From: Bacillota bacterium
Lineage (GTDB): Bacteria; Bacillota; Sulfobacillia; Sulfobacillales; Sulfobacillaceae
Length of the DNA stretch: 60,878 nt
Assembly (NCBI GenBank): GCA_021797825.1
Contig: JAJZZA010000011.1
Coordinates: 1-60,878 of the forward strand
Direction: 5' to 3'
Below are positions 1-60,878 of this stretch, in pieces. Below the pieces are notes generated by a model, which searched no databases, was not told where the DNA came from, and saw nothing but the letters and a program-made list of their open reading frames with translations. The position numbers and the translations under genes are program-made. The stretch's first letter is position 1, and each line of letters opens with the position of its first letter.

Positions 1-430
1 GATATCGCCAATTGCCGTGGCGCTGTTGGTGGGACGCGGTGTCCCGGAACCCGTCGTAAGGTGCTGCTCGGGCCTCACCCGTCGCGTGCCGCGACGGGGC
101 TTGGGGATGCCCTGAAACACGGGTGCCCCAAGTTGCGACGATTCCGAGAAAGCGCTCCCCTATCCATTAACCCGCACGACAGGTTCCTATGCGCCGTCGC
201 CGTTCGCCCTGTTCTGGCCGGATATTCCTCCCTATGGGTAAAGATTAGGGCAACCCGTCAGGGCGCGATGGCGGGAGAGCTCATAATCACCACTTCCCAA
301 AAGGTCAACAACGCGAGGGGATCTGGCCGCCGGGCGCACCGCGCAGTCAATCCCTGACGTCGCCATCCCCCGACGCGGAGATCTCCCCCCGCCATCTGTC
401 CGCTTTCTATGTGACGTCCTGTTCGCCGTC
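1..430. other. No gene seen at left edge
   Basis: No reading frame here has recognisable protein content or a convincing ribosome-binding site. It lies downstream of the minus-strand acyl-CoA ligase gene. No 3' half of sigK and no tRNA was found in it. Confidence 0.5.
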
Positions 431-2056
431 TTATGATGTTTCCTTTGCCCGTTCAGCCTGGCGCAACACGCTGCGTTGGATCTTGCCGGTGGCCGTGGTG
501 GGCAGAGCCGCCACATACTCGATTTCGCGCGGATATTCGTACCGTCCCAGACGATTCCGCACCAGGTCTTGCAGGTCACGGCTCAATTGCTCGCGGCCTG
601 GCAAATCGGAATCCCGGGGCACGATAAAAGCTTTTACGATTTCGCCGCGCACCGCATCCGGTTTCCCAATCACCGCTACCATCGACACCGCGGGATGCGT
701 CAGCAGCACCTGTTCGATTTCGGTGGGTCCGATGCGGTACCCGGACGAGTTGATGACGTCGTCGGTGCGGCCGACAAAGTAAAAAAAGCCTGCGGCGTCG
801 CGACGGGCCAAGTCCCCGGTGTGAATGACTCCCCCCCGCGTTTTCGCCTGGGTGGCCGCGGTCTGGTTCCAGTAACCCAGGAAGGCCACCGGGTCGGGCA
901 GTTGCACGCAGATCTCACCGGTTTCCCCGTCACCCACCGCAACCCCCGCCTCGTTTAACAGCACCAGTTCGTGTCCGTGCATGGGCAGGCCCATCGACGC
1001 CCGCTGCGGCGCAAAGAGATCGGGCGCGTTGCCGATGAGCAGATTGGCTTCGGTTTGGCCGTAAAATTCGGCGGGCACCACCCGAAACACCCGCCCGATC
1101 CAGTCCCACAGGTCCTCTCCCAGCGGCTCCCCGCCGCTGGCCAGGGTCCGCAAAGCGATGCCGGGCAGCGCACAGTCAATATAGTTACGGAGAATGCGCA
1201 ACGCCGTTGGTGGAAAGAACACGTTGCGGATAGGTAGACGCCGCAGCAAATCCATCGCCGTGGCCGGATCAAACTTCCCGCCCCGAAACGCGACCACCGG
1301 CACCCCCAGATAAAGACTGGGCAAGAGCACATCAAACAGACCACCAATCCACGCCCAATCCGCCGGTGTCCACATCATGTCCGCGGCCTGCGGGAAATGC
1401 TGATGGGGCATAACCACTCCGGGCAGGTGGCCGAGCAGCAGACGATGGGCATGCAGCGCGCCTTTCGGGGCCCCTGTGGTGCCGGAGGTATAGATGATGA
1501 CGGCCGCATCGTCCGCCGCGCTGGCCTGGGGGACCAGTTCCGGGCTCGCCTCGGCAATTTGCTGCCACGGCACCAGGTCGGGGCCGTCGGCATGAGTCAC
1601 CCGGGTGGCAATCACCCGCTCCACGCCGGTCCAGCGCGCTCGCATCGCTTTTAGGCGGGGCCATTCGTCGCCGTCTGCAATCAGCACGCGCACCCCGGCA
1701 TCATTCAACCGGTAGCTCAAGGCATCGTCCCCGAACAGCGTAAACAGCGGCACCGCCACCGCCCCGATCTGGTATACGGCCAGATGGGCCACTGCCAGTT
1801 CCACACTCTGGGACAGAAAGATGCCCACCCGATCTGCCGCCCCGATCCCCAAATGGCGCAGCAGATTGCCGAGCCGGTTGGCGAGCGTGTGCAACTCGCC
1901 AAAGGTGTACGGGCGCACGGAGAGGTCCTCCTGCACATCCATCAGCGCCGTCGCCTGCGGACGATTTTGTTCGAAGATCGCCGTACCCATATTGAAGTGG
2001 GAGGGCACATGCCATTGAAAACGTTGTCGCTCTTGCAGATAGCCATCAAGATTCAT
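431..2056 (-). CDS. AMP-forming acyl-CoA ligase
   Basis: This 541-residue protein activates a carboxylic acid to its acyl-CoA through an acyl-adenylate. The ATP-binding loop SGTTGAPKG is at residues 191-199, the YGQTE motif at 332-336, TGDLA at 413-417 and the hinge GRTDD at 429-433. Lys525 in the TATGKIQR motif is the expected adenylation lysine. The length and the W-rich acyl pocket around 228-236 resemble medium-chain or benzoate-type ligases, but the acid cannot be named. The ATG shares one base with the stop codon of the upstream CoA-transferase gene (TGATG), so the two are probably translationally coupled and act on the same acid. Confidence 0.9.
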   Translation of the reverse strand: MNLDGYLQERQRFQWHVPSHFNMGTAIFEQNRPQATALMDVQEDLSVRPYTFGELHTLANRLGNLLRHLGIGAADRVGIFLSQSVELAVAHLAVYQIGAVAVPLFTLFGDDALSYRLNDAGVRVLIADGDEWPRLKAMRARWTGVERVIATRVTHADGPDLVPWQQIAEASPELVPQASAADDAAVIIYTSGTTGAPKGALHAHRLLLGHLPGVVMPHQHFPQAADMMWTPADWAWIGGLFDVLLPSLYLGVPVVAFRGGKFDPATAMDLLRRLPIRNVFFPPTALRILRNYIDCALPGIALRTLASGGEPLGEDLWDWIGRVFRVVPAEFYGQTEANLLIGNAPDLFAPQRASMGLPMHGHELVLLNEAGVAVGDGETGEICVQLPDPVAFLGYWNQTAATQAKTRGGVIHTGDLARRDAAGFFYFVGRTDDVINSSGYRIGPTEIEQVLLTHPAVSMVAVIGKPDAVRGEIVKAFIVPRDSDLPGREQLSRDLQDLVRNRLGRYEYPREIEYVAALPTTATGKIQRSVLRQAERAKETS

Positions 2057-3204
2057 CAGAGGTCACTCCTGTCCGCAGAGTTTTGCCAAAGGGGGCGCAC
2101 GTCTTCCCGGTGCTCGTCTAAAAGCGGAGGGGGCAAGACCGGACCGCCTTCCGCGCGGCCGGGCGACGTCGGCCAGGCCAAATCGCCTAAGCGCGCATGT
2201 GTGGCAGTCAGTTTGGGCGACGCGCCCTCGTGCCAACGACGGGCGGCCTCGGCCACCGACTGCACCTCCGCCGCCAACAATCCCAACGGCGTCAATACCG
2301 TTTCCCAATATGAAGCCGGATGCGTGCGGAGCTTTTGCTCCAAAGCCTCCTTCAATGCCGCCCGGTCTTTAACCCGGGCGGCGTTGGTCCGCCAGGCTTC
2401 CCGCTCGGCCCACAACGGCTCCTCCAACGCTTCTGCCAAACGCCGGAACTGCCCGTCGTCAATCGCTCCGATGATGATCGGGCGGTCGGCGGTGGCAAAT
2501 GCCTCGTAGGGCGCAATGCTGGGATGGGCGGACCCCGACCGGGGATACTCGGCACCCGCGACCACATACATGAGCCAGGGATGCGTCATCATGAGACCCG
2601 CGGTCTCCTCCAGGCTGACCGCCACGCGATCCCCCCGACCGGTTTGCTCGCGGCGATAGAGCGCGGAAAAAATCCCGGCGACAGCCAACACCCCGGTCAT
2701 CATATCAATGGCCGCCACGCCCTGGCGCACCGGTTCCGGACGCTCGCGGCTCCCGGTAATGTCCATCAGCCCCGACTGCGCTTCCAGCGTCACCTCGACC
2801 GCCGGGCGCCGGGCCATGGCGCCATCGCGCCGGTAGCCCTTGATTTCGCAATAAATCAGGCGGGGATTGGCGGCGCAGAGGGTCCCCGCGTCCAATCCCG
2901 CCTGGCTCATCCAGCCCGGCCGGAAATTTTCCACCACCACGTCCGCGGCCAGAGCCAGGCGTTGCGCCCGGGCCCGATCGCCGGGCTGATGCAAATCAAG
3001 CACCACACTCTTCTTGCCACGGTTAAACGATGCAAAATACAGACTCTCACCCTGAATGAAGGGCGGCCCCCACTGCCTGGTCGGATCCCCCTGGATAGGT
3101 CTTTCCACCTTGATGACTTCCGCGCCCGCATCGGCCAGCAGCATAGTGGCGAAGGGGCCCGAGAGTACTTGCGTAAAATCGACCACGCGAATCCCGGACA
3201 ACAC
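2056..3204 (-). CDS. Family III CoA-transferase (CaiB/BaiF type)
   Basis: A 382-residue CoA-transferase that would move CoA between two carboxylic acids in the cytoplasm. The N-terminus (GIRVVDFTQVLSGPFA) and the segment VVVENFRPGWM near residues 89-99 are typical of the family. Asp167 in AAIDMMTG sits where the catalytic aspartate (about residue 169 in CaiB and Frc) is expected. It begins with GTG at 3204; the ribosome-binding site is weak, and the ATG and GTG slightly upstream are in other frames. It overlaps the ligase gene by one base, which suggests a CoA-activation pair that works after the sodium symporter encoded just upstream. Substrates unknown. Confidence 0.88.
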   Translation of the reverse strand: MLSGIRVVDFTQVLSGPFATMLLADAGAEVIKVERPIQGDPTRQWGPPFIQGESLYFASFNRGKKSVVLDLHQPGDRARAQRLALAADVVVENFRPGWMSQAGLDAGTLCAANPRLIYCEIKGYRRDGAMARRPAVEVTLEAQSGLMDITGSRERPEPVRQGVAAIDMMTGVLAVAGIFSALYRREQTGRGDRVAVSLEETAGLMMTHPWLMYVVAGAEYPRSGSAHPSIAPYEAFATADRPIIIGAIDDGQFRRLAEALEEPLWAEREAWRTNAARVKDRAALKEALEQKLRTHPASYWETVLTPLGLLAAEVQSVAEAARRWHEGASPKLTATHARLGDLAWPTSPGRAEGGPVLPPPLLDEHREDVRPLWQNSADRSDL

Positions 3205-3308
3205 GCGCCCGCTTTCGATGCCACATCCCTCCCCGAGTCAGGCTTTGCCCATCCCCCGGGGCGGACCCGCTCACGCGGCCCGCCCTCGGGGACAGCTCTG
3301 CGGCCTGT

Positions 3309-4856
3309 TTAGGATGATGGGTCGGCGACGACCGTCTCGCTGGGGCCAGGGATGCGGGGCGAACGGCCCATTTCGACCACCGCCGCCACCGCCTCATCCA
3401 GCCGCTCCGGCCGCGTCACGGCGGAAACCAGCACGTAAGCCACCATCGAGGCCGCCATGATGATCGCGATGCCAAAGAATCCGCCCGGATTCCAGTTGGC
3501 CACCGTCACCCAAGTGCCGCCCACTACCCCTATGACACCGGAGGCTACCACGCCCCAGCTGTTGCCGCGGCGCCAGTTAAGGCCCAGCGCCACCGCCGGA
3601 AAGAAGACCGCAGCCAACAGTCCCCACGCCTCCGTGCCCGCGATGCCAATCAGGCTGGAACGCGAGTAGGTGAACCAGAGGGCAATCAGGAGCAGCACCA
3701 GCGTCCAGATGCGGCCCCACATCAACCCGCGGCGCGGGGTGAGCTGGCGATGCAAAATGCCTTGCATGAAATCGCGGGTAATGGCGGCCGAGGCGATATT
3801 GGAAAACCCGTTGACCGTGGCCATGGAGGCCGCGATTAAGGCGGTAAAGACGATGCCGCTCAGCCAGGTGGGAATGTAGTGAATGAAGAAATAGGGCGCG
3901 GCATAGTCGGGGTTGCTGAGCAAGGGCGCCCGGTGCTGTGCAGTCAGGGCCGCCAGTCCCAGACCGCTGAAGATCATCAGCGCCGCCAAAGAATAGGTGA
4001 TGCCGTTGCCTAAGGCCTGATAGCGGGTATTGGAAGCCTTGCGGTGCACATAGTACTTGGTCAGCAGTTGGGGTTGCCCGCCGTGGCCCAAGCCAAATTC
4101 AAAGGTCCAGGCGATGGCGGCGCCGACCCCTAGCCCGGCAGCGCCTTTCGGCCACCAGGGAGCGGCATGATAAGCCCAGGTACCCTTGGCCTGGGCTAGC
4201 ACGGAGAGGATATGCACGGGATTGCCCACCACAATGAAAACCGTGATGATCACCGTGATCCCGGCCAGCATTTCCAGCGAGAACTGAAACAAGTCCGTCC
4301 AGATTCCGGCGCGAATGCCGCCGGCAATGGTATAGATGGCGACAATGCCGGTCCCGATTAACACCCCGCCCCAATAGGAGACGGGCAGCAACGACGACAA
4401 CACGACGCCCAGGGCTTGAAACTCCACCGACAAATAGCCCAGCATCCCGACCACTAAGCCCAAAATGCCCACGATGCGCATAACTGACGGCATGGAAGGA
4501 TAGCGCAGCGCCATCGCGTCGGGGATGGTGTAGGCGACTTTGATTTCTCCCAAGGTGCGCAGTTTGCGGGCCACCAAGAACGCGGCCACGCTAAAGCCGA
4601 GAATGGCAAACACTTGCAGGAAAAAGACCACGCCGCCGTAGGCGTAGGCCAGTCCGGGCAATCCGACCAATCCGAAGCCGCTCATGACCGCCGCGCTGCC
4701 GGAAATGATGGCGACCCAGCGCGGTGCGCTGCGCCCCGCAATATAGTAATCGGCGAGATTCTTGGTGCCGCGGCTCGCATAAAGTCCTAACGCCACCACG
4801 ACGGCAAAGTACACTACCACCGTGATGGCCATGCTGAGTGGGGCATGCAGATTCAT
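3309..4856 (-). CDS. Sodium:solute symporter (SSS family)
   Basis: A 515-residue polytopic membrane protein with about 13 hydrophobic segments. It looks like the SSS family: an early ADYYIAGRSAPRW motif near residues 34-46 and glycine-rich helices. It would import an organic solute, probably a carboxylate or amide, with sodium. Its ATG overlaps the stop of the small upstream gene by four bases (ATGA), so the two should be coupled. The CoA-transferase and ligase genes follow on the same strand after a 104-base gap, which fits uptake then CoA activation of one substrate. Substrate not readable from sequence. Confidence 0.88.
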   Translation of the reverse strand: MNLHAPLSMAITVVVYFAVVVALGLYASRGTKNLADYYIAGRSAPRWVAIISGSAAVMSGFGLVGLPGLAYAYGGVVFFLQVFAILGFSVAAFLVARKLRTLGEIKVAYTIPDAMALRYPSMPSVMRIVGILGLVVGMLGYLSVEFQALGVVLSSLLPVSYWGGVLIGTGIVAIYTIAGGIRAGIWTDLFQFSLEMLAGITVIITVFIVVGNPVHILSVLAQAKGTWAYHAAPWWPKGAAGLGVGAAIAWTFEFGLGHGGQPQLLTKYYVHRKASNTRYQALGNGITYSLAALMIFSGLGLAALTAQHRAPLLSNPDYAAPYFFIHYIPTWLSGIVFTALIAASMATVNGFSNIASAAITRDFMQGILHRQLTPRRGLMWGRIWTLVLLLIALWFTYSRSSLIGIAGTEAWGLLAAVFFPAVALGLNWRRGNSWGVVASGVIGVVGGTWVTVANWNPGGFFGIAIIMAASMVAYVLVSAVTRPERLDEAVAAVVEMGRSPRIPGPSETVVADPSS

Positions 4857-5038
4857 TGGCCATCCTCCTCGCGATTGTTGCGGTTCTCTTCATCGATGCG
4901 CTGTTGCCGATAGCGTTGAATAATGGCCTCCATAACGCCTTCGGACTGTTCCGCGTGTTTGAGAAACCATAGTCCGGGCACCCAGTTAAACACCAGCCAT
5001 CCCAGAATGATGAGAATGAGAACGGTAAGACCCGGCAT
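4853..5038 (-). CDS. Small one-helix partner of the symporter
   Basis: A 61-residue protein with one hydrophobic helix (residues about 3-26) followed by a charged tail rich in Glu, Arg and Asn. I chose the ATG at 5038 because GGGAGG lies eight bases before it; a longer frame from 5062 lacks such a site. Small membrane proteins of this shape often precede SSS-family symporters and may help their assembly. The gene overlaps the symporter start by four bases. The role is inferred from position only. Confidence 0.72.
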   Translation of the reverse strand: MPGLTVLILIILGWLVFNWVPGLWFLKHAEQSEGVMEAIIQRYRQQRIDEENRNNREEDGQ

Positions 5039-5193
5039 GGAACATTCCTCCCTTTCACCCATCTAGGCTCCGCGTGCGGCCCCCCGCACCGTCCTCCGCC
5101 GACATCCGCCCGACACCGTGCCCCAGCCGCCGCAAGCCTTGGGTACGGTCCCCGGAGTGCCTCGGTCTAAGGCGCTGGCCAGGCATCGCTGAA

Positions 5194-5222
5194 ATTATGC
5201 CAGCGCGCCCACGGTCAGTCAT
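5194..5222 (-). promoter_or_regulatory. Likely promoter of the symporter operon
   Basis: Reading the minus strand, ATGACT (-35) and CATAAT (-10) are 17 bases apart. The start codon of the small symporter partner is about 155 bases downstream. The weak -35 box and the adjacent inverted repeat suggest an activator-dependent promoter. Confidence 0.45.
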
Positions 5223-5227
5223 CATCG

Positions 5228-5242
5228 AATATTCACAATATT
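5228..5242. promoter_or_regulatory. AT-rich inverted repeat next to promoter
   Basis: Two copies of AATATT, itself a palindrome, flank CAC and give a perfect 15-base symmetric site in GC-rich DNA. It lies six bases upstream of the -35 box of the symporter promoter, the normal place for an activator. The PucR-type protein encoded immediately upstream is the obvious candidate to bind it. Confidence 0.45.
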
Positions 5243-5276
5243 TGCCCTACTGATTCAGGGGTTAATCCGAAGCGGC

Positions 5277-7571
5277 TTAGGGCGTCACCGACAGCGTCTT
5301 CCAGGCGACGACGGAGATTTCCACCAACAGCCGGCGCACCGGGTCGTCGAGCGCATCCCCCAATAGTTCCCGGATCTTTTCAATCCGATAGCGCAGGGTA
5401 TTGGGATGAACGGACAGCGCCCGCGCCGTCTGGGCCTGATTTTGGTTGTGCGCCAGGTAGGCATGGAGGGTGTCGAGCCACCAGGCATCCCGTTCCAGCA
5501 ACGGATGCAGATACTGGCGGACCAATTGTTGCAAATCTGCCAGGCCAGCCTGACCGAACAGACTTAAGAGCGGGGTGACGTGCTCGAGCCACGTCACCGT
5601 TTCGCGCAGGCTGGCGCCGAATTGATCGAGCACCTGAAAGGCGTTGAGCAGCGTCTCGCGGTCGGTTTGGAGGTCGTTCCCCACCGGGCCCGCCACCAGG
5701 CGAATCGCAGCGGATGGCGACAGCGCCTGGCGCTGAATGCGCAGCGCCATCTCTTGAAACCGTGTGGGGGCGGTTGAACTGGTAAGGCCCACCAGGCGGG
5801 TGCCGTAAATAGACAACAAGTCATCGGGGCAGGCGCTGGCGGCGACGTGGTAGACCTGGGGCATGGACTCAAAACCGTGGGGGTCGGAAGAGGAGACAAT
5901 CTGCAGCACAAACGCCCGGTGGGGAAATTTCAGGGCGGGCCAGGCCTGCAGTCCGTGGCGGCGGACTACTTCGATGGGCGGCACGGAATGGGCTAACAGT
6001 TCGTCAAAAAACTCCCGATGCAAACGCCGTCCGGCTTCCACCAGCGCTTGCTCCCCGATTCGATGCATCGTAAAGATCGCCGCCAACGGGGACAACTTCT
6101 CCAAGATGGGCGCGGGCAAGTCGCCCGGCGCGGGATGGCGGGCCAGCAAAAAGCCCACCACCTCCGCCTGCCGTAACAAGGGCACGATCCCCGCGCCTTC
6201 CTGCGCGCAAGCGCTTTGGCTAATGGCCGCTTGGGAGCGAAGACGATCCCAACCGTGCCGGGTAAACCATGACCAGGGCAACGTCTCCCCGATCGCGACC
6301 CCGGGAATATTCCAACCCGACGAGTGCGCCAACACGGTATCGCCTTGGCTGAGATAAAGCAGCTCAATCTCCAACGCTGCCGCCACCGCCTCGATGGCAT
6401 CGGCCAGATTGCCGTCGCGCGCCAAAAGGGCCATCAGCCGGTGTTCAAGCTCCAGGGCGGCTGCGCACGCCTCATGGCGCTGTTCCGCCTCTTCCTGCGC
6501 CCGTTGACAAGATTCCGCAACCCGCAGCGCCCGGGTGTACGACTCCGCATTGAGCAAGGCCAGGGCGGCAAAGTCCGCCAAAGAGGACAGCACCGCGGTA
6601 TCTTGCGCGGTAAATTGGGCCGGCTCGCGCTTCGCGGAAAAGAGCACCCCCAGCGTGCTGCCGCGCACGACCAGGGGCACTCCCAAAATGGCCCGAATCC
6701 CTTCATCACGAACCAGCGCGTCGGTGGCCGGATCATGTGAGATGGTGTTGTCGTTTAAATAATCGCGAACCGTAAGCGGAACTTGATTTCGCGCCACCCA
6801 GCCCCCCAGCCCGACTCCGAGCGGCAGCACAATCTCCAAGAAACCCGGATGGCGATGGCCGCAAGCCACTTCCATGCGAACCGATTGCCGCGCGGTATCC
6901 ATCAAGGTGACGTACGCCAGGTCGGCGGCCAGGAATTCTCGGGCCCGTTCGACCGTAATTTGCAGCAGTGGCGCGGGATCCAATTCGGCACTGAGCCGAG
7001 CCGCGGTGTCATACAGAATACCCACGGTTTGACTGAAGGAGACCACCTGAAAGTTATCCAACAAGACTTCGATGCGGTGCGCCAAAGAGTCCAGCCGGTC
7101 GCGGGCCGGAAGGTCGGTGGGCGATGCGCAGTGAATTTCCACCACCGCCACGTTGTAGTCGAGGGTAATCCGCGATTCGTCCACTGTCACTTGACGCGTC
7201 ATCACAGGAGCGTCACTGTAAGGATAGCCGTCACTCAGCTGCAATGACCAGGCTGTCGGCAAAATAACCGCGCGCACCTCCCGTTCCACCAGCTCCGGCA
7301 ACCGATCCAGCCGCACGTCGCGGAGTTTGACCGGTTCCAGCCTCGGCCCGGATAAACCCTGGGCCGGGTCCGGATCGAGGTTCCAGGGCACCGCCAGGAC
7401 CCGGCACATGGCAACATACATCGGGAGCGAGGGCAAGACCTTTTCCTGCTCCACGGCGCTGACGAAGCTGCGGCTGCGACCAATCCGACGGCCCAATTCG
7501 GCCTGCGACAGGCCTTGCTGGCGGCGGGCTGCGGCCAGCCTCTTTAAGGCCGGGGAAATTTCCGCGTGCAT
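5277..7571 (-). CDS. XRE-GAF-PucR multidomain regulator
   Basis: A 764-residue transcription regulator with DNA-binding domains at both ends. Residues about 8-62 form an XRE-type helix-turn-helix (QAELGRRIGRSRSFVSAVE). A GAF domain covers about 195-345. A second sensory region spans about 370-500, and the C-terminus (about 695-760) is a PucR-type helix-turn-helix (SVHPNTLRYRIEKI). PucR-type proteins generally activate catabolic genes in response to a small ligand. The symporter operon starts just downstream, with an inverted repeat beside its promoter, so it probably controls uptake. The XRE-plus-PucR arrangement is less common than PucR alone. The ligand is unknown. Confidence 0.85.
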   Translation of the reverse strand: MHAEISPALKRLAAARRQQGLSQAELGRRIGRSRSFVSAVEQEKVLPSLPMYVAMCRVLAVPWNLDPDPAQGLSGPRLEPVKLRDVRLDRLPELVEREVRAVILPTAWSLQLSDGYPYSDAPVMTRQVTVDESRITLDYNVAVVEIHCASPTDLPARDRLDSLAHRIEVLLDNFQVVSFSQTVGILYDTAARLSAELDPAPLLQITVERAREFLAADLAYVTLMDTARQSVRMEVACGHRHPGFLEIVLPLGVGLGGWVARNQVPLTVRDYLNDNTISHDPATDALVRDEGIRAILGVPLVVRGSTLGVLFSAKREPAQFTAQDTAVLSSLADFAALALLNAESYTRALRVAESCQRAQEEAEQRHEACAAALELEHRLMALLARDGNLADAIEAVAAALEIELLYLSQGDTVLAHSSGWNIPGVAIGETLPWSWFTRHGWDRLRSQAAISQSACAQEGAGIVPLLRQAEVVGFLLARHPAPGDLPAPILEKLSPLAAIFTMHRIGEQALVEAGRRLHREFFDELLAHSVPPIEVVRRHGLQAWPALKFPHRAFVLQIVSSSDPHGFESMPQVYHVAASACPDDLLSIYGTRLVGLTSSTAPTRFQEMALRIQRQALSPSAAIRLVAGPVGNDLQTDRETLLNAFQVLDQFGASLRETVTWLEHVTPLLSLFGQAGLADLQQLVRQYLHPLLERDAWWLDTLHAYLAHNQNQAQTARALSVHPNTLRYRIEKIRELLGDALDDPVRRLLVEISVVAWKTLSVTP

Positions 7572-7901
7572 GTTACCGTCCGTAGGCGCGCCTCCTCCGC
7601 CAAAGGCTGGTCGTCAGCGAGTCACCCGTTCCCTCACGGACCGCGCCGGCAACCGGGCCAACCGCGACCCCATCTCTAACTATTGTATCCTGTCCGCCCG
7701 GGCCGCAATAGATAGATGGGGCCTTGGGCCATCCGGATCTAACCCGTGCTGAGGGCAAACGGGCTCAGGGGATTTTGACATCCCTCTACGGTCCCCCCCT
7801 CGGCCTGGCTGCGCCGTTCAACAGCCAACCTCACCGGAAAGACCCGGCCTGCCCAGCCGAGCCTCCAGTGTGCCAACCATTCGGCAGCTGACCCAAAGCG
7901 G
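7572..7901. other. Intergenic, no gene seen
   Basis: This stretch separates the D-aminoacylase and PucR-type genes, both on the minus strand. A TACAAT near 7680-7690 (minus strand) could be the -10 box of the regulator gene, but no convincing -35 box accompanies it. No RNA gene or terminator was recognised. Confidence 0.4.
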
Positions 7902-9473
7902 CTACTGGCCCCACACGCCGCCGGGCCGTTTCCCGGTGACCTCCCCGCCGCGCCACACGACTTGGCCCCCGACCAGCACGCACGCCACCCCGCCGGGCAC
8001 ACATTGCGGCTCCTCATAACTTGCACAATCCCCATACGATGCGGGATCCAACACTACGATGTCCGCGCGCAGCCCGGGGCCGATGCGCCCGCGGTCATGG
8101 AGTCCCAAGCGTCGGGCGGCTTTGTCGGTTAACCGCGCGATGGCCTCCTCGGCCGAAACCAGTCCTTCCCGCAAGGCGTAGCGTCCCAGCACCCGGCCGG
8201 CAGTACCGAACAAGCGCGGATGGGGCTTGCCCACAAAAATGCCGTCCGTTCCGACCAATGCCAAAGGATGCCGGAAAATGGTCCGCACCACCTCCTCACT
8301 CGCGTAGTGGTCGACCATCGTCACATTCAGGGCGTTTTCGCTTAACAAGTCCATCATTGCGTCAATCGGCGGCACTCCCCGTTGCTGGGCGACCTGGCCC
8401 AAGGTCTTGCCGACATCGTCGGGGCGAGGGGATTCCATTCCGGCAATAACGATGTTTTCCGCTCCACAGGATCGCAGCAGGTTTTCCCATCCCGGCAATC
8501 CGAGCGTGATGTCTTCGGTAATGCGCCGCCTGCTCTCCGGATGGGTCAAACGCGCCATCATCTGGGCGGGCCCCCCGGCCAGGGCCCAAGGCGGCAACAG
8601 CGCACTCAGCAGCGTACTCCCGGCCCCATAGGGGTACTGATCAAACGTGATGTCAATCGTCCGCCGCGCGGCTTCGATGGTGTCAAGCATAGGGCCCACC
8701 AAATGCGCGTGGCCCACCACCTTGAGATGGGACAGATGGAGGGAAACGCCACTGCTTTGGGCCACGGCGACCATTTCTTGCACGGCATCCACCACCCCGG
8801 CAGATTCATTGCGCATATGCGGCATGAGCAAGAGTCCGGCCTGGGCGGCCTCTTCGGCTAGCCACACCAACTCGTCGGTTTCAGCGTACACCCCGGGCAG
8901 ATAGATTAACCCAAGGGAGAGCGCCCGCGCGCCCAGGTCGCCGGCCAGGCGGATCTGCCGGCGCATGGCGCGCACCTCTTCGGCGGTCGGCCGGCGGTTG
9001 CCGCTGCCCATCACATAATCGCGCACCGCGTTATGTCCGACCGCAGGCACCAGGGTGGTGGTCGGCCGCGTACCCGCGAGGGCGCGCAGAAACTCTGCAA
9101 AACGCGACCAGGTCCAGTCGGCCGGGCCAGGCCCTTCCAAAGCCCGCAAATAGGCTTGCCGCTCAGCCCGGCGCTGCGGCCTCACCGGAGCCGGCGCCAG
9201 ACCATCGGGATGAATCAACTCGGTGGTGAATCCCTGCGCTATTTTGGGACGCAGCCAGGGGTCTCTAAAGGGTTGCAGCGCCGAATGGGCGTGCATGTCA
9301 ATAAATCCCGGACACACCCAGCACCCGGTCGCGTCGATGACCTCACGCGCCCGTTGGATCGAAATGGCGGGGGCCACGTCAATAATTCGGTCCTGGCGCA
9401 AGGCCACATCCGCCCAAAATCCCGGACCATCGCCTGGCATAACCAAGCCGCCCCGAATCAGCATATCGTACAC
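7902..9473 (-). CDS. N-acyl-D-amino-acid deacylase
   Basis: A 523-residue amidohydrolase that would remove the acyl (or carbamoyl-like) group from D-amino acids. The metal-binding motif PGFIDMHAHSA is at residues 55-65, with His61 and His63. HLSHLK in the middle and the C-terminal run VDHYASEEVVRTIF ... ALVGTDG are typical of D-aminoacylases. The C-terminal GLRADIVVLDP strand completes the composite domain. It follows a cyclic amidohydrolase gene on the same strand, which suggests joint processing of D-configured hydantoins, N-acyl or N-carbamoyl amino acids. The exact substrate is uncertain, since this family also includes dipeptidases and other amidohydrolases. Confidence 0.85.
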   Translation of the reverse strand: MYDMLIRGGLVMPGDGPGFWADVALRQDRIIDVAPAISIQRAREVIDATGCWVCPGFIDMHAHSALQPFRDPWLRPKIAQGFTTELIHPDGLAPAPVRPQRRAERQAYLRALEGPGPADWTWSRFAEFLRALAGTRPTTTLVPAVGHNAVRDYVMGSGNRRPTAEEVRAMRRQIRLAGDLGARALSLGLIYLPGVYAETDELVWLAEEAAQAGLLLMPHMRNESAGVVDAVQEMVAVAQSSGVSLHLSHLKVVGHAHLVGPMLDTIEAARRTIDITFDQYPYGAGSTLLSALLPPWALAGGPAQMMARLTHPESRRRITEDITLGLPGWENLLRSCGAENIVIAGMESPRPDDVGKTLGQVAQQRGVPPIDAMMDLLSENALNVTMVDHYASEEVVRTIFRHPLALVGTDGIFVGKPHPRLFGTAGRVLGRYALREGLVSAEEAIARLTDKAARRLGLHDRGRIGPGLRADIVVLDPASYGDCASYEEPQCVPGGVACVLVGGQVVWRGGEVTGKRPGGVWGQ

Positions 9474-9806
9474 CGCAAAATCCCCCCGTTAAATGGTCGA
9501 CTTCTTTTCGACCCCGGGCCCTTGGCGGTCACCGACGCAGGATCTGGCCGGTGATCGTCCCCATCTCACCGGATCACCCCAAGCCGTCATATCGCCAAGA
9601 ACCCGCGGCCCAACGAGCAGATGCCCGGCTATCGACAGCTCTGTCGAGACGGGTCGTCGCCCGGTGATGTGGGGAATGCTACACCTGCTTGCCCTAACAT
9701 CCGCCTCCATTCGGGGACAAACGGCCTCGTGGGAGTGCCCCATGTGCAGCGATCCTTCATCGCCGCGCGACCCGGCCGACGAAAGCACACCGGCCCCCCA
9801 TCACGG
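9474..9806. other. Intergenic, no gene seen
   Basis: The gap separates the cyclic amidohydrolase and D-aminoacylase genes. It has no frame with recognisable content, so the deacylase may have its own promoter, but none stands out. Confidence 0.4.
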
Positions 9807-11189
9807 TCACCCGCCCCGCGAACCAAATCGCCGACAAGGAACGTAGCGTCCGTGCTGTGGGCTCCCACAGACTTCCCCGTTGCGGTAGACCGTCTTGCCT
9901 CGGGAAATGGTCCGCACGACGCGTCCTTGGATCTCATGGCCATGCCACGGCGAATACCCGGCCCGACCATGCAGATCGGCTTCGTTTAACGGCGCACGTC
10001 CCTTGGGGTCGTAGAGCAACAGATCCGCATCCGCTCCCACCGCGATAACGCCCTTTTTGCCGCCCAGGCCAAACCACTCCGCGGGAGCGCGACTCACCAG
10101 GTTGCTGACGCTTGCCACATCCATCAGCCCGCTGGCGACAAACTGGGTGTACAACACCGGCCACAGCGTTTCCACTCCCGGTATCCCCGGCGAGGTCGCC
10201 GCAAACGTTCTGCCCGCCCCCCGCTGAGCCAGCGCGTACCCACAATGATCGGATCCAATCGCATCAATCTGCCCAGCCACCACCTGTTCGCGCAACCCAG
10301 CAACAGAGGTCGCCGGTCGCAACGGCGGCGTCATGATGTAGCGGTCGACCTGCGGGGACTGGTAGAGGCGGTCATCAAAGCAAAGATGGTGGGGACAAAC
10401 CTCCGCCAACGCCGTCACCCCCTGTTCACGAAACTGGCGCACCAGCGCCACTGAGCGGGGCGATGAGAGGTGAACGAAATAGATGGGGGCGCCGGTGGAT
10501 AGCGCCAACCCCAACCCGCGCGCCACCGCTTCGATTTCCGCCGCTTCGGGGCGGGATCGCCCGTGAAACGGCAAGGAGGTCTGGCCGGCCGCTGCCAGCA
10601 GGCGGGAGCTCCCCGCGATGATCGCATCGTTCTCGGCATGGACCTGAACCAATACGCCCTCTTTTCCTGCCGCTTCCAGCAACTGATACCAGTTCCAGTC
10701 GGTGGTGTAATAACTGGTGTCCCGATAGGTCGTGTAAACTTTCACGCTGGTCACGCCTAGGCCGGCGAGCTCGCTCAGTTCCTGCTGCCAACTGGGTCCC
10801 GGCGTTCCGAATGAAAGATGGAACGCAAAGTCCACCAGGCTGTGACCGACGGCTTGCGGCATTTCCCGTTCCAGCGCCGCCACCAAATTCTCTTCACGGG
10901 CTTGGGGAACAAAATTGATGTAGGTGGTCACCCCGCCCGCTGCCGCCGCCGCCGAGCCCGCCGCATAATCATCCAGCGTCCGCATCATGTTGTTCTCGAG
11001 TCCAAAATGGGTGTGACAATCTACCAGCCCCGGCAACACCCATAGTCCCCGGGCATCCACCACCTCATCATCCCGACCAGCCAAGCCCGGTGCCACGGCT
11101 TCGATCAACCCGTTGGCCAAGCGCACATCCGCGCACCGAATGCCGTCGGGAGTGACCACATCGCCTCCTTGGATAACCAGGTCCGCCAT
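9807..11189 (-). CDS. Dihydropyrimidinase / hydantoinase family hydrolase
   Basis: A 460-residue cyclic amidohydrolase that opens dihydropyrimidine, hydantoin or allantoin-type rings to N-carbamoyl acids. The binuclear metal site is visible: His59 and His61 (DCHTHF), Lys150 (SVKVYTTY, normally carbamylated), His184 (VHAEND), His240 (VHLSS) and Asp314 (SDHCGY). The C-terminal GADADLLLYDP strand is typical. It is encoded between an ECF importer and a D-aminoacylase, and an N-carbamoyl amidohydrolase gene lies 3.6 kb upstream on the same strand. No dihydropyrimidine dehydrogenase is nearby, so the imported compound is probably already the reduced ring or a hydantoin. Confidence 0.87.
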   Translation of the reverse strand: MADLVIQGGDVVTPDGIRCADVRLANGLIEAVAPGLAGRDDEVVDARGLWVLPGLVDCHTHFGLENNMMRTLDDYAAGSAAAAAGGVTTYINFVPQAREENLVAALEREMPQAVGHSLVDFAFHLSFGTPGPSWQQELSELAGLGVTSVKVYTTYRDTSYYTTDWNWYQLLEAAGKEGVLVQVHAENDAIIAGSSRLLAAAGQTSLPFHGRSRPEAAEIEAVARGLGLALSTGAPIYFVHLSSPRSVALVRQFREQGVTALAEVCPHHLCFDDRLYQSPQVDRYIMTPPLRPATSVAGLREQVVAGQIDAIGSDHCGYALAQRGAGRTFAATSPGIPGVETLWPVLYTQFVASGLMDVASVSNLVSRAPAEWFGLGGKKGVIAVGADADLLLYDPKGRAPLNEADLHGRAGYSPWHGHEIQGRVVRTISRGKTVYRNGEVCGSPQHGRYVPCRRFGSRGG

Positions 11190-11243
11190 CGCGTCTCCTC
11201 CTCGCGGCCAGTTACCGCACCCCCGCGGGCTCCCGCCAAAGCG

Positions 11244-12098
11244 TCACCACGCTCGCCCCAGGATGCGGTCACAGAGTGCCAGCAGCCCATCACTGGTTGT
11301 CGGCATTTCGTCGGTATACCCCTGCAACTCTTTCCCTAAGGCGATGACGTCGGGAGCTTGCACCGCCAATGCCGACAACACGTCGGCATACAAAAAGGCT
11401 TGCTCGGGCGGCGCGTCCACCAATATGCGTCCCCCGGCCATGCCGATTACGCGCCGGGCATAGCGTACCACCAGGTCCATCTCATGGGTAATCATGATCA
11501 CGGTGTGTCCCGCGCCATTTAAGAACTGAAGAAACTGCATGATGTCGACAGATTGGGAGAAGTCCTGCCCGGTAGTCGGCTCGTCCACGATTAAGGCGCT
11601 GGGACGAAGGGCCAGGATGGAAGCAATGGCGATACGCTGGCGCATGCCTTTGGGGAGAAAAAAAGGGTGCTCATCAAACAAATCCGGACTGATCCCGCAC
11701 ACCTCGGCGGCCTCCCGCACCCGTTCGTCGAGACGGTTGGAGGGCATGTGGAGGCGTCTCAGCCCATAAGCGATTTCTTCGTACACGGACTGGCTAAAGA
11801 TCTGATGGTCGGGGTTTTGAAAGACGTAGCCGACACGCTCCACCAGCGCGGGTGTCCGTTTGCGGCCAACAAAGGTCGGGGTGCCGTCGATGCGAATTTG
11901 CCCCCGGCTGGGTTGCAAAATCCCCCCCACGCATTTGGCCAGGGTGGTTTTCCCCGACCCGTTTTGACCAATTACCGCCGCCATCTCGCCGCCGTCAATC
12001 CTCAGTGTCAAATCGTCAATGACCGCGGTCCCATCGGGGTAGGAAAATCCGAGACCGGATATCTCGATGCTTCCCCGCCGCTCGCTCATCTTAGCCAT
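11244..12098 (-). CDS. ECF transporter ATPase, variant signature
   Basis: One of two ATPases of an energy-coupling-factor vitamin- or base-type importer (284 residues). Walker A GQNGSGKT is at 44-51, Walker B ALIVDEP at about 168-174 and the switch His at 205. The ABC signature is altered: LPKGM at 148-152 replaces LSGGQ, although MRQRIAIAS after it is intact. ECF ATPases with LSKGE-type signatures are known, so it may still work in a heterodimer with its normal partner. The gene overlaps the partner ATPase gene by eight bases. Confidence 0.88.
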   Translation of the reverse strand: MAKMSERRGSIEISGLGFSYPDGTAVIDDLTLRIDGGEMAAVIGQNGSGKTTLAKCVGGILQPSRGQIRIDGTPTFVGRKRTPALVERVGYVFQNPDHQIFSQSVYEEIAYGLRRLHMPSNRLDERVREAAEVCGISPDLFDEHPFFLPKGMRQRIAIASILALRPSALIVDEPTTGQDFSQSVDIMQFLQFLNGAGHTVIMITHEMDLVVRYARRVIGMAGGRILVDAPPEQAFLYADVLSALAVQAPDVIALGKELQGYTDEMPTTSDGLLALCDRILGRAW

Positions 12099-12960
12099 GA
12101 TAAGCCCTTTCCCGGGCCAGCGCTTCCCGCAGGATTAGCACGGCCTGTTCCGTGGTGGTCGGCATGGGGCCCTGGTACCGTCCCGCATCCCGCAGATATC
12201 TGGCCAACGCCACCGCCGCCGGAATGTTAAGCTGGCGCTGGGCAAATACCTCGACCGCCTGCCAGAAATCAGCAACCGCGCCCTCCCAGACCTTGCGGCC
12301 TTGATCCAGCAGGATCAGGCGATCGGCATATTTTAGGATGCGACTCATGTCATGTTCCGCAATCACCACCGCGCAACCCCATCCCTGGCGCAGGTCCTCC
12401 AGCACCGTAAAGACTTGCTCCTTGCCGGCCGGATCCAGCATGCTGGTCGGCTCATCCAACAACAGTACGCGCGGCCGCAGGGCCAAAATGGCCGCAATCG
12501 CCACCCGTTGTTTTTGTCCCCCCGAAAGATCAAAAGGCGATTTGTCCAAAAATGGCGTGATACCCGTAACCCGCGCCGCCCACTCGATGCGCTCGCTAAT
12601 CTGTGCGGACGCGATCCCCAAGTTTTCCATCGCAAAAGCCACCTCTTCCTCGACGCTCATGGAGGTGAACTGGGCCTCGGGATCGCTGAACACCAACCCC
12701 ACCTGCTGGGTGAGTTCATCCGGCCGCCATGTTGTCAACGCTTTCCCGTCCACCAAGACTTGACCGTTTAAGGTGCCGCGCAAATTGGAGGGAATGAGTC
12801 CGCGCAACGCCAACAACAGCGACGTTTTACCGGAACCATTGGGGCCCACGATGGCAACGATTTCCCCCGGCGAGATCGCCAGGTCGATGTGGCTGAGAGC
12901 AGACGCTGGCGCCTGCTGATACTGCCAACAGAGGTTCTCGCAGGCGATAACCGGATTCAT
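12091..12960 (-). CDS. ECF transporter ATPase, canonical
   Basis: The second ATPase of the ECF importer (289 residues). All motifs are present: Walker A GPNGSGKT at 39-46, Q-loop DPEAQFTS near 93-100, signature LSGGQ at 145-149, Walker B RVLLLDE at 164-170 and the switch His of AEHD. A strong GAGGAGG site precedes the ATG. It should form a heterodimer with the variant ATPase encoded next and couple to the T subunit encoded 38 bases upstream. Confidence 0.92.
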   Translation of the reverse strand: MNPVIACENLCWQYQQAPASALSHIDLAISPGEIVAIVGPNGSGKTSLLLALRGLIPSNLRGTLNGQVLVDGKALTTWRPDELTQQVGLVFSDPEAQFTSMSVEEEVAFAMENLGIASAQISERIEWAARVTGITPFLDKSPFDLSGGQKQRVAIAAILALRPRVLLLDEPTSMLDPAGKEQVFTVLEDLRQGWGCAVVIAEHDMSRILKYADRLILLDQGRKVWEGAVADFWQAVEVFAQRQLNIPAAVALARYLRDAGRYQGPMPTTTEQAVLILREALARERAYHG

Positions 12961-12998
12961 GGTGCGACCTCCTCTTTTTTAGGGTTCAGCAGCCCGGG

Positions 12999-13799
12999 TC
13001 ATAAGCTGTGAGTGCTCAAGCCCAGCCATGCCACCAAGCCGCCCGCCGCGACCAACCCCACAGTTACGAGGGTATCGGAGGCGCGCCACGGCATCTTTGA
13101 CAACAAGTAATCGGTGCGCTGCCCTGGCCGCAAGGAAAATCCTTTGGCGAACAACGCATTGGTAATTTCGTCCCCGCGGCGCAGGGCAATAGCCAGCATC
13201 GGCACCATATACATCGCGTAGAGTTGAATCCGGCGAAAAAAACCCATGGACGTCACATCCAGTCCGCGCGCGAGTTGCGCTTCGCGAATGACATGAAAAT
13301 CCTCGATGAACATCCCGGCCACCCGCAAAGTTAAGCCAATGAAGTAGGTTACCAAAAAAGGCACCCGAAACTTTCGAAAGGCCACCAAAATGTCCCGCTC
13401 GCGATTGGTATAGAAATAGTAGAGCGAAGCCGCCAGCAGCGCCAGAATCCGGACGTATGCGGCCAAGGCCAGGGAGAGCGGGTGTTGCCACAATGGGATT
13501 GGCCCGATTCGGGCGAGCAACACCGGATGGGCCATTTTGCCCGGAAAAAACACGTAGGTCAAAAAGATAAACAAGCCCACCGTCACCAGCATCGGCACAT
13601 ACATGCGCAGCTGCAGCAGATTGACCCGCGACACCCAGAACAGGCCGACAAAGCCCAGCACAACCAGGCCGTTCACCAGCGGCCGGCTAATAAAGAGCGG
13701 CACAAATCCCATCACCACGAAAAACACCAGCCGGGTAGCGGGGTGAAACCGATAGACGGGACTGGATTCCGGAACATAGGCTATGACCGTCTTGTTCAT
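12999..13799 (-). CDS. ECF transporter T subunit
   Basis: A 266-residue membrane protein with about six helices that couples the ATPase pair to the substrate-binding S protein. The two coupling motifs near the C-terminal half are visible as EAQLARGLD and ALFAKGFS; the second has Lys in place of the usual Arg. GGGAGG precedes the ATG. It sits between the S-subunit and ATPase genes, as in dedicated (group I) ECF operons. Confidence 0.9.
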   Translation of the reverse strand: MNKTVIAYVPESSPVYRFHPATRLVFFVVMGFVPLFISRPLVNGLVVLGFVGLFWVSRVNLLQLRMYVPMLVTVGLFIFLTYVFFPGKMAHPVLLARIGPIPLWQHPLSLALAAYVRILALLAASLYYFYTNRERDILVAFRKFRVPFLVTYFIGLTLRVAGMFIEDFHVIREAQLARGLDVTSMGFFRRIQLYAMYMVPMLAIALRRGDEITNALFAKGFSLRPGQRTDYLLSKMPWRASDTLVTVGLVAAGGLVAWLGLSTHSL

Positions 13800-13851
13800 C
13801 GCTGCGCAACCTCCCGCAAGGGGCGAGGCGCTTTCGCCCCTCGCCCGCCTT

Positions 13852-14469
13852 TTACGCCCAGTACCGCTTGACGAAAGAATTGGTCCGAATGACCATTGGA
13901 CTTATCAGCTTCAGCATGAGCACGCCCAGAATCCACGATGGAACGGTGTTCCCGATCCACCAGCCGGCAAATACCACCGGTTGGGAACTCGGGGAAATGA
14001 GGTGAAATATCCTGAGCGTCGTCGACCCCCAGGCGGCCCCAAAAGCGTTGGCCAGGATAACCCCCACCACGGTAAACACCACCCAGTCCTTCTTGCTGCG
14101 AAGCCGGGGATCACAGCCGAATTTCCGCATCGCCCAGCCGGCCAGCATACCCTGCACAAAATTGCCGGGAATGTAGACCAGCGAAACCGGCAGCGGGGCG
14201 CTGCCCGACAACGCATTGGAGATCAACGGAAACACGAAGCTGGCAACCCCGCCCCACATGCCATACCACACACTGCCGACCGCTTGAATGGCTTGTCCCG
14301 GCCAAAACGCGGATACGAAGCCGAGCGGCACCGCCAAGCTGCCAAATGTCCCCACTACCACCCCAATGCCCGTAAAAAGGGCGGCCATCACAAAATGTCC
14401 CGCCGTAACGATCCGTTTCTCGCCCGGCGCTACTGCCCACACATTCGGGGACTTCATCGGTGTCGCCAT
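13852..14469 (-). CDS. ECF transporter S subunit (substrate binding)
   Basis: A 205-residue protein with about six hydrophobic helices, the right size for an ECF S component. AGGAGGTGCACAG gives a strong ribosome-binding site before the ATG at 14469. It is the first transporter gene after the N-carbamoyl amidohydrolase, followed by T and both ATPases, so this importer is dedicated to one ligand. The enzymes around it open cyclic ureides, so a hydantoin, dihydropyrimidine or related base is the best guess. I do not recognise the S-subunit subfamily, and no riboswitch was identified upstream. Confidence 0.72.
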   Translation of the reverse strand: MATPMKSPNVWAVAPGEKRIVTAGHFVMAALFTGIGVVVGTFGSLAVPLGFVSAFWPGQAIQAVGSVWYGMWGGVASFVFPLISNALSGSAPLPVSLVYIPGNFVQGMLAGWAMRKFGCDPRLRSKKDWVVFTVVGVILANAFGAAWGSTTLRIFHLISPSSQPVVFAGWWIGNTVPSWILGVLMLKLISPMVIRTNSFVKRYWA

Positions 14470-14800
14470 CTGTGCACCTCCTGCCTTTAGTGGTCACTCC
14501 AGACCCTTGTCTTTCAACTTTGGGGACGATCTCGTCATTGCGGGAACCGGGTTCCATTGCCGGAAAATTGGCGGGCCGGAGCGCGCGGCGCCTCTCGCGC
14601 CGGGCACGAGCGGCCTCGGGGCCAGTCGGGTGTGAGCATCTGGCCCCGCAGAGAATCACGTCCCTCCGCCTCATTGCCTCCACCCTGGAAACCCGATGGG
14701 GGGGCATTGCCGCTAACCGATAGCACCAGCACCGTTGCCCCGCGAAAGTTATGATCGCAGCGTGGCGGGCGGAAGTGGCGGATGGTGCCAGCGAGATGGG
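14470..14800. other. Intergenic, no gene seen
   Basis: The region lies upstream of the S-subunit gene on the minus strand and may carry its promoter. I looked for a TPP or purine riboswitch core and did not find one. No protein frame is convincing. Confidence 0.4.
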
Positions 14801-15688
14801 TCAGGGCAAATCTTGAGCAATCTCCGCGTAGGTGTCGGGCCGTCGATCGCGATAAAACTGCCAGTGCTGGCGCGCTTGCCGGATCGCATCCAGATCGACC
14901 ACCGCGGTCACTAACGCATCTTGGTTGCGCGGACCCTGGGCAATAATGCGCCCTTCGGGATCGCAAAAATAACTTTGACCGTAAAATTCCCCGATGTCCC
15001 ACGGCATTTCCCGGCCCACACGATTTAGCGCACCCACGAAATACCCGTTGGCAATGGCCAGTGCGGGCTGCTCAATGGTCCACAAGTGGTCCGAATGGCC
15101 CGCCGTCGTCGCCGACGGATTGAACACCATTTCGGCCCCGTGCAAGCCCAAAATCCGCCCCCCCTCCGGAAAATGCCGGTCATAGCAGATGTAGACGCCA
15201 ACACGGCCAAACGCCGTGGCAAACACCGGATAGCCCAGATTGCCGGGACGGAAATAGAACTTCTCCCAAAAACCCCCGCCGTGGCCGGGATGGGCATCGA
15301 CTTGGGGAATATGGACCTTGCGGCATTTGCCGAGATATTTCCCGTCGGCATCAATCACCGCGGCGGTATTATAGTAGACGCCCGGCATCTCTTCCTCATA
15401 CAACGGCACGATGAGAACCATTCCCAGTTGTTTGGCCAATTCCACCATGTATTGGGTGGTCTCGCCATCCGGGATGGTTTCTGCGGCTTGGTACCACCGC
15501 CGATCTTGTTCCGCAGCAAAGTAGGGGCCAAAAAACAACTCTTGCAGGCACAAGATGTTTACCCCTTCCTGTGCGGCCTGGTGAATCCAACGGGTGTGCT
15601 TGGCTATAGCCTCCCGTTTGTGCCGGGCGATGGGTTCGGTACCCGGCACTTCGTGGGCCAGTTGCAGCAGACCGACTTTAACGTTCAC
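14801..15688 (-). CDS. N-carbamoyl amidohydrolase (nitrilase superfamily)
   Basis: A 295-residue carbon-nitrogen hydrolase, probably an N-carbamoyl-beta-alanine or N-carbamoyl amino acid amidohydrolase that releases ammonia and CO2. The catalytic Glu50 (LCLQELFF), Lys124 (KCRKVHIP) and Cys168 (VYICYDRHFPEG) are all present. The long insert PQVDAHPGHGGGFWEKFYF is typical of the beta-ureidopropionase branch. It works naturally after the cyclic amidohydrolase encoded on the same strand. It is the first structural gene after the GntR regulator, 69 bases away. Confidence 0.87.
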   Translation of the reverse strand: MNVKVGLLQLAHEVPGTEPIARHKREAIAKHTRWIHQAAQEGVNILCLQELFFGPYFAAEQDRRWYQAAETIPDGETTQYMVELAKQLGMVLIVPLYEEEMPGVYYNTAAVIDADGKYLGKCRKVHIPQVDAHPGHGGGFWEKFYFRPGNLGYPVFATAFGRVGVYICYDRHFPEGGRILGLHGAEMVFNPSATTAGHSDHLWTIEQPALAIANGYFVGALNRVGREMPWDIGEFYGQSYFCDPEGRIIAQGPRNQDALVTAVVDLDAIRQARQHWQFYRDRRPDTYAEIAQDLP

Positions 15689-15757
15689 CGTTCACCCTCC
15701 TGCGTGCGTTATGCCGGCATCTCAGGCGAAACCCGGCTGTCCGGCGGGCATTTCCGG

Positions 15758-16459
15758 TCAAACCGGCACCCCCCCACCCGGGCCGCCCCGGGACACGATT
15801 TCCTGGATCCGAGCCAAACTCCGCTGCCAGTTGCGTTCCACCGCTGCGGCCGCCTCCACGGCGTCACCCCGCAGGCTGGCCAGAATCACCGCGTGTTCGT
15901 CAATCGATTCGCGAGATGACCACATCTCTTGAAAATAGGCGATCTCGACTCGGGTCAAGGGCGTCTTGAGTTCTGTGAGCACGGCAGCCAGCTCGGGATT
16001 TTGAGCTTTTTCAATCAACCCCAGGTGAAAAGCCTCGTCTGCCCGGGCGGCGGCAACCGCATCGCGCTTTTGGATGGCGTCGTTCAGCAACCGGTTATGC
16101 GCGTTTAAACGGGTAATGTCCTCGACCGTCCAGTCATCCGTCGCCACCGTGGTGATGGCAAACCGCTCCAGCGTCCAGATAATAGGATAGCGACGCATCA
16201 CACTGTTTAAATCCAAGGGTGCGACCTGAGTCCACCGGTTGGCCTGCGTCACCACCAAACCCTCCGCTTCCAAGCGGAGCAGCGACTCGCGCACGGGAGT
16301 TCGGCTGACGCCAAATTCTTGGGCGAGTTCTTGATCCCGCAAATGGGTTCCGGCTGTCAGCCGTCCTTCGATGATCCATTGCCGGAGGCGCTGATACACG
16401 GCATCATGGACGAAGTGGCGCCCGATTCGCTCCGTGTCATTTTCCCCCTTCATCTCCAC
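15758..16459 (-). CDS. GntR-family regulator with FCD domain
   Basis: A 233-residue regulator. The winged helix is at about residues 15-80 (QELAQEFGVSRTPVRESLLR). An all-helical FCD ligand domain follows, with metal-type residues in the region FHLGLIEKA ... HAVILASL. Such proteins repress catabolic genes until a small acid binds. It is divergent from the diaminopropionate ammonia-lyase gene and heads the amidohydrolase/ECF cluster, so it may control both directions. A symmetric site overlaps the divergent promoter. Confidence 0.88.
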   Translation of the reverse strand: MEMKGENDTERIGRHFVHDAVYQRLRQWIIEGRLTAGTHLRDQELAQEFGVSRTPVRESLLRLEAEGLVVTQANRWTQVAPLDLNSVMRRYPIIWTLERFAITTVATDDWTVEDITRLNAHNRLLNDAIQKRDAVAAARADEAFHLGLIEKAQNPELAAVLTELKTPLTRVEIAYFQEMWSSRESIDEHAVILASLRGDAVEAAAAVERNWQRSLARIQEIVSRGGPGGGVPV

Positions 16460-16465
16460 ACCCCC

Positions 16466-16495
16466 TTGACTCCACCGATTGTTGTGATGTATAAT
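16466..16495 (+). promoter_or_regulatory. Promoter of diaminopropionate ammonia-lyase
   Basis: TTGACT and a perfect TATAAT are separated by 18 bases, and the ATG lies about 70 bases downstream. This is the clearest vegetative-type promoter in the left third of the window. Confidence 0.65.
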
Positions 16496-16504
16496 ATACT
16501 ACAT
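16487..16504. promoter_or_regulatory. Candidate GntR operator over -10 box
   Basis: ATGTA and TACAT flank an eight-base AT-rich centre. The site covers the -10 box of the dpaL promoter, so a bound protein would block transcription. The divergently encoded FCD regulator is the likely ligand-responsive repressor. Confidence 0.4.
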
Positions 16505-16568
16505 ACGACATGTAAGTCAACAGGCAATTTGGGGCGCTGGTCGACACGGCAGAAAAGGGGCTTGGCCA

Positions 16569-17780
16569 ATGATGAATCCGATGGTTTGGCAACTCAATCG
16601 ACTGAAAGACTTGCACCCCACACCCGAGGTGCAAGCATTTCATCCGGGCGTCGTCCAACCGGTTCAGGAATATCATGCCACCTTGCCGGGGTATCGCTTT
16701 ACCCCCCTTCATCCGTTGTCGACCTTGGCCCGCCACTGGAATCTGGGAGGCCTGTTTATCAAGGATGAGTCGTCACGATTTGGTTTAAACGCCTTTAAGA
16801 GTCTCGGGGGAACGTATGCGGTGGCAAAGTATCTCAGCCGGACTCTCGATCATGGGCAACCGCTGACCACCCACACTCTCACATCGCCCGGGACCCGGCA
16901 ACGATCCTTAACCTTTGCCACTGCCACTGACGGCAATCACGGCGTCGGCATTGCCTGGGCGGCGCATCAATTCGGCCACCAGTCCATCGTCTTCATGCCG
17001 CGCGGCACCGCCGCCGCCCGCGTGCAGTCCGTGCGGGCGGCGGGCGGGCAGGCCGAGGTAACTGCCTTTAATTATGACGACACGGTAGCCTGGGTCGCGG
17101 CCGAGGCGGCCGAGCGGGGGTGGGTCTTGGTCCAAGATACCTCCTGGCCCGGTTACCAAGAGATTCCGCTCTGGATTATGCAGGGGTATACCACGCTAAT
17201 TTATGAAGCCCTCCAACAACTCCAAGATTTCGGGGTCAAACGGCCCACACACGTTTTTCTGCAAGCCGGCGTGGGCTCGTTTGCCGCCGCCGTCACGGGA
17301 TTCTTGGCCAACGTCTTCGCCTCCGCGATTCCGCTCATTATCGTGGTGGAACCCACCCAAACCGCTTCCCTGCTGCGCTCGGCAACCGTGGGCGATGGGC
17401 AGCTGCATTCCCTGGAGGGACCCATGCAGACGGTCATGGCGGGTTTGGCTTGCGGGGCGCCGAATCCCTTGGCGTGGGACATCTTGCAGCATTGGGTCGG
17501 CATGTTTTTGTCCTGTCCCGACGAAATGGCGGCACGCGGCACCCGCATTTTGGCTAACCCGTTGGCGGGCGACCCGGCCGTGATTTCGGGCGAATCGGGC
17601 AGTGTAACCTTGGGGGTTTTGTCTCATATCATGGCGAGCCCGCTTGCCCAGACTCTCCGTCAGTCGTTGGACCTCAATGAGCAATCACAGGTCCTGCTGG
17701 TCAGCACGGAAGGAATGACGGACCCGGTCCTCTACCGCCGCCTGGTTTGGGATGGCCTGTTCCCCTACGACGCGTCATGA
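16569..17780 (+). CDS. dpaL: Diaminopropionate ammonia-lyase
   Basis: A 403-residue PLP enzyme that splits 2,3-diaminopropionate into pyruvate and two ammonia. The N-terminal signature is clear: TPLHPL, then IKDESSRFGLNAFKSLGGTYA at residues about 64-84, in which Lys77 should hold PLP. TDGNHG is present at about 120-125 (fold-type II phosphate/PLP contacts). AAGGGG precedes the ATG. The enzyme accepts D- and L-diaminopropionate and often D-serine in relatives, which fits the D-amino-acid theme of the divergent cluster. Confidence 0.88.
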   Translation: MMNPMVWQLNRLKDLHPTPEVQAFHPGVVQPVQEYHATLPGYRFTPLHPLSTLARHWNLGGLFIKDESSRFGLNAFKSLGGTYAVAKYLSRTLDHGQPLTTHTLTSPGTRQRSLTFATATDGNHGVGIAWAAHQFGHQSIVFMPRGTAAARVQSVRAAGGQAEVTAFNYDDTVAWVAAEAAERGWVLVQDTSWPGYQEIPLWIMQGYTTLIYEALQQLQDFGVKRPTHVFLQAGVGSFAAAVTGFLANVFASAIPLIIVVEPTQTASLLRSATVGDGQLHSLEGPMQTVMAGLACGAPNPLAWDILQHWVGMFLSCPDEMAARGTRILANPLAGDPAVISGESGSVTLGVLSHIMASPLAQTLRQSLDLNEQSQVLLVSTEGMTDPVLYRRLVWDGLFPYDAS

Positions 17781-18143
17781 CGACGGTCCACGATTCCAAC
17801 CGGCTCCAGCGCCGGGCCATCTCGCAACCCACGGCAACTGCCAAGGTCCTCGGTCAGTTCTGGCCACGGGATTGCTAAAGGCTTGCCTTGGTGTGACGAT
17901 TCCCCACGGCTAATCCCCGGGGGCAGATCACCCCAAGAAGTTTGAGCGGAGCGATGCGTGCACCGCATACCGGTCAGGCCACTTCCTAAGGTCTGCACGG
18001 CGGCTAAGCCGCTCATCGACGTTTCATAAAAGCCCGTTTGGCAAAACCGCGGCTTTATGAGACAATTTCGCTAAATATTGCTGAGCAAGAGATTGTCGCG
18101 CGATATTTCTGCGTGAGGAATGCAGATTGGGAGGACCTTAACC
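17781..18143. other. Intergenic with hairpin-forming repeat
   Basis: No gene is seen. At 18024-18060, TCATAAAAGCC and GGCTTTATGA form a long, slightly imperfect hairpin, with an inner GTTT/AAAC pair. It lies about 85 bases before the dehydrogenase start and could act in its leader or as an operator. There is no T-run, so it is not a standard terminator. Confidence 0.4.
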
Positions 18144-18914
18144 GTGCTCAATATCGACCTCCAGGGCAAACGTGCCCTGGTTACTGGAGCGAGTCGTGGC
18201 ATTGGCCATCAGATCCTGTTGACCCTGCTCGAAGCGGGGGCTTCTTGTGTAGGCGTGGCCCGCACGATCCCCGCTATGACCGGCTACGACAGACTGACAT
18301 TTGTCGCCGCCGATGTCAGCGCCGAATCTGATTTGGACCGTCTGCACGCATTTGTCGTCGACTCCTGGGGAACCTTGGACATCCTGGTAAACTGCGCCGG
18401 CTTTAATATTCGAGAACCGTTCACCGAAATCACTACGGAGCATTTTGAAGCCATTTTCCGCACCAATCTACGCGGTCCGTTTTTGATGATGAAAAAATTT
18501 TCCCCGCTGTTAAAAGAGAGTCAAGGCAGCATTATCAACATCACGTCGTTAGCATCGCATATCGGCAATCCCTACCAAGGCGCCTACGCCGCCTCAAAAG
18601 GCGGCCTGGCCCAGTTGACCAAAGTCGCCGCCACGGAACTGGGCCCCTACAATGTTCGGGTCAATGCCGTAAGCCCGGGATACATCGAAACCCCTTTGAC
18701 TCAACCCTTATGGACCGACCAGGAATTCCGCGACCGAATCGTATCCCACACGGCATTACGGCGCCTCGGTGCCCCCGAAGAGATTGCCAGCGTCGTCGCG
18801 TTCCTCGCATCGCCTCTCGCGCGCTTCATTACCGGCGAGGTGATTGTGGTGGACGGGGGTTATTTAAGCGGAGACCCGGTATTGATACCGTTTGGCAACC
18901 TTCCCAAACCATAA
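18144..18914 (+). CDS. Short-chain dehydrogenase/reductase
   Basis: A 256-residue NAD(P)-dependent oxidoreductase. The cofactor motif TGASRGIG is at residues 14-21, NAG-equivalent NCAG at 83-86, Ser135 or Ser138 and the Tyr148-x3-Lys152 pair of the active site. I chose the GTG at 18144, nine bases after GGGAGG; an in-frame ATG at 18120 has GAGGA directly against it. It faces the operon with dehydratase, reductase and aldehyde dehydrogenase across a shared terminator. A sugar or sugar-acid 1-dehydrogenase role, for example sulfoquinovose dehydrogenase, is possible but unproven. Confidence 0.85.
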   Translation: MLNIDLQGKRALVTGASRGIGHQILLTLLEAGASCVGVARTIPAMTGYDRLTFVAADVSAESDLDRLHAFVVDSWGTLDILVNCAGFNIREPFTEITTEHFEAIFRTNLRGPFLMMKKFSPLLKESQGSIINITSLASHIGNPYQGAYAASKGGLAQLTKVAATELGPYNVRVNAVSPGYIETPLTQPLWTDQEFRDRIVSHTALRRLGAPEEIASVVAFLASPLARFITGEVIVVDGGYLSGDPVLIPFGNLPKP

Positions 18915-18978
18915 CCGCGGACAGATTGCCTCTTTAGCAACCACCCAAAATCTCCGCCAGCGCGTCCCGCGCCAAAAG

Positions 18979-19011
18979 CGCTTTAGCCCCGGCCAACGCG
19001 GGGCTAAAGCG
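18979..19011. terminator. Hairpin between convergent genes
   Basis: A 12-base perfect stem (CGCTTTAGCCCC with its complement) and a nine-base loop lie between the SDR gene and the MFS gene, which converge. On the minus strand it is followed by CTTTTGG, so it probably ends at least the minus-strand operon. Confidence 0.65.
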
Positions 19012-19033
19012 TTCCGGACAATCTGCCGGGGAA

Positions 19034-20455
19034 TCAGTGCGACGGCTGCGCGGCCGCCAAAACGCTATCCAAATCCGCTTCTTCCTGTTCGATATCTTTG
19101 CCGGTGGGATCCCAGCGAATGGCCAGGGTTACCAGCAACCCGGTCAACGGCACAATGCCAATCAGCAGCAAGGTGTGCTGCAAACCAAAAATCGCCAACA
19201 CAATCGGGAAGAAATAAAACCCTAAGATGCTGCCCAGGCGAATGACGCCTTGGGTAAAGCCCGCTCCCACGCCGCGGATAACCGTCGGATACGAAAGCGC
19301 CCCCATGCTCATTCCGGATGATCCCTGCCCCATAGAATGCGCGGTAATAAACAAGGCGATAAAGAGCCCCATCACCAGCGCAGGCAGCACCTGTCCCAGC
19401 AGACCAATAGCCAGCAGCGCAATCAAGACCCCGCTATACCCGATGATCGCCAACCTGCGTATGCCCACCCGTTGCGTGACCTTCACGTTGATGCTGCCCC
19501 CGAGAATGCCAAACAAATTAAACACGGCCGACCCCAAAATCGCAAACAAAAACTTTTTGCCGAAAATCAACAGACTAATCGTCGGCAGATAAAATCCTAC
19601 CGCGAAATATTCCATGGATTGGGTGAACCCAATCACGGCCGCCAGGGTGGTGCGCGAACGGTAGCGCCGCGAAAACAGTTGCGCATACTCTTTAATCGAT
19701 GTTAATTGCGCCCGCACCGCTTGCTTCTCCGCTCCCGGAGCCACCACCGCGTCCACGCCGTAGGTTTCGCGCAGCACGCGCACCGCGCCCTTTAGATCTC
19801 CCTTGCTGGCGGCCCACATGGGACTTTCATCCATGTACATGTATCGCAGCGTCAACACCACCACCGCAGGCACCGCCCCGATGCCGACCGCCCACCGCCA
19901 CAAGTCAGGCCCCGCTCCCAAAAAATAAATCGGGATAATGATAATAAAACCGGTGGCCGCTGCCGTATACCACATAATCTGCCACATTTGCACGGATCGG
20001 GCTTTGCGTTGGGTGCCGGTATACTCCGCCACAAAACTGAGCGCGACCGGAAAATCCAAGCCGACGCCGACCCCCATGAAAAACCGGAAGATCAGCAAGA
20101 CCAGCAAATTGGGCGCAAAGGCGGCGGCAATCGCCGATACCACAAAAAACACCAAATCCAACATGAACATTTTTAGCCGACCCACCCGATCCACATAATA
20201 GCCGCCGATAAAGGCGGCAATCAGCGCCCCGAAGGCCATGGTCGCGGTCAGGCTCCCGAGTTGCAACGCGCTCAAATTAAACTGCTGCTTAAGTTGCACC
20301 GCGCCGATGCCCAGACTGGTAAAGTCATAGGCGTCGATGAAGGTCCCTCCCAAAGCAATGAGGATAATCATCCAACTCCGCGGGGTCACAATCGTACCGG
20401 AGTTGACCAGGTTGAACACATCCTGTTTGCTGCGGATAACCACTTGGTCGGCCAC
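19034..20455 (-). CDS. MFS transporter, sugar-acid/metabolite type
   Basis: A 473-residue carrier with 12 predicted helices. The loop 2-3 motif YYVDRVGRLK and the early FIDAYDFTSLGIG helix resemble proton symporters for organic acids and sugars. I chose the GTG at 20455 because AAGGAGGG lies seven bases before it; a longer frame has none. It is the last gene after the dehydratase, YihU-like reductase and aldehyde dehydrogenase genes, so it probably imports the substrate of that pathway or exports a product. Confidence 0.85.
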   Translation of the reverse strand: MADQVVIRSKQDVFNLVNSGTIVTPRSWMIILIALGGTFIDAYDFTSLGIGAVQLKQQFNLSALQLGSLTATMAFGALIAAFIGGYYVDRVGRLKMFMLDLVFFVVSAIAAAFAPNLLVLLIFRFFMGVGVGLDFPVALSFVAEYTGTQRKARSVQMWQIMWYTAAATGFIIIIPIYFLGAGPDLWRWAVGIGAVPAVVVLTLRYMYMDESPMWAASKGDLKGAVRVLRETYGVDAVVAPGAEKQAVRAQLTSIKEYAQLFSRRYRSRTTLAAVIGFTQSMEYFAVGFYLPTISLLIFGKKFLFAILGSAVFNLFGILGGSINVKVTQRVGIRRLAIIGYSGVLIALLAIGLLGQVLPALVMGLFIALFITAHSMGQGSSGMSMGALSYPTVIRGVGAGFTQGVIRLGSILGFYFFPIVLAIFGLQHTLLLIGIVPLTGLLVTLAIRWDPTGKDIEQEEADLDSVLAAAQPSH

Positions 20456-20614
20456 CCTTTTTCCCTCCTTAGTTATTGTCCCGGTGAACACGGATCGTGG
20501 CTGACCCGGCATACATCGCAAGCGGAAGTTCTCCATCTTGGGATCCCATCACGCTTGACGATACCCGGAAATCCCCGGGGCGGACTGGCGCTCTGCCGGA
20601 TATCCCTTCCCCTT

Positions 20615-22048
20615 TCATAGGCCAATGGACACAAATTTCCACTCGAGATAGTCGTCTAATCCCTGGTGGCCGCCTTCGCGACCAAAGCCGCTGTGTTTCA
20701 CTCCGCCAAACGGCGCTTGCACCACCGTGGGGACGGGATCGTTGACCCCAATGATCCCGTATTGCAGGCTTTCATACATCCGCACGACACGCCCGAGGTC
20801 GCGGCCGTAAAAATAGGCCGCCAGTCCGTAGGGCGTGTCATTCGCCCATTGCATCACCTCCTCATCGGTCTGATATTCCCATAGCCCCAGCAGGGGCCCG
20901 AAGGTCTCTTCTTGGGCAACCAACGCATCATGGGTGATGTCGGCCACTAGGGTCGGGGCATAGAACCATCCTGAGCCCGCATTTGGAATGACCACGCGTT
21001 GGCCACCGGTTATCACGCGGCCTCCCCGGGCAACCGCATCCCGCACTTGCCGCTCGACTTTTTCAACGGCGGAGTTATCGATCATGGGCCCAATATCCAC
21101 CGAGGGGTCAAAACCCGTGCCCACCTTGAGGTCGCGAACGCGGCGGGCCAGCCTTTGGGAAAATTCCTCGTAAATGGCGTGCTGAACGTACAGCCGATTG
21201 GCGCAGATGCAGGTTTGCCCGGCATTGCGAAATTTTGAGGCGACCACACCGGCTACCGCCAGTTCCAGGTCCGCATCGTCCATCACAATGAACGGGGCAT
21301 GCCCGCCCAATTCCAGGGAGAGCTTTTTCAAGTCCTGGGCAGCCCGCCGCATCAGGAGTTGCCCCACCTCGGTCGACCCGGTAAAGGAGAGCTTGCGCAC
21401 GGCCGGATTGGTTAAGAAGGCCTCCGCAATCGGTTCGGGCGGCCCCGCGATGATATTGACCACTCCTGACGGCATCCCCGCCTGTTCAAAAATTTGTCCC
21501 ATTTCGAGTGCCGAGAGCGGCGTCGTCTCCGCTGGTTTAATCACCACGGTGCAACCTGCCGCCAAAGCCGGAGAGACTTTACGCGCAATCATGGAGGCGG
21601 GAAAATTCCACGGGGTAATAGCGGCGACGACGCCCACCGGCTGCCGAATCGCCCAGAGCCGCTTGTTGGGAACTGATGCCGGGATCGTTTCTCCGTATAT
21701 CCTCTTGGCTTCTTCGCTGTTCCACTCGAAATAATCGGCCGACATCAAGATTTCGGCTTTTGCTTCCCGCAAGGGCTTGCCTTGCTCGGTGGTAAGAATT
21801 TCCGCCAGTCCTTGTGCCCGCGCACGAATGCGGTCGGCCACATTGCGCAGGATACGGGCGCGGTCTGGGGCGGGCATCGCCGACCAAGCGCGAAACGCGC
21901 GGGACGCGGCGTCGATGGCATCCTGGGCTTGCTGGATTCCCCCTTCGGCAACCGTGGCGATAACCTCGCCGGTAGCCGGATTGGTTACCGCCATGGTATT
22001 TTCGGTATCCACCCAGTTGCCATTAATCCACAGGCCGTAATGCTTCAT
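20615..22048 (-). CDS. NAD(P)-dependent aldehyde dehydrogenase (GabD-like)
   Basis: A 477-residue enzyme that oxidises a semialdehyde to an acid. Catalytic Cys280 (NAGQTCICANR), Glu246 (LELGGHAP) and Asn148 (TPWNFP) are all present. The best overall match is to succinate-semialdehyde dehydrogenases. In sulfo-Entner-Doudoroff bacteria a GabD-like enzyme oxidises sulfolactaldehyde to sulfolactate, and a sulfolactate-cleaving module lies 3 kb away, so this role is an attractive inference. Its ATG overlaps the stop of the reductase gene by four bases (ATGA). Confidence 0.9.
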   Translation of the reverse strand: MKHYGLWINGNWVDTENTMAVTNPATGEVIATVAEGGIQQAQDAIDAASRAFRAWSAMPAPDRARILRNVADRIRARAQGLAEILTTEQGKPLREAKAEILMSADYFEWNSEEAKRIYGETIPASVPNKRLWAIRQPVGVVAAITPWNFPASMIARKVSPALAAGCTVVIKPAETTPLSALEMGQIFEQAGMPSGVVNIIAGPPEPIAEAFLTNPAVRKLSFTGSTEVGQLLMRRAAQDLKKLSLELGGHAPFIVMDDADLELAVAGVVASKFRNAGQTCICANRLYVQHAIYEEFSQRLARRVRDLKVGTGFDPSVDIGPMIDNSAVEKVERQVRDAVARGGRVITGGQRVVIPNAGSGWFYAPTLVADITHDALVAQEETFGPLLGLWEYQTDEEVMQWANDTPYGLAAYFYGRDLGRVVRMYESLQYGIIGVNDPVPTVVQAPFGGVKHSGFGREGGHQGLDDYLEWKFVSIGL

Positions 22049-22917
22049 ATCGACACCCCTTCTTCCCCGGCCAATACTTTGAAGACCGCCGCCGTGTCCT
22101 CTTCGCCCCAACCACACCCTTGGACCGTTTGAAACAGCCGCAGCGATTCGGCCCCCAACGGCACGGGGACTGCGAGTTGCCGCGCGAGTTCCACCGCCAG
22201 CCGCAGATCTTTAACGGTCAGATTGACCGCAAAGCGCGGTGCATAATCCTGATGAACAATCCACGGACCTCTTAATTGCAGTTGATGGGAATTCGCTCCG
22301 GTATCCGCCAGCAACCGCACCAACAAATCGAGCGGAATCCCGGATTTGATCCCAAACGCCAACCCTTCCGCCAAAATAGCCATGTTGGTCATCCCGATAT
22401 GATTGCTAATCAGTTTGAATGCGGTGGACTGTTCTACTCCCCCCAGGTAATGCACGGGATCCCCGATTTCTTCCAGCAATGCTTTGCATCGCAAAAATAC
22501 CGCCTGATTACCTCCCGCAAATATCGGCTCCGTGCCTAGGGCCGCCTGAGCCGGTCCTTTGCCCAAGGGACAGGCGAGAAACTCATGACCCAAAGCGACC
22601 AGCCCGTCTTCCAATTGGCGGGCTGTCACCGGATCAATGGTACTCACATCGATGACGGTGGTGCCCGGCGGCAAGTGGGAAGCAATGCCCTGAGACCCAA
22701 ACAACAGTTGCGTGACGTCGGCGGGCAGGGGAAGGCTGGTAAAAAGCGTCGTCGCCTCGCTGGCAAGTTCCGCCACCGTCTTGCTGCCCTTGGCACCCGC
22801 CGCCACGAACTCTTGCACCACCTCCGGGCGAACATCATAGACGACAACTTCGTGATTTTTCAGCAGGTTTCGCGCCAGTCCCCCACCCATTTTTCCGAGA
22901 CCAACAAATCCAATCAT
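22045..22917 (-). CDS. Beta-hydroxyacid dehydrogenase, YihU-like
   Basis: A 290-residue NAD(P)-binding dehydrogenase of the 3-hydroxyisobutyrate dehydrogenase family. GLGKMGGGLARNL at residues 6-18 binds the cofactor, and Lys168-region KLISNH holds the catalytic lysine. The substrate loop reads CPLGKGPAQAALGTE, and the segment VPVPLGAES near the C-terminus recalls YihU, the sulfolactaldehyde reductase of E. coli. Tartronate-semialdehyde or lactaldehyde reduction are alternatives. It is coupled by ATGA to the aldehyde dehydrogenase gene, so one aldehyde could be either reduced or oxidised. Confidence 0.82.
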   Translation of the reverse strand: MIGFVGLGKMGGGLARNLLKNHEVVVYDVRPEVVQEFVAAGAKGSKTVAELASEATTLFTSLPLPADVTQLLFGSQGIASHLPPGTTVIDVSTIDPVTARQLEDGLVALGHEFLACPLGKGPAQAALGTEPIFAGGNQAVFLRCKALLEEIGDPVHYLGGVEQSTAFKLISNHIGMTNMAILAEGLAFGIKSGIPLDLLVRLLADTGANSHQLQLRGPWIVHQDYAPRFAVNLTVKDLRLAVELARQLAVPVPLGAESLRLFQTVQGCGWGEEDTAAVFKVLAGEEGVSI

Positions 22918-23045
22918 CCAATCCTCTCCTTATTGCTAATATTCCCGCTCTTTAAGCGACAGCGGAGTCTTCCCCACATGCCCGGCTTGCCGTCTTTCCT
23001 GCCCCCCAACAAAATGAACCGCTCCGTTTGAGGCGTCAAAGCCGG

Positions 23046-24194
23046 TTAATCAGGCGCCTCCCACGCCAACGGTTGGTGAAAGGGACGCAAATGCGGCGCA
23101 ACAAACCGCTCCAGTGCTTCGGGGTCAATTTCCAGCCCGAGGCCGGGCAGGCGATTCAAACGGGCCGTTCCACCGGCTAGCGTCCAACTCGGGGCGATGG
23201 CGTCTCGAACCAAATTTTCGTTGGTATCACATTCCACCCACCTTGCCCTGGCGGCCCAAGCCGACGCCACTTGCAGAGACAAGGCTTGGGCCACCGGTCC
23301 GCCCAATACATGAAACGCGACATAGCCCGCATCAAGCGCAGGCGACGCGATAAATTTTTCTGCAGCAGCGACCCCTCCAATTTTGCACAGGTCCGGCTGC
23401 ACGGCTTTTAGGCGGATGCTTGGGCTATGCGCAATTTGGTCAAGATACCAATTTTCCCCGGCCGCGAGCGATGGGGACTGCTGTCCCAGCAAGTGATACC
23501 CCGCGAAATCCAACGCTGAAATGGGCTCTTCTATCCATTTCGCCCCATAATTTTCGTAATACGCGATTTCGCTTAAGGCGCCCTCGCGCGTCCAGGCTTG
23601 ATTGGCATCGACGATGATCGCGTCTGCCCCGAGCAAAGACCGGGCGGTCTGGAAGTTTTGGTGGTCGACACCCTGATCAAAACCCACTTTGATTTTTACC
23701 GCGGTAAATCCCTGGGCAATGGCCGTCTCTATCCTGTCCTTTACCCGTTCCGGACCGATGCCACTGGCATAAACCGGAATCGCCGGCGACTGTTCGCCGC
23801 CCTCCCCCAACACGTCGCGCAGCGGTCTATGCCGCCTCCTCGCTTGCAGATCCCACAACGCGCCGTCGATCGCGCTGAGCGCATGGTAAAACGATCCCAA
23901 CCCGGCCGATTGCACGGCTTGCTTGCGATAGCGCGCAAGCACCGCGCCGACCGCGCCTGGCGCGGGCAATCCCGTTAATACGTCCGCCAAGAGATGGCGC
24001 AAGACCACCACCCGCTCATCTAGCGCCCACCGCGGGAAGTTCACCCACGATTCTCCCCACCCTTCGTACCCTTCGCCGTCGATTAGCTGCAGAAGAAGCA
24101 ATGGGCGATTTTGCATCGCGCCGAACGACGTGCGAATCGGATGTTTCAAGGGTGTCACCAGCGGCCAAATGACCGCTCTCGCGTCCCCGCTCAT
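23046..24194 (-). CDS. Enolase-superfamily sugar-acid dehydratase
   Basis: A 382-residue member of the mandelate racemase/muconate lactonizing group. The Lys167-x-Lys169 pair (AVKIKVGF), metal ligands Asp196 (VDANQAW), Glu222 or Glu223 (IEEPI) and Glu247 (AAGENW) are visible. Such enzymes dehydrate sugar acids or racemise small acids. It begins the operon with the reductase, aldehyde dehydrogenase and MFS genes. A 2-keto-3-deoxy acid would be its likely product. Gluconate-type, rhamnonate-type and 6-sulfogluconate substrates are all possible; the nearby sulfolactate genes favour the last, with modest weight. Confidence 0.83.
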   Translation of the reverse strand: MSGDARAVIWPLVTPLKHPIRTSFGAMQNRPLLLLQLIDGEGYEGWGESWVNFPRWALDERVVVLRHLLADVLTGLPAPGAVGAVLARYRKQAVQSAGLGSFYHALSAIDGALWDLQARRRHRPLRDVLGEGGEQSPAIPVYASGIGPERVKDRIETAIAQGFTAVKIKVGFDQGVDHQNFQTARSLLGADAIIVDANQAWTREGALSEIAYYENYGAKWIEEPISALDFAGYHLLGQQSPSLAAGENWYLDQIAHSPSIRLKAVQPDLCKIGGVAAAEKFIASPALDAGYVAFHVLGGPVAQALSLQVASAWAARARWVECDTNENLVRDAIAPSWTLAGGTARLNRLPGLGLEIDPEALERFVAPHLRPFHQPLAWEAPD

Positions 24195-24224
24195 GGTCGG
24201 CCTCCCTGTCCCCGTTCATTTCCA

Positions 24225-24243
24225 ATTCTATACTCTATAGAAT
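24225..24243. promoter_or_regulatory. Perfect inverted repeat, likely GntR operator
   Basis: ATTCTATA and TATAGAAT flank CTC, a perfect 19-base symmetric site in otherwise GC-rich DNA. It covers the -10 box of the dehydratase operon and lies upstream of the divergent GntR gene, which is therefore its likely binder. Confidence 0.6.
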
Positions 24244-24253
24244 GTATTGGCAA
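24225..24253 (-). promoter_or_regulatory. Promoter of the dehydratase operon
   Basis: On the minus strand TTGCCA and TAGAAT are spaced by exactly 17 bases, 31 bases before the dehydratase start codon. The -10 box is inside a perfect inverted repeat, so the promoter should be repressible. Confidence 0.6.
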
Positions 24254-24284
24254 GTCTATTCTTGCAATTGTGTCTTTGAGAATC

Positions 24285-24314
24285 TTGTTTAGGTCTTCCC
24301 ATGTCGATTATGAT
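24285..24314 (+). promoter_or_regulatory. Possible promoter of the GntR gene
   Basis: TTGTTT and TATGAT are separated by 18 bases and lie just before the GntR start (GTG at 24340), which has a strong GAGGAGGGG site. Confidence 0.35.
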
Positions 24315-24339
24315 AGGAGCTTAGAGGAGGGGTTTCCCA

Positions 24340-25035
24340 GTGGACACTCGGCTTACGGGAACATTGTCGGAACGTCTTTACCTGGTCTTGCGGGAAAAGA
24401 TATTGGCCGGAGAGTATCCGCCCGGCTATCATTTAAAAGAAGTGTTGATTGCCAAAGACTTCGACACATCCCCGACCCCCGTCCGCGAAGCCATCCGCCG
24501 ATTAACCCAGGAAGGGCTGATTCAAACTCACCGCTACCGCGGATCCGTGGTGACGTCTTACAACATCGACGATTTTCTTCACCTCTATCAAATCCGCGAA
24601 ATCCTGGAGTTGCCGGCAGCCCAGCTCGCCATCCGCAACGCCAACGAGCGCGATATCTCCGAACTGGACGGTATCCTGGCGGAATCGGAACGGGCCATGG
24701 CGCAAGGCGACAGTTCCGCGCTATTGCTGCTCGACCTCATCTTTCACGAGACCCTCGTGCGCTCGTCCGGAAACCCCCTGCTGTCCGATATATCCCGCGG
24801 AATTCACGAGAAACTGCAGACCATCCGCAAGATTACCATCCCCGCCTCCATAGTTGGGCGGCAGTCACACGACGAGCACCGCCAGATCGCCGATGACCTT
24901 AAACAGCGCGACCTGTCCGCGATTCAACAAGACCTGACATTCCATATTCGGCGAAATCGTGATGAAGTCCTCGCCTACCTGCAAGAGGACGGAGCGTCCC
25001 CAAGGGAAGACCAGCCTGACCAAAACCGCGCTTAG
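24340..25035 (+). CDS. GntR-family regulator with FCD domain
   Basis: A 231-residue regulator. The winged helix covers about residues 8-75 (DFDTSPTPVREAIRRL), followed by a helical FCD ligand domain (about 80-220; LIFHETLVR and DEHRQIADDL). Translation starts at GTG after GAGGAGGGG. It is divergent from the dehydratase operon, and a perfect inverted repeat overlaps that operon's -10 box, so it probably represses the pathway until a sugar-acid intermediate binds. Confidence 0.88.
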   Translation: MDTRLTGTLSERLYLVLREKILAGEYPPGYHLKEVLIAKDFDTSPTPVREAIRRLTQEGLIQTHRYRGSVVTSYNIDDFLHLYQIREILELPAAQLAIRNANERDISELDGILAESERAMAQGDSSALLLLDLIFHETLVRSSGNPLLSDISRGIHEKLQTIRKITIPASIVGRQSHDEHRQIADDLKQRDLSAIQQDLTFHIRRNRDEVLAYLQEDGASPREDQPDQNRA

Positions 25036-25110
25036 GTCAGGCAAGTCTTAGTCAACGCTTTCTTTCCTGCTGGCACCCCAGCCGCACCCTTTGACTGACA
25101 CCAATTCACA

Positions 25111-26268
25111 TCATGAGCTGCGATAGAGTTTGGTCAGCACAAACTCCTTGTGGCCCAACACCTCGGTCGCCGTCAGGCGCCCGTTCAGGTTGCGGACCAT
25201 CATGTCGACCAGCGCCTGTCCCGCTTGCGCCAACGTCATCTCCAAGGACAAGAGCCCGGAAATGTCCACGTCGATGTGCTCCGCCATGAGCTGGGCGGTG
25301 CGGGGATTCGCTGTGGTCTTTAGCACCGGCACCACCGGATTGCCCACAATGTTGCCTTGGCCGGTGGTAAAGAAATGAAACACCGACCCCGCCGCCCCCA
25401 TCAGCGTAATGAATTCCGCAGCCGCCGACGACGAGTCCATGAAATTAAGCCCCTTTTGCGTGGGCGCGGCGGCCGGTGCCAGGGCATCGACAATGGGGCT
25501 CGTCCCGGTCTTCTGAATGTTGCCCAAGGCCTTTTCCTCAATCGTGCTGAGCCCCCCCGCGATGTTCCCCTGCGTCGGCTGCGAGCCCAGCAAGTCGACC
25601 CCTTGCGACCGGACTAACTGCTGGTAATTCTCGTGCATCGCCAGGTAGCGGGCCCGCACCGCGTCGTTGCGGCAGCGCCCCGCGATGATGTGCTCCGCCC
25701 CGGTAATTTCCGTCGTCTCCCCAAAAATGACAGTGGCACCCTGGTCCACCAGCCAATCCACGGCCACCCCCACCGCCGGATTCGACCCCAGCCCGGAGGT
25801 GGTATCCGATTCCCCGCATTTCGTGCTGAAGATGGCGTCCGCAATCGGCACCTCTTCCCGGCGCAATTCCGAGGCATAGTATAAGTAGTCCCGGGCTTGC
25901 CGCACGGCGCTGGCGATGGTCGCGGTGTCGCCCTGCCCCTCGATGGAAAATCCGCGGACGGGCTTGCCCGTCTCGGCAATGCCCTGCACCACCCGGTTGG
26001 TCCAGTTGGGCTCAATGCCGATAACCACCACCGCGGCGATGTTGGCGTTCTGGCCGGTGCCGATCAGCGTCCGAAAGTGCAAGTCCAAATCCTCGCCGAA
26101 CTGCAGTCGGCCGTAGGGATGCGGCAACGGCAGGGTCCCCGGCGCCAGATGCGCCACCCCTTCCACGGCCGCGTTGGAGAGGTCGTCGACGGGGAGAATC
26201 GCCACATAATTGCGCGAACCCACCGCCCCATTCGCCCGGCGATAGCCCCAAAACGTCTGCTGGGCCAT
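25111..26268 (-). CDS. suyB: UxaA-family lyase large subunit, SuyB-like
   Basis: A 385-residue protein matching the C-terminal (large) part of the altronate/galactarate dehydratase family. Family segments include FWGYRRANGAVGSRNYVAI at the N-terminus, STKCGESDTTSG (about residues 150-161), NIAGGLSTIEEKALGNI and FTTGQGNIVGNP. A separate small SAF subunit is encoded one base upstream. The split into about 10 and 40 kDa subunits and the two flanking sulfolactate-type dehydrogenases fit (2R)-sulfolactate sulfo-lyase, which yields pyruvate and sulfite. Altronate or another hydroxyacid is the alternative; no hexuronate genes are near. Confidence 0.72.
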   Translation of the reverse strand: MAQQTFWGYRRANGAVGSRNYVAILPVDDLSNAAVEGVAHLAPGTLPLPHPYGRLQFGEDLDLHFRTLIGTGQNANIAAVVVIGIEPNWTNRVVQGIAETGKPVRGFSIEGQGDTATIASAVRQARDYLYYASELRREEVPIADAIFSTKCGESDTTSGLGSNPAVGVAVDWLVDQGATVIFGETTEITGAEHIIAGRCRNDAVRARYLAMHENYQQLVRSQGVDLLGSQPTQGNIAGGLSTIEEKALGNIQKTGTSPIVDALAPAAAPTQKGLNFMDSSSAAAEFITLMGAAGSVFHFFTTGQGNIVGNPVVPVLKTTANPRTAQLMAEHIDVDISGLLSLEMTLAQAGQALVDMMVRNLNGRLTATEVLGHKEFVLTKLYRSS

Positions 26269-26269
26269 G

Positions 26270-26554
26270 TTATCCCCACCTCACACTCTTAATGTTGTGC
26301 ACATGCACATGCTCACCCGCTGCAATGGGCTGGGTGGCGACCCCGATCACTTCGCCGTATTCGATGACCGTGTCCCCGGTCTGTAACTCCCGCAAGGCTA
26401 CTTTGTGGCCCAGCGGCACGGCGTCGCGCACCGTGATCCGGGTTTCCTGCAAAGACAGTTGGTAAACGCCGGTCACGGTCTCCCCCGGTTTCAGATCCCG
26501 CACCGCTACCCCGACCTGATCACGGTCGGCATGAATCAACAATCCATGGGCCAT
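26270..26554 (-). CDS. suyA: UxaA-family lyase small SAF subunit, SuyA-like
   Basis: A 94-residue SAF-domain protein equal to the N-terminal domain of altronate dehydratase. The end PIAAGEHVHVHNIKS is characteristic. It would pair with the large subunit encoded one base downstream to form an iron-dependent lyase. In known sulfolactate degraders SuyA is a separate protein of about this size. AAAGGGGG precedes the ATG. Its own promoter and an operator lie immediately upstream, so it can be switched apart from the dehydrogenase genes. Confidence 0.72.
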   Translation of the reverse strand: MAHGLLIHADRDQVGVAVRDLKPGETVTGVYQLSLQETRITVRDAVPLGHKVALRELQTGDTVIEYGEVIGVATQPIAAGEHVHVHNIKSVRWG

Positions 26555-26570
26555 GCCTCTTCCCCCTTTA

Positions 26571-26589
26571 GGTATGTGGTCATACCACC
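26571..26589. promoter_or_regulatory. Operator upstream of suyAB
   Basis: The core TGGTCATACCA at 26577-26587 fits the FadR-type consensus TNGTNNNACNA, inside a larger repeat in which GGTATG (26571-26576) and CATACC (26581-26586) flank TGGT. The reverse strand reads GGTGGTATGACCA, and 12 of those 13 bases recur before the hydroxyacid dehydrogenase gene at 29571-29583. It lies between the -10 box and the suyA ribosome-binding site. Confidence 0.62.
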
Positions 26590-26596
26590 TACTTCA

Positions 26597-26625
26597 ACTA
26601 TCCTCCCCCTCCGACCGCTTGTCAA
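26597..26625 (-). promoter_or_regulatory. Promoter of suyAB
   Basis: On the minus strand a perfect TTGACA and a GATAGT box are 17 bases apart, about 45 bases before the suyA start. The operator follows directly downstream of the -10 box, a position that suits a repressor. Confidence 0.55.
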
Positions 26626-26638
26626 GCGTTTTCGGCGT

Positions 26639-27358
26639 TTACGGCGGAGAGGTCAGCGATCCCAGCACCGCCTGTTCCACCCCGCTCAAATGTGCCATCA
26701 TCGCTGCCGCGGCCGCGGCCGCGTCCCCCGCTAAAATGGCCTCGGCAATTTGTTCATGGTCCAATATGGACTGCCACGCCCGCCCCGGGATGGCCAAACT
26801 CTGCTGGCGGACCTCCTGCAAAAGATCCAGCAGATTGGTCATCAACCGCCCCGCAATGGGATTGCCCGAGGCGATGATCAGCGCCGTGTGAAAGGCTTGA
26901 TCCGACAATGCCGCAGCCCCAAAATCCGCGAGACCGGCGGAAGTCACATGGCCTTTGACGTCATGCACCAGGGCCACCAACTCTTCTCTTTGCGCCAACG
27001 GCGCGCGGACTGCAGCCCACCCCGCGGCGGCCGTTTCCAACGTCTTGCGCACTTCAAATAATGCGGCCACGGTGTCGGGTTTCACCACCAACGGCGCCCA
27101 CAGCGCATTGCCCATCGCGATGCCTTCATCGCCTTGAATGAAGATCCCTTTCCCGTGTTGAATCGACAACACACCTAACCCGACCAGAGTCCGCAACGCA
27201 TCGCGCACCGTCGTCCGGCTGACGTTAAAAGCGATCGCCAAGTCGCGCTCCGTCGGCAACCGATCCCCAACCGTGAGCGTGCCTTCCTCAATCTTGGCGA
27301 GAATACCTTGCACGATTTGATCGCGCAACGAGAGATTCTGCGCTATTGGCCGAAACAT
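26639..27358 (-). CDS. GntR-family regulator (FadR subfamily), SuyR-like
   Basis: A 239-residue regulator. The winged helix spans about residues 12-75 (ERDLAIAFNVSRTTVRDALRTL), followed by an FCD-type helical domain with FHTALIIASGN and the DHEQIAEAI segment. I chose the ATG at 27358, seven bases after GGAGGG. It is encoded between the ComC-like and SuyA-like genes and is the natural candidate to bind the shared operator in front of both transcription units. The inducer is probably sulfolactate or sulfopyruvate, by inference from the enzymes. Confidence 0.87.
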   Translation of the reverse strand: MFRPIAQNLSLRDQIVQGILAKIEEGTLTVGDRLPTERDLAIAFNVSRTTVRDALRTLVGLGVLSIQHGKGIFIQGDEGIAMGNALWAPLVVKPDTVAALFEVRKTLETAAAGWAAVRAPLAQREELVALVHDVKGHVTSAGLADFGAAALSDQAFHTALIIASGNPIAGRLMTNLLDLLQEVRQQSLAIPGRAWQSILDHEQIAEAILAGDAAAAAAAMMAHLSGVEQAVLGSLTSPP

Positions 27359-27466
27359 CGTTTGGCCCTCCTGATTGAGCCGTTCCATCCCCTGTTTTCC
27401 GCATTCCCCACGTTATCTCTTCGGCAAGGCACGGCCTGTTTGCTCCTGAGTATGCACGAATCGGCT

Positions 27467-28540
27467 TCAATCCGAAAGGGGCGGCACGCCCAACCGGTCG
27501 GCTAACGCCTGGAGTTGCTCCTGCAACGGGCGGTCGAGGGGAATCCCGTCGACCAGGTACCGCCCACGATGCGCCTCGCTGCGGTCGCCCGGCAGCGTGA
27601 TCGGCTCCGGGCGGGCCGGCGGAATCGCCCGCACAGCCGTCTCCATCGCCTCGAACCGGTCAAAAAACTCGGTCCCCGGAAGCAGCCAGGTGGGGTTCAT
27701 GACCCAGAAGAAATGTCCGACGTTGCTCGGCCCCGAGCTATCGGTGTAGGGATTGCGCACAGACGGGCCAACCCCCGCCCCCGATAAGACGCCCGCCAAG
27801 ATCTCCACCGCCAGCGCCAACGCGGACCCCTTGGCGCCGCCCATCGGCAGCACGGCGCCCGCCAGCGCGGCGTGGGCGTCGGTGGTGGGCTCTCCTTCGC
27901 TGTCGATCGCCCAACCCAGGGGAATCGGCTGATCCAATCGCGCCGCCTCGATAATGTGCCCGCGCGCGACCACCGACGTCGACAGATCAATGATCAGGGG
28001 GGGGTGTCCGGGACGGCGGGGAAAGCCCCAGGCGATGGGATTGGTGCCAAAAAACGCCGCCCGGCCACCCCAGGGGGCGATGCCCGGGGGCGTGTTGGTC
28101 AGCGCCAGCACAATCAATCCGCGACGGGCTGCTTCCATACAATACACGCTTAAGGCGCCACAGTGATTTGACTGGGACACCGAGACCATCCCCATGCCGT
28201 ATTGCTCCGCCAGCGCGATCGCCTTTTCGGTTGCGCGCCACGCCACCACCGGTCCCAATCCGTTGCCCCCGGCGAGATGGACCAGGGAGGGCTGGCGCTG
28301 TTCCCAGCGCAGGGCCGGTTGGGTGGCGATGAGCTGCTGCTCGATCCGGGCCACATAGACAGGCAGACGGCTGACACCATGGGTATGGCGGCCGGTGAGG
28401 TCGGCGTCCACCAGCACGCGGGCGGTGATGGCCGCGTCCGCTTCGGGCACCCCCAGCCGGGACAGGACTCGCCCGATAAATTGCCCGAGCTCGGCCGCGG
28501 TGGTCCGCGGAGTGCTCCCCGCATCTTCGCATGAAACCAT
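27467..28540 (-). CDS. comC: Ldh2-family dehydrogenase, ComC-like
   Basis: A 357-residue NAD(P)-dependent dehydrogenase of the malate/L-lactate/sulfolactate family, which is unrelated to classical LDH. HTHGVSRLPVYVARIE near residues 50-65 carries the family His, and later segments SNHCGALSVYCMEAA, PWGGRAAFFGTNPIAWGFP and MGGAKGSALALAVEIL are typical. In sulfolactate degraders ComC oxidises (R)-sulfolactate and SlcC the (S)-form; together they racemise it through sulfopyruvate. GGGGAGG precedes the chosen ATG at 28540. It follows the SlcC-like gene by 44 bases. Confidence 0.82.
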   Translation of the reverse strand: MVSCEDAGSTPRTTAAELGQFIGRVLSRLGVPEADAAITARVLVDADLTGRHTHGVSRLPVYVARIEQQLIATQPALRWEQRQPSLVHLAGGNGLGPVVAWRATEKAIALAEQYGMGMVSVSQSNHCGALSVYCMEAARRGLIVLALTNTPPGIAPWGGRAAFFGTNPIAWGFPRRPGHPPLIIDLSTSVVARGHIIEAARLDQPIPLGWAIDSEGEPTTDAHAALAGAVLPMGGAKGSALALAVEILAGVLSGAGVGPSVRNPYTDSSGPSNVGHFFWVMNPTWLLPGTEFFDRFEAMETAVRAIPPARPEPITLPGDRSEAHRGRYLVDGIPLDRPLQEQLQALADRLGVPPLSD

Positions 28541-28584
28541 CGGATTCCTCCCCTTCAACACCCGGTCGCACGCCCCGTCGCGAT

Positions 28585-29535
28585 TCATCCGCAGACGGAA
28601 GCCAACGGGGCCTGTCCGCGCAATACCCGCAAGACATCGTCCGCCACCATCTCTGCGGTGCGCACGTTCGCCTCGCTGGAAAGACCCGCGATATGCGGCG
28701 TCAGCAGAATGCGCGGGTGATGGCACAACGGATCGGATGGGCTTGGCGGTTCCATTTCCCGCACGTCAAGCGCCGCCCCCGCTATCTTTTCGGTTTCGAT
28801 ACTGGCCAATAAGGCGGTTTCATCGATGACCCCGCCGCGCGCGGTGTTGATCAAATAACTGCCGGTTTTCATCTGCGCCAACGTTTGGCGGTTGAGCAGG
28901 TGGCGTGTTGTCTCGGTGAGCGGGAGGTGCACACTTACAAAATCGGCGGTGGCCAACAGCTGTGGCAGGGTGGTTAGCGTCACGCCCAGATCCGCGACGG
29001 CCAGCTGGGTCGGCAATTGCCACGGGTCGTAAGCCAGGATGGTCATGCCAAAACTTTTCGCCCGCCAGGCGACGCGCTGTGCGATATCGCCCAGGCCAAG
29101 CAGGCCGAGAACTTTGCCGTGCAATTCTTTTCCGCCCAGCGTGCGATCCCACCGTCCCTGACGCACGGTCTCGCCCACCCCGGTCAGATCCCGGGTAAAA
29201 TGCAACAGACAGGTCAGAACATATTCGGCCACCGCCGTGGCATTGGCCCCCCGGGCCACCACGAGTGGAATATGCCGGGCACGCACGGCGTCCAGGTCTA
29301 TGTTGTCGAGTCCCACGCCCAGTCTCCCAACCACCTTCAGCGCGGCGGCGCGCTGAATCAATGAGGCGGTAACCCGGGTTTGATTGCGCACCACCAGCGC
29401 ATCCGCCGCAACAATTTGTTCGCTGAGGATATCCGCTGATTCCCACGCCTTGGGGTCGTACCGCACCTCAGCGGCTTGCCGCAACCGATCCAGTCCGGCG
29501 CGATCCATTATTTCCGAGACCACGATGATCGCCAG
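28585..29535 (-). CDS. slcC: D-2-hydroxyacid dehydrogenase, SlcC-like
   Basis: A 316-residue NAD-dependent dehydrogenase. The cofactor motif GLGDIAQR is near residues 147-154, and Arg233 (NTARGG), Glu262 and His281 (TPHIAG) form the catalytic trio of this family. I propose a CTG start at 29535, nine bases after AAGGGGG; a GTG at 29523 is possible, while an upstream TTG at 29613 lies inside the promoter. With the ComC-like enzyme it would convert (S)-sulfolactate to the (R)-form used by SuyAB. Without that context it could only be called a PGDH-like enzyme. Confidence 0.8.
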   Translation of the reverse strand: MAIIVVSEIMDRAGLDRLRQAAEVRYDPKAWESADILSEQIVAADALVVRNQTRVTASLIQRAAALKVVGRLGVGLDNIDLDAVRARHIPLVVARGANATAVAEYVLTCLLHFTRDLTGVGETVRQGRWDRTLGGKELHGKVLGLLGLGDIAQRVAWRAKSFGMTILAYDPWQLPTQLAVADLGVTLTTLPQLLATADFVSVHLPLTETTRHLLNRQTLAQMKTGSYLINTARGGVIDETALLASIETEKIAGAALDVREMEPPSPSDPLCHHPRILLTPHIAGLSSEANVRTAEMVADDVLRVLRGQAPLASVCG

Positions 29536-29570
29536 GACCTCGCACCCCCTTCGCCCCCCGACATAAGATA

Positions 29571-29583
29571 GGAGGTATGACCA
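29571..29583. promoter_or_regulatory. Second copy of the sulfolactate-module operator
   Basis: GGAGGTATGACCA matches 12 of 13 bases of the site in front of suyAB (read on its reverse strand). It begins immediately downstream of the -10 box of the hydroxyacid dehydrogenase promoter, so the same GntR protein probably represses both. Confidence 0.6.
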
Positions 29584-29584
29584 A

Positions 29585-29613
29585 TTTATATCATCGAATC
29601 GTGAGGTTGGCAA
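29585..29613 (-). promoter_or_regulatory. Promoter of the dehydrogenase genes
   Basis: On the minus strand TTGCCA and TATAAA are exactly 17 bases apart, about 50 bases before the proposed start of the hydroxyacid dehydrogenase gene. Confidence 0.62.
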
Positions 29614-29753
29614 GAGTCCGCTCTACCGTGCCCTGCAAAATCGTCGCGACTGGGCGGACAGCCCTCCAGCCGCACCCCCCACCCAGAAAAAACCGGAGTT
29701 TTTGTGCGAGTTCGGCATATAGGTGAATAATCGGCAATTTAAGGAGGCCACCG

Positions 29754-29942
29754 GTGACGGCGCAAATTCAGACATCTCGCAGGCAGCCAAAACGCTGGCA
29801 GATTAACATCGAACCGACAGGAACCCCCGAAGACGGGGAGCGGGCTCAGCGTCGCGCTTTGGAAATCATCGCCCTGCGCCATCAGGCCAAACCGCCGGCG
29901 GTTGCCCCGGCAGAGAGCTTCAGTCATCAACCGAAAGGTTAA
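29754..29942 (+). CDS. Small basic protein before recombinase
   Basis: A 62-residue frame rich in Gln, Arg and Ala. It starts at GTG six bases after a strong AAGGAGG and ends six bases before the recombinase ATG, so the two are probably co-transcribed. I do not recognise it. By position it could be a recombination directionality factor or a regulator of the recombinase, but nothing in the sequence proves either. Confidence 0.5.
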   Translation: MTAQIQTSRRQPKRWQINIEPTGTPEDGERAQRRALEIIALRHQAKPPAVAPAESFSHQPKG

Positions 29943-29947
29943 CCCGG

Positions 29948-31495
29948 ATGCAAGCCGCCATCTATCTCCGCGTATCCACTGAAGAGCAGGCGCGCCACGG
30001 GTACAGCCTGGCGGCTCAGCGGCAAGCATGCACCCGACGGGCCCTGGCCAAAGGAGCCACTGCCCTGGTGGAATTTGCCGACGAAGGGGTAACCGGCGCC
30101 ATTTTGGAACGTCCGGGTCTCCAGGCGCTGCGCACGGCTGTGCAGCAGGGCCATATTGCGCTGGTCGTCATCTATGATCCCGATCGCTTGTCCCGGCAAC
30201 TGGCCCACTTGCTGCTAATTACCGAAGAAATCGAACGCGCCACCGGATCCCGTCTGGAATTCGTCAATTCCGACCGGCCTAACACATCCGAAGGTGATAT
30301 GTTCTTCGCCATGCGGGGTGCCATCGCACAGTACGAACGCTCGAAAATCCGGCAGCGAACCATGGCGGGGCGCATAGAAAAAGCCCGCCAGGGCAAATAT
30401 CCACTGGGAATTGCCCCCTATGGCTACCGCTATGCGGACGGACAGTTGCAGATCTGCGACGACGAGGCGGCGGTGGTCCGCCGCATTTTCCGAGACATCG
30501 TCGCTGGTCAGGGTTTAAACGGCTTGGCCAAACGTTTGACCGCCGAAGGCATCCCCACCAAAAAGGGACGGCCCGCCTGGCACCGGCAGGTGGTGCGGCA
30601 AATTGCCCGCAATCCCGTCTATCGGGGCGTCTTCTATGCCAATCGCTTTAACACCGCCGGGATGTATCTTAACCGGCAGCGTCCCGATGCCCTGCGCACC
30701 CCCCTCAAAAAGCGGGATCCGGGCGAATGGATTGCGGTGCCCGTTCCCGCCCTGGTGCCCGAAGCGACCTGGGCGGCGGCGCAAGCCATGATGGCGCAAG
30801 CCCAGGCGCACTGGAACCCCGCCGCCAAAGAGCCATATCTGCTGTCTGGCCTCTTGCGATGCGGATTTTGCGGCCAAACCATGACTGGGCGCCGGCAACG
30901 CAATTGGGGTCGGCTCGACCCGCAATATACCTGCCGCAAGAACACGGCGGGCCATCGCCATCCCGGATGCGCCCAGCGTCCGCGAGTGCCCTCACGCCTG
31001 GTGGATGCCTTGGTCTGGAACCGTGTCATGGGTTGGCTCGGCAATCCGCGACTGCTAGCCGACCTGCTGCTGCCGCACCAAGATACCCCGTCTTTGGCAT
31101 CGGAACTCCATCGCATCGAATCTGATCTGAAACGGCTCCACCGCGGGCAACAAAACCTGCTCCAGGTATTGGCAGAAGGGCTGGTGGATGCCGACAACAT
31201 CTTCGATCGCTTAAATCGGCTTAAGCGGCGTGAAATGACCCTCTTGGCCCAGCGCTCAGAATTGCAACAAACCCTCGCGGAACATGCCCGACCCCGCGAT
31301 TTAACGGCCTATCACGCCCGGGCGGAAGCGATACTGCAACACCTCGCCGAGGATAGCGATTTGACCGCAGAAGATCGGCGCGCGATTGTCAGGCAATTTA
31401 TCAACGAAATCACGGTGGGCGGCAGCACCCTCACGATAAAGGCGGTTGCCGCTCCCCCCCGAGCCACCGGCCCCGGGGGGGAAGAACGAAGATGA
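29948..31495 (+). CDS. spoIVCA: Large serine recombinase (SpoIVCA-like)
   Basis: A 515-residue site-specific recombinase. Ser10 is the expected nucleophile (YLRVSTEEQ), with Arg8, Arg80 and Arg83 in the resolvase-type catalytic domain (about 1-140). A recombinase domain follows at about 155-260, then a zinc ribbon with Cys305, Cys308, Cys329 and Cys341 and a coiled coil at about 355-420. Its 3' end faces the interrupted sigK 5' half, about 60 bases from the break. Bacillus subtilis SpoIVCA has the same place and orientation and excises the skin element from sigK in the mother cell. Confidence 0.9.
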   Translation: MQAAIYLRVSTEEQARHGYSLAAQRQACTRRALAKGATALVEFADEGVTGAILERPGLQALRTAVQQGHIALVVIYDPDRLSRQLAHLLLITEEIERATGSRLEFVNSDRPNTSEGDMFFAMRGAIAQYERSKIRQRTMAGRIEKARQGKYPLGIAPYGYRYADGQLQICDDEAAVVRRIFRDIVAGQGLNGLAKRLTAEGIPTKKGRPAWHRQVVRQIARNPVYRGVFYANRFNTAGMYLNRQRPDALRTPLKKRDPGEWIAVPVPALVPEATWAAAQAMMAQAQAHWNPAAKEPYLLSGLLRCGFCGQTMTGRRQRNWGRLDPQYTCRKNTAGHRHPGCAQRPRVPSRLVDALVWNRVMGWLGNPRLLADLLLPHQDTPSLASELHRIESDLKRLHRGQQNLLQVLAEGLVDADNIFDRLNRLKRREMTLLAQRSELQQTLAEHARPRDLTAYHARAEAILQHLAEDSDLTAEDRRAIVRQFINEITVGGSTLTIKAVAAPPRATGPGGEERR

Positions 31496-31901
31496 CCCGG
31501 ACCGCCCGCCGGATTGGCAGCAATTTCCGCCTACCTGCCGTAAGCAACACCTCGTTCTCGATGCATCGTGCGCAATAAGTGGCCAGTCTCACCCCCTTTC
31601 CGGGATCGAAGGAGTCAATCCCTTTAATCAGACCCACGGTTCCAATTGAAATCAGGTCATCAGGCTCTTCACCGGCGTTATGATACTTCTTGACCACGTG
31701 CGCAACCAGCCGCAGATTATGCTCGATGAGCAGTTGTCGGGCCTCTAACTCCCCGGCTTGCAGGTGTTCCAGGGCAATCTTTTCTTCGGATTCCGCCAGC
31801 GGTGGCGGAAACGCGCTCCCCCCGATATAGCCCGCCAACCAGATCGCCCCGCGCACGGCGGCCGCCACCACCACCAGCCACACACCCAAACTGCTCAGCA
31901 T
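31431..31901 (-). CDS. sigK: Interrupted sporulation sigma-K, 5' half
   Basis: Residues 1-120 are clearly proSigK: a hydrophobic pro-region (about 1-27), then AFPPPLAESEEK, LLIEHNLRLVAHVVKKY and LISIGTVGLIKGIDSF of sigma region 2. Similarity stops after RCIENEVLL, and 36 unrelated residues encoded by element DNA follow before a stop. Regions 3 and 4 are missing. The ATG at 31901 has GGGAGG upstream. The Bacillus subtilis gene breaks at the equivalent codons. A working sigma-K would need recombination with the distant 3' half. Confidence 0.88.
   Translation of the reverse strand: MLSSLGVWLVVVAAAVRGAIWLAGYIGGSAFPPPLAESEEKIALEHLQAGELEARQLLIEHNLRLVAHVVKKYHNAGEEPDDLISIGTVGLIKGIDSFDPGKGVRLATYCARCIENEVLLTAGRRKLLPIRRAVRVIFVLPPRGRWLGGERQPPLS
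31545..31565. other. Probable right attachment site
   Basis: SigK similarity ends here. On the minus strand the codons for Glu-Asn-Glu contain AACGA at 31556-31552, matching the AATGA crossover core of the Bacillus subtilis skin element at the same codons, with one change. The exact crossover bases need the other end. Confidence 0.5.
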
Positions 31902-32364
31902 GTCCTCGCTCCCTCCCGGCGGACAGACTGTCCGCCGTCCGTGCCTCCCCACTATGATATGAATCGCCCGAGAATACGGTGCCTGGCAAAAGAAATTCCC
32001 CTCCCGCCCGCTTAGATGGCTGACCGGCGGTTTACCCCCAGCACCGAGGTCCGAACCCCAGAGTTTTCTCAGTCGAGCAGACGGGTGCGACATCCCTTTC
32101 ATGCATGACCAACGCCATTTTTCGGTTGTCGCGAACAGCGCGCCGATCATGCCACGCCGTCTTGTCGAGTCGCGGGAAAGAATTAAGCTTTCGAAGGACT
32201 GGCGAGACATCGGTCTTGTCCTCGGCAGGCGCATAAGGTACAACTAAAGACACGACCAAGCGCTTGCTGGACAACCCGGCGTTAAATGGGATTGTCTGCC
32301 CGGCGATGCCCGGGTCAGCTGATAAAAAATTGGCGCGTGCCGTCGCGCACGAGGAGTTTTCAGC
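31902..32364. other. Divergent intergenic region
   Basis: It separates sigK (minus) from the metallo-hydrolase gene (plus). Apart from the palindrome at 31918-31936 nothing was recognised. A sporulation promoter for sigK is expected; CATATCAT near 31955-31962 on the minus strand resembles a sigma-E -10 box but lacks a well-spaced -35 box. Confidence 0.4.
31918..31936. repeat. Perfect palindrome in sigK leader
   Basis: Nine-base arms GGCGGACAG and CTGTCCGCC flank one base. The site is 17 bases upstream of the sigK ATG, directly before its ribosome-binding site. It could be an operator or an mRNA hairpin that limits translation. Confidence 0.5.
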
Positions 32365-33114
32365 TTGCATTCCGTGGCCCTAACCATTTTGCCGGTCGGG
32401 CAGATCGACGCCGACCTCTCTGCGCTCACCCCGGGCACGCCGCCCGGGTCGCACGTGCTGGTTCCCGTTTATGCTTACTTAGTGACAACGCCGCAATCGC
32501 TCATTCTGTTTGACACCGGTTGTTCCGACCTGTGCCGGGAAAGCCCGGCCGCCATCCTCGGCGAGGATTTGCCCAGGCTGACCCCGCACTTGCACCCGAA
32601 CGACCACATTCGCGCCCAATTGCTGGCACTGGGCGTGACCCCCGACATGATTGATCTGGTCGTCATCTCCCATGGTCACTTTGATCACGCCGGAGGGGCC
32701 GAAGCCTTCCCCGGCCGTCCCTTTGCCGTCCAGCGCGAGGAATGGGAAGCGATGACCGACGGCGCCGATCCCGCGGCCAACTTGATCCCGGCCGCACCCC
32801 TCACCTTGTTGAACGGGGACACGGACTTGGCTCCCGGGGTGCACCTCATCGCAACCCCGGGCCACACCGCCGGTCACCAATCTCTTATCGTGGACCTGGC
32901 GTCGGGTCCGATTCTGGTAACCTCCGACGCGGTCTATACCGCTCACCACTTTCACCCGGATCGCGTGGGAGCGAGTCAGGACCCCCAAAAAGCCCGTGAA
33001 TCGGTGCAGCGCCTGCGTGCCTTGGCGGCAGACGGTATGCGCCCGTTCTTTTCTCATGATCCCGTCCAAGCCGCCACCGAAAACTGGCCGCTGGCGCCAT
33101 TTCGACTGAACTGA
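32365..33114 (+). CDS. Metallo-beta-lactamase-fold hydrolase (lactonase-like)
   Basis: A 249-residue zinc hydrolase. The metal motif SHGHFDHAGG (His103, His105, Asp107, His108), His167 in TPGHTAGH and Asp189 in TSDAVY are present. The fold subgroup resembles N-acyl-homoserine lactonases and related lactone hydrolases. Translation starts at TTG, eight bases after GAGGAG. It flanks sigK just outside the proposed element. Substrate unknown; a sugar lactonase role is possible but there is no direct support. Confidence 0.82.
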   Translation: MHSVALTILPVGQIDADLSALTPGTPPGSHVLVPVYAYLVTTPQSLILFDTGCSDLCRESPAAILGEDLPRLTPHLHPNDHIRAQLLALGVTPDMIDLVVISHGHFDHAGGAEAFPGRPFAVQREEWEAMTDGADPAANLIPAAPLTLLNGDTDLAPGVHLIATPGHTAGHQSLIVDLASGPILVTSDAVYTAHHFHPDRVGASQDPQKARESVQRLRALAADGMRPFFSHDPVQAATENWPLAPFRLN

Positions 33115-33378
33115 CGCTCCCGCCCGTGAAATCCGCCCCCGCACCCGTCTCATCTTCACCCAGAGGTCGGCATATCGTGCCCGGTTCATCGCCGATCCGG
33201 TTCGGTCCGGCACCATAGGTGTTGCGCTCTCAATGGTGGCGGCCACGCGGTCTCCGAACGTGATTGCGGCCGGGGAAACCGCAACCCGGGCGGTGCCGAC
33301 GCCAAGCCGGGCAACAGTTCGGCGCCGTCCACCAGGAGCTCCGCATTCGATCCCGCTTTGGCCTGGCTAGCGGGCCGG

Positions 33379-34104
33379 CTAATGCTCGCGGCCGGTGAGA
33401 AGATACGGCGCCGCGGTTTCCGCCGCCCTTCCTTCCCCGCCGCCTTGCAGTTGGCGACACGCCGCAGCCACCGGACAAATCAAGCAGGCGGGGCGGCGCG
33501 CCGTGCAAATGACGGCTCCCATGTCCAGCAGCGCTTGATTAAACGTGGGGCCATGACCGAAAGGAATCACCGCTTCGGACAGGGCCCACAAATGGTGGCG
33601 GGTTTCCGCCCTGGGATCCTGGTAGTCCACCCCAAAATATCGACCCAGCAGACGCTTGACATTGGTGTCCACGATGGGGGCATCATGTCCGAATGCGAAC
33701 GACAAGATGGCGCCGGCGGTATATCGTCCCACCCCCGGCAGGTCTAACAACCCCTCCATCGTATCGGGCCATTCCCCGCCGTACCGTCTTACCACAACCC
33801 CGGCAATGGCGTGCAACCACTGCCCGCGGATCTTGTATCCCAGCGGATCGGTAATCCGCTTGACATCGTCCAGCGGTGCGTCAAAGACATGGCGAATGGT
33901 GGGAAAGCGATCGAGAAATGCCAAGTACACCGGGATGACCGTCTTCACGGTGGTTTGGTGGAGCATAATTTCCGAGACCAGAATATGATACGGATTGCGC
34001 GTGTGCCGCCAGGGCAAATCCCGCCCGAAAGATTGATACCAGGTTAAAATGCCATCCTGAAATACCCGCAGCGGGGTCTCGTCAATGAAAGCCCGGTACT
34101 TCAT
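33379..34104 (-). CDS. mutY: Adenine DNA glycosylase, short form
   Basis: A 241-residue base-excision enzyme that removes adenine paired with 8-oxoguanine. Glu45 (SEIMLHQT), the helix-hairpin-helix LPGVGRYTAGAI and Asp146 (VDTNVKR) match the MutY active site. The [4Fe-4S] cysteines are Cys200, Cys207, Cys210 and Cys216 with the usual 6-2-5 spacing. The C-terminal NUDIX-like domain that reads 8-oxoguanine in standard MutY (about 350 residues) is absent. The ATG at 34104 is five bases after the stop of the upstream membrane protein gene. Confidence 0.87.
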   Translation of the reverse strand: MKYRAFIDETPLRVFQDGILTWYQSFGRDLPWRHTRNPYHILVSEIMLHQTTVKTVIPVYLAFLDRFPTIRHVFDAPLDDVKRITDPLGYKIRGQWLHAIAGVVVRRYGGEWPDTMEGLLDLPGVGRYTAGAILSFAFGHDAPIVDTNVKRLLGRYFGVDYQDPRAETRHHLWALSEAVIPFGHGPTFNQALLDMGAVICTARRPACLICPVAAACRQLQGGGEGRAAETAAPYLLTGREH

Positions 34105-34109
34105 CCGCT

Positions 34110-34934
34110 TCACCGGGAAACCCGCACCGCTTCCACGTCTGCCACCAGCCCTCCACCCCATCGAACCCAGCGCGCATACAGCCGAGTTCCCCAGTAATAC
34201 CACCAGCCCACCGCCGCCGCCGCCAAAAATCCGGCGCCAGCCAGCAAGAATAACGTAAACAAAGCCACTTCGACGCCAAACCATCCCGCCGGCACACGAT
34301 GCGCCAACACCGTCAAGAGGGCCATCAGGGTCAGCACCGCCACCATCAGCACGATCATCACCCAGCTGAAAAACAACATCGCGGAGACAAACCGGGCCTG
34401 AACGGGCGAGACTTTAAGCAGGCGCCCACGACCGTTTTCAATCGCCAGTTCCACATCCAGACCGTTGTAGAACACCACCACCAGGTGCGTGTAGAGCCAG
34501 ACACTGCCCACACCGTACCCCCAGCACGCCAACGGCAGCAAGAGAAACATCCATAGCCAATGTTCGGGTATCACCGCAGCCCAGCCAAAGAGATTGACCA
34601 CGATCGCCATACCCAGCCCAAAGGGCACGGCCAGGGCAGCCAGCCCCCCGGCGGCATCTCCGACCGGGATGCTAACCAGCCGGGATCCGTCCTGAACCAG
34701 CCGGATGCCGCGATGGAGCCGGCTGGTCGCGTTATAGAGCACGGCCCCAACCACCCGAAGCCCCAGCACCGCCAGCAAGGCGCCCACCGCCTGTCCAATG
34801 CCCGTCGCCCATCCGATCCGGGACTGGCTCCCTAGCCACCATCCGACTATTACCGCCGGCCACAGCCAGACCCAAATCCCCGCCACCATCCACGGTACCA
34901 GGGCGAGGTGGGTGAGTCGTCGTTGTTGGCTCAT
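34110..34934 (-). CDS. Multi-pass membrane protein, unknown
   Basis: A 274-residue protein with about six to seven hydrophobic helices and no motif I recognise. A soluble stretch around residues 155-180 (ENGRGRLLKVSPVQARF) separates two membrane halves. It is encoded five bases upstream of mutY on the same strand, probably in one operon, but the pairing does not suggest a function. Confidence 0.7.
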   Translation of the reverse strand: MSQQRRLTHLALVPWMVAGIWVWLWPAVIVGWWLGSQSRIGWATGIGQAVGALLAVLGLRVVGAVLYNATSRLHRGIRLVQDGSRLVSIPVGDAAGGLAALAVPFGLGMAIVVNLFGWAAVIPEHWLWMFLLLPLACWGYGVGSVWLYTHLVVVFYNGLDVELAIENGRGRLLKVSPVQARFVSAMLFFSWVMIVLMVAVLTLMALLTVLAHRVPAGWFGVEVALFTLFLLAGAGFLAAAAVGWWYYWGTRLYARWVRWGGGLVADVEAVRVSR

Positions 34935-35481
34935 GCGCTGTCGCTCCTCGTCTAAAGACCGCTACGCCGCCACACCCTTCCCCGTAGCGCAAGCCGCAAC
35001 CACCCGCCCCCGCCGATCCCCCGGCCGTCAGGCTGCCCATAACCGGGCACCGCGAACGCATCTCGCGGTGCCCGCCCCAGAAGTCTGTGCCCCCCCGCGA
35101 TTGCCTGGGACCCACGAGCCTGGTGGGGAGACCGCGCGGTATCGGTCAAGGAACGACGAACCGGGCTGCCGCCTGCGAAAGCCGGACGTGCCCTGCACCC
35201 AATCTGGGGCGGCAGCCGGCGGTGGCTCATTTCGACACCTGTTCCAACCCGCACTGCCCCAAGCCTACGCAAATCGGCCAAGCCGCGTTCACAGGCTCCG
35301 ATTGGGACCATAGTGACAGTCTACTACCGTTCTGGCCAGGAACAAAGAGAGAGAGGTCCGGCGATTGATCGCCTGAGCGCCCCGGGGGGAATCAGCGGGC
35401 TATGCCGACTCGATCCGTTTCATGGCAAAAAACGACCACTCAGCGGGCCATCAACCGGGCATCGCCAAGACCGTCACCCGC
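34935..35481. other. Intergenic with a perfect hairpin
   Basis: No gene recognised. At 35045-35073 a ten-base perfect stem (GGGCACCGCG and complement) with a nine-base loop lacks a T-run. It may end or attenuate transcription from the pseudo-transpeptidase gene towards the membrane protein gene. Confidence 0.4.
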
Positions 35482-36675
35482 TTAAAAGCTCTTGGCAACG
35501 GTTTTGAGCAGGGAAAGAAAACGAGCGGTGGCCGGTCCTGCGGCGACCACCACCAACCCGTGAGCCTGGCCGGTAAAAGCCACGGCGAAACTGCCGGCTG
35601 GCCGCCACACGCGAAAGCGCAGGGGGCCGGCCACGATTTCGGGCAGACTGCCGGAGACCGTCGAGAGGGCGTGAACCGTCGCCACGGGAGTAGCGGGCGC
35701 TTGCCTGGCGGACGACGGGGCGGTTGTGCTCACGGCCGGCAGCGCTCCGCCGTCGACGAAGGGAAGATAGGCCCGGGCCACTTCCAAAGGAGTCGCCCAA
35801 AGCGCGCGGCCAAAAGACATCTCCAGCGGACTCGCGGAGGGAAGCGCCGGATTCGGCACCGGTTGCCCAGGGATCGCCATCCCCCGGCCCAGGCCCAGCC
35901 GCGCCAAGGCTCGGTTGACCGCCGCGCCGCCCCAGCGATCGGCCAAGCCGGTTAACAACGGCAACCCGGTGGAGGTCTTCATCCCCGCCAACAGTGACGG
36001 CGCAACCAGGGCTTGCGCCAGCAGGGGAGGAATCAGCGTCAACCCCGCCGGATAGGGCTGCCAGATCATGCCGCGTCCCGAGGGATTGGCCTCGGCCGCC
36101 AATATTTGCCCCTGTCCGCCCAGCACGATCGCCACGCCTCCGCTCGGAATGGCGCCCGACACGCGGTGCACGAGGCGAAGTTGCAAACTGGTCGATTTCT
36201 CGCCTGCAACCCGAGGCTGCCAGGCGCCGGGTTGCGGAACGACCGCAGCCGTGCGCCAAGCTCCCGCCCCCCGGGCAGCCACCGCCAAGAGCGTTGGCGA
36301 CACGCCGGTCACGGGGTAGGGGAGATTCACCGAAATCGTGTGAATCCCCGCCACCGCACTATCCACCCACCCGGCGGGAGGGGCCGTCCATAACCCTTCT
36401 GTAACCTGCCGCAGGCGGCGGGGCAGCATTCTTCGGGCCCAGGTCGGCATTTGCCCCGGAACCACCGCGACCACCCGCACCCGGCGCGACGTCCACAGCG
36501 CCTCGCCTCCGGCGCTCAGCAGCCGAGCAACCGGTATCGGCTGCAAAAGCCTAAGCGGCCGTTGCCAAGGGGGCCCATCCGCAACCGATTGAACGCCCAG
36601 CCAAATCCCCGCCGTTGCGCCCAGGCCAGCAACCAACACCACTGACCGCCACCACCTTGGGCGATTTCTGCCCAC
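35482..36675 (-). CDS. Transpeptidase-like protein lacking catalytic motifs
   Basis: A 397-residue protein with an N-terminal membrane helix (about 10-28). The C-terminal half keeps the shape of a class B penicillin-binding protein: LGLGRGMAIPGQPVPNPALP (260-279), then LEMSFGRALWATPLEVARAY (284-303). Where PGSTFK with the active serine and lysine should stand, it reads YPAGLTLIPP (208-217), and no KTGT is found. It therefore cannot be a normal transpeptidase and may be a structural partner in septum or spore-cortex synthesis. It is encoded 59 bases after mltG. Confidence 0.72.
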   Translation of the reverse strand: MGRNRPRWWRSVVLVAGLGATAGIWLGVQSVADGPPWQRPLRLLQPIPVARLLSAGGEALWTSRRVRVVAVVPGQMPTWARRMLPRRLRQVTEGLWTAPPAGWVDSAVAGIHTISVNLPYPVTGVSPTLLAVAARGAGAWRTAAVVPQPGAWQPRVAGEKSTSLQLRLVHRVSGAIPSGGVAIVLGGQGQILAAEANPSGRGMIWQPYPAGLTLIPPLLAQALVAPSLLAGMKTSTGLPLLTGLADRWGGAAVNRALARLGLGRGMAIPGQPVPNPALPSASPLEMSFGRALWATPLEVARAYLPFVDGGALPAVSTTAPSSARQAPATPVATVHALSTVSGSLPEIVAGPLRFRVWRPAGSFAVAFTGQAHGLVVVAAGPATARFLSLLKTVAKSF

Positions 36676-36734
36676 GCTTAACCCTCCCCGCCATTACTAC
36701 AGGAAGGGTTTCCCAATTTCATCGAGTTTAAACA

Positions 36735-37763
36735 TTAGGAATGGGCGTTGGCCCAGGCGATGTTGGATAAGTGCTGCTGATAGGTGGTGGCAAACAGATC
36801 TTTGCCGTTGCGCAGCGCCAGGAAGTAGAGATAGGGCACCGGGGCGGGAGAGAGGGCCGCGCGCAGCATCAACAAGCCGGGGTTGCAGATGGGACCCGGC
36901 GGCAGCCCCCGATGGAGATAGGTATTATACGCCGACGCCACCCGCAGGTCGCCCAGCGTGAGGCCTCCCGCCACCGTCCGCTGGAGCGCGTAGCGCACGG
37001 TGGCATCGGACTGCAGCGGCATGCCCGCCGCCATCCGGTTCATAAAGACGGCCGCTATCTTGGGGGCGTCGCTCGCCACCCCGTCTTCCGATTGGATGAT
37101 CGACGCCAGCGTCACCCATTGGGTAAACGTCAACGAGGTGTGCGCCGCACGGTAAAGCGGACGCACCCGGGCTTGAAAGGTTTGCCACATCACGGCCAGG
37201 GCTGTCTGCGGCGTTGTCCCCCAAGCGAACGAGTAGGTGGCGGGAAACAAATAGCCCTCCCAGGGATCGCGCACCCCAGTGGCGGGAGCAGGCATCCCGG
37301 GCAGCGGTTTGGCCAGCAAGGATCGGTAATCGGCCGGAGTCCCGATGTGCGCCGCGACCAGGCGCGCCACCACCTGCTTCACCGTAAACCCTTCGGGAAT
37401 CGTCACCTTGATCACCACCACCTGACCGGCCCGCATGCGGTCCAGGATCGCCGTGAGGCTGTCGTGGGGCGACAGGCGGTAGACGCCCGACTTCAGGCTG
37501 CTCGCCAGATGATCAACCTGGCTCAAAAAAGCAAACGCCCAGGCGCTGCGGATAATGCCCTGCCGCCTGAGCGACTCCCCAATTGCGGTGGCGGTTTCGC
37601 CCGGACGGACCGTCACATATTTGAACGTGTGACTCTGCGGATTGACCGGCAACAAAGGCAGGTAGACGCCGATACCAAACAAAAGGGCGGCTCCCAACAT
37701 CGCCGCCCCCCACCGAAACCAGAACCGTCTGCGTCGTGTCCACTTCATATCCTGAAGGGCCAC
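36735..37763 (-). CDS. mltG: Endolytic murein transglycosylase
   Basis: A 342-residue membrane-anchored enzyme that cuts nascent peptidoglycan glycan chains. One transmembrane helix lies at about 20-40, a LysM-like domain at about 45-115 and the YceG domain after that. The active region reads LASIIQSEDGVASDAPKIAA; Glu226 corresponds to the second glutamate of the usual EKE, while the first is Gln. LQSDATVRYAL follows as in relatives. The start may be GTG 37763 or ATG 37748. The gene follows ruvX-yrzB as in other Firmicutes. Confidence 0.87.
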   Translation of the reverse strand: MALQDMKWTRRRRFWFRWGAAMLGAALLFGIGVYLPLLPVNPQSHTFKYVTVRPGETATAIGESLRRQGIIRSAWAFAFLSQVDHLASSLKSGVYRLSPHDSLTAILDRMRAGQVVVIKVTIPEGFTVKQVVARLVAAHIGTPADYRSLLAKPLPGMPAPATGVRDPWEGYLFPATYSFAWGTTPQTALAVMWQTFQARVRPLYRAAHTSLTFTQWVTLASIIQSEDGVASDAPKIAAVFMNRMAAGMPLQSDATVRYALQRTVAGGLTLGDLRVASAYNTYLHRGLPPGPICNPGLLMLRAALSPAPVPYLYFLALRNGKDLFATTYQQHLSNIAWANAHS

Positions 37764-37793
37764 TGGTCCCCAGCGTCTTCCATTTCGGGGCGG

Positions 37794-38579
37794 CTATTCC
37801 TCGATTTCATCGTCGAGCAACTGCTCGTAAGCCGCGGCCACACGCTCCCACTCCTCCTCAGACTCGATATCGACGAGTACATCGTCGCCGTCCGCGTCCT
37901 TTTCCAGGCGGAGAATGATGGCATCCGCTTCCTCACTCTCATCCGTGTCGATGGGGAGCAAAATGGCATATTCGCCACGATCCACTTCAATCACATCTAC
38001 CACCACAAATTCGTGCTCTTGCCCATCCTCATCCGTCAGGGTGATGATTTCGTCCTCGTCTTCAGGAATTCCGTGACCCAAAATCTCCTTGTCGTCCGCC
38101 ATTTGCGTCTCCTCTCTTCTGATCGCCGTCAGGCGATGGTCCAAGTAGCCCTGCAAAATCAAAGCAGCGGCCACCCCATCGACGAGGCGCCGGCGCCTGT
38201 TCCGACGCACATCCTGTTCAATCAGAATGCGTTCTGCCTCACGAGTCGTCAAGCGTTCATCCCAGGTGGCCACTGGGCAAGGCGCCCGGACCCTGAGCCG
38301 ATTCACAAACCGGAGTGTCTTCTCCGCTTGCGCGCCGAGACTGCTGTTCAGGTTCAAGGGCAATCCTACCACAATCTCCGACACATTTAATGCATTGACG
38401 ATTTGGATTATCTGTTCCCAGGCAGCCCGATCAGAGACGCGTTGAATCGGGTCGCGCGCGCTCGCCAGCAATCCGGTCTCATCGCTTATCGCCACTCCGA
38501 TCCATTTATCCCCCACGTCCAGGCCCATTATGCGGCCCGTTGGCCGGGTTGCGGGCGGACCCGGCTCCTTCTCAGACAT
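37794..38579 (-). CDS. ruvX: RuvX/YqgF nuclease fused to DUF1292 (YrzB)
   Basis: Residues about 15-150 are the RNase H-fold Holliday junction resolvase-like protein YqgF, which also acts in 16S rRNA processing: [27 protein letters not shown] and the WDERLTT segment. Residues 160-261 are an acidic DUF1292 protein ([20 protein letters not shown]). The two are usually separate genes (yrrK, yrzB). Here they form one frame with no stop. Met160 (38102) has AGAGGAG before it, so a free DUF1292 product could also be made. It overlaps ireB by eight bases. Confidence 0.88.
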
Positions 38580-38847
38580 CCTTCGGCGCCGTTTCCAGTC
38601 GGTCCACGTACTGGCGCAACAACTCTTCCAGAAGTTCGTCCCGATCCACCCGCCGAACCAGGTTGCGGGCGCCCAGATGGCTCGTGATGTAGGCCGGATC
38701 GCCCGACAACAAGTACCCGACCAGCTGGCTAATCGGATTGTACCCCTTGTCCTTTAGGGCACTGTATACCTCACGCAAGATGGCGTCCGCCTGGTTTTCG
38801 GCCTCCTGCCCCCCCCACAGCCGACGCGTTTCATCCGACGAGCCCAT
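38572..38847 (-). CDS. ireB: IreB family regulatory phosphoprotein (UPF0297)
   Basis: A 91-residue cytoplasmic protein. [20 protein letters not shown] and [14 protein letters not shown] are the family hallmarks, and the N-terminal SSDETRRL contains the threonine region phosphorylated by the PASTA kinase in Enterococcus. I chose ATG 38847; the frame extends further but the family starts here. It lies between alaS and ruvX as in most Firmicutes. Confidence 0.92.
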
Positions 38848-38931
38848 GTCTCCCACGTCCTTTCTGGTGCGACTCACTTCGCTGTCAGCCGGTGGATATC
38901 CTTCCCCATCCCCGAATTTCCGGGGAATATG

Positions 38932-41544
38932 TTAGCCGACCCGCAACTTTCCCGCGATCAGCCGGTGTGCCGCTTCCAGCAAAGGCCCGATCCCGTCGGG
39001 ATGTTTTCCGCCGGCCTGGGACATGTCGTCGCGGCCGCCCCCACCGCCCTCGATATATCCCGCCAACTCCTGCACCAGACCCCGGGCGGAAAGCCCCCGC
39101 GCCCGCAAGCCGGGTCCCAAAAAAACCAGCAGGGAAGCCCGGTCCCCTTGGCGGGCGGTCAGCACCGCCCCGTCCACCCGTTCTTTGAGCCCATCGAGAA
39201 TTTGCCGCAACTCCCCGGCCGACTCCGCGCCGGTGTCGGCGATGACCATGCGTTGACCATCCACCATGATCGCCTGTTCTGTCAACTGCCGTCCGGCCGC
39301 TTCACGCGCACGGCGTCCCACCTCGGCCAATTCCGTCTCCAAGCGCTTGACCTCGGCGGCCAATTCCGCCACGCGCTGCGGCAATTCTCCGGTCTCGGCG
39401 CCGCGGAACTGAGCCAAGAGGGCGTCGCTGACCGCGCTCAGCCGGCGCAGGCGCCAAACCGAGTTCCAGCCGGTCACCGCTTCCACCCGCCGGTTGCCCG
39501 CGCCAATACTCAGTTCCTGCACGATGGCAAACAATCCGATTTGTCCGGTGCGTTGACAATGGGTGCCCCCGCACAGTTCGCGGCTGGCTCCTTCGACCGC
39601 GACCACGCGCACCGATTCCCCGTATTTATCGCCGAAAAACGCCAGCGCGCCATCCGCCAGCGCGTCATCTTTGGACATCTGACGGGTCGTCACCACGCGA
39701 TCCTCCAGCACCCAGCGGTTGACCAAATCCTCCACTTCCCGGATCTGCTGCGGGGTCATCGCGCGCGGATAGGAAAAGTCAAAACGCAGACGGTCCGGGG
39801 CAACCAACGACCCCGTCTGCCGCACGCCGTCGCCCAGCACGCGGCGCAACGCGGCGTGTAGCAGGTGCGTCCCGGTGTGATTGCGCATGGCCCCTTCGCG
39901 GCGCTCGCGATCCACCTCGGCCGTGACCGTTTGCCCACGAACCAGATAACCGGCCTCGACCGACACCAAATGCCAGATGTCGCCGCCCGATTTCACGGTG
40001 TCCAGCACCACCGCCCGCCCGTCCGGCCAGCTCATCCGGCCGGCATCGCCCACCTGGCCGCCCCCTTCCGGGTAAAAAGGGGTGCGGTCCAGCCATACCC
40101 ATCCGCTCATCCCGTTTTCCAGACGCTCCACGCGGTCGGAGCCGACAAACAAGGCTGCGGCCGCCACCTCGTTGCCGATCAGCGTATCGTGCCCGGTAAA
40201 TGTGACGCCCCCGAGGGCCGGCAAAGATTCCGCCAGTCCGGCGCGGTCGGCCCGTGCCCGGTCGCGTTGTTCCTCCATAGCCGCCTCAAATCCGACCGCG
40301 TCGACCGTCAGGCCCCGTTCCGCGGCGGCATCAACGGTCAAATCGAGGGGAAATCCATAGGTGTCGTGCAGCAAAAAGGCGTCCCGACCGGACAGCACGC
40401 CCCCGGCCGGCACCGTTTGCAGCTTGTCCGCCAACACTTTCATCCCGGCCGTCAACGTCAGCCGGAATCGTTCTTCCTCCTCTTGCACCCGTTGCGCAAT
40501 GGCCGGCTCGCCCACGGCCACTTCCGGATACGCCGCACCCATCATCGTCCCCACCACGGGGACCAGCCGCCACAGGAACGGCGAGTCAAATCCCAAGCCC
40601 AGTCCGTAGCGGACCGCGCGGCGCAATATCCGCCGCATAACAAAACCCCGCCCCTCGTTGCTAAACGAGACCCCCTCCGCCAGTAAGAACACGATGGCCC
40701 GAATATGGTCCGCGATGACCCGAAAAGCCATTCCCGCGGCACCGCGATCATAGGTCCGGCGCGACAGCCTTTCCACTTCTTGGATCAGGGGAAACAGCAA
40801 ATCGGTATCGAAATTGGAGTCGACACCTTGCAGGTAGGCGGTCACCCGTTCCAGACCCATGCCGGTGTCGATGCTCGGCCGCGGCAAGGGAGTCAAATTC
40901 CCGCTGGCATCGCGGTCATACTGCATAAACACCAGATTCCAAATCTCCTGGATGCGGTCACATTCACAGCGGCCCAGTCCGCAATCCGGTCCGCAGGCGT
41001 AAGCCAGCCCCCGGTCGACGAAAATTTCACTGCAGGGACCACAGGGCCCGGTATCGCCCATGGACCAGAAGTTGTCGTGCTCGCCCATCCGCACGATGCG
41101 ATCGGGGCTGACCCCCGCCACCTCCTGCCAGAGTGAAAAGGCCTCGTCATCCGTTTCAAACACCGTCACCCACAGGGTGTCGCGCGCGATTCCCAGCTCT
41201 TCGGTCAAAAACGTCCAGGCCATCCGAATGGCATCGCGCTTAAAGTAGTCCCCGAAGGAGAAGTTCCCCAGCATTTCGAAAAATGTTTGGTGGCGGGCCG
41301 TTCGGCCCACCTGGTCCAGATCGTTGTGTTTGCCTCCCGCGCGCATGCATTTTTGTACCGTCACGGCGCGCTGATAGCTCCGGGATTCGAGTCCGAGAAA
41401 GACATCCTTAAATTGCACCATCCCGGAATTGGTAAAGAGCAAGGTGGGATCACCGGCCGGAACTAAAGGGGAACTGAGCACCCTTTGATGGCCGCGGTTT
41501 TCAAAAAAATCAAGAAACTTTTGTCGAATGACGGACGACTGCAC
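38932..41544 (-). CDS. alaS: Alanyl-tRNA synthetase
   Basis: An 870-residue class II synthetase that charges tRNA-Ala and edits mischarged Ser and Gly. The catalytic domain contains HQTFFEMLGNFSFGDYFK and GMGLERVTAYLQG. The editing domain shows NHTGTHLLHAALR (zinc His pair, near residue 565) and CGGTHC (near 665). The C-terminus keeps the glycine-rich GGGGGRDDMSQAGG motif of the C-Ala domain. I chose GTG 41544, seven bases after GAGGAGG. No T-box leader fits the 39-base gap to the preceding gene. Confidence 0.96.
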   Translation of the reverse strand: MQSSVIRQKFLDFFENRGHQRVLSSPLVPAGDPTLLFTNSGMVQFKDVFLGLESRSYQRAVTVQKCMRAGGKHNDLDQVGRTARHQTFFEMLGNFSFGDYFKRDAIRMAWTFLTEELGIARDTLWVTVFETDDEAFSLWQEVAGVSPDRIVRMGEHDNFWSMGDTGPCGPCSEIFVDRGLAYACGPDCGLGRCECDRIQEIWNLVFMQYDRDASGNLTPLPRPSIDTGMGLERVTAYLQGVDSNFDTDLLFPLIQEVERLSRRTYDRGAAGMAFRVIADHIRAIVFLLAEGVSFSNEGRGFVMRRILRRAVRYGLGLGFDSPFLWRLVPVVGTMMGAAYPEVAVGEPAIAQRVQEEEERFRLTLTAGMKVLADKLQTVPAGGVLSGRDAFLLHDTYGFPLDLTVDAAAERGLTVDAVGFEAAMEEQRDRARADRAGLAESLPALGGVTFTGHDTLIGNEVAAAALFVGSDRVERLENGMSGWVWLDRTPFYPEGGGQVGDAGRMSWPDGRAVVLDTVKSGGDIWHLVSVEAGYLVRGQTVTAEVDRERREGAMRNHTGTHLLHAALRRVLGDGVRQTGSLVAPDRLRFDFSYPRAMTPQQIREVEDLVNRWVLEDRVVTTRQMSKDDALADGALAFFGDKYGESVRVVAVEGASRELCGGTHCQRTGQIGLFAIVQELSIGAGNRRVEAVTGWNSVWRLRRLSAVSDALLAQFRGAETGELPQRVAELAAEVKRLETELAEVGRRAREAAGRQLTEQAIMVDGQRMVIADTGAESAGELRQILDGLKERVDGAVLTARQGDRASLLVFLGPGLRARGLSARGLVQELAGYIEGGGGGRDDMSQAGGKHPDGIGPLLEAAHRLIAGKLRVG

Positions 41545-41583
41545 TCCGAATCCTCCTCGGCATCTTGGCACAATTTAGATGTT

Positions 41584-42669
41584 TCATTCTACCGATCCGG
41601 AGGAAGGCCGGTCAAGCGCAATCACCACCCGGTTATAAAGATGGCTCAGCACCACCTTCAGCACCGCGGCCAGCGGCACCCCCAACAAGAGCCCCGCCAC
41701 GCCCGCCAGTTCACCGCCGGCCAATATCGCAAAGATCACCGCCAGCGGATGCAGGCCGACCGAGTCGCCTACCACTTTGGGCGCAATCACGGTCCCTTCC
41801 AACTGGTGAATGGCGACAAACCCCGCCCCCGCGTAAAGCGCGATCAAGGGCGAGCGGTTAAGTCCCAGCAACACCGCCGGGATCGCCCCCGCAATCGGTC
41901 CCACGTAGGGAATGACGTCGGTCACTCCCGCCACCACGCCAATCAACGCGGAAAACGGAATGCCCAACATCGCCACCCATACCGTCGACAACAACCCCAC
42001 CGCCAGCGCCACCAACAGCTGCCCGCGAATAAATCCGCTTAGCGCCCCGTCCACGTCAAAACCCAGTTTGTAGACCGCCTCCTGCCAGTTCACCGGCACG
42101 ACTTGCCAAAATCGCGCGCGGACCCGGTCTAAATCCTTTAACAAATAGAAGCCCAGCACGGGCGCCACCACGACGCTAACAACTCCTGGCACCAGCCCGA
42201 ACATCGCGGAGATGACTTGGCGCAATGCCGCCCACAATTTTCCTTGCAGATGGGCGCCGGTTTGGGTGATGGCGTTTCGCGCGGCGGGCGGAATCGGAGC
42301 CTGATGAAAGCGAATAAGCCAGGCGTTCCACCCGGATTGAGCGCCCGTCACCAGGTTGGGCACCAGATGGATGACCTCCAGCGACTCCTGCAGCAAGAGC
42401 GGGATCAGGTAGATGGCCGCCACCGCAATGGTCACTCCCACCAGCGCATAGGCCGCAAAAATGGCGGCCACGCGGTTGATGCGCGCATAACGCACAATGC
42501 CGTCGACGGTCGGAGCCAAGAGATAGGCGAGCACCAACGCAAAAATGAAGGGCAGCAAGATGGCGCGGACCGCCCACAAGAGCCAGGCTCCCCCCGCCAC
42601 CAGGCCAAACAGAAGCCCCCAACGGTACCACCGTAGGGGGCCCTGGTCAAACAACCCGGCCTTTTTCAC
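41584..42669 (-). CDS. AI-2E family transporter
   Basis: A 361-residue membrane protein with about eight helices and the family segments GVTDVIPYVGPIAGAIPAVL and the PKVVGDSVGLHPLAVIFAIL stretch. Despite the family name, members may carry other ions or solutes. A homologue (yrrI) also precedes alaS in Bacillus subtilis, so the location is conserved. Confidence 0.88.
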   Translation of the reverse strand: MKKAGLFDQGPLRWYRWGLLFGLVAGGAWLLWAVRAILLPFIFALVLAYLLAPTVDGIVRYARINRVAAIFAAYALVGVTIAVAAIYLIPLLLQESLEVIHLVPNLVTGAQSGWNAWLIRFHQAPIPPAARNAITQTGAHLQGKLWAALRQVISAMFGLVPGVVSVVVAPVLGFYLLKDLDRVRARFWQVVPVNWQEAVYKLGFDVDGALSGFIRGQLLVALAVGLLSTVWVAMLGIPFSALIGVVAGVTDVIPYVGPIAGAIPAVLLGLNRSPLIALYAGAGFVAIHQLEGTVIAPKVVGDSVGLHPLAVIFAILAGGELAGVAGLLLGVPLAAVLKVVLSHLYNRVVIALDRPSSGSVE

Positions 42670-42700
42670 CGGATTTCCGACCTCCTTGCGCGGGTCCGCT

Positions 42701-42904
42701 TCATCCTAAACGGCGTTTCGCCAAATGGACGACGCGGCGGCTGCCAGTTTTGGCGAATCGCACCATCCGGGGAGCCACCCGCCGGGCCTGGCGAATGGCT
42801 GTGCGATAGAAAGTGCTGCGCCCCGGCCGTTTGAGCAGCCACATTCCCGCCACGACGGCACCCATCATGGCTCCGGTCACGATGCCGGTCATATACCGTC
42901 TCAC
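42701..42904 (-). CDS. Small basic membrane protein
   Basis: A 67-residue protein: one glycine-rich helix (about 6-22) followed by a strongly basic tail (Arg/Lys rich). It starts at GTG 42904, overlapping the upstream stop by four bases (GTGA), seven bases after GGAG. YtxH-like in shape; function unknown. Confidence 0.6.
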   Translation of the reverse strand: MRRYMTGIVTGAMMGAVVAGMWLLKRPGRSTFYRTAIRQARRVAPRMVRFAKTGSRRVVHLAKRRLG

Positions 42905-43137
42905 GACACCACTCCTTCCCACCCGGAAGGCATGTCGCTCGGACATTGCACCCCCGCCACCGGGGTATCGATCCGCGACAATTCACCGTCAGCCTCCACC
43001 TGGTACATGCGAATGCCGCGGTGGCTGATGGAAAACTCAATGAAACAATCCCAGCAATAATATTGGCCGGTCCCGACCCGGCCCACATTGCGCGCCGTGC
43101 AACGCGGACACAATGGGTCCGATGCCCCTTCGATCAC
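42901..43137 (-). CDS. Small zinc-ribbon protein
   Basis: A 78-residue protein with Cys-Pro-Arg-Cys near residue 10-13 and Cys-Trp-Asp-Cys near 28-31, a likely zinc ribbon. GGAGGGGG precedes the GTG start. It is coupled to the basic membrane protein by a GTGA overlap and follows the PRC-barrel gene. Function not known. Confidence 0.65.
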   Translation of the reverse strand: MIEGASDPLCPRCTARNVGRVGTGQYYCWDCFIEFSISHRGIRMYQVEADGELSRIDTPVAGVQCPSDMPSGWEGVVS

Positions 43138-43164
43138 GCTTCGCCCCCTCCTCCCGGGTTTCTC

Positions 43165-43641
43165 CTACCCAGTTTGCCCGTCCCGGCGAATTTTTATCCG
43201 GCCGTTATCCTCGCTCACCCGCAACACCGGGACTTGCAGGGCGCCTTGCATTAAATCGCCCAGAAGGCCGCGCGACACCACCAGTCGCGCGATAGTCATG
43301 GTCTCGGCATCAATCACCAGATCCTGCAACCGCCCCAGCAGTCGGCCATCGGCGGCGAACACGGGCATACCGCGCCAATTCCCCGAGGCGAGCATCCGTT
43401 CGCGCCGCCAGCGCCGGGTCCGCCGCACGACCGCATCCCGGCCCCGGACTTCCAGTCCGGTCACCGTCACCCGCACCCCGTCGCGGCCCACGAACAGCAC
43501 CCGCAAGGGGGATGTCCGCAAGATAAAACCTTCCACTTTCCACTGCGGCCAATCGACCACAACATGCCGCACGACCGTCCAAGGCCGGTCGTGGCCCTCG
43601 AAACGAACCGGCAGATGGTGCAAATGCCATTCGGTCACCAC
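43165..43641 (-). CDS. PRC-barrel domain protein
   Basis: A 158-residue protein whose C-terminal half (ASGNWRGMPVFAADGRLLGRLQDLVIDAET, shown here only as a landmark around residues 85-115) has the PRC-barrel pattern; a weaker similar pattern precedes it. PRC barrels occur in RimM and in ribosome- or envelope-linked proteins. It directly follows mnmA (22-base gap). Confidence 0.75.
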   Translation of the reverse strand: MVTEWHLHHLPVRFEGHDRPWTVVRHVVVDWPQWKVEGFILRTSPLRVLFVGRDGVRVTVTGLEVRGRDAVVRRTRRWRRERMLASGNWRGMPVFAADGRLLGRLQDLVIDAETMTIARLVVSRGLLGDLMQGALQVPVLRVSEDNGRIKIRRDGQTG

Positions 43642-43662
43642 GTCGATTGCCTGGCCCTCCCA

Positions 43663-44724
43663 TCAATTTGTCGGCGGGTGGATGCGTCCTCCGCCCAGCA
43701 GAACCTCACCTTGATACAAAACCGCCACCTGACCCGGACTGGCGGCCCATTGCGCATCCTCGAACCGCACCCTGGCGCCTTGCCCCAGAGCCATCCACCG
43801 GGCTGGCTGGGGTTCCATGTTATAGCGGATTTTAACCGCGCCGCCAACATCCCGGCCGGGCTCCCGGCCGGCAATATAGTTCACATCGTCCACCCACACC
43901 TCCCGCACCTCCACCGCTTCGTGCGGGCCCACCACGACTTGGTTCCGCTCGGGATCAAGGCGAACCACGTATTGCGGGGCGGGGGCCGAAATCCCCAATC
44001 CCCGGCGCTGGCCGACCGTGTAAAAAGCGATGCCGCGATGGCGGCCCAACACATGTCCGCCCGTGTCCACAACGTCGCCCGGCTTCTCCGCCTCCGGCCG
44101 GTGCTCCCGCAGATAGGCGGCATAATCGTTTCGCGGCACAAAGCACAGTTCCTGACTGTCGGCTTTGGCCGCCGTCACCAGCCCGTGGTCGGCCGCAATC
44201 GCGCGGCTTTCCGCCTTGGTAAGGTGACCCAGCGGAAACAGCAAATGCGCCAGGTCGTTCTGCCCCAAGGTGTACATGAGGTAGCTCTGATCCTTTTGCC
44301 GGTCATGCCCACGCAACAACCGGTAACCGTCGCCACCCGGCAGAATTCGGGCGTAATGGCCGGTAGCCAAAAATTCCGCTCCCCGGGAGTGTGCCCAATC
44401 CCACATCGCGCCAAACTTTATGTGGCGGTTGCACAATGCGCAGGGATTAGGGGTCCGCCCCATCAGGTAGGCTGCTTCAAAAGGAGCCATCACCCGCTCA
44501 TAAAAAGGCGCCTCGACATCAACCAAGTAATGCGCAATCCCGAGTTTCTTGGCCACCTTGCGCGCGTCGACAATGGCCTCCAGCGAGCAGCAGCTGTTGG
44601 TGCTGTCGCCGGGCAGATGCCGCATGGTCACCCCGACCACCTCATACCCCTGTTCCAACAACAAGACGGCGGCCGTCGAGGAGTCGACGCCGCCGCTTAG
44701 ACCGACCGCTACGGTACGCGACAC
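43663..44724 (-). CDS. mnmA: tRNA-specific 2-thiouridylase
   Basis: A 353-residue enzyme that thiolates U34 of tRNA-Lys, -Glu and -Gln using ATP and a persulfide. The PP-loop GLSGGVDSS is at residues 8-16. Cys95 (TPNPCALCN) and Cys194 (SQELCFVP) are the nucleophile and persulfide cysteines. The DTGGHVLGRHRGIAFYTVGQ segment and the C-terminal beta barrel are complete. It starts one base after the stop of the Rrf2 regulator gene. The cysteine desulfurase gene usually found between them is absent. Confidence 0.95.
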   Translation of the reverse strand: MSRTVAVGLSGGVDSSTAAVLLLEQGYEVVGVTMRHLPGDSTNSCCSLEAIVDARKVAKKLGIAHYLVDVEAPFYERVMAPFEAAYLMGRTPNPCALCNRHIKFGAMWDWAHSRGAEFLATGHYARILPGGDGYRLLRGHDRQKDQSYLMYTLGQNDLAHLLFPLGHLTKAESRAIAADHGLVTAAKADSQELCFVPRNDYAAYLREHRPEAEKPGDVVDTGGHVLGRHRGIAFYTVGQRRGLGISAPAPQYVVRLDPERNQVVVGPHEAVEVREVWVDDVNYIAGREPGRDVGGAVKIRYNMEPQPARWMALGQGARVRFEDAQWAASPGQVAVLYQGEVLLGGGRIHPPTN

Positions 44725-44725
44725 A

Positions 44726-45199
44726 TCATCCCCCGCTTTCTTTCACCAGCGTCAACCGGCGTTTGGCTTGCACGCGTTGCTGGTTTATCAGCTGCTCAAA
44801 TGAGATAGCCGCCATGGCATCCACCATGGCATCTTGCACCCGCGCCCACACATCGGGTCCGATGCACCGCTCCAATTCGTTGCAGCCCACAGTTTGTTCG
44901 CTTTCGTTGGAGCAATCCGTGAGCACAATCGGACCCTCCACCGCGCCGACCACATCCCGGACGGACACGGCGGCGGGATCACGCGCCAGCATATACCCGC
45001 CCTGAGCGCCGCGAATCCCTTTGACAATGCCGGCCCGCTTCAACGCCGGCATCAATTGCTCGAGATATTGTTCCGAAATGTTCTGGGATTGGGCGATTAG
45101 GCTCACCGTCACTGGTCCGCGGCCATAATGCAGCGCAAGTTCATAAACCGCCTTGACGCCATAGCGTCCCTTGCTCGACACTTTCAACAAGCAGGCCAC
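44726..45199 (-). CDS. Rrf2-family regulator (CymR/IscR-like)
   Basis: A 157-residue winged-helix regulator. SSKGRYGVKAVYELAL at the N-terminus and QNISEQYLEQLMPALKRAGIVKG are typical. Cys96, Cys106 and Cys112 (spacing 10 and 6) suggest an iron-sulfur cluster as in IscR or NsrR; CymR of Bacillus has none but is encoded at this same place. The start could be GTG 45199 or a TTG four codons in. It probably links cysteine or Fe-S status to the sulfur-transfer gene mnmA. Confidence 0.87.
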   Translation of the reverse strand: MACLLKVSSKGRYGVKAVYELALHYGRGPVTVSLIAQSQNISEQYLEQLMPALKRAGIVKGIRGAQGGYMLARDPAAVSVRDVVGAVEGPIVLTDCSNESEQTVGCNELERCIGPDVWARVQDAMVDAMAAISFEQLINQQRVQAKRRLTLVKESGG

Positions 45200-45333
45200 G
45201 CTCCCTCATTATCCTTTAGTCTAAAAGTACCACCCGCCCGCCGTTCGGTCAATGCGCCCGGTTGGCGGACGCGGGCCGGGAGCGCTTCGGCCGCGGGCGC
45301 CCGCCAGACCGGCGCCGGCACCCGTCCGCCTGG

Positions 45334-46128
45334 TTACTGCGAGGTGGTCCCCGGTTCCCCTGCGGTTTCGTCAAATTGCCCGTAGGACCAAGAAAACGCG
45401 GTGGCAAACGCCAACCCGCTCATCACCAGCATGATCAGCCCGCCCCATTGCTGGTCGGCCAAAGGGGTTAGCCCTAAAGCGGCCAGATCCGGGTCATGGA
45501 GATAGGGATAGGCATACCAGGGAACCCGCGAAATCAGCAAATAGACCGAGACCGGCATCATCAGGTTCATGGCCGACACCAAATAGAGCATGCGCCAGCC
45601 GGGACTCAAGCCCGGGTACTCGGGCAAAGGGCTCAGCACCGGCCACCATAAACAGACGGCCAAGACAAAGAAGAGCAGATGTTCGACGAAGTGAAACGGT
45701 TCGGAACGAAGGGTCAGATCGTAAAGCCAAGGCCAGTGAAAGAGATTGAAGATCACGCCGAAACCGACCAGTCCGGCAAATCGGTCGGTCATTACGGCAA
45801 AGACCCGCCAGCGCGCTAACGGGCGCACCATCCACGGTTCCGTCCCGACCAGCCACAGTGGGACCATCACAACCACTTCCAACATGTGCTGCAGCATGTG
45901 GACCGCAAATGAGGCGGTGTCGGCCACCTGGTCCAGCCTACTGCCGAACGCCAGCAGGTAAACCGCCATCCCGCTGCAAAAGGCCAGGATTTTCCACACC
46001 GAGACCCGCCGGGTCCCGACCAGCCTGGCTGGCGAACGAATGGTCAGCAGCAGGTAGCAGCCGGTGCCAACCACTGCGGTGACGGTGACCAACGGATCAA
46101 GCCGCCACGTCCACAACCCCCCGGCCAC
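45334..46128 (-). CDS. ctaG: Cytochrome oxidase assembly protein CtaG (caa3 type)
   Basis: A 264-residue membrane protein with about seven helices. The His-rich helix VHMLQHMLEVV (about residues 96-106) and FHFVEHLLFF are the conserved copper-related histidines of the family. It probably helps build the copper site of the oxidase encoded at 48-52 kb. A small membrane protein gene precedes it by three bases. Confidence 0.88.
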   Translation of the reverse strand: MAGGLWTWRLDPLVTVTAVVGTGCYLLLTIRSPARLVGTRRVSVWKILAFCSGMAVYLLAFGSRLDQVADTASFAVHMLQHMLEVVVMVPLWLVGTEPWMVRPLARWRVFAVMTDRFAGLVGFGVIFNLFHWPWLYDLTLRSEPFHFVEHLLFFVLAVCLWWPVLSPLPEYPGLSPGWRMLYLVSAMNLMMPVSVYLLISRVPWYAYPYLHDPDLAALGLTPLADQQWGGLIMLVMSGLAFATAFSWSYGQFDETAGEPGTTSQ

Positions 46129-46131
46129 CGC

Positions 46132-46503
46132 TTACGACGCGCTCCGCTGGCGCATGCGGGCATACACCCAATCCCCCCAAGCCACCACCAGCGCCGTTCC
46201 CACGGCATAGAGCGCAAAACTGTACAAATGGCTCAGCGGGCTCGAAAACCGGCTCAGGTAGGTGGCCACGACGCCGAACGCGGTCACAAAACCCACCAAC
46301 GGACGGCCGTCCGTCGACAAATGGCCGTCAAACATCGCGTCGGCCAGATACCCGATGACCGCCACCAACAAGCCGATTGTCGCCAGGGTGGTCAGGGACA
46401 GCGGCGGGAATGCGGCAAATACCGTTCGCCATACCCCCAGCGCGGCCAAGGTCGCGATGGCCCGCACGACCGCACCCGTCAACGTCATTCCCCTCGCCTG
46501 CAT
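46132..46503 (-). CDS. Small four-helix membrane protein
   Basis: A 123-residue protein with about four hydrophobic helices, similar in shape to DUF2512-type proteins. I chose ATG 46503 with GGAGGGGGCGAGG ahead. It is three bases before ctaG and likely co-transcribed with it. Function unknown. Confidence 0.6.
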   Translation of the reverse strand: MQARGMTLTGAVVRAIATLAALGVWRTVFAAFPPLSLTTLATIGLLVAVIGYLADAMFDGHLSTDGRPLVGFVTAFGVVATYLSRFSSPLSHLYSFALYAVGTALVVAWGDWVYARMRQRSAS

Positions 46504-46790
46504 CGCGCCTCGCCCCCTCCGGAAGTTTCGTTCCCCCAATCACCCGCCGCGTTAACAACATGCCCCGTGCGGGCCAATGATATGCCGCTTGCCCGCCGTA
46601 GGCACTGCCCGGCGGTTCCCGGACGGCCCCCGGCAGGGCGGGCACAAAGGTTCGCCAGCGAGAAAACTGAGCCTCCCAGATATAGCGGTTCCCGGCGCCG
46701 GGGTGTCCGCGTCCGTGGCCGGCAATGGTTTCTCTTTGTTGGACGCCGTGCTACACTCAGCGACAGCAATGGGCGAAGGGAGCGCAAGCC

Positions 46791-47993
46791 ATGCCCGGTG
46801 GAGGTCTGGTCCGCATCACGTCGGGCTATGGCATTATGCAAGTGGGCACCGGTCTGATTTTGCCTGCCTTGCTCCTCTATTGGCATCAGGGCCGACACTT
46901 TTTGCTGCCCACCGCGGGCGCGCTAATCTCGGCCGTCAGTGTTGCCGCATTGGTCACCTTGCTGGTCATCGGCCAAGTGCTGGACCGGGTGGGAACCCGT
47001 CCGGTGCTGGTCTTATCCCAATGTTTAGGCGCGCTCGGCATCATGGGTTTTGTCTGGGCGCCCGGGCTGACGGGCACCCTGTTGGCCGCCGTGCTTTACG
47101 GAGTCAGCGCAATCGCCTCCTGGACGGCGCTTGCCACCGCGTTAGCCCTGGCGGGCGGGGACTCCCGCATGTTCGGTGTCAATTACCTGGTCGGCAATCT
47201 TGGTCTCGGCATCGGTTCCGTCCTCGGCGGGATTGCGCTCCGCGCTCCGTTGGCCGACAGTTTTCCGCCTCTGGCCGGGATCGCGGCCGCGCTCTATCTG
47301 ATCAATGCGGGGGTGGTGGCGACCGGCCGCTCGCCCGCCCCGGGCCCCAACCCCCCTGGCTCCTCGACCATTCGCGGCGAACGAGCGCCGCGAATCGGCT
47401 CACACCGCGTTCTGCTGGAAATCACCGTGATCAATTTCCTGCTGGTGCTGGCGGCGTGGGGACAGTTGACCTCGGGGTGGCCGATCTGGATTGCCGGTCC
47501 CTTGCACTTGCCGCCCAACATTGCCAGTTGGGCATTTTCCGCCAACTGTCTGGTAATCGCGGCCCTGCAATGGCCCCTGGTCGGTCTGCTGACCAGGATT
47601 TCCCAGCCCCGTGCCGCCGCGGCGGGCGCCGTGCTCTTCGCCGCAGCCACCGCCGGAATCCTGTGGGCGCGGCAGACGGGACCCGTGCCCGCCCTCGCGC
47701 TCGTCTTTTTGTCGGCAGGGGTATTGGGGGTGGGCGAGGCCCTGCTCTCGCCCACTTTGCCGGTGTTGGTCAACCGGATCGCTCCGGCGGCACAAAAAGG
47801 ACGCTACACCGCGATGTTCAATCTGTCCTGGCCGCTCGGCAACATTTTGGGTCCGGCCCTCAGCAGTTGGACGCTGGCCCGGGGTTACGGCCAAGAGTTG
47901 TGGGCGGGAGCCATCCTGCTGTGCCTGCTGGCCGCGGCCGCCTGCCTGCACCTCGAACCAAACCGGTTAAGCCGCCGCGGCTGCCTGGACTAA
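46791..47993 (+). CDS. MFS transporter, drug-efflux-like
   Basis: A 400-residue carrier with 12 predicted helices and the loop motif GQVLDRVGTRPVLV near residues 58-71. AAGGGAG stands eight bases before ATG 46791. It is divergent from the ctaG pair and its end overlaps, by four bases, the end of a small oxidase-cluster gene. Substrate unknown. Confidence 0.8.
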   Translation: MPGGGLVRITSGYGIMQVGTGLILPALLLYWHQGRHFLLPTAGALISAVSVAALVTLLVIGQVLDRVGTRPVLVLSQCLGALGIMGFVWAPGLTGTLLAAVLYGVSAIASWTALATALALAGGDSRMFGVNYLVGNLGLGIGSVLGGIALRAPLADSFPPLAGIAAALYLINAGVVATGRSPAPGPNPPGSSTIRGERAPRIGSHRVLLEITVINFLLVLAAWGQLTSGWPIWIAGPLHLPPNIASWAFSANCLVIAALQWPLVGLLTRISQPRAAAAGAVLFAAATAGILWARQTGPVPALALVFLSAGVLGVGEALLSPTLPVLVNRIAPAAQKGRYTAMFNLSWPLGNILGPALSSWTLARGYGQELWAGAILLCLLAAAACLHLEPNRLSRRGCLD

Positions 47994-48190
47994 CCGGAGT
48001 CCTTGCCTGGCAAACGGGAAGGCCCTTCTTCCCGATTACGCGCGTGGTCCACCTCATCCGCCAGGTGGTTAAAATAAAATACCAGCCCCGTCATGGCCAC
48101 AATCTGAAAGATCCACCAAATCGGGTCCCACCACCAGGGCAGTCCGGGACTGTACGGAATCAATATCGGCAAATGCGGAAAAAAACTCAT
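47990..48190 (-). CDS. Small membrane protein of the oxidase cluster
   Basis: A 66-residue protein with one hydrophobic helix (about 23-42) and a charged C-terminus. It lies 85 bases after the subunit III gene on the same strand and may be a small accessory subunit of the terminal oxidase. No motif recognised. Confidence 0.55.
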   Translation of the reverse strand: MSFFPHLPILIPYSPGLPWWWDPIWWIFQIVAMTGLVFYFNHLADEVDHARNREEGPSRLPGKDSG

Positions 48191-48275
48191 CGTCTCCCCT
48201 CCCTACGCAGCGTGACTGCCAGCGTGCTCCGCAGCTAGCTTGCCCTGCCCCGGGTTTTTGATGAGCACGTCCCGG

Positions 48276-48809
48276 CTAAATCCAATAGACGATCAGGTAG
48301 CTAATCACCGCCATCAACACTTGAAAATTCCATAAGGTCATCGCCGCCTCGGCATCCCAATAGCTATGGGGTCCCCAACCCGTCCGCGCCGCGCGCAGAA
48401 AAGCCAGCAGCATGGCTGCCAGCCCGATCCCGGTGTAAAAGGCGGAGACGCCGGTCAGGATATAATAGATCTCGCCAAACCGGCTGCTGACCGGAACAAA
48501 GCGGGTTCCCCATTGATAGGCCAGCAGCCCCAGATTGACCAAACCCAAAAGCATTGCGGCTTTGAAACCCGCCAAAAACCCTGCCCCATCGCTTTGGCGG
48601 AGGGCTGCCACCGCCCGCGTCGCGCACAGCCCGCTTACCACCAGCGCCAGGCTTTCTGCCGCTCCGGTCCATTGATTGAGACGCGGGCTGACATATAATC
48701 CGTTGAACAAATAGGCGGTGGCCCAAATCAAAATAAACGGAACGGTCTGCGTCAGCACAAACAACCGAAACCCGAACCGGTACGCCTCCAACTTGGTCGC
48801 CGTGTGCAC
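48276..48809 (-). CDS. Cytochrome oxidase subunit III-like protein
   Basis: A 177-residue membrane protein with five helices, the size of the short bacterial subunit III. GEIYYILTGVSAFYTGIGL and the C-terminal WNFQVLMAVISYLIVYWI follow the subunit III pattern. I chose GTG 48809 after GGGAGGGGAG. It lies 58 bases after the subunit I gene. Confidence 0.8.
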   Translation of the reverse strand: MHTATKLEAYRFGFRLFVLTQTVPFILIWATAYLFNGLYVSPRLNQWTGAAESLALVVSGLCATRAVAALRQSDGAGFLAGFKAAMLLGLVNLGLLAYQWGTRFVPVSSRFGEIYYILTGVSAFYTGIGLAAMLLAFLRAARTGWGPHSYWDAEAAMTLWNFQVLMAVISYLIVYWI

Positions 48810-48867
48810 TCCAACTCCCCTCCCTGGTTGGCTTTTTTCGTCCCCGCCGCAGCCGCCGACGTGGCCC

Positions 48868-50739
48868 CTATCTGGCCGGATCCGGCGTCGATTCCGGCAA
48901 CACCACGCCCGCCGGCTGATCGCTGTCGTAAAGATAAAACCCGCGGCGGACCAAAACCTCCCCGTCAAAATTGTGCGGGGGCGGCGGCGAAGCCGTCAGC
49001 CATTCCAAAGTCCGCCCGTGCCAGGGATTTTCGGGCGAGCGCGGTCCGCTCCGCCACGCCCAACTGATGTGGATCAAGTGGCCTAAAAACCCCAACCCCA
49101 AGAGAAAAGCGAACAGCGACACCTCGTAATTCATCGGTTGCAGATAGGCAGGGTAGGCCGGCACCCAGCGGTTCATCCCATGCAGCCCCAACAAAAACAT
49201 CTGGCTGAACGCCCCGTTAAAGCCAATGAAGATGACTATGGCCAGAGCTTTGCCCCAAAACTCGCTATAAAGCCGGCCAGACAGTTTGGGCAGCCAGTAA
49301 TACATGGCGGCCACCCATGAAAACACCATGCCGCCGATAATCGTGTAGTGGAAATGGGCCACCACAAAGAAGGTGTCGTGCACCTGCAAATTGATCGGGG
49401 GATCGGCCAGAAACACGCCCGTGATGCCGCCGATGAGAAAGTTGAACATGCTCATCAAGATCAGGAGTCCCGGCGTGCTCACCCGAAAACGCGCCCGCCA
49501 CAACGTGCCGATGGCCGCCATAAAGGCAAATCCGGTGGGGATGGAAATCATCTCGGTAAAGAAGGAGAACGGGAACATCTCGCTGTAACGCATGTTGGTG
49601 AACATGTGGTGTGCCCATACCAATCCACTGAGAATCATCACGAACAGGATCCCGATAATGGCCCCCGACCTGGCAAACAGCGATTTCTGCGCCATCACCG
49701 GGATAATCTCGTTCCACAGGGCGAAAGCGGGCAGCACAATAATATAGACCTCGGGATGGCCAAACAGCCAAAACATGCTAAGATACGACAACGGATTGCC
49801 CACCCCGTTAAACAGATTCATGGGCACCAGGCGGTCTAAAAGACCCATCACAAAAGTCATTTGGATTTCCGGCAGCCATATCAGATTCAAGATGGAGACC
49901 GCAATCATGCCCCAGGCAAAAAGCGGCAGCCGGGCCCAGGTCAATCCGCGCGCCCGGTTGAAAATGATGGTGACGGTCAAATTGAGCGACACAAACAACG
50001 ACGAGAGCGTCAGCGCAAACACCCCCAGATAATAAAAGACAATTCCTCCGGGGTCCTGACTGGCCAAAGGCTCATAACCCCGCCAGCCCGTGGTCCAGTA
50101 GCCCAACAACGGACTCAATATGATCGTTGCCACTCCGGCCGGCACCAGCCAGTGCCCGATGCCGGAAAGCCGGGGGAAGACCGTGCCCTTGGCTCCGATC
50201 ATCAGCGGCACGAAATAGTTGCCGAGGCCGCCCAACAGGGCAACCGTGGCCACGGAAAACATCATGAGGGTGCCGTGAATCCCCACCGCGGTCAAATATT
50301 GGTCGGGATATCGAAAAAAGTGCAGGTACGGCTGCATCAACTCGTAGCGGATGGCCATGGCCAGTCCACCGGCGATAAAAAATGTGGCCGTCGAGGAGAC
50401 CAGGTATTGTATCCCGATCACCTTATGGTCGACGCTGAACTGAAAATACCGGCGCATATCGGTCGGCTCCGCCCAGGGTTCGGAAAATCCCGCCAGCGGC
50501 AACACCACCCCTTCCCAAGCCCCTACCCCCAGCACCCATCCGATCACCGCCATCGCCCAGCCGAACAACGCCGAAATTTCGGTGACCAAGGGATGGCCCT
50601 GAAACGGGTCGACCGCAATGGTCGCCAGATCACCCAGCACAAAGCCAATGAAAGCCCAGAAGGCCCCGCGCAATATCGGCGGCATCATCCGCCGCGGCGG
50701 CCACACTGCGGAGGGCTCTACCCCCACCGGCTGTTCCAT
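48868..50739 (-). CDS. ctaD: Cytochrome c oxidase subunit I (haem-copper oxidase)
   Basis: A 623-residue catalytic subunit that reduces O2 to water and pumps protons. Haem and copper ligands are visible: AVGIHGTLMMF, WLFGHPEVYIIVLP (His and cross-linked Tyr of the CuB site, A-type), VWAHHMF and HDTFFVVAHFHYTIIGG. About 85 extra residues at the N-terminus add two helices before the standard fold (SVDHKVIGIQYL). A long soluble tail follows the last helix. It sits between subunit II and III genes. Confidence 0.94.
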   Translation of the reverse strand: MEQPVGVEPSAVWPPRRMMPPILRGAFWAFIGFVLGDLATIAVDPFQGHPLVTEISALFGWAMAVIGWVLGVGAWEGVVLPLAGFSEPWAEPTDMRRYFQFSVDHKVIGIQYLVSSTATFFIAGGLAMAIRYELMQPYLHFFRYPDQYLTAVGIHGTLMMFSVATVALLGGLGNYFVPLMIGAKGTVFPRLSGIGHWLVPAGVATIILSPLLGYWTTGWRGYEPLASQDPGGIVFYYLGVFALTLSSLFVSLNLTVTIIFNRARGLTWARLPLFAWGMIAVSILNLIWLPEIQMTFVMGLLDRLVPMNLFNGVGNPLSYLSMFWLFGHPEVYIIVLPAFALWNEIIPVMAQKSLFARSGAIIGILFVMILSGLVWAHHMFTNMRYSEMFPFSFFTEMISIPTGFAFMAAIGTLWRARFRVSTPGLLILMSMFNFLIGGITGVFLADPPINLQVHDTFFVVAHFHYTIIGGMVFSWVAAMYYWLPKLSGRLYSEFWGKALAIVIFIGFNGAFSQMFLLGLHGMNRWVPAYPAYLQPMNYEVSLFAFLLGLGFLGHLIHISWAWRSGPRSPENPWHGRTLEWLTASPPPPHNFDGEVLVRRGFYLYDSDQPAGVVLPESTPDPAR

Positions 50740-50760
50740 GTCAGAATCCTCCTCGTTGAA

Positions 50761-51567
50761 CTAACCCTGCTGTCGTTTTTGCTCCCGCTTCACCCACGCG
50801 TCAAACGCCGGTCCCGACACCACGGACAGGGGTGCTTCCATCCAAGCGTGACCCGGTCCGCACACCTCCGCGCATTGTACGCGCACCATCGGGTTGGTGG
50901 CGTATGACGCGGTGCGCGTGGGCGTCACGAACTCGTAGCGGGTTTCTCCGGGCACCACATCTTCCTTGATGCCGAAGGCGGGGACCCAAAAACTGTGGAT
51001 CACGGCCGCTTGCACGTCGTAGGAATGAAACGGATCGTACGAGCGCAAGACAAATTCCACACGCCGTCCCACCGGCAAGGTCAGCGCGTCAAGTCCTTGG
51101 CGATTTACCGCCTGGGTAATGTGATACTGCGGGAGGCTAAAGATCCATTCCCATTGCCGGGCCGTGACATCCACCACCAGATCGTGCCGGTTATTGGCCA
51201 GGAAATCCCGCCGGAACATGGTCTCCAGATCGGCCGCGGTGGGATGCAGCCAAAACAGGATATTGAGCGCGAAACTCAAGGCCACCCACACCGTCACGAA
51301 CAGCTTGTTCTGCACCGTCTGCTGCCGACTCCGGACCGCGTCGCCATTGGACGCGCGAAACCGAATCAGCGTATAGACCAAGAACAGCGCAACGAAGATC
51401 GCCACGGGAATCAGGAAGGCCGCCAAAAAATTGAAGGCATCCTCGGCCAGATGACCCTGACGGGAGATAATAAAATACATGGTATGGGACTTAATCTGAC
51501 TCAAACCCAAATCGGCGGCAAGCGACAAGGCGATCCAGACCAGTCCAAAAATGACGATCTCGGTCAT
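50761..51567 (-). CDS. ctaC: Cytochrome c oxidase subunit II with CuA site
   Basis: A 268-residue protein with two membrane helices (about 1-22 and 48-70) and a cupredoxin domain. The CuA ligands read VQCAEVCGPGHAWM (Cys-x3-Cys-x3-His-x2-Met), with the first His in AAVIHSFWVP. No fused cytochrome c domain is present, so electrons must come from a separate donor, perhaps the cupredoxin encoded 28 bases upstream. Confidence 0.93.
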   Translation of the reverse strand: MTEIVIFGLVWIALSLAADLGLSQIKSHTMYFIISRQGHLAEDAFNFLAAFLIPVAIFVALFLVYTLIRFRASNGDAVRSRQQTVQNKLFVTVWVALSFALNILFWLHPTAADLETMFRRDFLANNRHDLVVDVTARQWEWIFSLPQYHITQAVNRQGLDALTLPVGRRVEFVLRSYDPFHSYDVQAAVIHSFWVPAFGIKEDVVPGETRYEFVTPTRTASYATNPMVRVQCAEVCGPGHAWMEAPLSVVSGPAFDAWVKREQKRQQG

Positions 51568-51595
51568 GCCCGACCCGCCTCCTTTCCCGCCCGAG

Positions 51596-52246
51596 CTACG
51601 CGGGCAAGATATTAATCATCCCCCGCATACCGGTCCGGAAGTGAATAAACTCCTGGACAAAACAGCCGTAGTGCCACACTCCCGGCTTGTTGGGAACCGT
51701 AAACGCGATCCGGATGCTCCCGCCCGGTTTCAGCGTGGGGCTGAAATCCCCGCCCTGCGCGACCTGGTACGGCGCCTGGGGTCCGACATAGCTGACCTTG
51801 GCGTCATGCGGCACAAAGTTATCCACTTGGTAGGGATCGCTCAACACAACCGACACCCCGTCCCAGAAGTCGGTGCCCCAACCGTCGGAACTTAACCGGC
51901 CGAACCCCTCAAATACTTCGGTGCGCACATGCCGGCCCACCGTCCATTCATGCCAATGGGTCGGGCTTTGGTTGTGGAGCAGGATCTCCATGGCGTCCCC
52001 CACCCGCCAGGTCATATAATTGGGCACGAAATAATAGTCAAACTGATAGAGATGAATGCGCCCGCTGCTCACCGGGGAACCAACCAGTCCGCGGACCCAA
52101 TCAACCAGACTCTGCTTGGCGAACAGCGCGGTCGCGCCCGCCGCCGCCAGGCCGGCTGAACCAATCAACAGTTGCCGCCGGCTCCATTGCGGCGCGGGTG
52201 GTGCCGGTGGCACGGTTTGGCGAGTCCTCTCGTTGGCCATCGTCAC
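51596..52246 (-). CDS. Exported cupredoxin, possible oxidase electron donor
   Basis: A 216-residue protein with a Tat-like signal anchor (RRQLLIGSAGLAAAGATALF, residues about 23-42). Copper ligands seem to be His in THWHEW and the C-terminal WHYGCFVQEFIHFRTGM, a Cys-x6-His-x4-Met spacing that differs from plastocyanin (Cys-x2-P-His-x4-Met). It resembles sulfocyanin-like proteins of acidophiles. Position before subunit II suggests electron delivery to CuA, or an extra subunit. The exact copper type is uncertain. Confidence 0.75.
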   Translation of the reverse strand: MTMANERTRQTVPPAPPAPQWSRRQLLIGSAGLAAAGATALFAKQSLVDWVRGLVGSPVSSGRIHLYQFDYYFVPNYMTWRVGDAMEILLHNQSPTHWHEWTVGRHVRTEVFEGFGRLSSDGWGTDFWDGVSVVLSDPYQVDNFVPHDAKVSYVGPQAPYQVAQGGDFSPTLKPGGSIRIAFTVPNKPGVWHYGCFVQEFIHFRTGMRGMINILPA

Positions 52247-52560
52247 GAGTCCCTGCCGGCGGTGAACCGGTTGCGAATCTTCACCACCCGATAGTTGCCT
52301 TGGGAAACCGCCACTTGATGGGTGCCGTGCGGGTTAACCACCGTGATCAACCAAACCGCCCGGCCTGCCAGGTGCCCGGCGGCGACGGTGGTCACCCGCC
52401 CGCCTCCCACCGCCTGCCGGGCTTGCTGGTCAGCCCAAAATATCTCTTCGCTTTCCGATCGGCGGTCGAAGCCATGAATCCCTTCCGCGTGTGCGGCGAG
52501 CGGAATCCAAAGCGTAAGTCCCGCCGCCGCCATGCCTATCACTTGCCGCCATCTGCGCAT
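52243..52560 (-). CDS. Secreted protein, PepSY-like
   Basis: A 105-residue protein with a clear signal peptide (residues 1-25, ending PLAAHA). The mature part has the pattern of a small PepSY-like domain (VAAGHLAGRAVWLITVVNP). It starts at ATG 52560 and overlaps the cupredoxin gene by four bases, so it is probably the first gene of the oxidase operon. Function unknown. Confidence 0.6.
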   Translation of the reverse strand: MRRWRQVIGMAAAGLTLWIPLAAHAEGIHGFDRRSESEEIFWADQQARQAVGGGRVTTVAAGHLAGRAVWLITVVNPHGTHQVAVSQGNYRVVKIRNRFTAGRDS

Positions 52561-53140
52561 GGCCGTCCCCCCCGTTGCGTCGTCGCAATCGTCTGCACGG
52601 TTCTGGTATTCGCCGCCTGGCGGCAAGTTATGCGTGCCGCGGGCGCACCTTTTGGCGGAAACCGGCTGGCGGGAGCCACATCGTTGATCCAGACCAATCT
52701 GGCGGAAAATGCTGAGAGCCCAGGCGCTCCAGCCAACTCCCCCGATGCGCACGCCATCGCGCCCGCCGCCGGGACCCAAGTCAAGTACACCCCCGGTTGA
52801 TTTGGGGGCGCCGTCACCCCCGTCCCGAATACCCCGGAGAAAATGGCCGCAACCGGATCCGTCCGCATCGGCGCGTCCGGGATTTGTCCTCCTCTATATG
52901 GACTGACCGTTCGCCTTGATCGGCCTTCGCGCTGCCGGGAGCCGGCGAGGTTTGATCGAATCCCCGCAAACCTGGCCCACATCGCCCCGCCTCCCGGTTG
53001 TCGGCCAAAACCGCGGCGGATTGGTTTGAGGGCAGTTGACCCGCGGCAGCAGACGAGGAGCCCAGCCTGGGCTCCGCGCCGGGAAATGACCTGTTTGTCA
53101 AACCCCGGCGCGAGGGAAGAGCCCATGGCAAGCGACCCGG
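52561..53140. other. Intergenic with a perfect palindrome
   Basis: No gene is firmly supported. At 53057-53075 nine-base arms GGAGCCCAG and CTGGGCTCC flank one base, 66 bases after the GPH symporter gene; it may terminate that operon although no T-run follows. A plus-strand frame ending at 52800 has a hydrophobic stretch but no start site. Confidence 0.4.
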
Positions 53141-54442
53141 TTAGGAATGGGTTTCCGACAGGGATGCAGAAGATTCGCCGAGACTTTGGGGAACGTCGTA
53201 ATGGCGCATAATCAGATACGCCGAGGCGAGCAAGACGAGAGGCACCAAGCTTATCAAGAAGCGAAACCCGAATTGCACCAGAGGCGTGGCGGAGGCCGCC
53301 GCGTTGGCCTGAAATCCCGTGTCGTGCAGGGTCATGTACAGCAGCCAGGCTTGCACGGAAACCCCCAAACGCAACACGAATCCGTTAATTCCATAGAATA
53401 TCCCCTCCCGGCGGAGGGTGCTGGCGCGCGCGTCGTGGTCGATCACTTCGGCCATCAGGACATCGGCCAAAATGAGAAACCCGCCCAACCCGACCCCCAA
53501 CATCACGGCAGCGACGAATAGCACGGCCAGCGAATGCGTCCAGAGAAAGGGGGTCAATCCCAGCATGAGCCAGAAAATGGTCCAGCTTAGCGACCGATGC
53601 GAACCGTGCCGTCTGATGTACCCGGTCCAAGGCAGAATCACCAGAAACGCGGTGACAAAGATGCTCGCCAAAAGTAAAGAGAGGCCAACTGGCGACACGC
53701 GCACGACGTATTTGGCATAAAACGGCAGAACGGCGGGAACAAGTCCCAAGGTGAGCTGCACAAGAAAATTCATCGCCAAAAAACGGCGAAACCCCGCGAA
53801 TCGCCTAACCAGTTGCAGCCCCTCCCACAAAGACCAAGGCGGCGATGCGGCTGCCGACCGGGGATTTTCCCGCGAACCGCGCAACGAGGCCAGGAATCCG
53901 CCGGTGCCGACCACCGCCAATATCGCGGCCATCGCCGTCCATCCCCAGCGGCTATAGAGCACCGGCGGCAGCGCCACCCCAATCATGAGCGCCGCCACCC
54001 CCACCATTTGCCGGGGCAATTGCGCCTGCGTACGTTCTTTAAGGGTCGGGAACATTTCGGGGAATAAACTGGTCCAGTTAAGCACCACGGCTAAATATAT
54101 CAGATCAAACAAGAGAACCATGACCAGAAAATACGGCGCCAGCCAGGCGTGCGGGACCAACGGGTGCCAGAGCAGAAAAAATACGATCCCCAGCGGAAGA
54201 CTAAGTCCGGCAATATACGGGATCCGGCGTCCCAACGCGGTGTGCGTGCGGTCGGACAGTTGACCAATGGCGGGGTTTAGCAACGCGTGCCAGACGCTTT
54301 GCATCGTCATGGCGATGGTAATCGCGCCCAGCGGAGCGTGCAGATGATCGATATAGAAAAACAAAATGAAGGTGGCGAAGGCTTGACTGAAAATGTTGGC
54401 CCCCAGATTGCCAAAAGCGTACCAACCCGCTCTAACTTTCAT
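53141..54442 (-). CDS. GPH-family sugar:cation symporter (YihO/YihP-like)
   Basis: A 433-residue carrier with 12 helices of the glycoside-pentoside-hexuronide family. The N-terminal YAFGNLGANIFSQAFATFIL and the loop QLSDRTHTALGRRIPYIAG are characteristic. ATG 54442 follows GGGAGGACAAC and overlaps the glycosidase gene by 11 bases, so the two are coupled. E. coli pairs GPH carriers (YihO, YihP) with the sulfoquinovosidase YihQ, and the partner here is YihQ-like. Other alpha-glycosides cannot be excluded. Confidence 0.85.
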   Translation of the reverse strand: MKVRAGWYAFGNLGANIFSQAFATFILFFYIDHLHAPLGAITIAMTMQSVWHALLNPAIGQLSDRTHTALGRRIPYIAGLSLPLGIVFFLLWHPLVPHAWLAPYFLVMVLLFDLIYLAVVLNWTSLFPEMFPTLKERTQAQLPRQMVGVAALMIGVALPPVLYSRWGWTAMAAILAVVGTGGFLASLRGSRENPRSAAASPPWSLWEGLQLVRRFAGFRRFLAMNFLVQLTLGLVPAVLPFYAKYVVRVSPVGLSLLLASIFVTAFLVILPWTGYIRRHGSHRSLSWTIFWLMLGLTPFLWTHSLAVLFVAAVMLGVGLGGFLILADVLMAEVIDHDARASTLRREGIFYGINGFVLRLGVSVQAWLLYMTLHDTGFQANAAASATPLVQFGFRFLISLVPLVLLASAYLIMRHYDVPQSLGESSASLSETHS

Positions 54443-56864
54443 GTTGTCCTCCCGACGAACGCGAGCCAGGCCAAAACCGCAGGATATAACGCTTGAAAGC
54501 ACAGTCCGCGGACGTATTCAGTTGGACCCAGCCATCCGCCAGGGCAAGCCGGATCGATTGCCCAGGACCGAGTTCGACGCTGCGCGAGACTGTCACCCGC
54601 TGGGGGAGATGGCTGGCAAAAGTGGGCAGTGCGACAGATGAACCGGACACGTCCGGATTCCGTGCCGGCTGATAGCTTATCGTCAGCACACCCCCGTCAA
54701 TCAGGAAAATGCGCGCGTCAAAAGGAACCTCCCCGCAACTGCCATATAGCGCCAAATAGGGCAGGGCCTCCTCTAAAGCGACCCCCGGTCCGTCGACAAT
54801 GGGCAGGCAGGAGTCGACCAAACCTTCCATCCGCCCCTGCTTAGGAATCCCTTCCAACAACGGCACCACCTGGAGGTCCCGCAGGAACAGGGGAAGACGG
54901 TCCAACGGCACCGCTTGGGCAATCCACCCTGGCCCCTGATAGACCTGGCCGGTCCACCAACTGCGCCAACGGCCGACGGGAAGATAGAACCGGTGGCGCG
55001 ATCTGCGGCGGGTGGTGACCGGCGCCGCCAAGAGCCCGTCACCAATCATAAATTGCTGGTCGATGGTCCAGGCGGTTTGATCATCGGGGAATTGGAGATA
55101 AAGCGGGCGAATGATCGGGATGCCTTGTTGAGCGGTGTGCAGCAGATGCTGAAAGTAGGGATAGAGACTGGCATGAAGGCGGGCGTAACGGGTATAGACC
55201 TCAAGGGTTTCGTCATCTTTGTCAAACCGCCAGTTGCGGGGCGCGGCGGTTCCATGATGAGTCCGCATAATAGGCAACACGGCGGCCAGTTGCAGCCATC
55301 GCCAGAAAAGCGCTTTCGTGGCGGGCCGGGTCAGTCCGAAGGTCATGTAACCCGCAATATCGGTCGCCCAGTAGAAAAACCCGGCGGTTTGAGCGGACAG
55401 CACTTGCGGAATGACCGTAGGGAGACCATCGCCCGCTTCAAAATCGGTGTCGGAGTCTCCCCCCCAAACCACCGGCGCGAGCGCATGGCTCCCAATCCAG
55501 CCCGAACGGACAAAAAACAGCCAGTCGTCGTCGCGGCCCCGGTCCTCCCCAAACCTGGCGTTGGCCTGTTGCCACAGCAAAGGGTAGCGGTTGTGGGATT
55601 GCCATCCGGTGCTGCCGTCAGCCAACCGCGCGCGGACCGGCAGGTATTCCCCGAAATCCGCCATCCATCCGTCAAATCCCCGATCGCAAGCCGGTCCCAG
55701 CAGGTTGTTGGCTGCCCAGTCCTGGGCCTTAGGATGGGTAAAATCAATTTGCCCATGTTGGATCCCCAGAATGTTGATCAGCAGGGGCAGGCCCTGACGG
55801 TCTTTAACCAGCACCCCGGATCGCTTGGCGCTATCAAATAACGCGCTGTCGGCCGTGATTTCAGGACAAAGATAGCCTAACAGACGGTATCCTTGGCGAT
55901 GCAGTTCCGCAGACAAACCTTTTAGATCAGGATAGAGCGCGGTATCGACCCGATGGCTAAGCGGTCTCATCCAAAATCGCCGGCGATTTTGCCAGGATCC
56001 CATCCAGTCCTCGATCCAAATGACAGCGGAGGGGATCCGGTGGTTGCGCAATGACCGCGCCAGCGACATCGCCGCGGTCTCGCCTTGGATGCTGTCGTTC
56101 CAAGGAAAGAACGCCCACTTGGGAGGAGATTTGGGAGGACCCAGCACCTGAAATTGGCGACGGAAAATTTCTTCCGGGGAGCAACCGGCCACAACATGCA
56201 AGACCGTGCGGGAGTCCCAAATGGTGCCGCTGCGGGTACGCGGGGCAAGTCGCCAGCGAATCAGCGCAAACGAATCGAACCATGCGCTGTAGCCTTGAGA
56301 GCTCAACCAAAGCGGCAACGACGCGTATGAGGGGTAGGGGCCTTTGGGAAACGGAGCGAACGGATACTTATTGACCAGGAACGACAGCGGTCCGAATCCG
56401 ACCGGGCCTTCTTCTACCCAGCTGTCAAAACGTGCCGGCGGCATTATCGTACGACCGTGCTCGCCAAATCCCACCCACCGTTCTTGCTCCGAAGTCTGCC
56501 AGACAATTTTTAGAAAGCTTAAAGCCGAGGACGTCTGGCAAGCGATGGTCATGTGCCAGGGATCCGGCAAGTCGAGGTCGAGGGTGATTTCGACAGCGGC
56601 CACTGCGGAGGAGAGCACGATGCGCCCGTGGGCCGACGAACGGTTTACCACTCTCCAAGCGGTCATCGGGTACACGTGCCGGGGTGAATAACGGAAAAAA
56701 TCCCATGCCAGCCAGTGCCTGACAGACACCGGACCGGGGTCGATCACGGCCAGTTGCGCCAGCGCGATCTGCATGAGCGGACGTTGCCGGTAAAGAATTT
56801 GCAAGGAGGCCGTCGCGTCGTCAATTTGCCACTGCATTTGGCCCGAATGGTCCTCGCCCCTCAT
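54432..56864 (-). CDS. GH31 alpha-glycosidase, sulfoquinovosidase-like
   Basis: An 810-residue GH31 enzyme, longer than E. coli YihQ (678). The nucleophile motif GWMADFGEYLP places Asp403 as nucleophile, close to Asp405 of YihQ, and the same motif occurs there. Asp474 in GGDSDTDFEAGDGL fits the acid/base. VIWIEDWMG is followed by RRRFW at 294-298, whose Arg-x-x-Trp pair (295, 298) matches the sulfonate-binding Arg301/Trp304 of YihQ, and Tyr506 (TDIAGY) may correspond to Tyr508. I chose ATG 56864 after AAGGTGG. It should release sulfoquinovose from its glycosides, but this comparison is from memory. Confidence 0.82.
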   Translation of the reverse strand: MRGEDHSGQMQWQIDDATASLQILYRQRPLMQIALAQLAVIDPGPVSVRHWLAWDFFRYSPRHVYPMTAWRVVNRSSAHGRIVLSSAVAAVEITLDLDLPDPWHMTIACQTSSALSFLKIVWQTSEQERWVGFGEHGRTIMPPARFDSWVEEGPVGFGPLSFLVNKYPFAPFPKGPYPSYASLPLWLSSQGYSAWFDSFALIRWRLAPRTRSGTIWDSRTVLHVVAGCSPEEIFRRQFQVLGPPKSPPKWAFFPWNDSIQGETAAMSLARSLRNHRIPSAVIWIEDWMGSWQNRRRFWMRPLSHRVDTALYPDLKGLSAELHRQGYRLLGYLCPEITADSALFDSAKRSGVLVKDRQGLPLLINILGIQHGQIDFTHPKAQDWAANNLLGPACDRGFDGWMADFGEYLPVRARLADGSTGWQSHNRYPLLWQQANARFGEDRGRDDDWLFFVRSGWIGSHALAPVVWGGDSDTDFEAGDGLPTVIPQVLSAQTAGFFYWATDIAGYMTFGLTRPATKALFWRWLQLAAVLPIMRTHHGTAAPRNWRFDKDDETLEVYTRYARLHASLYPYFQHLLHTAQQGIPIIRPLYLQFPDDQTAWTIDQQFMIGDGLLAAPVTTRRRSRHRFYLPVGRWRSWWTGQVYQGPGWIAQAVPLDRLPLFLRDLQVVPLLEGIPKQGRMEGLVDSCLPIVDGPGVALEEALPYLALYGSCGEVPFDARIFLIDGGVLTISYQPARNPDVSGSSVALPTFASHLPQRVTVSRSVELGPGQSIRLALADGWVQLNTSADCAFKRYILRFWPGSRSSGGQHES

Positions 56865-57871
56865 GGTTTGTCCACCTTGCGGTATCAAAAATATCGGTTC
56901 GCGTTGGGAGAAACCTGCCTGGCCGACCGTGAACCCGCCATGGAAAACCTGCCAAATGCTCGCCGTCAGGATAAGACGCCAACCCCTGCAGCGAACCGAT
57001 GAGCGCCCCCCCCGCCCGAGACCTGCCGGCCACCCGGTCGGCTGCCTATCCCCGGCGGCGACCAAAACTCCCAGAGCTTCTCGCGCGCATCCCCGGCTTT
57101 ATCCGCAAGAAGTGGCAATGGCTTGATTATAGCATGAACAAAAACCCCAAATCCGCACCAAGCTGTTGGCGGGCAAACAATGCACCGGTCAGCAGACTGA
57201 GGGTAGGTGTGAAGTGTGCAGCGCCCGGCACGCACCTGGCTGCCCCTCGCCGATAGCTGAACCCGCCGAGCTTAGGAGTTTTGCCCGAGCACGCTGATCT
57301 CAGAAATATGGCTTTAACACATTGTAACCAGATTTGCGGGATTGGTGAGCTTGACGGCTTGTTCTGCTGCGCTCGCATCGAAGTCGCCTGTCAGTCCGGT
57401 GACGTGTCCGCGCCGCATACACGGGTCTTCCCGTACACCCTGGGGTATAAGGGGCGGATCTTTACCAACATGTCTCTAAATTACCCGCTATTGAACGAAT
57501 CTATCGCAATAAGACTACATATCTTAACTTTGCTCGCAGGTTTTTGACGAGAATCGTAGGATGTGGGTAAAATAAGAACCATAGGGTGTTTTGTAGTGCC
57601 TGGATGCTGCAATGAGACCGTTGCCGGGGTGGCACGTCCCCTAAATTGCTAATGGGGCGTTTCAATATCCTGTTTTTCACGCCTCCATTGACTTTGAGAT
57701 AGGCGTGCGGCCAGTGGCGAGGCGGCACTCGAATGGTCGTCACGCCTGTCCACGCGTTTGCTGAATTCCTAAGACGTGCACTCGTGGGAAAGACTTTTTT
57801 GGTGGTGGAACACTGTTTCCCATAGCGCGTGCAGTCGACCCGAATTGGAGAGAGCGCAGATCAGGACCGAA
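56865..57871. other. Divergent intergenic, lower GC
   Basis: About 1 kb without a supported gene and with lower GC around 57100-57800. A TATAAT on the minus strand at 57131-57126 could serve the glycosidase operon, but its -35 box is weak. Short frames here have no recognisable content. Confidence 0.4.
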
Positions 57872-58426
57872 TTGATATCCCCGGACGACGAACGGATAAC
57901 CTACGCCCTTCTGCTCCCAGGCATCAACGTCGGTGGACATTCGCTCCTGCCCATGACCGTTCTTCGCGACATATTGATAGGGCTGGGATTTTCCGACGTG
58001 CGCACCTACCTGCAAAGTGGCAATGCCGTGTTTACCACATCACTCACCGCGACCCAAGTCGTCAGCACGGCAGGCAAGGCGCTGGGAGAGATCCTGGGTC
58101 GCGACCTGGCGGTGGTGGTCCGCACGGCGGAACAGTTGGTGGCCGTGGTTCAGGGCTGGCCGTTTGATCGGGCTGCGGACCCCACCACAAAACACGTGAT
58201 GTTTCTTCAGCAGGCATCTGATGGGGAAAACCTGGGGGAAATGCCGCAGGGGACGGCAGAACAATATTGGGTTTGCGGCACCCATATTTATCTGTATCTA
58301 CCTGGCGGTATGGGCCGTTCGAAGCTCGGCGCATCGGTGACCCGTCGGTTGGCCAGAACAGGAGCCACGGCACGCAATTGGAACACCGTGTCGGCGCTCC
58401 GTGACATGGCGTCGGAACGGAGCTAA
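57872..58426 (+). CDS. DUF1697 family protein
   Basis: A 184-residue protein of unknown function. ALLLPGINVGGHSLLPM, LGFSDVRTYLQSGNAVF and the end TARNWNTVSALRDMA are the family hallmarks. I chose TTG 57872 with AGGA ahead; a longer frame begins at 57776 but the added residues do not match the family. It borders a region of decayed insertion sequences. Confidence 0.75.
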   Translation: MISPDDERITYALLLPGINVGGHSLLPMTVLRDILIGLGFSDVRTYLQSGNAVFTTSLTATQVVSTAGKALGEILGRDLAVVVRTAEQLVAVVQGWPFDRAADPTTKHVMFLQQASDGENLGEMPQGTAEQYWVCGTHIYLYLPGGMGRSKLGASVTRRLARTGATARNWNTVSALRDMASERS

Positions 58427-59079
58427 TTGTTGCGATTGTTCAATAACAATAAGCCTTCAAGCCACGCGCCCGCGTGGCTAGGTTATATCCTGGCGGCATG
58501 GTTCCGCGCGCAAGGCATTGGCACCACCGTGACAAGTCGATTCCGGCTCGTGCTGACGGATGGGAGCACTATGCAACGACCCGGCAGCCCGGGGACCACG
58601 TGGCGCCTGCCTGCGCAATGGCATGTGGGCACGGGCCAGTGGGAGCACGTGGAACTGACGGATGCGCATGGCGCCGAATCCCTGACGCGATTACGTTTGC
58701 GTCCCAATAATGTCGTCTTAGCGGACCGCCATGATGCCAAACCGACGGCGCTCGCCGGGATCGTTGCGCAAAAAGTGCACGTCATCGTACGGTTCGGATG
58801 CAGATTGAAATTGCCTTTAAACGCCTAAAAAGTTTGCTCCACATCGACAAACTGCGCGGCTTCGACCCCGACTTGGCGCAAACCTATCGCTTGGCCAAGT
58901 TGTGGGGAGCGGTCCTCGTGGATTCCATTCGGACACCAGGTCCGGATTTGTCCCTCTGCGGATCTGACGAATTGGTGTCTCCCATCCCGCAGCTGGACCA
59001 AAGCACTCCAAGAGCGGCCCCGCAAACGACTCCTTCAAGACGAGTCGGCTGGCTTAGGTTAGCGCCTATGGGACATTAA
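58427..59079 (+). pseudogene. Decayed IS4-type transposase
   Basis: Two frames carry parts of a DDE transposase. The first (58427-58828) has LVLTDGST with the first Asp, ELTDAHGAESLTRLRLRP and VVLADRHDA with the second. The second (58798-59079) has IEIAFKRLKSLL with the Glu and FDPDLAQTYRLAKLWGAVLVDSI. The N-terminus and the strand-rich insert before the Glu are missing and the frames do not join, so it is inactive. No terminal inverted repeats were identified. Confidence 0.72.
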
Positions 59080-59270
59080 CCTCTGTCGAAAACCGCATTG
59101 CACGATCATGCGCACCCACAAATTTTGCGTTAGGGTAATGCGCGGGGAGAACCTCGCCGGGTGAATCTTCCTACCGTCTTAGGGGCATTTCGGCCGTTCA
59201 GGCCGGGGGCGTTGACGAGATTCCCCCGTCATCGCCATGGGGCAGCCGTCGCGAAAATGGCGTCGAACAC

Positions 59271-59840
59271 CTAGGAGAGAGCCGCCGGAAACACCGCGTT
59301 GAGAGGGACCACCAGTTCGGGAAACATCGACGGACGCACACTGTCTCGGGGACGATAATCGGCCACCCAACGCACGAGGGCTCCGTCGTGGAGATAGACA
59401 TTGAGAATCTGGATGTCGGGTTCCACGATCCAATATTCTTGGACGCCGGAGCGTTGGTACAGCAGAACTTTGCGAATCGTGTCGTTGGTCGCCGTGGAGG
59501 GCGAAATGATCTCCACCACCAAGAGAGGCGTTCCGACAATGCGGTTTTCTCGAAGAGAATCCCCGCACATGATGAAGAGATCGGGTTGCACCACCGTGCG
59601 CGTGCGATCATCAACGTCAAACGTCAAATCGAGCGAAGCCATATACGCCGTACAACCTCCTGCGCGAAGATGTTGATGGAAATGGACGAATAACTCGCCG
59701 AGTATGCGTTGATGCTCCGGTGTCGGACTCGCCATCAAATAAGGAAGGCCATCGAGGAGTTCCCAGCGCTCGGGACCATCCCATGTCACATAGTCCTAGT
59801 AGGTATAGGTTTGGGTCCGATTGATGATGGGCTTGGACAC
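59271..59840 (-). pseudogene. Uma2 nuclease-fold gene with in-frame stop
   Basis: Most of a Uma2 (DUF820, PD-(D/E)XK fold) protein: GPERWELLDGLPYLMASPTPEHQ, VVQPDLFIMC, LLVVEIISPSTATNDTIRK (shown as short landmarks) and EYWIVEPD. From a GTG at 59840 with GGAG ahead, the frame reads as the normal N-terminus but meets TAG at 59798-59796 where relatives have Glu (YTY-stop-DYVTWDG). Translation could restart at GTG 59789 and give 172 residues that keep the whole core. Confidence 0.75.
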
Positions 59841-59896
59841 GGCCTACACTCCTTCGTGATCTCTCGATGATCCTGCCCGGCGTGATCTCATTATAA

Positions 59897-60049
59897 TCAA
59901 AGACCCGCGGACGGACACGGCCGCCGGGCGGAGCCGTTGGTCGTCGCCATGTTGGCCGAGGAGACGGTCTGGGCGCCGCCGGGCGCGGTCGAGGGGCCCG
60001 TCAGGGTGTCGGTGCCGACGCCGTTGGTGTTGGTCACGGACGCATTCAT
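59897..60049 (-). CDS. Possible 50-residue peptide
   Basis: A short frame rich in Thr, Ser, Asn and Gly, with GGGAG five bases before the ATG. No signal peptide or motif is seen. It may be spurious. Confidence 0.25.
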   Translation of the reverse strand: MNASVTNTNGVGTDTLTGPSTAPGGAQTVSSANMATTNGSARRPCPSAGL

Positions 60050-60235
60050 GCACTCTCCCGCCACCTGGCTACGCCGAGGCGGGGGTTTCCCGGATCGCTC
60101 CCGGAGGTTCCTGGCTCATCGGCCATGGCGCGAGAACCTCTGGCGTCCCGCGTCTTATCCGATCCTCCCCAGGCGTGACTGCGGACCGTTCCGGCCCTGG
60201 CTTCCGAAAAATCCGCGGGCGTTTGGTTTTGGTCG

Positions 60236-60642
60236 GCGGATCGCCCGAAAGCAGTTGGGTGATGCCACGCTTCGCGCTCTGTGGTCGGCGTCATCGCGCT
60301 GTCCACAGCGTTGACCGACGAATTCGGCTTGACGCAACCGATTGTCCGGGGAAGTGAATGGGCACCCGGCACATTCCGGTGAACTGGGCGCGACGGGAAC
60401 CAAGCTGACCACCTTGTGGGCTCGCAACGCTTGTAGCGGGTGAATGCCCCGACTGGTCCCCCAGCCGACGATACGATGGCCCGGTTCAGTCCGGCTTGGG
60501 CTGTCGCCCCGTGGGGGAGAAAGCGCCCGGCCGCATCCTGTTTCGCCTTCGGCCGCTTCGTCAGGTTTGGCATCGACAGGGCTTCGAACATCACCCAGGC
60601 AGGCGTATCCTCGACGGCCAGACCATGACTGGTCTGATGCGC
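60236..60642 (-). pseudogene. Decayed TnpB-like (IS200/IS605 OrfB) gene
   Basis: Two frames in sequence carry TnpB pieces. The upstream one (60642-60430) has ALSMPNLTKRPK, then AQAGLNRAI, as in the RuvC-like part. After a frameshift near 60425-60430, the next frame (60424-60236) has PECAGCPFTSPDNRLRQAEF and RCGQRDDADHRA, the zinc-finger region; one cysteine of the second pair is changed to Gly. The N-terminal half is missing or unrecognisable. Confidence 0.65.
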
Positions 60643-60787
60643 ATATACTCCTCGCGGATAAGTCTTGAGGGTTTTCCTTGCCCATGCTTGCGGAGTTTTT
60701 TCAAGGACTGGACAGAAGGTTCCTGCTCGATTACGCTTGATGGGGACGTGGAAGTCTCCCATCGACGACGAGGAGGAGGACGGGCAC

Positions 60788-60878
60788 ATGATCCGGATTG
60801 CGATTCCCGCCGAGGACCTGGCGATACTCCAGGCAGAGCGCTATACCCATCCGCATCCCCGCGTGCAGCGGAAACTGC
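60788..60878 (+). CDS. Start of an IS630-like transposase (cut by window end)
   Basis: ATG follows a purine-rich GAGGAGGAGG site. The 30 visible residues include LAILQAERYTHPHPRVQRKL, the N-terminus of IS630-type transposases. The rest lies outside the window. Confidence 0.5.
   Translation, partial: MIRIAIPAEDLAILQAERYTHPHPRVQRKL

Follow-up and report, generated by a model that had tools for sequence, protein, structure and literature searches.

Which glycoside is taken up and cleaved by a GH31 enzyme whose gene overlaps that of a GPH carrier? This question is raised by a window of 60,878 nucleotides—the whole stretch of contig JAJZZA010000011.1 that was analyzed—from a MAG of the Sulfobacillus family, the genome of which is 97.5% complete. 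The family consists of acid-loving mine bacteria. A first-pass annotation had proposed uptake and hydrolysis of sulfoquinovose (SQ) glycosides, with a YihQ-like glycosidase served by a carrier of the YihO/YihP family. We arrive at a different reading, which we hold with about even confidence: the pair would be a conserved uptake–hydrolysis cassette of the Sulfobacillus family, with a GH31 enzyme of a new clade and a neutral alpha-glycoside—not a sulfoquinovoside—as most likely substrate.

A conserved hydrolase–carrier cassette

The GH31 protein matches PF01055 (163.8 bits) and PF21365 (85.4 bits), both above the cut-off of the Pfam profile. In the alignment, its nucleophile Asp403, embedded in the motif WMADFGEYLP, falls on YihQ Asp405 and its acid/base Asp470 on YihQ Asp472; both residues are unchanged throughout the orthologs. 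Hence, the motif and nucleophile named in the first-pass annotation agree with profile hits and alignment alike. Against the NCBIfam model PRK10426, which describes the YihQ family under the name alpha-glucosidase, the enzyme reaches 370 bits and stays below the equivalog cut-off of 553. The carrier scores above the cut-off for PF13347 (180 bits) and below that for TIGR00792 (134 bits, cut-off 231); an alternative start at GTG 54502 would extend the gene overlap to 71 nt (Table 1).

Table 1. Features of the GH31–carrier pair and of the sulfolactate operon in the window
Feature	Position	Strand	Remarks
GPH/MFS_2 symporter, 433 aa	53141..54442	-	PF13347/TIGR00792; best start ATG 54442
11-nt overlap, GH31 stop/carrier ATG	54432..54442	-	putative translational coupling
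GH31 alpha-glycosidase, 810 aa	54432..56864	-	Pfam domains and aligned catalytic residues; ATG 56864, stop ends 54432
D-2-hydroxyacid dehydrogenase, SlcC-like	28585..29613	-	first operon gene; outside pair
Ldh_2-family dehydrogenase, ComC-like	27467..28726	-	outside pair
GntR/FCD regulator	26639..27388	-	inside sulfolactate operon; outside pair
SuyA-like SAF-domain subunit, 94 aa	26270..26554	-	outside pair
SuyB-like (2R)-sulfolactate sulfo-lyase large subunit	25111..26268	-	62% identical to SuyB of Cupriavidus pinatubonensis hps cluster; outside pair

Orthologs of the GH31 gene are present in 28 of 34 genomes of the same family and in two of a sister family. Of 20 readable loci, 17 have the carrier next to it in the same orientation, mostly overlapping or within ~35 nt. 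This spread, together with the adjacency, marks the pair as a real conserved cassette—and bears out the overlap that had been pointed out before. Other neighbors of the pair vary between genera, and no yih-like gene besides GH31 and carrier was detected in 21 loci, whereas five true SQ glycosidase (SQase) loci of the same phylum, taken as control, carry a class II aldolase, a PPi-PFK or an SftI-type isomerase within a few genes. A generic YihU-like gene is found in the window 30 kb from the pair.

With YihO and YihP, the carrier has only the GPH superfamily in common. In BLAST comparisons with six E. coli GPH carriers, these two rank lowest (MelB 70 bits, UidB 58, YagG 57, YicJ 45, YihP 34, YihO 33.5), which argues against an SQase function of the pair. 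The best matches—MelB, UidB and YagG, with 20–24% identity—have conserved Asp residues in their cation site, whereas the positions of MelB D55 and D59 are occupied by His and Asn in the window carrier and all its orthologs. Nor is a GH31–GPH pairing diagnostic of SQ use, since the adjacent E. coli genes yicJ–yicI, encoding a GPH carrier and an alpha-xylosidase, have no link to sulfoquinovose. YicI shares the WGGD motif at the acid/base with the window enzyme, but is only 25% identical, belongs to a different GH31 branch and has a different loop after the EDW strand.

Relationship to sulfoquinovosidases

By sequence and by predicted fold, the closest characterized relatives of the GH31 enzyme are SQases. 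The AlphaFold model, built from an alignment of 54 sequences, has a mean pLDDT of 92.9; in a first model, from 11 sequences, key loops were below 50. The solved structures nearest to this predicted fold are four SQases (Z ~40, TM 0.90–0.91), compared with Z ~35 for YicI. SQases—YihQ, AtSQase, E. rectale SftG and B. megaterium BmSQase—are also the best sequence matches and have the GH31 fold, the catalytic pair, WMADFGEYLP and an aligned Arg-x-x-Trp and Tyr in common with the window enzyme. This likeness is an argument for reading the enzyme as an SQase, which would receive SQ glycosides through the GPH carrier and cut them to SQ for an unrecognized degradation route, perhaps with mineralization by a sulfolactate operon on the same contig. 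We regard this reading as an alternative with a lower probability than a neutral substrate.

The phylogeny speaks against it. Sequence identity to these SQases is only ~25–30%, and the window enzymes form a clade of their own (SH-aLRT 99), which is joined to a myxobacterial clade (92). In the tree, the SQase clade has a support of 100 and a long stem, with the window clade falling outside on the sister side. Thus, the label YihQ-like is apt as far as the nearest characterized relatives are concerned, but does not extend to membership in the SQase clade. The myxobacterial sister group (Minicystis rosea and deltaproteobacterial MAGs) is 32–36% identical over most of the protein and has Arg-x-x-Glu in place of Arg-x-x-Trp, with the Arg kept in five of six sequences; no GPH gene was detected near these homologs. 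Within the host family, a gene of Sulfobacillus thermotolerans Kr1 has been annotated as yihQ/alpha-glucosidase by automatic homology only and without reported activity (PMC6803676), and an ortholog with 53% identity to the window enzyme is encoded there. S. thermotolerans Kr1 and S. harzensis both carry the GH31–GPH pair.

A putatively rebuilt sulfonate-site loop

In YihQ, R301 and W304 form the sulfonate-binding pair, with residue roles after Speciale 2016. Both MAFFT and profile–profile alignments place Arg295 and Trp298 of the window enzyme on these two residues, with a three-residue deletion just before the pair. The Arg-x-x-Trp match claimed earlier holds at the level of alignment, and the window protein itself keeps Arg and Trp at this site when aligned with YihQ. 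Glu285 and Tyr506 complete the set of aligned sulfonate-site residues, which as a whole favors an SQase. Tyr506 (YihQ Y508) occurs in 30/30 orthologs, but is a weak SQase marker because some non-SQase GH31 enzymes have Tyr at the same position. Glu285 (YihQ position 288) is likewise invariant in all 30 and matches the Glu of the Agrobacterium-type site; SQases combine Gln/Gln or Lys/Glu at 262/288, and at the equivalent of YihQ 262 the window clade has R, Q or G.

The pair itself is less constant. It is complete in 23 of 30 orthologs; Arg295 is replaced by Lys or Gln in five and Trp298 by Ile or Val in two, both of the sister family—substitutions that weigh against SQ recognition. According to the profile alignment, the window enzyme has also lost the segment RxTxFG (R294, T296, F298 and G299 in YihQ numbering) beside the sulfonate site, as well as W306, all invariant in 8/8 SQases. 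Arg296 (30/30) and Trp298 (28/30) are both more conserved than Arg295, so the true sulfonate Arg of an SQase could be Arg296.

Arg296, Arg300 and His304 are shared by all 30 orthologs of the two families, including those in which R295 or W298 vary. This cationic loop might instead read another anionic alpha-glycoside such as a sulfofucoside or a uronic-acid glycoside, which we consider improbable; the invariant Arg and His may be structural. Somewhat less doubtful, yet still unlikely, is a new alpha-glycosidase group for a sulfonated sugar, with a pocket rebuilt around Arg296, Arg300, His304 and Trp298. As part of the neutral-substrate reading, with which it shares a joint, roughly even confidence, we propose that the window clade has rebuilt its sulfonate-holding loop after common ancestry with sulfoquinovosidases.

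Sulfonate metabolism in the genome

Searches of the 97.5%-complete genome found no YihS family member, SftI, SsuD/SmoC-type monooxygenase or TauD-type dioxygenase; YihT and DUF4867 were not found either, in searches that had no positive control. The sole HpcH/HpaI member stands in a CitE/MaoC/acyl-CoA ligase context, and candidates for Xsc were rejected as generic ThDP enzymes below cut-off. Markers of the known SQ pathways were thus not found in the genome, and the pair is not accompanied by SQ genes as SQases are, which weakens the SQase reading; this absence is still compatible with an unrecognized SQ pathway. Presence of the GH31 gene is not associated with that of SftI-type isomerases across relatives (7/14/0/2, p = 1). 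In seven relatives, SftI-like isomerases reside in clusters with sulfatases—one also with an alpha-L-rhamnosidase—and, being located apart from the GH31–GPH pair, lend no support to an SQ role of the pair.

Unexpectedly, the window also holds a sulfolactate-desulfonation operon, SlcC-ComC-GntR-SuyA-SuyB (29613..25111), ~25 kb from the pair. Judged by its gene content, the operon shows sulfonate catabolism in the predicted repertoire of the lineage, and, hence, the genome would meet C3 sulfonates. Its proximity favors an SQase; against this, GH31 presence does not track SuyB across relatives (13/15/3/3, Fisher p = 1). Sulfoquinovose is the sugar of the plant sulfolipid; since the enzyme stands outside the SQase family and the genome shows no known SQ route, we call a sulfolipid role possible only. 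The earlier proposal of SQ-glycoside hydrolysis is supported in its coupling of carrier and hydrolase, but not supported as to the substrate, given the R/K/Q and W/I/V variation and the missing SQ-pathway markers.

The sulfofucose pathway ends in SlcC/ComC-SuyAB and employs a PF13378/PF02746 dehydratase; no sulfofucosidase is known according to the same study (PMC12421959). The window contains both kinds of genes, including a PF13378/PF02746 (MR_MLE) protein, which favors an anionic substrate. However, this protein is just 25% identical over 292 aa, the best stretch, to the Sinorhizobium mexicanum cluster, the plasmid relatives that come closest to it (36%) are mandelate racemase/muconate cyclase proteins of a generic kind, and no dedicated aldolase or lactonase was found. 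We therefore set aside a sulfofucose pathway in the window as unproven.

Proposed function and implications

The enzyme probably represents a new clade of alpha-glycosidases acting in the cytosol, rather than a classical SQase. Brought in by the GPH symporter, probably by proton symport, a small alpha-glycoside would reach the cytosol, where the GH31 enzyme would cleave it by retaining double displacement with Asp403 (nucleophile) and Asp470 (acid/base), and the freed sugar would enter central metabolism. An ordinary neutral alpha-glycoside, e.g., an alpha-glucoside disaccharide, appears most likely as substrate. Cassette conservation, the separate clade, the loss of RxTxFG and W306, the missing SQ markers and the carrier His in place of MelB acids argue for this reading; the characterized near relatives—all SQases—the retained Arg295/Trp298 pair, invariant Tyr506 and Glu285, and the sulfolactate operon argue against it.

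If the enzyme did act on a sulfonated sugar, extreme acidophiles would reach sulfosugar glycosides from algae or from the cell surfaces of archaea, and strains with SlcC-ComC-SuyAB would free the sulfonate sulfur as sulfite. Sulfobacillus GH31 genes are labeled yihQ, and metagenome studies count SQase genes to gauge sulfosugar degradation; such counts could therefore be inflated by a sister clade that lacks both the SQase loop and SQ genes. The case sets annotation habit apart from evidence. One defined enzyme–carrier pair, which forms part of the core gene set in a family of mine bacteria, is now named, and the finding suggests that these acidophiles desulfonate sulfolactate.

Organization and distribution of the GH31–GPH pair

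The genes for the GH31 glycosidase and the adjoining GPH carrier overlap by 11 nt, given a carrier start at ATG 54442. The catalytic residues of the enzyme, Asp403 (nucleophile) and Asp470 (acid/base), align with Asp405 and Asp472 of YihQ, the sulfoquinovosidase (SQase) of E. coli, and are invariant in the orthologs. Open reading frames, domains, and the YihQ alignment bear out the residue numbers and gene layout of the first-pass annotation.

Coordinates of the features in the window
Feature	Position	Strand	Description
GH31 protein, 810 aa	56864..54432	-	GH31 barrel and C-terminal domains
GPH/MFS_2 family carrier, 433 aa	54442..53141	-	directly behind the GH31 gene
Probable sulfolactate-desulfonation operon	29613..25111	-	D-2-hydroxyacid dehydrogenase, Ldh_2-family dehydrogenase, GntR regulator, SAF-domain small subunit, GD_AH large subunit

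Of the 34 genomes of the same Sulfobacillus family, 28 have a GH31 ortholog, as do two genomes of a sister family; among named genomes, orthologs turn up in Sulfobacillus benefaciens, S. thermotolerans, S. acidophilus, and S. harzensis, and in related Bacillota MAGs. In the genome report on S. thermotolerans, a gene is labelled yihQ/alpha-glucosidase by automatic homology annotation (PMC6803676). The carrier follows the ortholog on the same strand at 17 of the 20 loci with readable flanks, is absent from its side at the loci L045, L046, and L047, and appears broken at L035 and L036. Upstream of the ortholog at L045 and L046 there is instead a gene resembling those of cation/proton antiporters. 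The genes around the pair vary between genera. The pairing noticed at first pass is real, and the pair is a selected two-gene unit standing alone.

A clade next to the sulfoquinovosidases

Among enzymes of solved structure, those nearest to the GH31 enzyme in sequence are four SQases, from Agrobacterium, E. coli, B. megaterium, and E. rectale. The same four are the best fold matches of its confident AlphaFold model (mean pLDDT 92.9), with predicted similarities of TM-score 0.90–0.91 on the target and VIA Z of about 40, followed by YicI and other GH31 enzymes at Z of about 35. On the YihQ-family model NF007746 the enzyme scores 370 bits, below the cut-off of 553. In a maximum-likelihood tree, the Sulfobacillia sequences group together (SH-aLRT 99), with a myxobacterial clade joining them (support 92), and all SQases fall into a separate clade (support 100) on a long stem; hence, the enzyme belongs to a sister lineage of the SQases and is not one of them.

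YihQ is said, in work attributed to Speciale (2016) and Abayakoon (2018), to bind the sulfonate by R301, W304, and Y508, with Q262/Q288 nearby; we confirmed this numbering on the YihQ sequence. Two alignment methods place R295 and W298 of the window enzyme at R301 and W304, as the first-pass annotation had proposed for a sulfonate pair. Yet both residues vary: the combination occurs in 23 of 30 orthologs, the Arg being replaced by Gln in three and Lys in two, and the Trp by Ile or Val in two. Tyr506 and Glu285 are invariant among the 30. R294, T296, F298, G299, and W306, common to all eight SQases compared, are not conserved in the window clade, which has invariant residues of its own (S290, R296, F297, R300, P301, L302, and H304) and, in the alignment, lacks three residues just before R295/W298. 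Since the position of this gap is uncertain, the sulfonate Arg, if any, could be R296 and not R295. On this evidence a sulfonate pocket is possible, neither established nor disproved. Of two Bacillota SQase homologs about 52% identical to YihQ, L093 has Gln in place of R301, and L094 has Tyr in place of W304 and Phe in place of Y508—near-SQases, too, vary at this site.

Search for a sulfoquinovose pathway

True SQases of the same phylum (49–54% identical to YihQ), taken as a control, have a class II aldolase, PPi-dependent phosphofructokinase, or SftI-type isomerase a few genes off. No yih-like gene lies beside the pair at any of the 21 cassette loci examined; a generic YihU-like dehydrogenase is found 30 kb away in the window. 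In the source genome, of which the window is one contig (3.59 Mb, 156 contigs, 97.5% complete), searches for an AGE-family isomerase (YihS), an SftI-type isomerase, an SsuD/SmoC-type monooxygenase, and a TauD-type dioxygenase came back empty, as did those for YihT and DUF4867, the latter two run without a control that gave a signal. Its sole HpcH/HpaI-family protein adjoins MaoC and acyl-CoA ligase genes. Hence, the known sulfoquinovose pathways are probably missing from this genome, though it may hold an undescribed one. That the pair serves sulfoquinovose use, as first proposed, is possible but less likely than not: two site residues align with those of YihQ, but they vary among orthologs, and the expected pathway is probably absent.

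Probable sulfonate genes elsewhere in the window and in relatives

The large subunit of the sulfolactate operon shares 62% identity with the UxaA-type SuyB on a Cupriavidus pinatubonensis plasmid, where hpsN, hpsO, and suyA lie alongside; an hpsRNOUPsuyAB cluster is published for this species (PMC11382572). Sinorhizobium mexicanum, a named carrier of the SlcC/ComC–SuyAB system (PMC12421959), has homologs of SuyA, SuyB, SlcC, and ComC (48, 63, 43, and 37% identity) encoded side by side. The best NCBIfam model of the Ldh_2-family dehydrogenase is L-sulfolactate dehydrogenase (255 bits, below the cut-off of 500). Judged from these homologies, the operon probably encodes the SlcC/ComC–SuyAB route, which converts sulfolactate into pyruvate and sulfite, in the gene order SlcC–ComC–GntR–SuyA–SuyB.

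SuyB occurs at at least 77% identity in 16 of the 34 same-family genomes and does not track the GH31 gene (13 with both, 15 with GH31 only, 3 with SuyB only, 3 with neither; Fisher p = 1); in one complete genome (G003), 457 kb separate the two. The operon makes it more likely that these bacteria encounter sulfonates, without tying the GH31 pair to them.

Positions 18120–24194 hold genes for an SDR dehydrogenase, an MFS transporter, an aldehyde dehydrogenase, a beta-hydroxyacid dehydrogenase resembling YihU (32%) whose top NCBIfam model is L-threonate dehydrogenase, and a dehydratase of the enolase superfamily. Together they may supply the sulfolactate operon through a pathway for a sugar acid or a C3 sulfonate. 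Relatives carry SftI-like isomerase clusters (L126, L127, L129, L130, L131, and L132 in genomes G006, G012, G015, G005, G014, and G009, respectively). What else lies nearby differs between genomes and includes a class II aldolase, an FGGY-type kinase, a ROK regulator, sulfatases, and, in L129, an alpha-L-rhamnosidase; in L126 and L129 the clusters adjoin SuyA–SuyB–SlcC–ComC. These clusters possibly encode a pathway, not yet described, for a sulfosugar or a sulfated deoxysugar.

The carrier and the likely substrate

Of the YihO/YihP kinship proposed for the carrier, the GPH/MFS_2 family holds, but similarity to E. coli GPH carriers descends from MelB (70 bits) through UidB, YagG, and YicJ to YihP (34) and, last, YihO (33.5). 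The E. coli yicJ and yicI genes likewise form a GH31–GPH pair; such pairing is therefore uninformative on sulfoquinovose. At the positions of the MelB cation-site residues D55 and D59, the window carrier and every ortholog covering that stretch have His and Asn, within a WHAxLNP motif. Protons being the ion that an acidophile has in abundance, the carrier plausibly couples to them, and the conserved His/Asn may mark such coupling in acidophiles.

The GH31 enzyme is best read as a retaining alpha-glycosidase that acts in the cytosol and belongs to a new clade beside the SQases. Its own GPH symporter would feed it the substrate, most likely a neutral alpha-glycoside.
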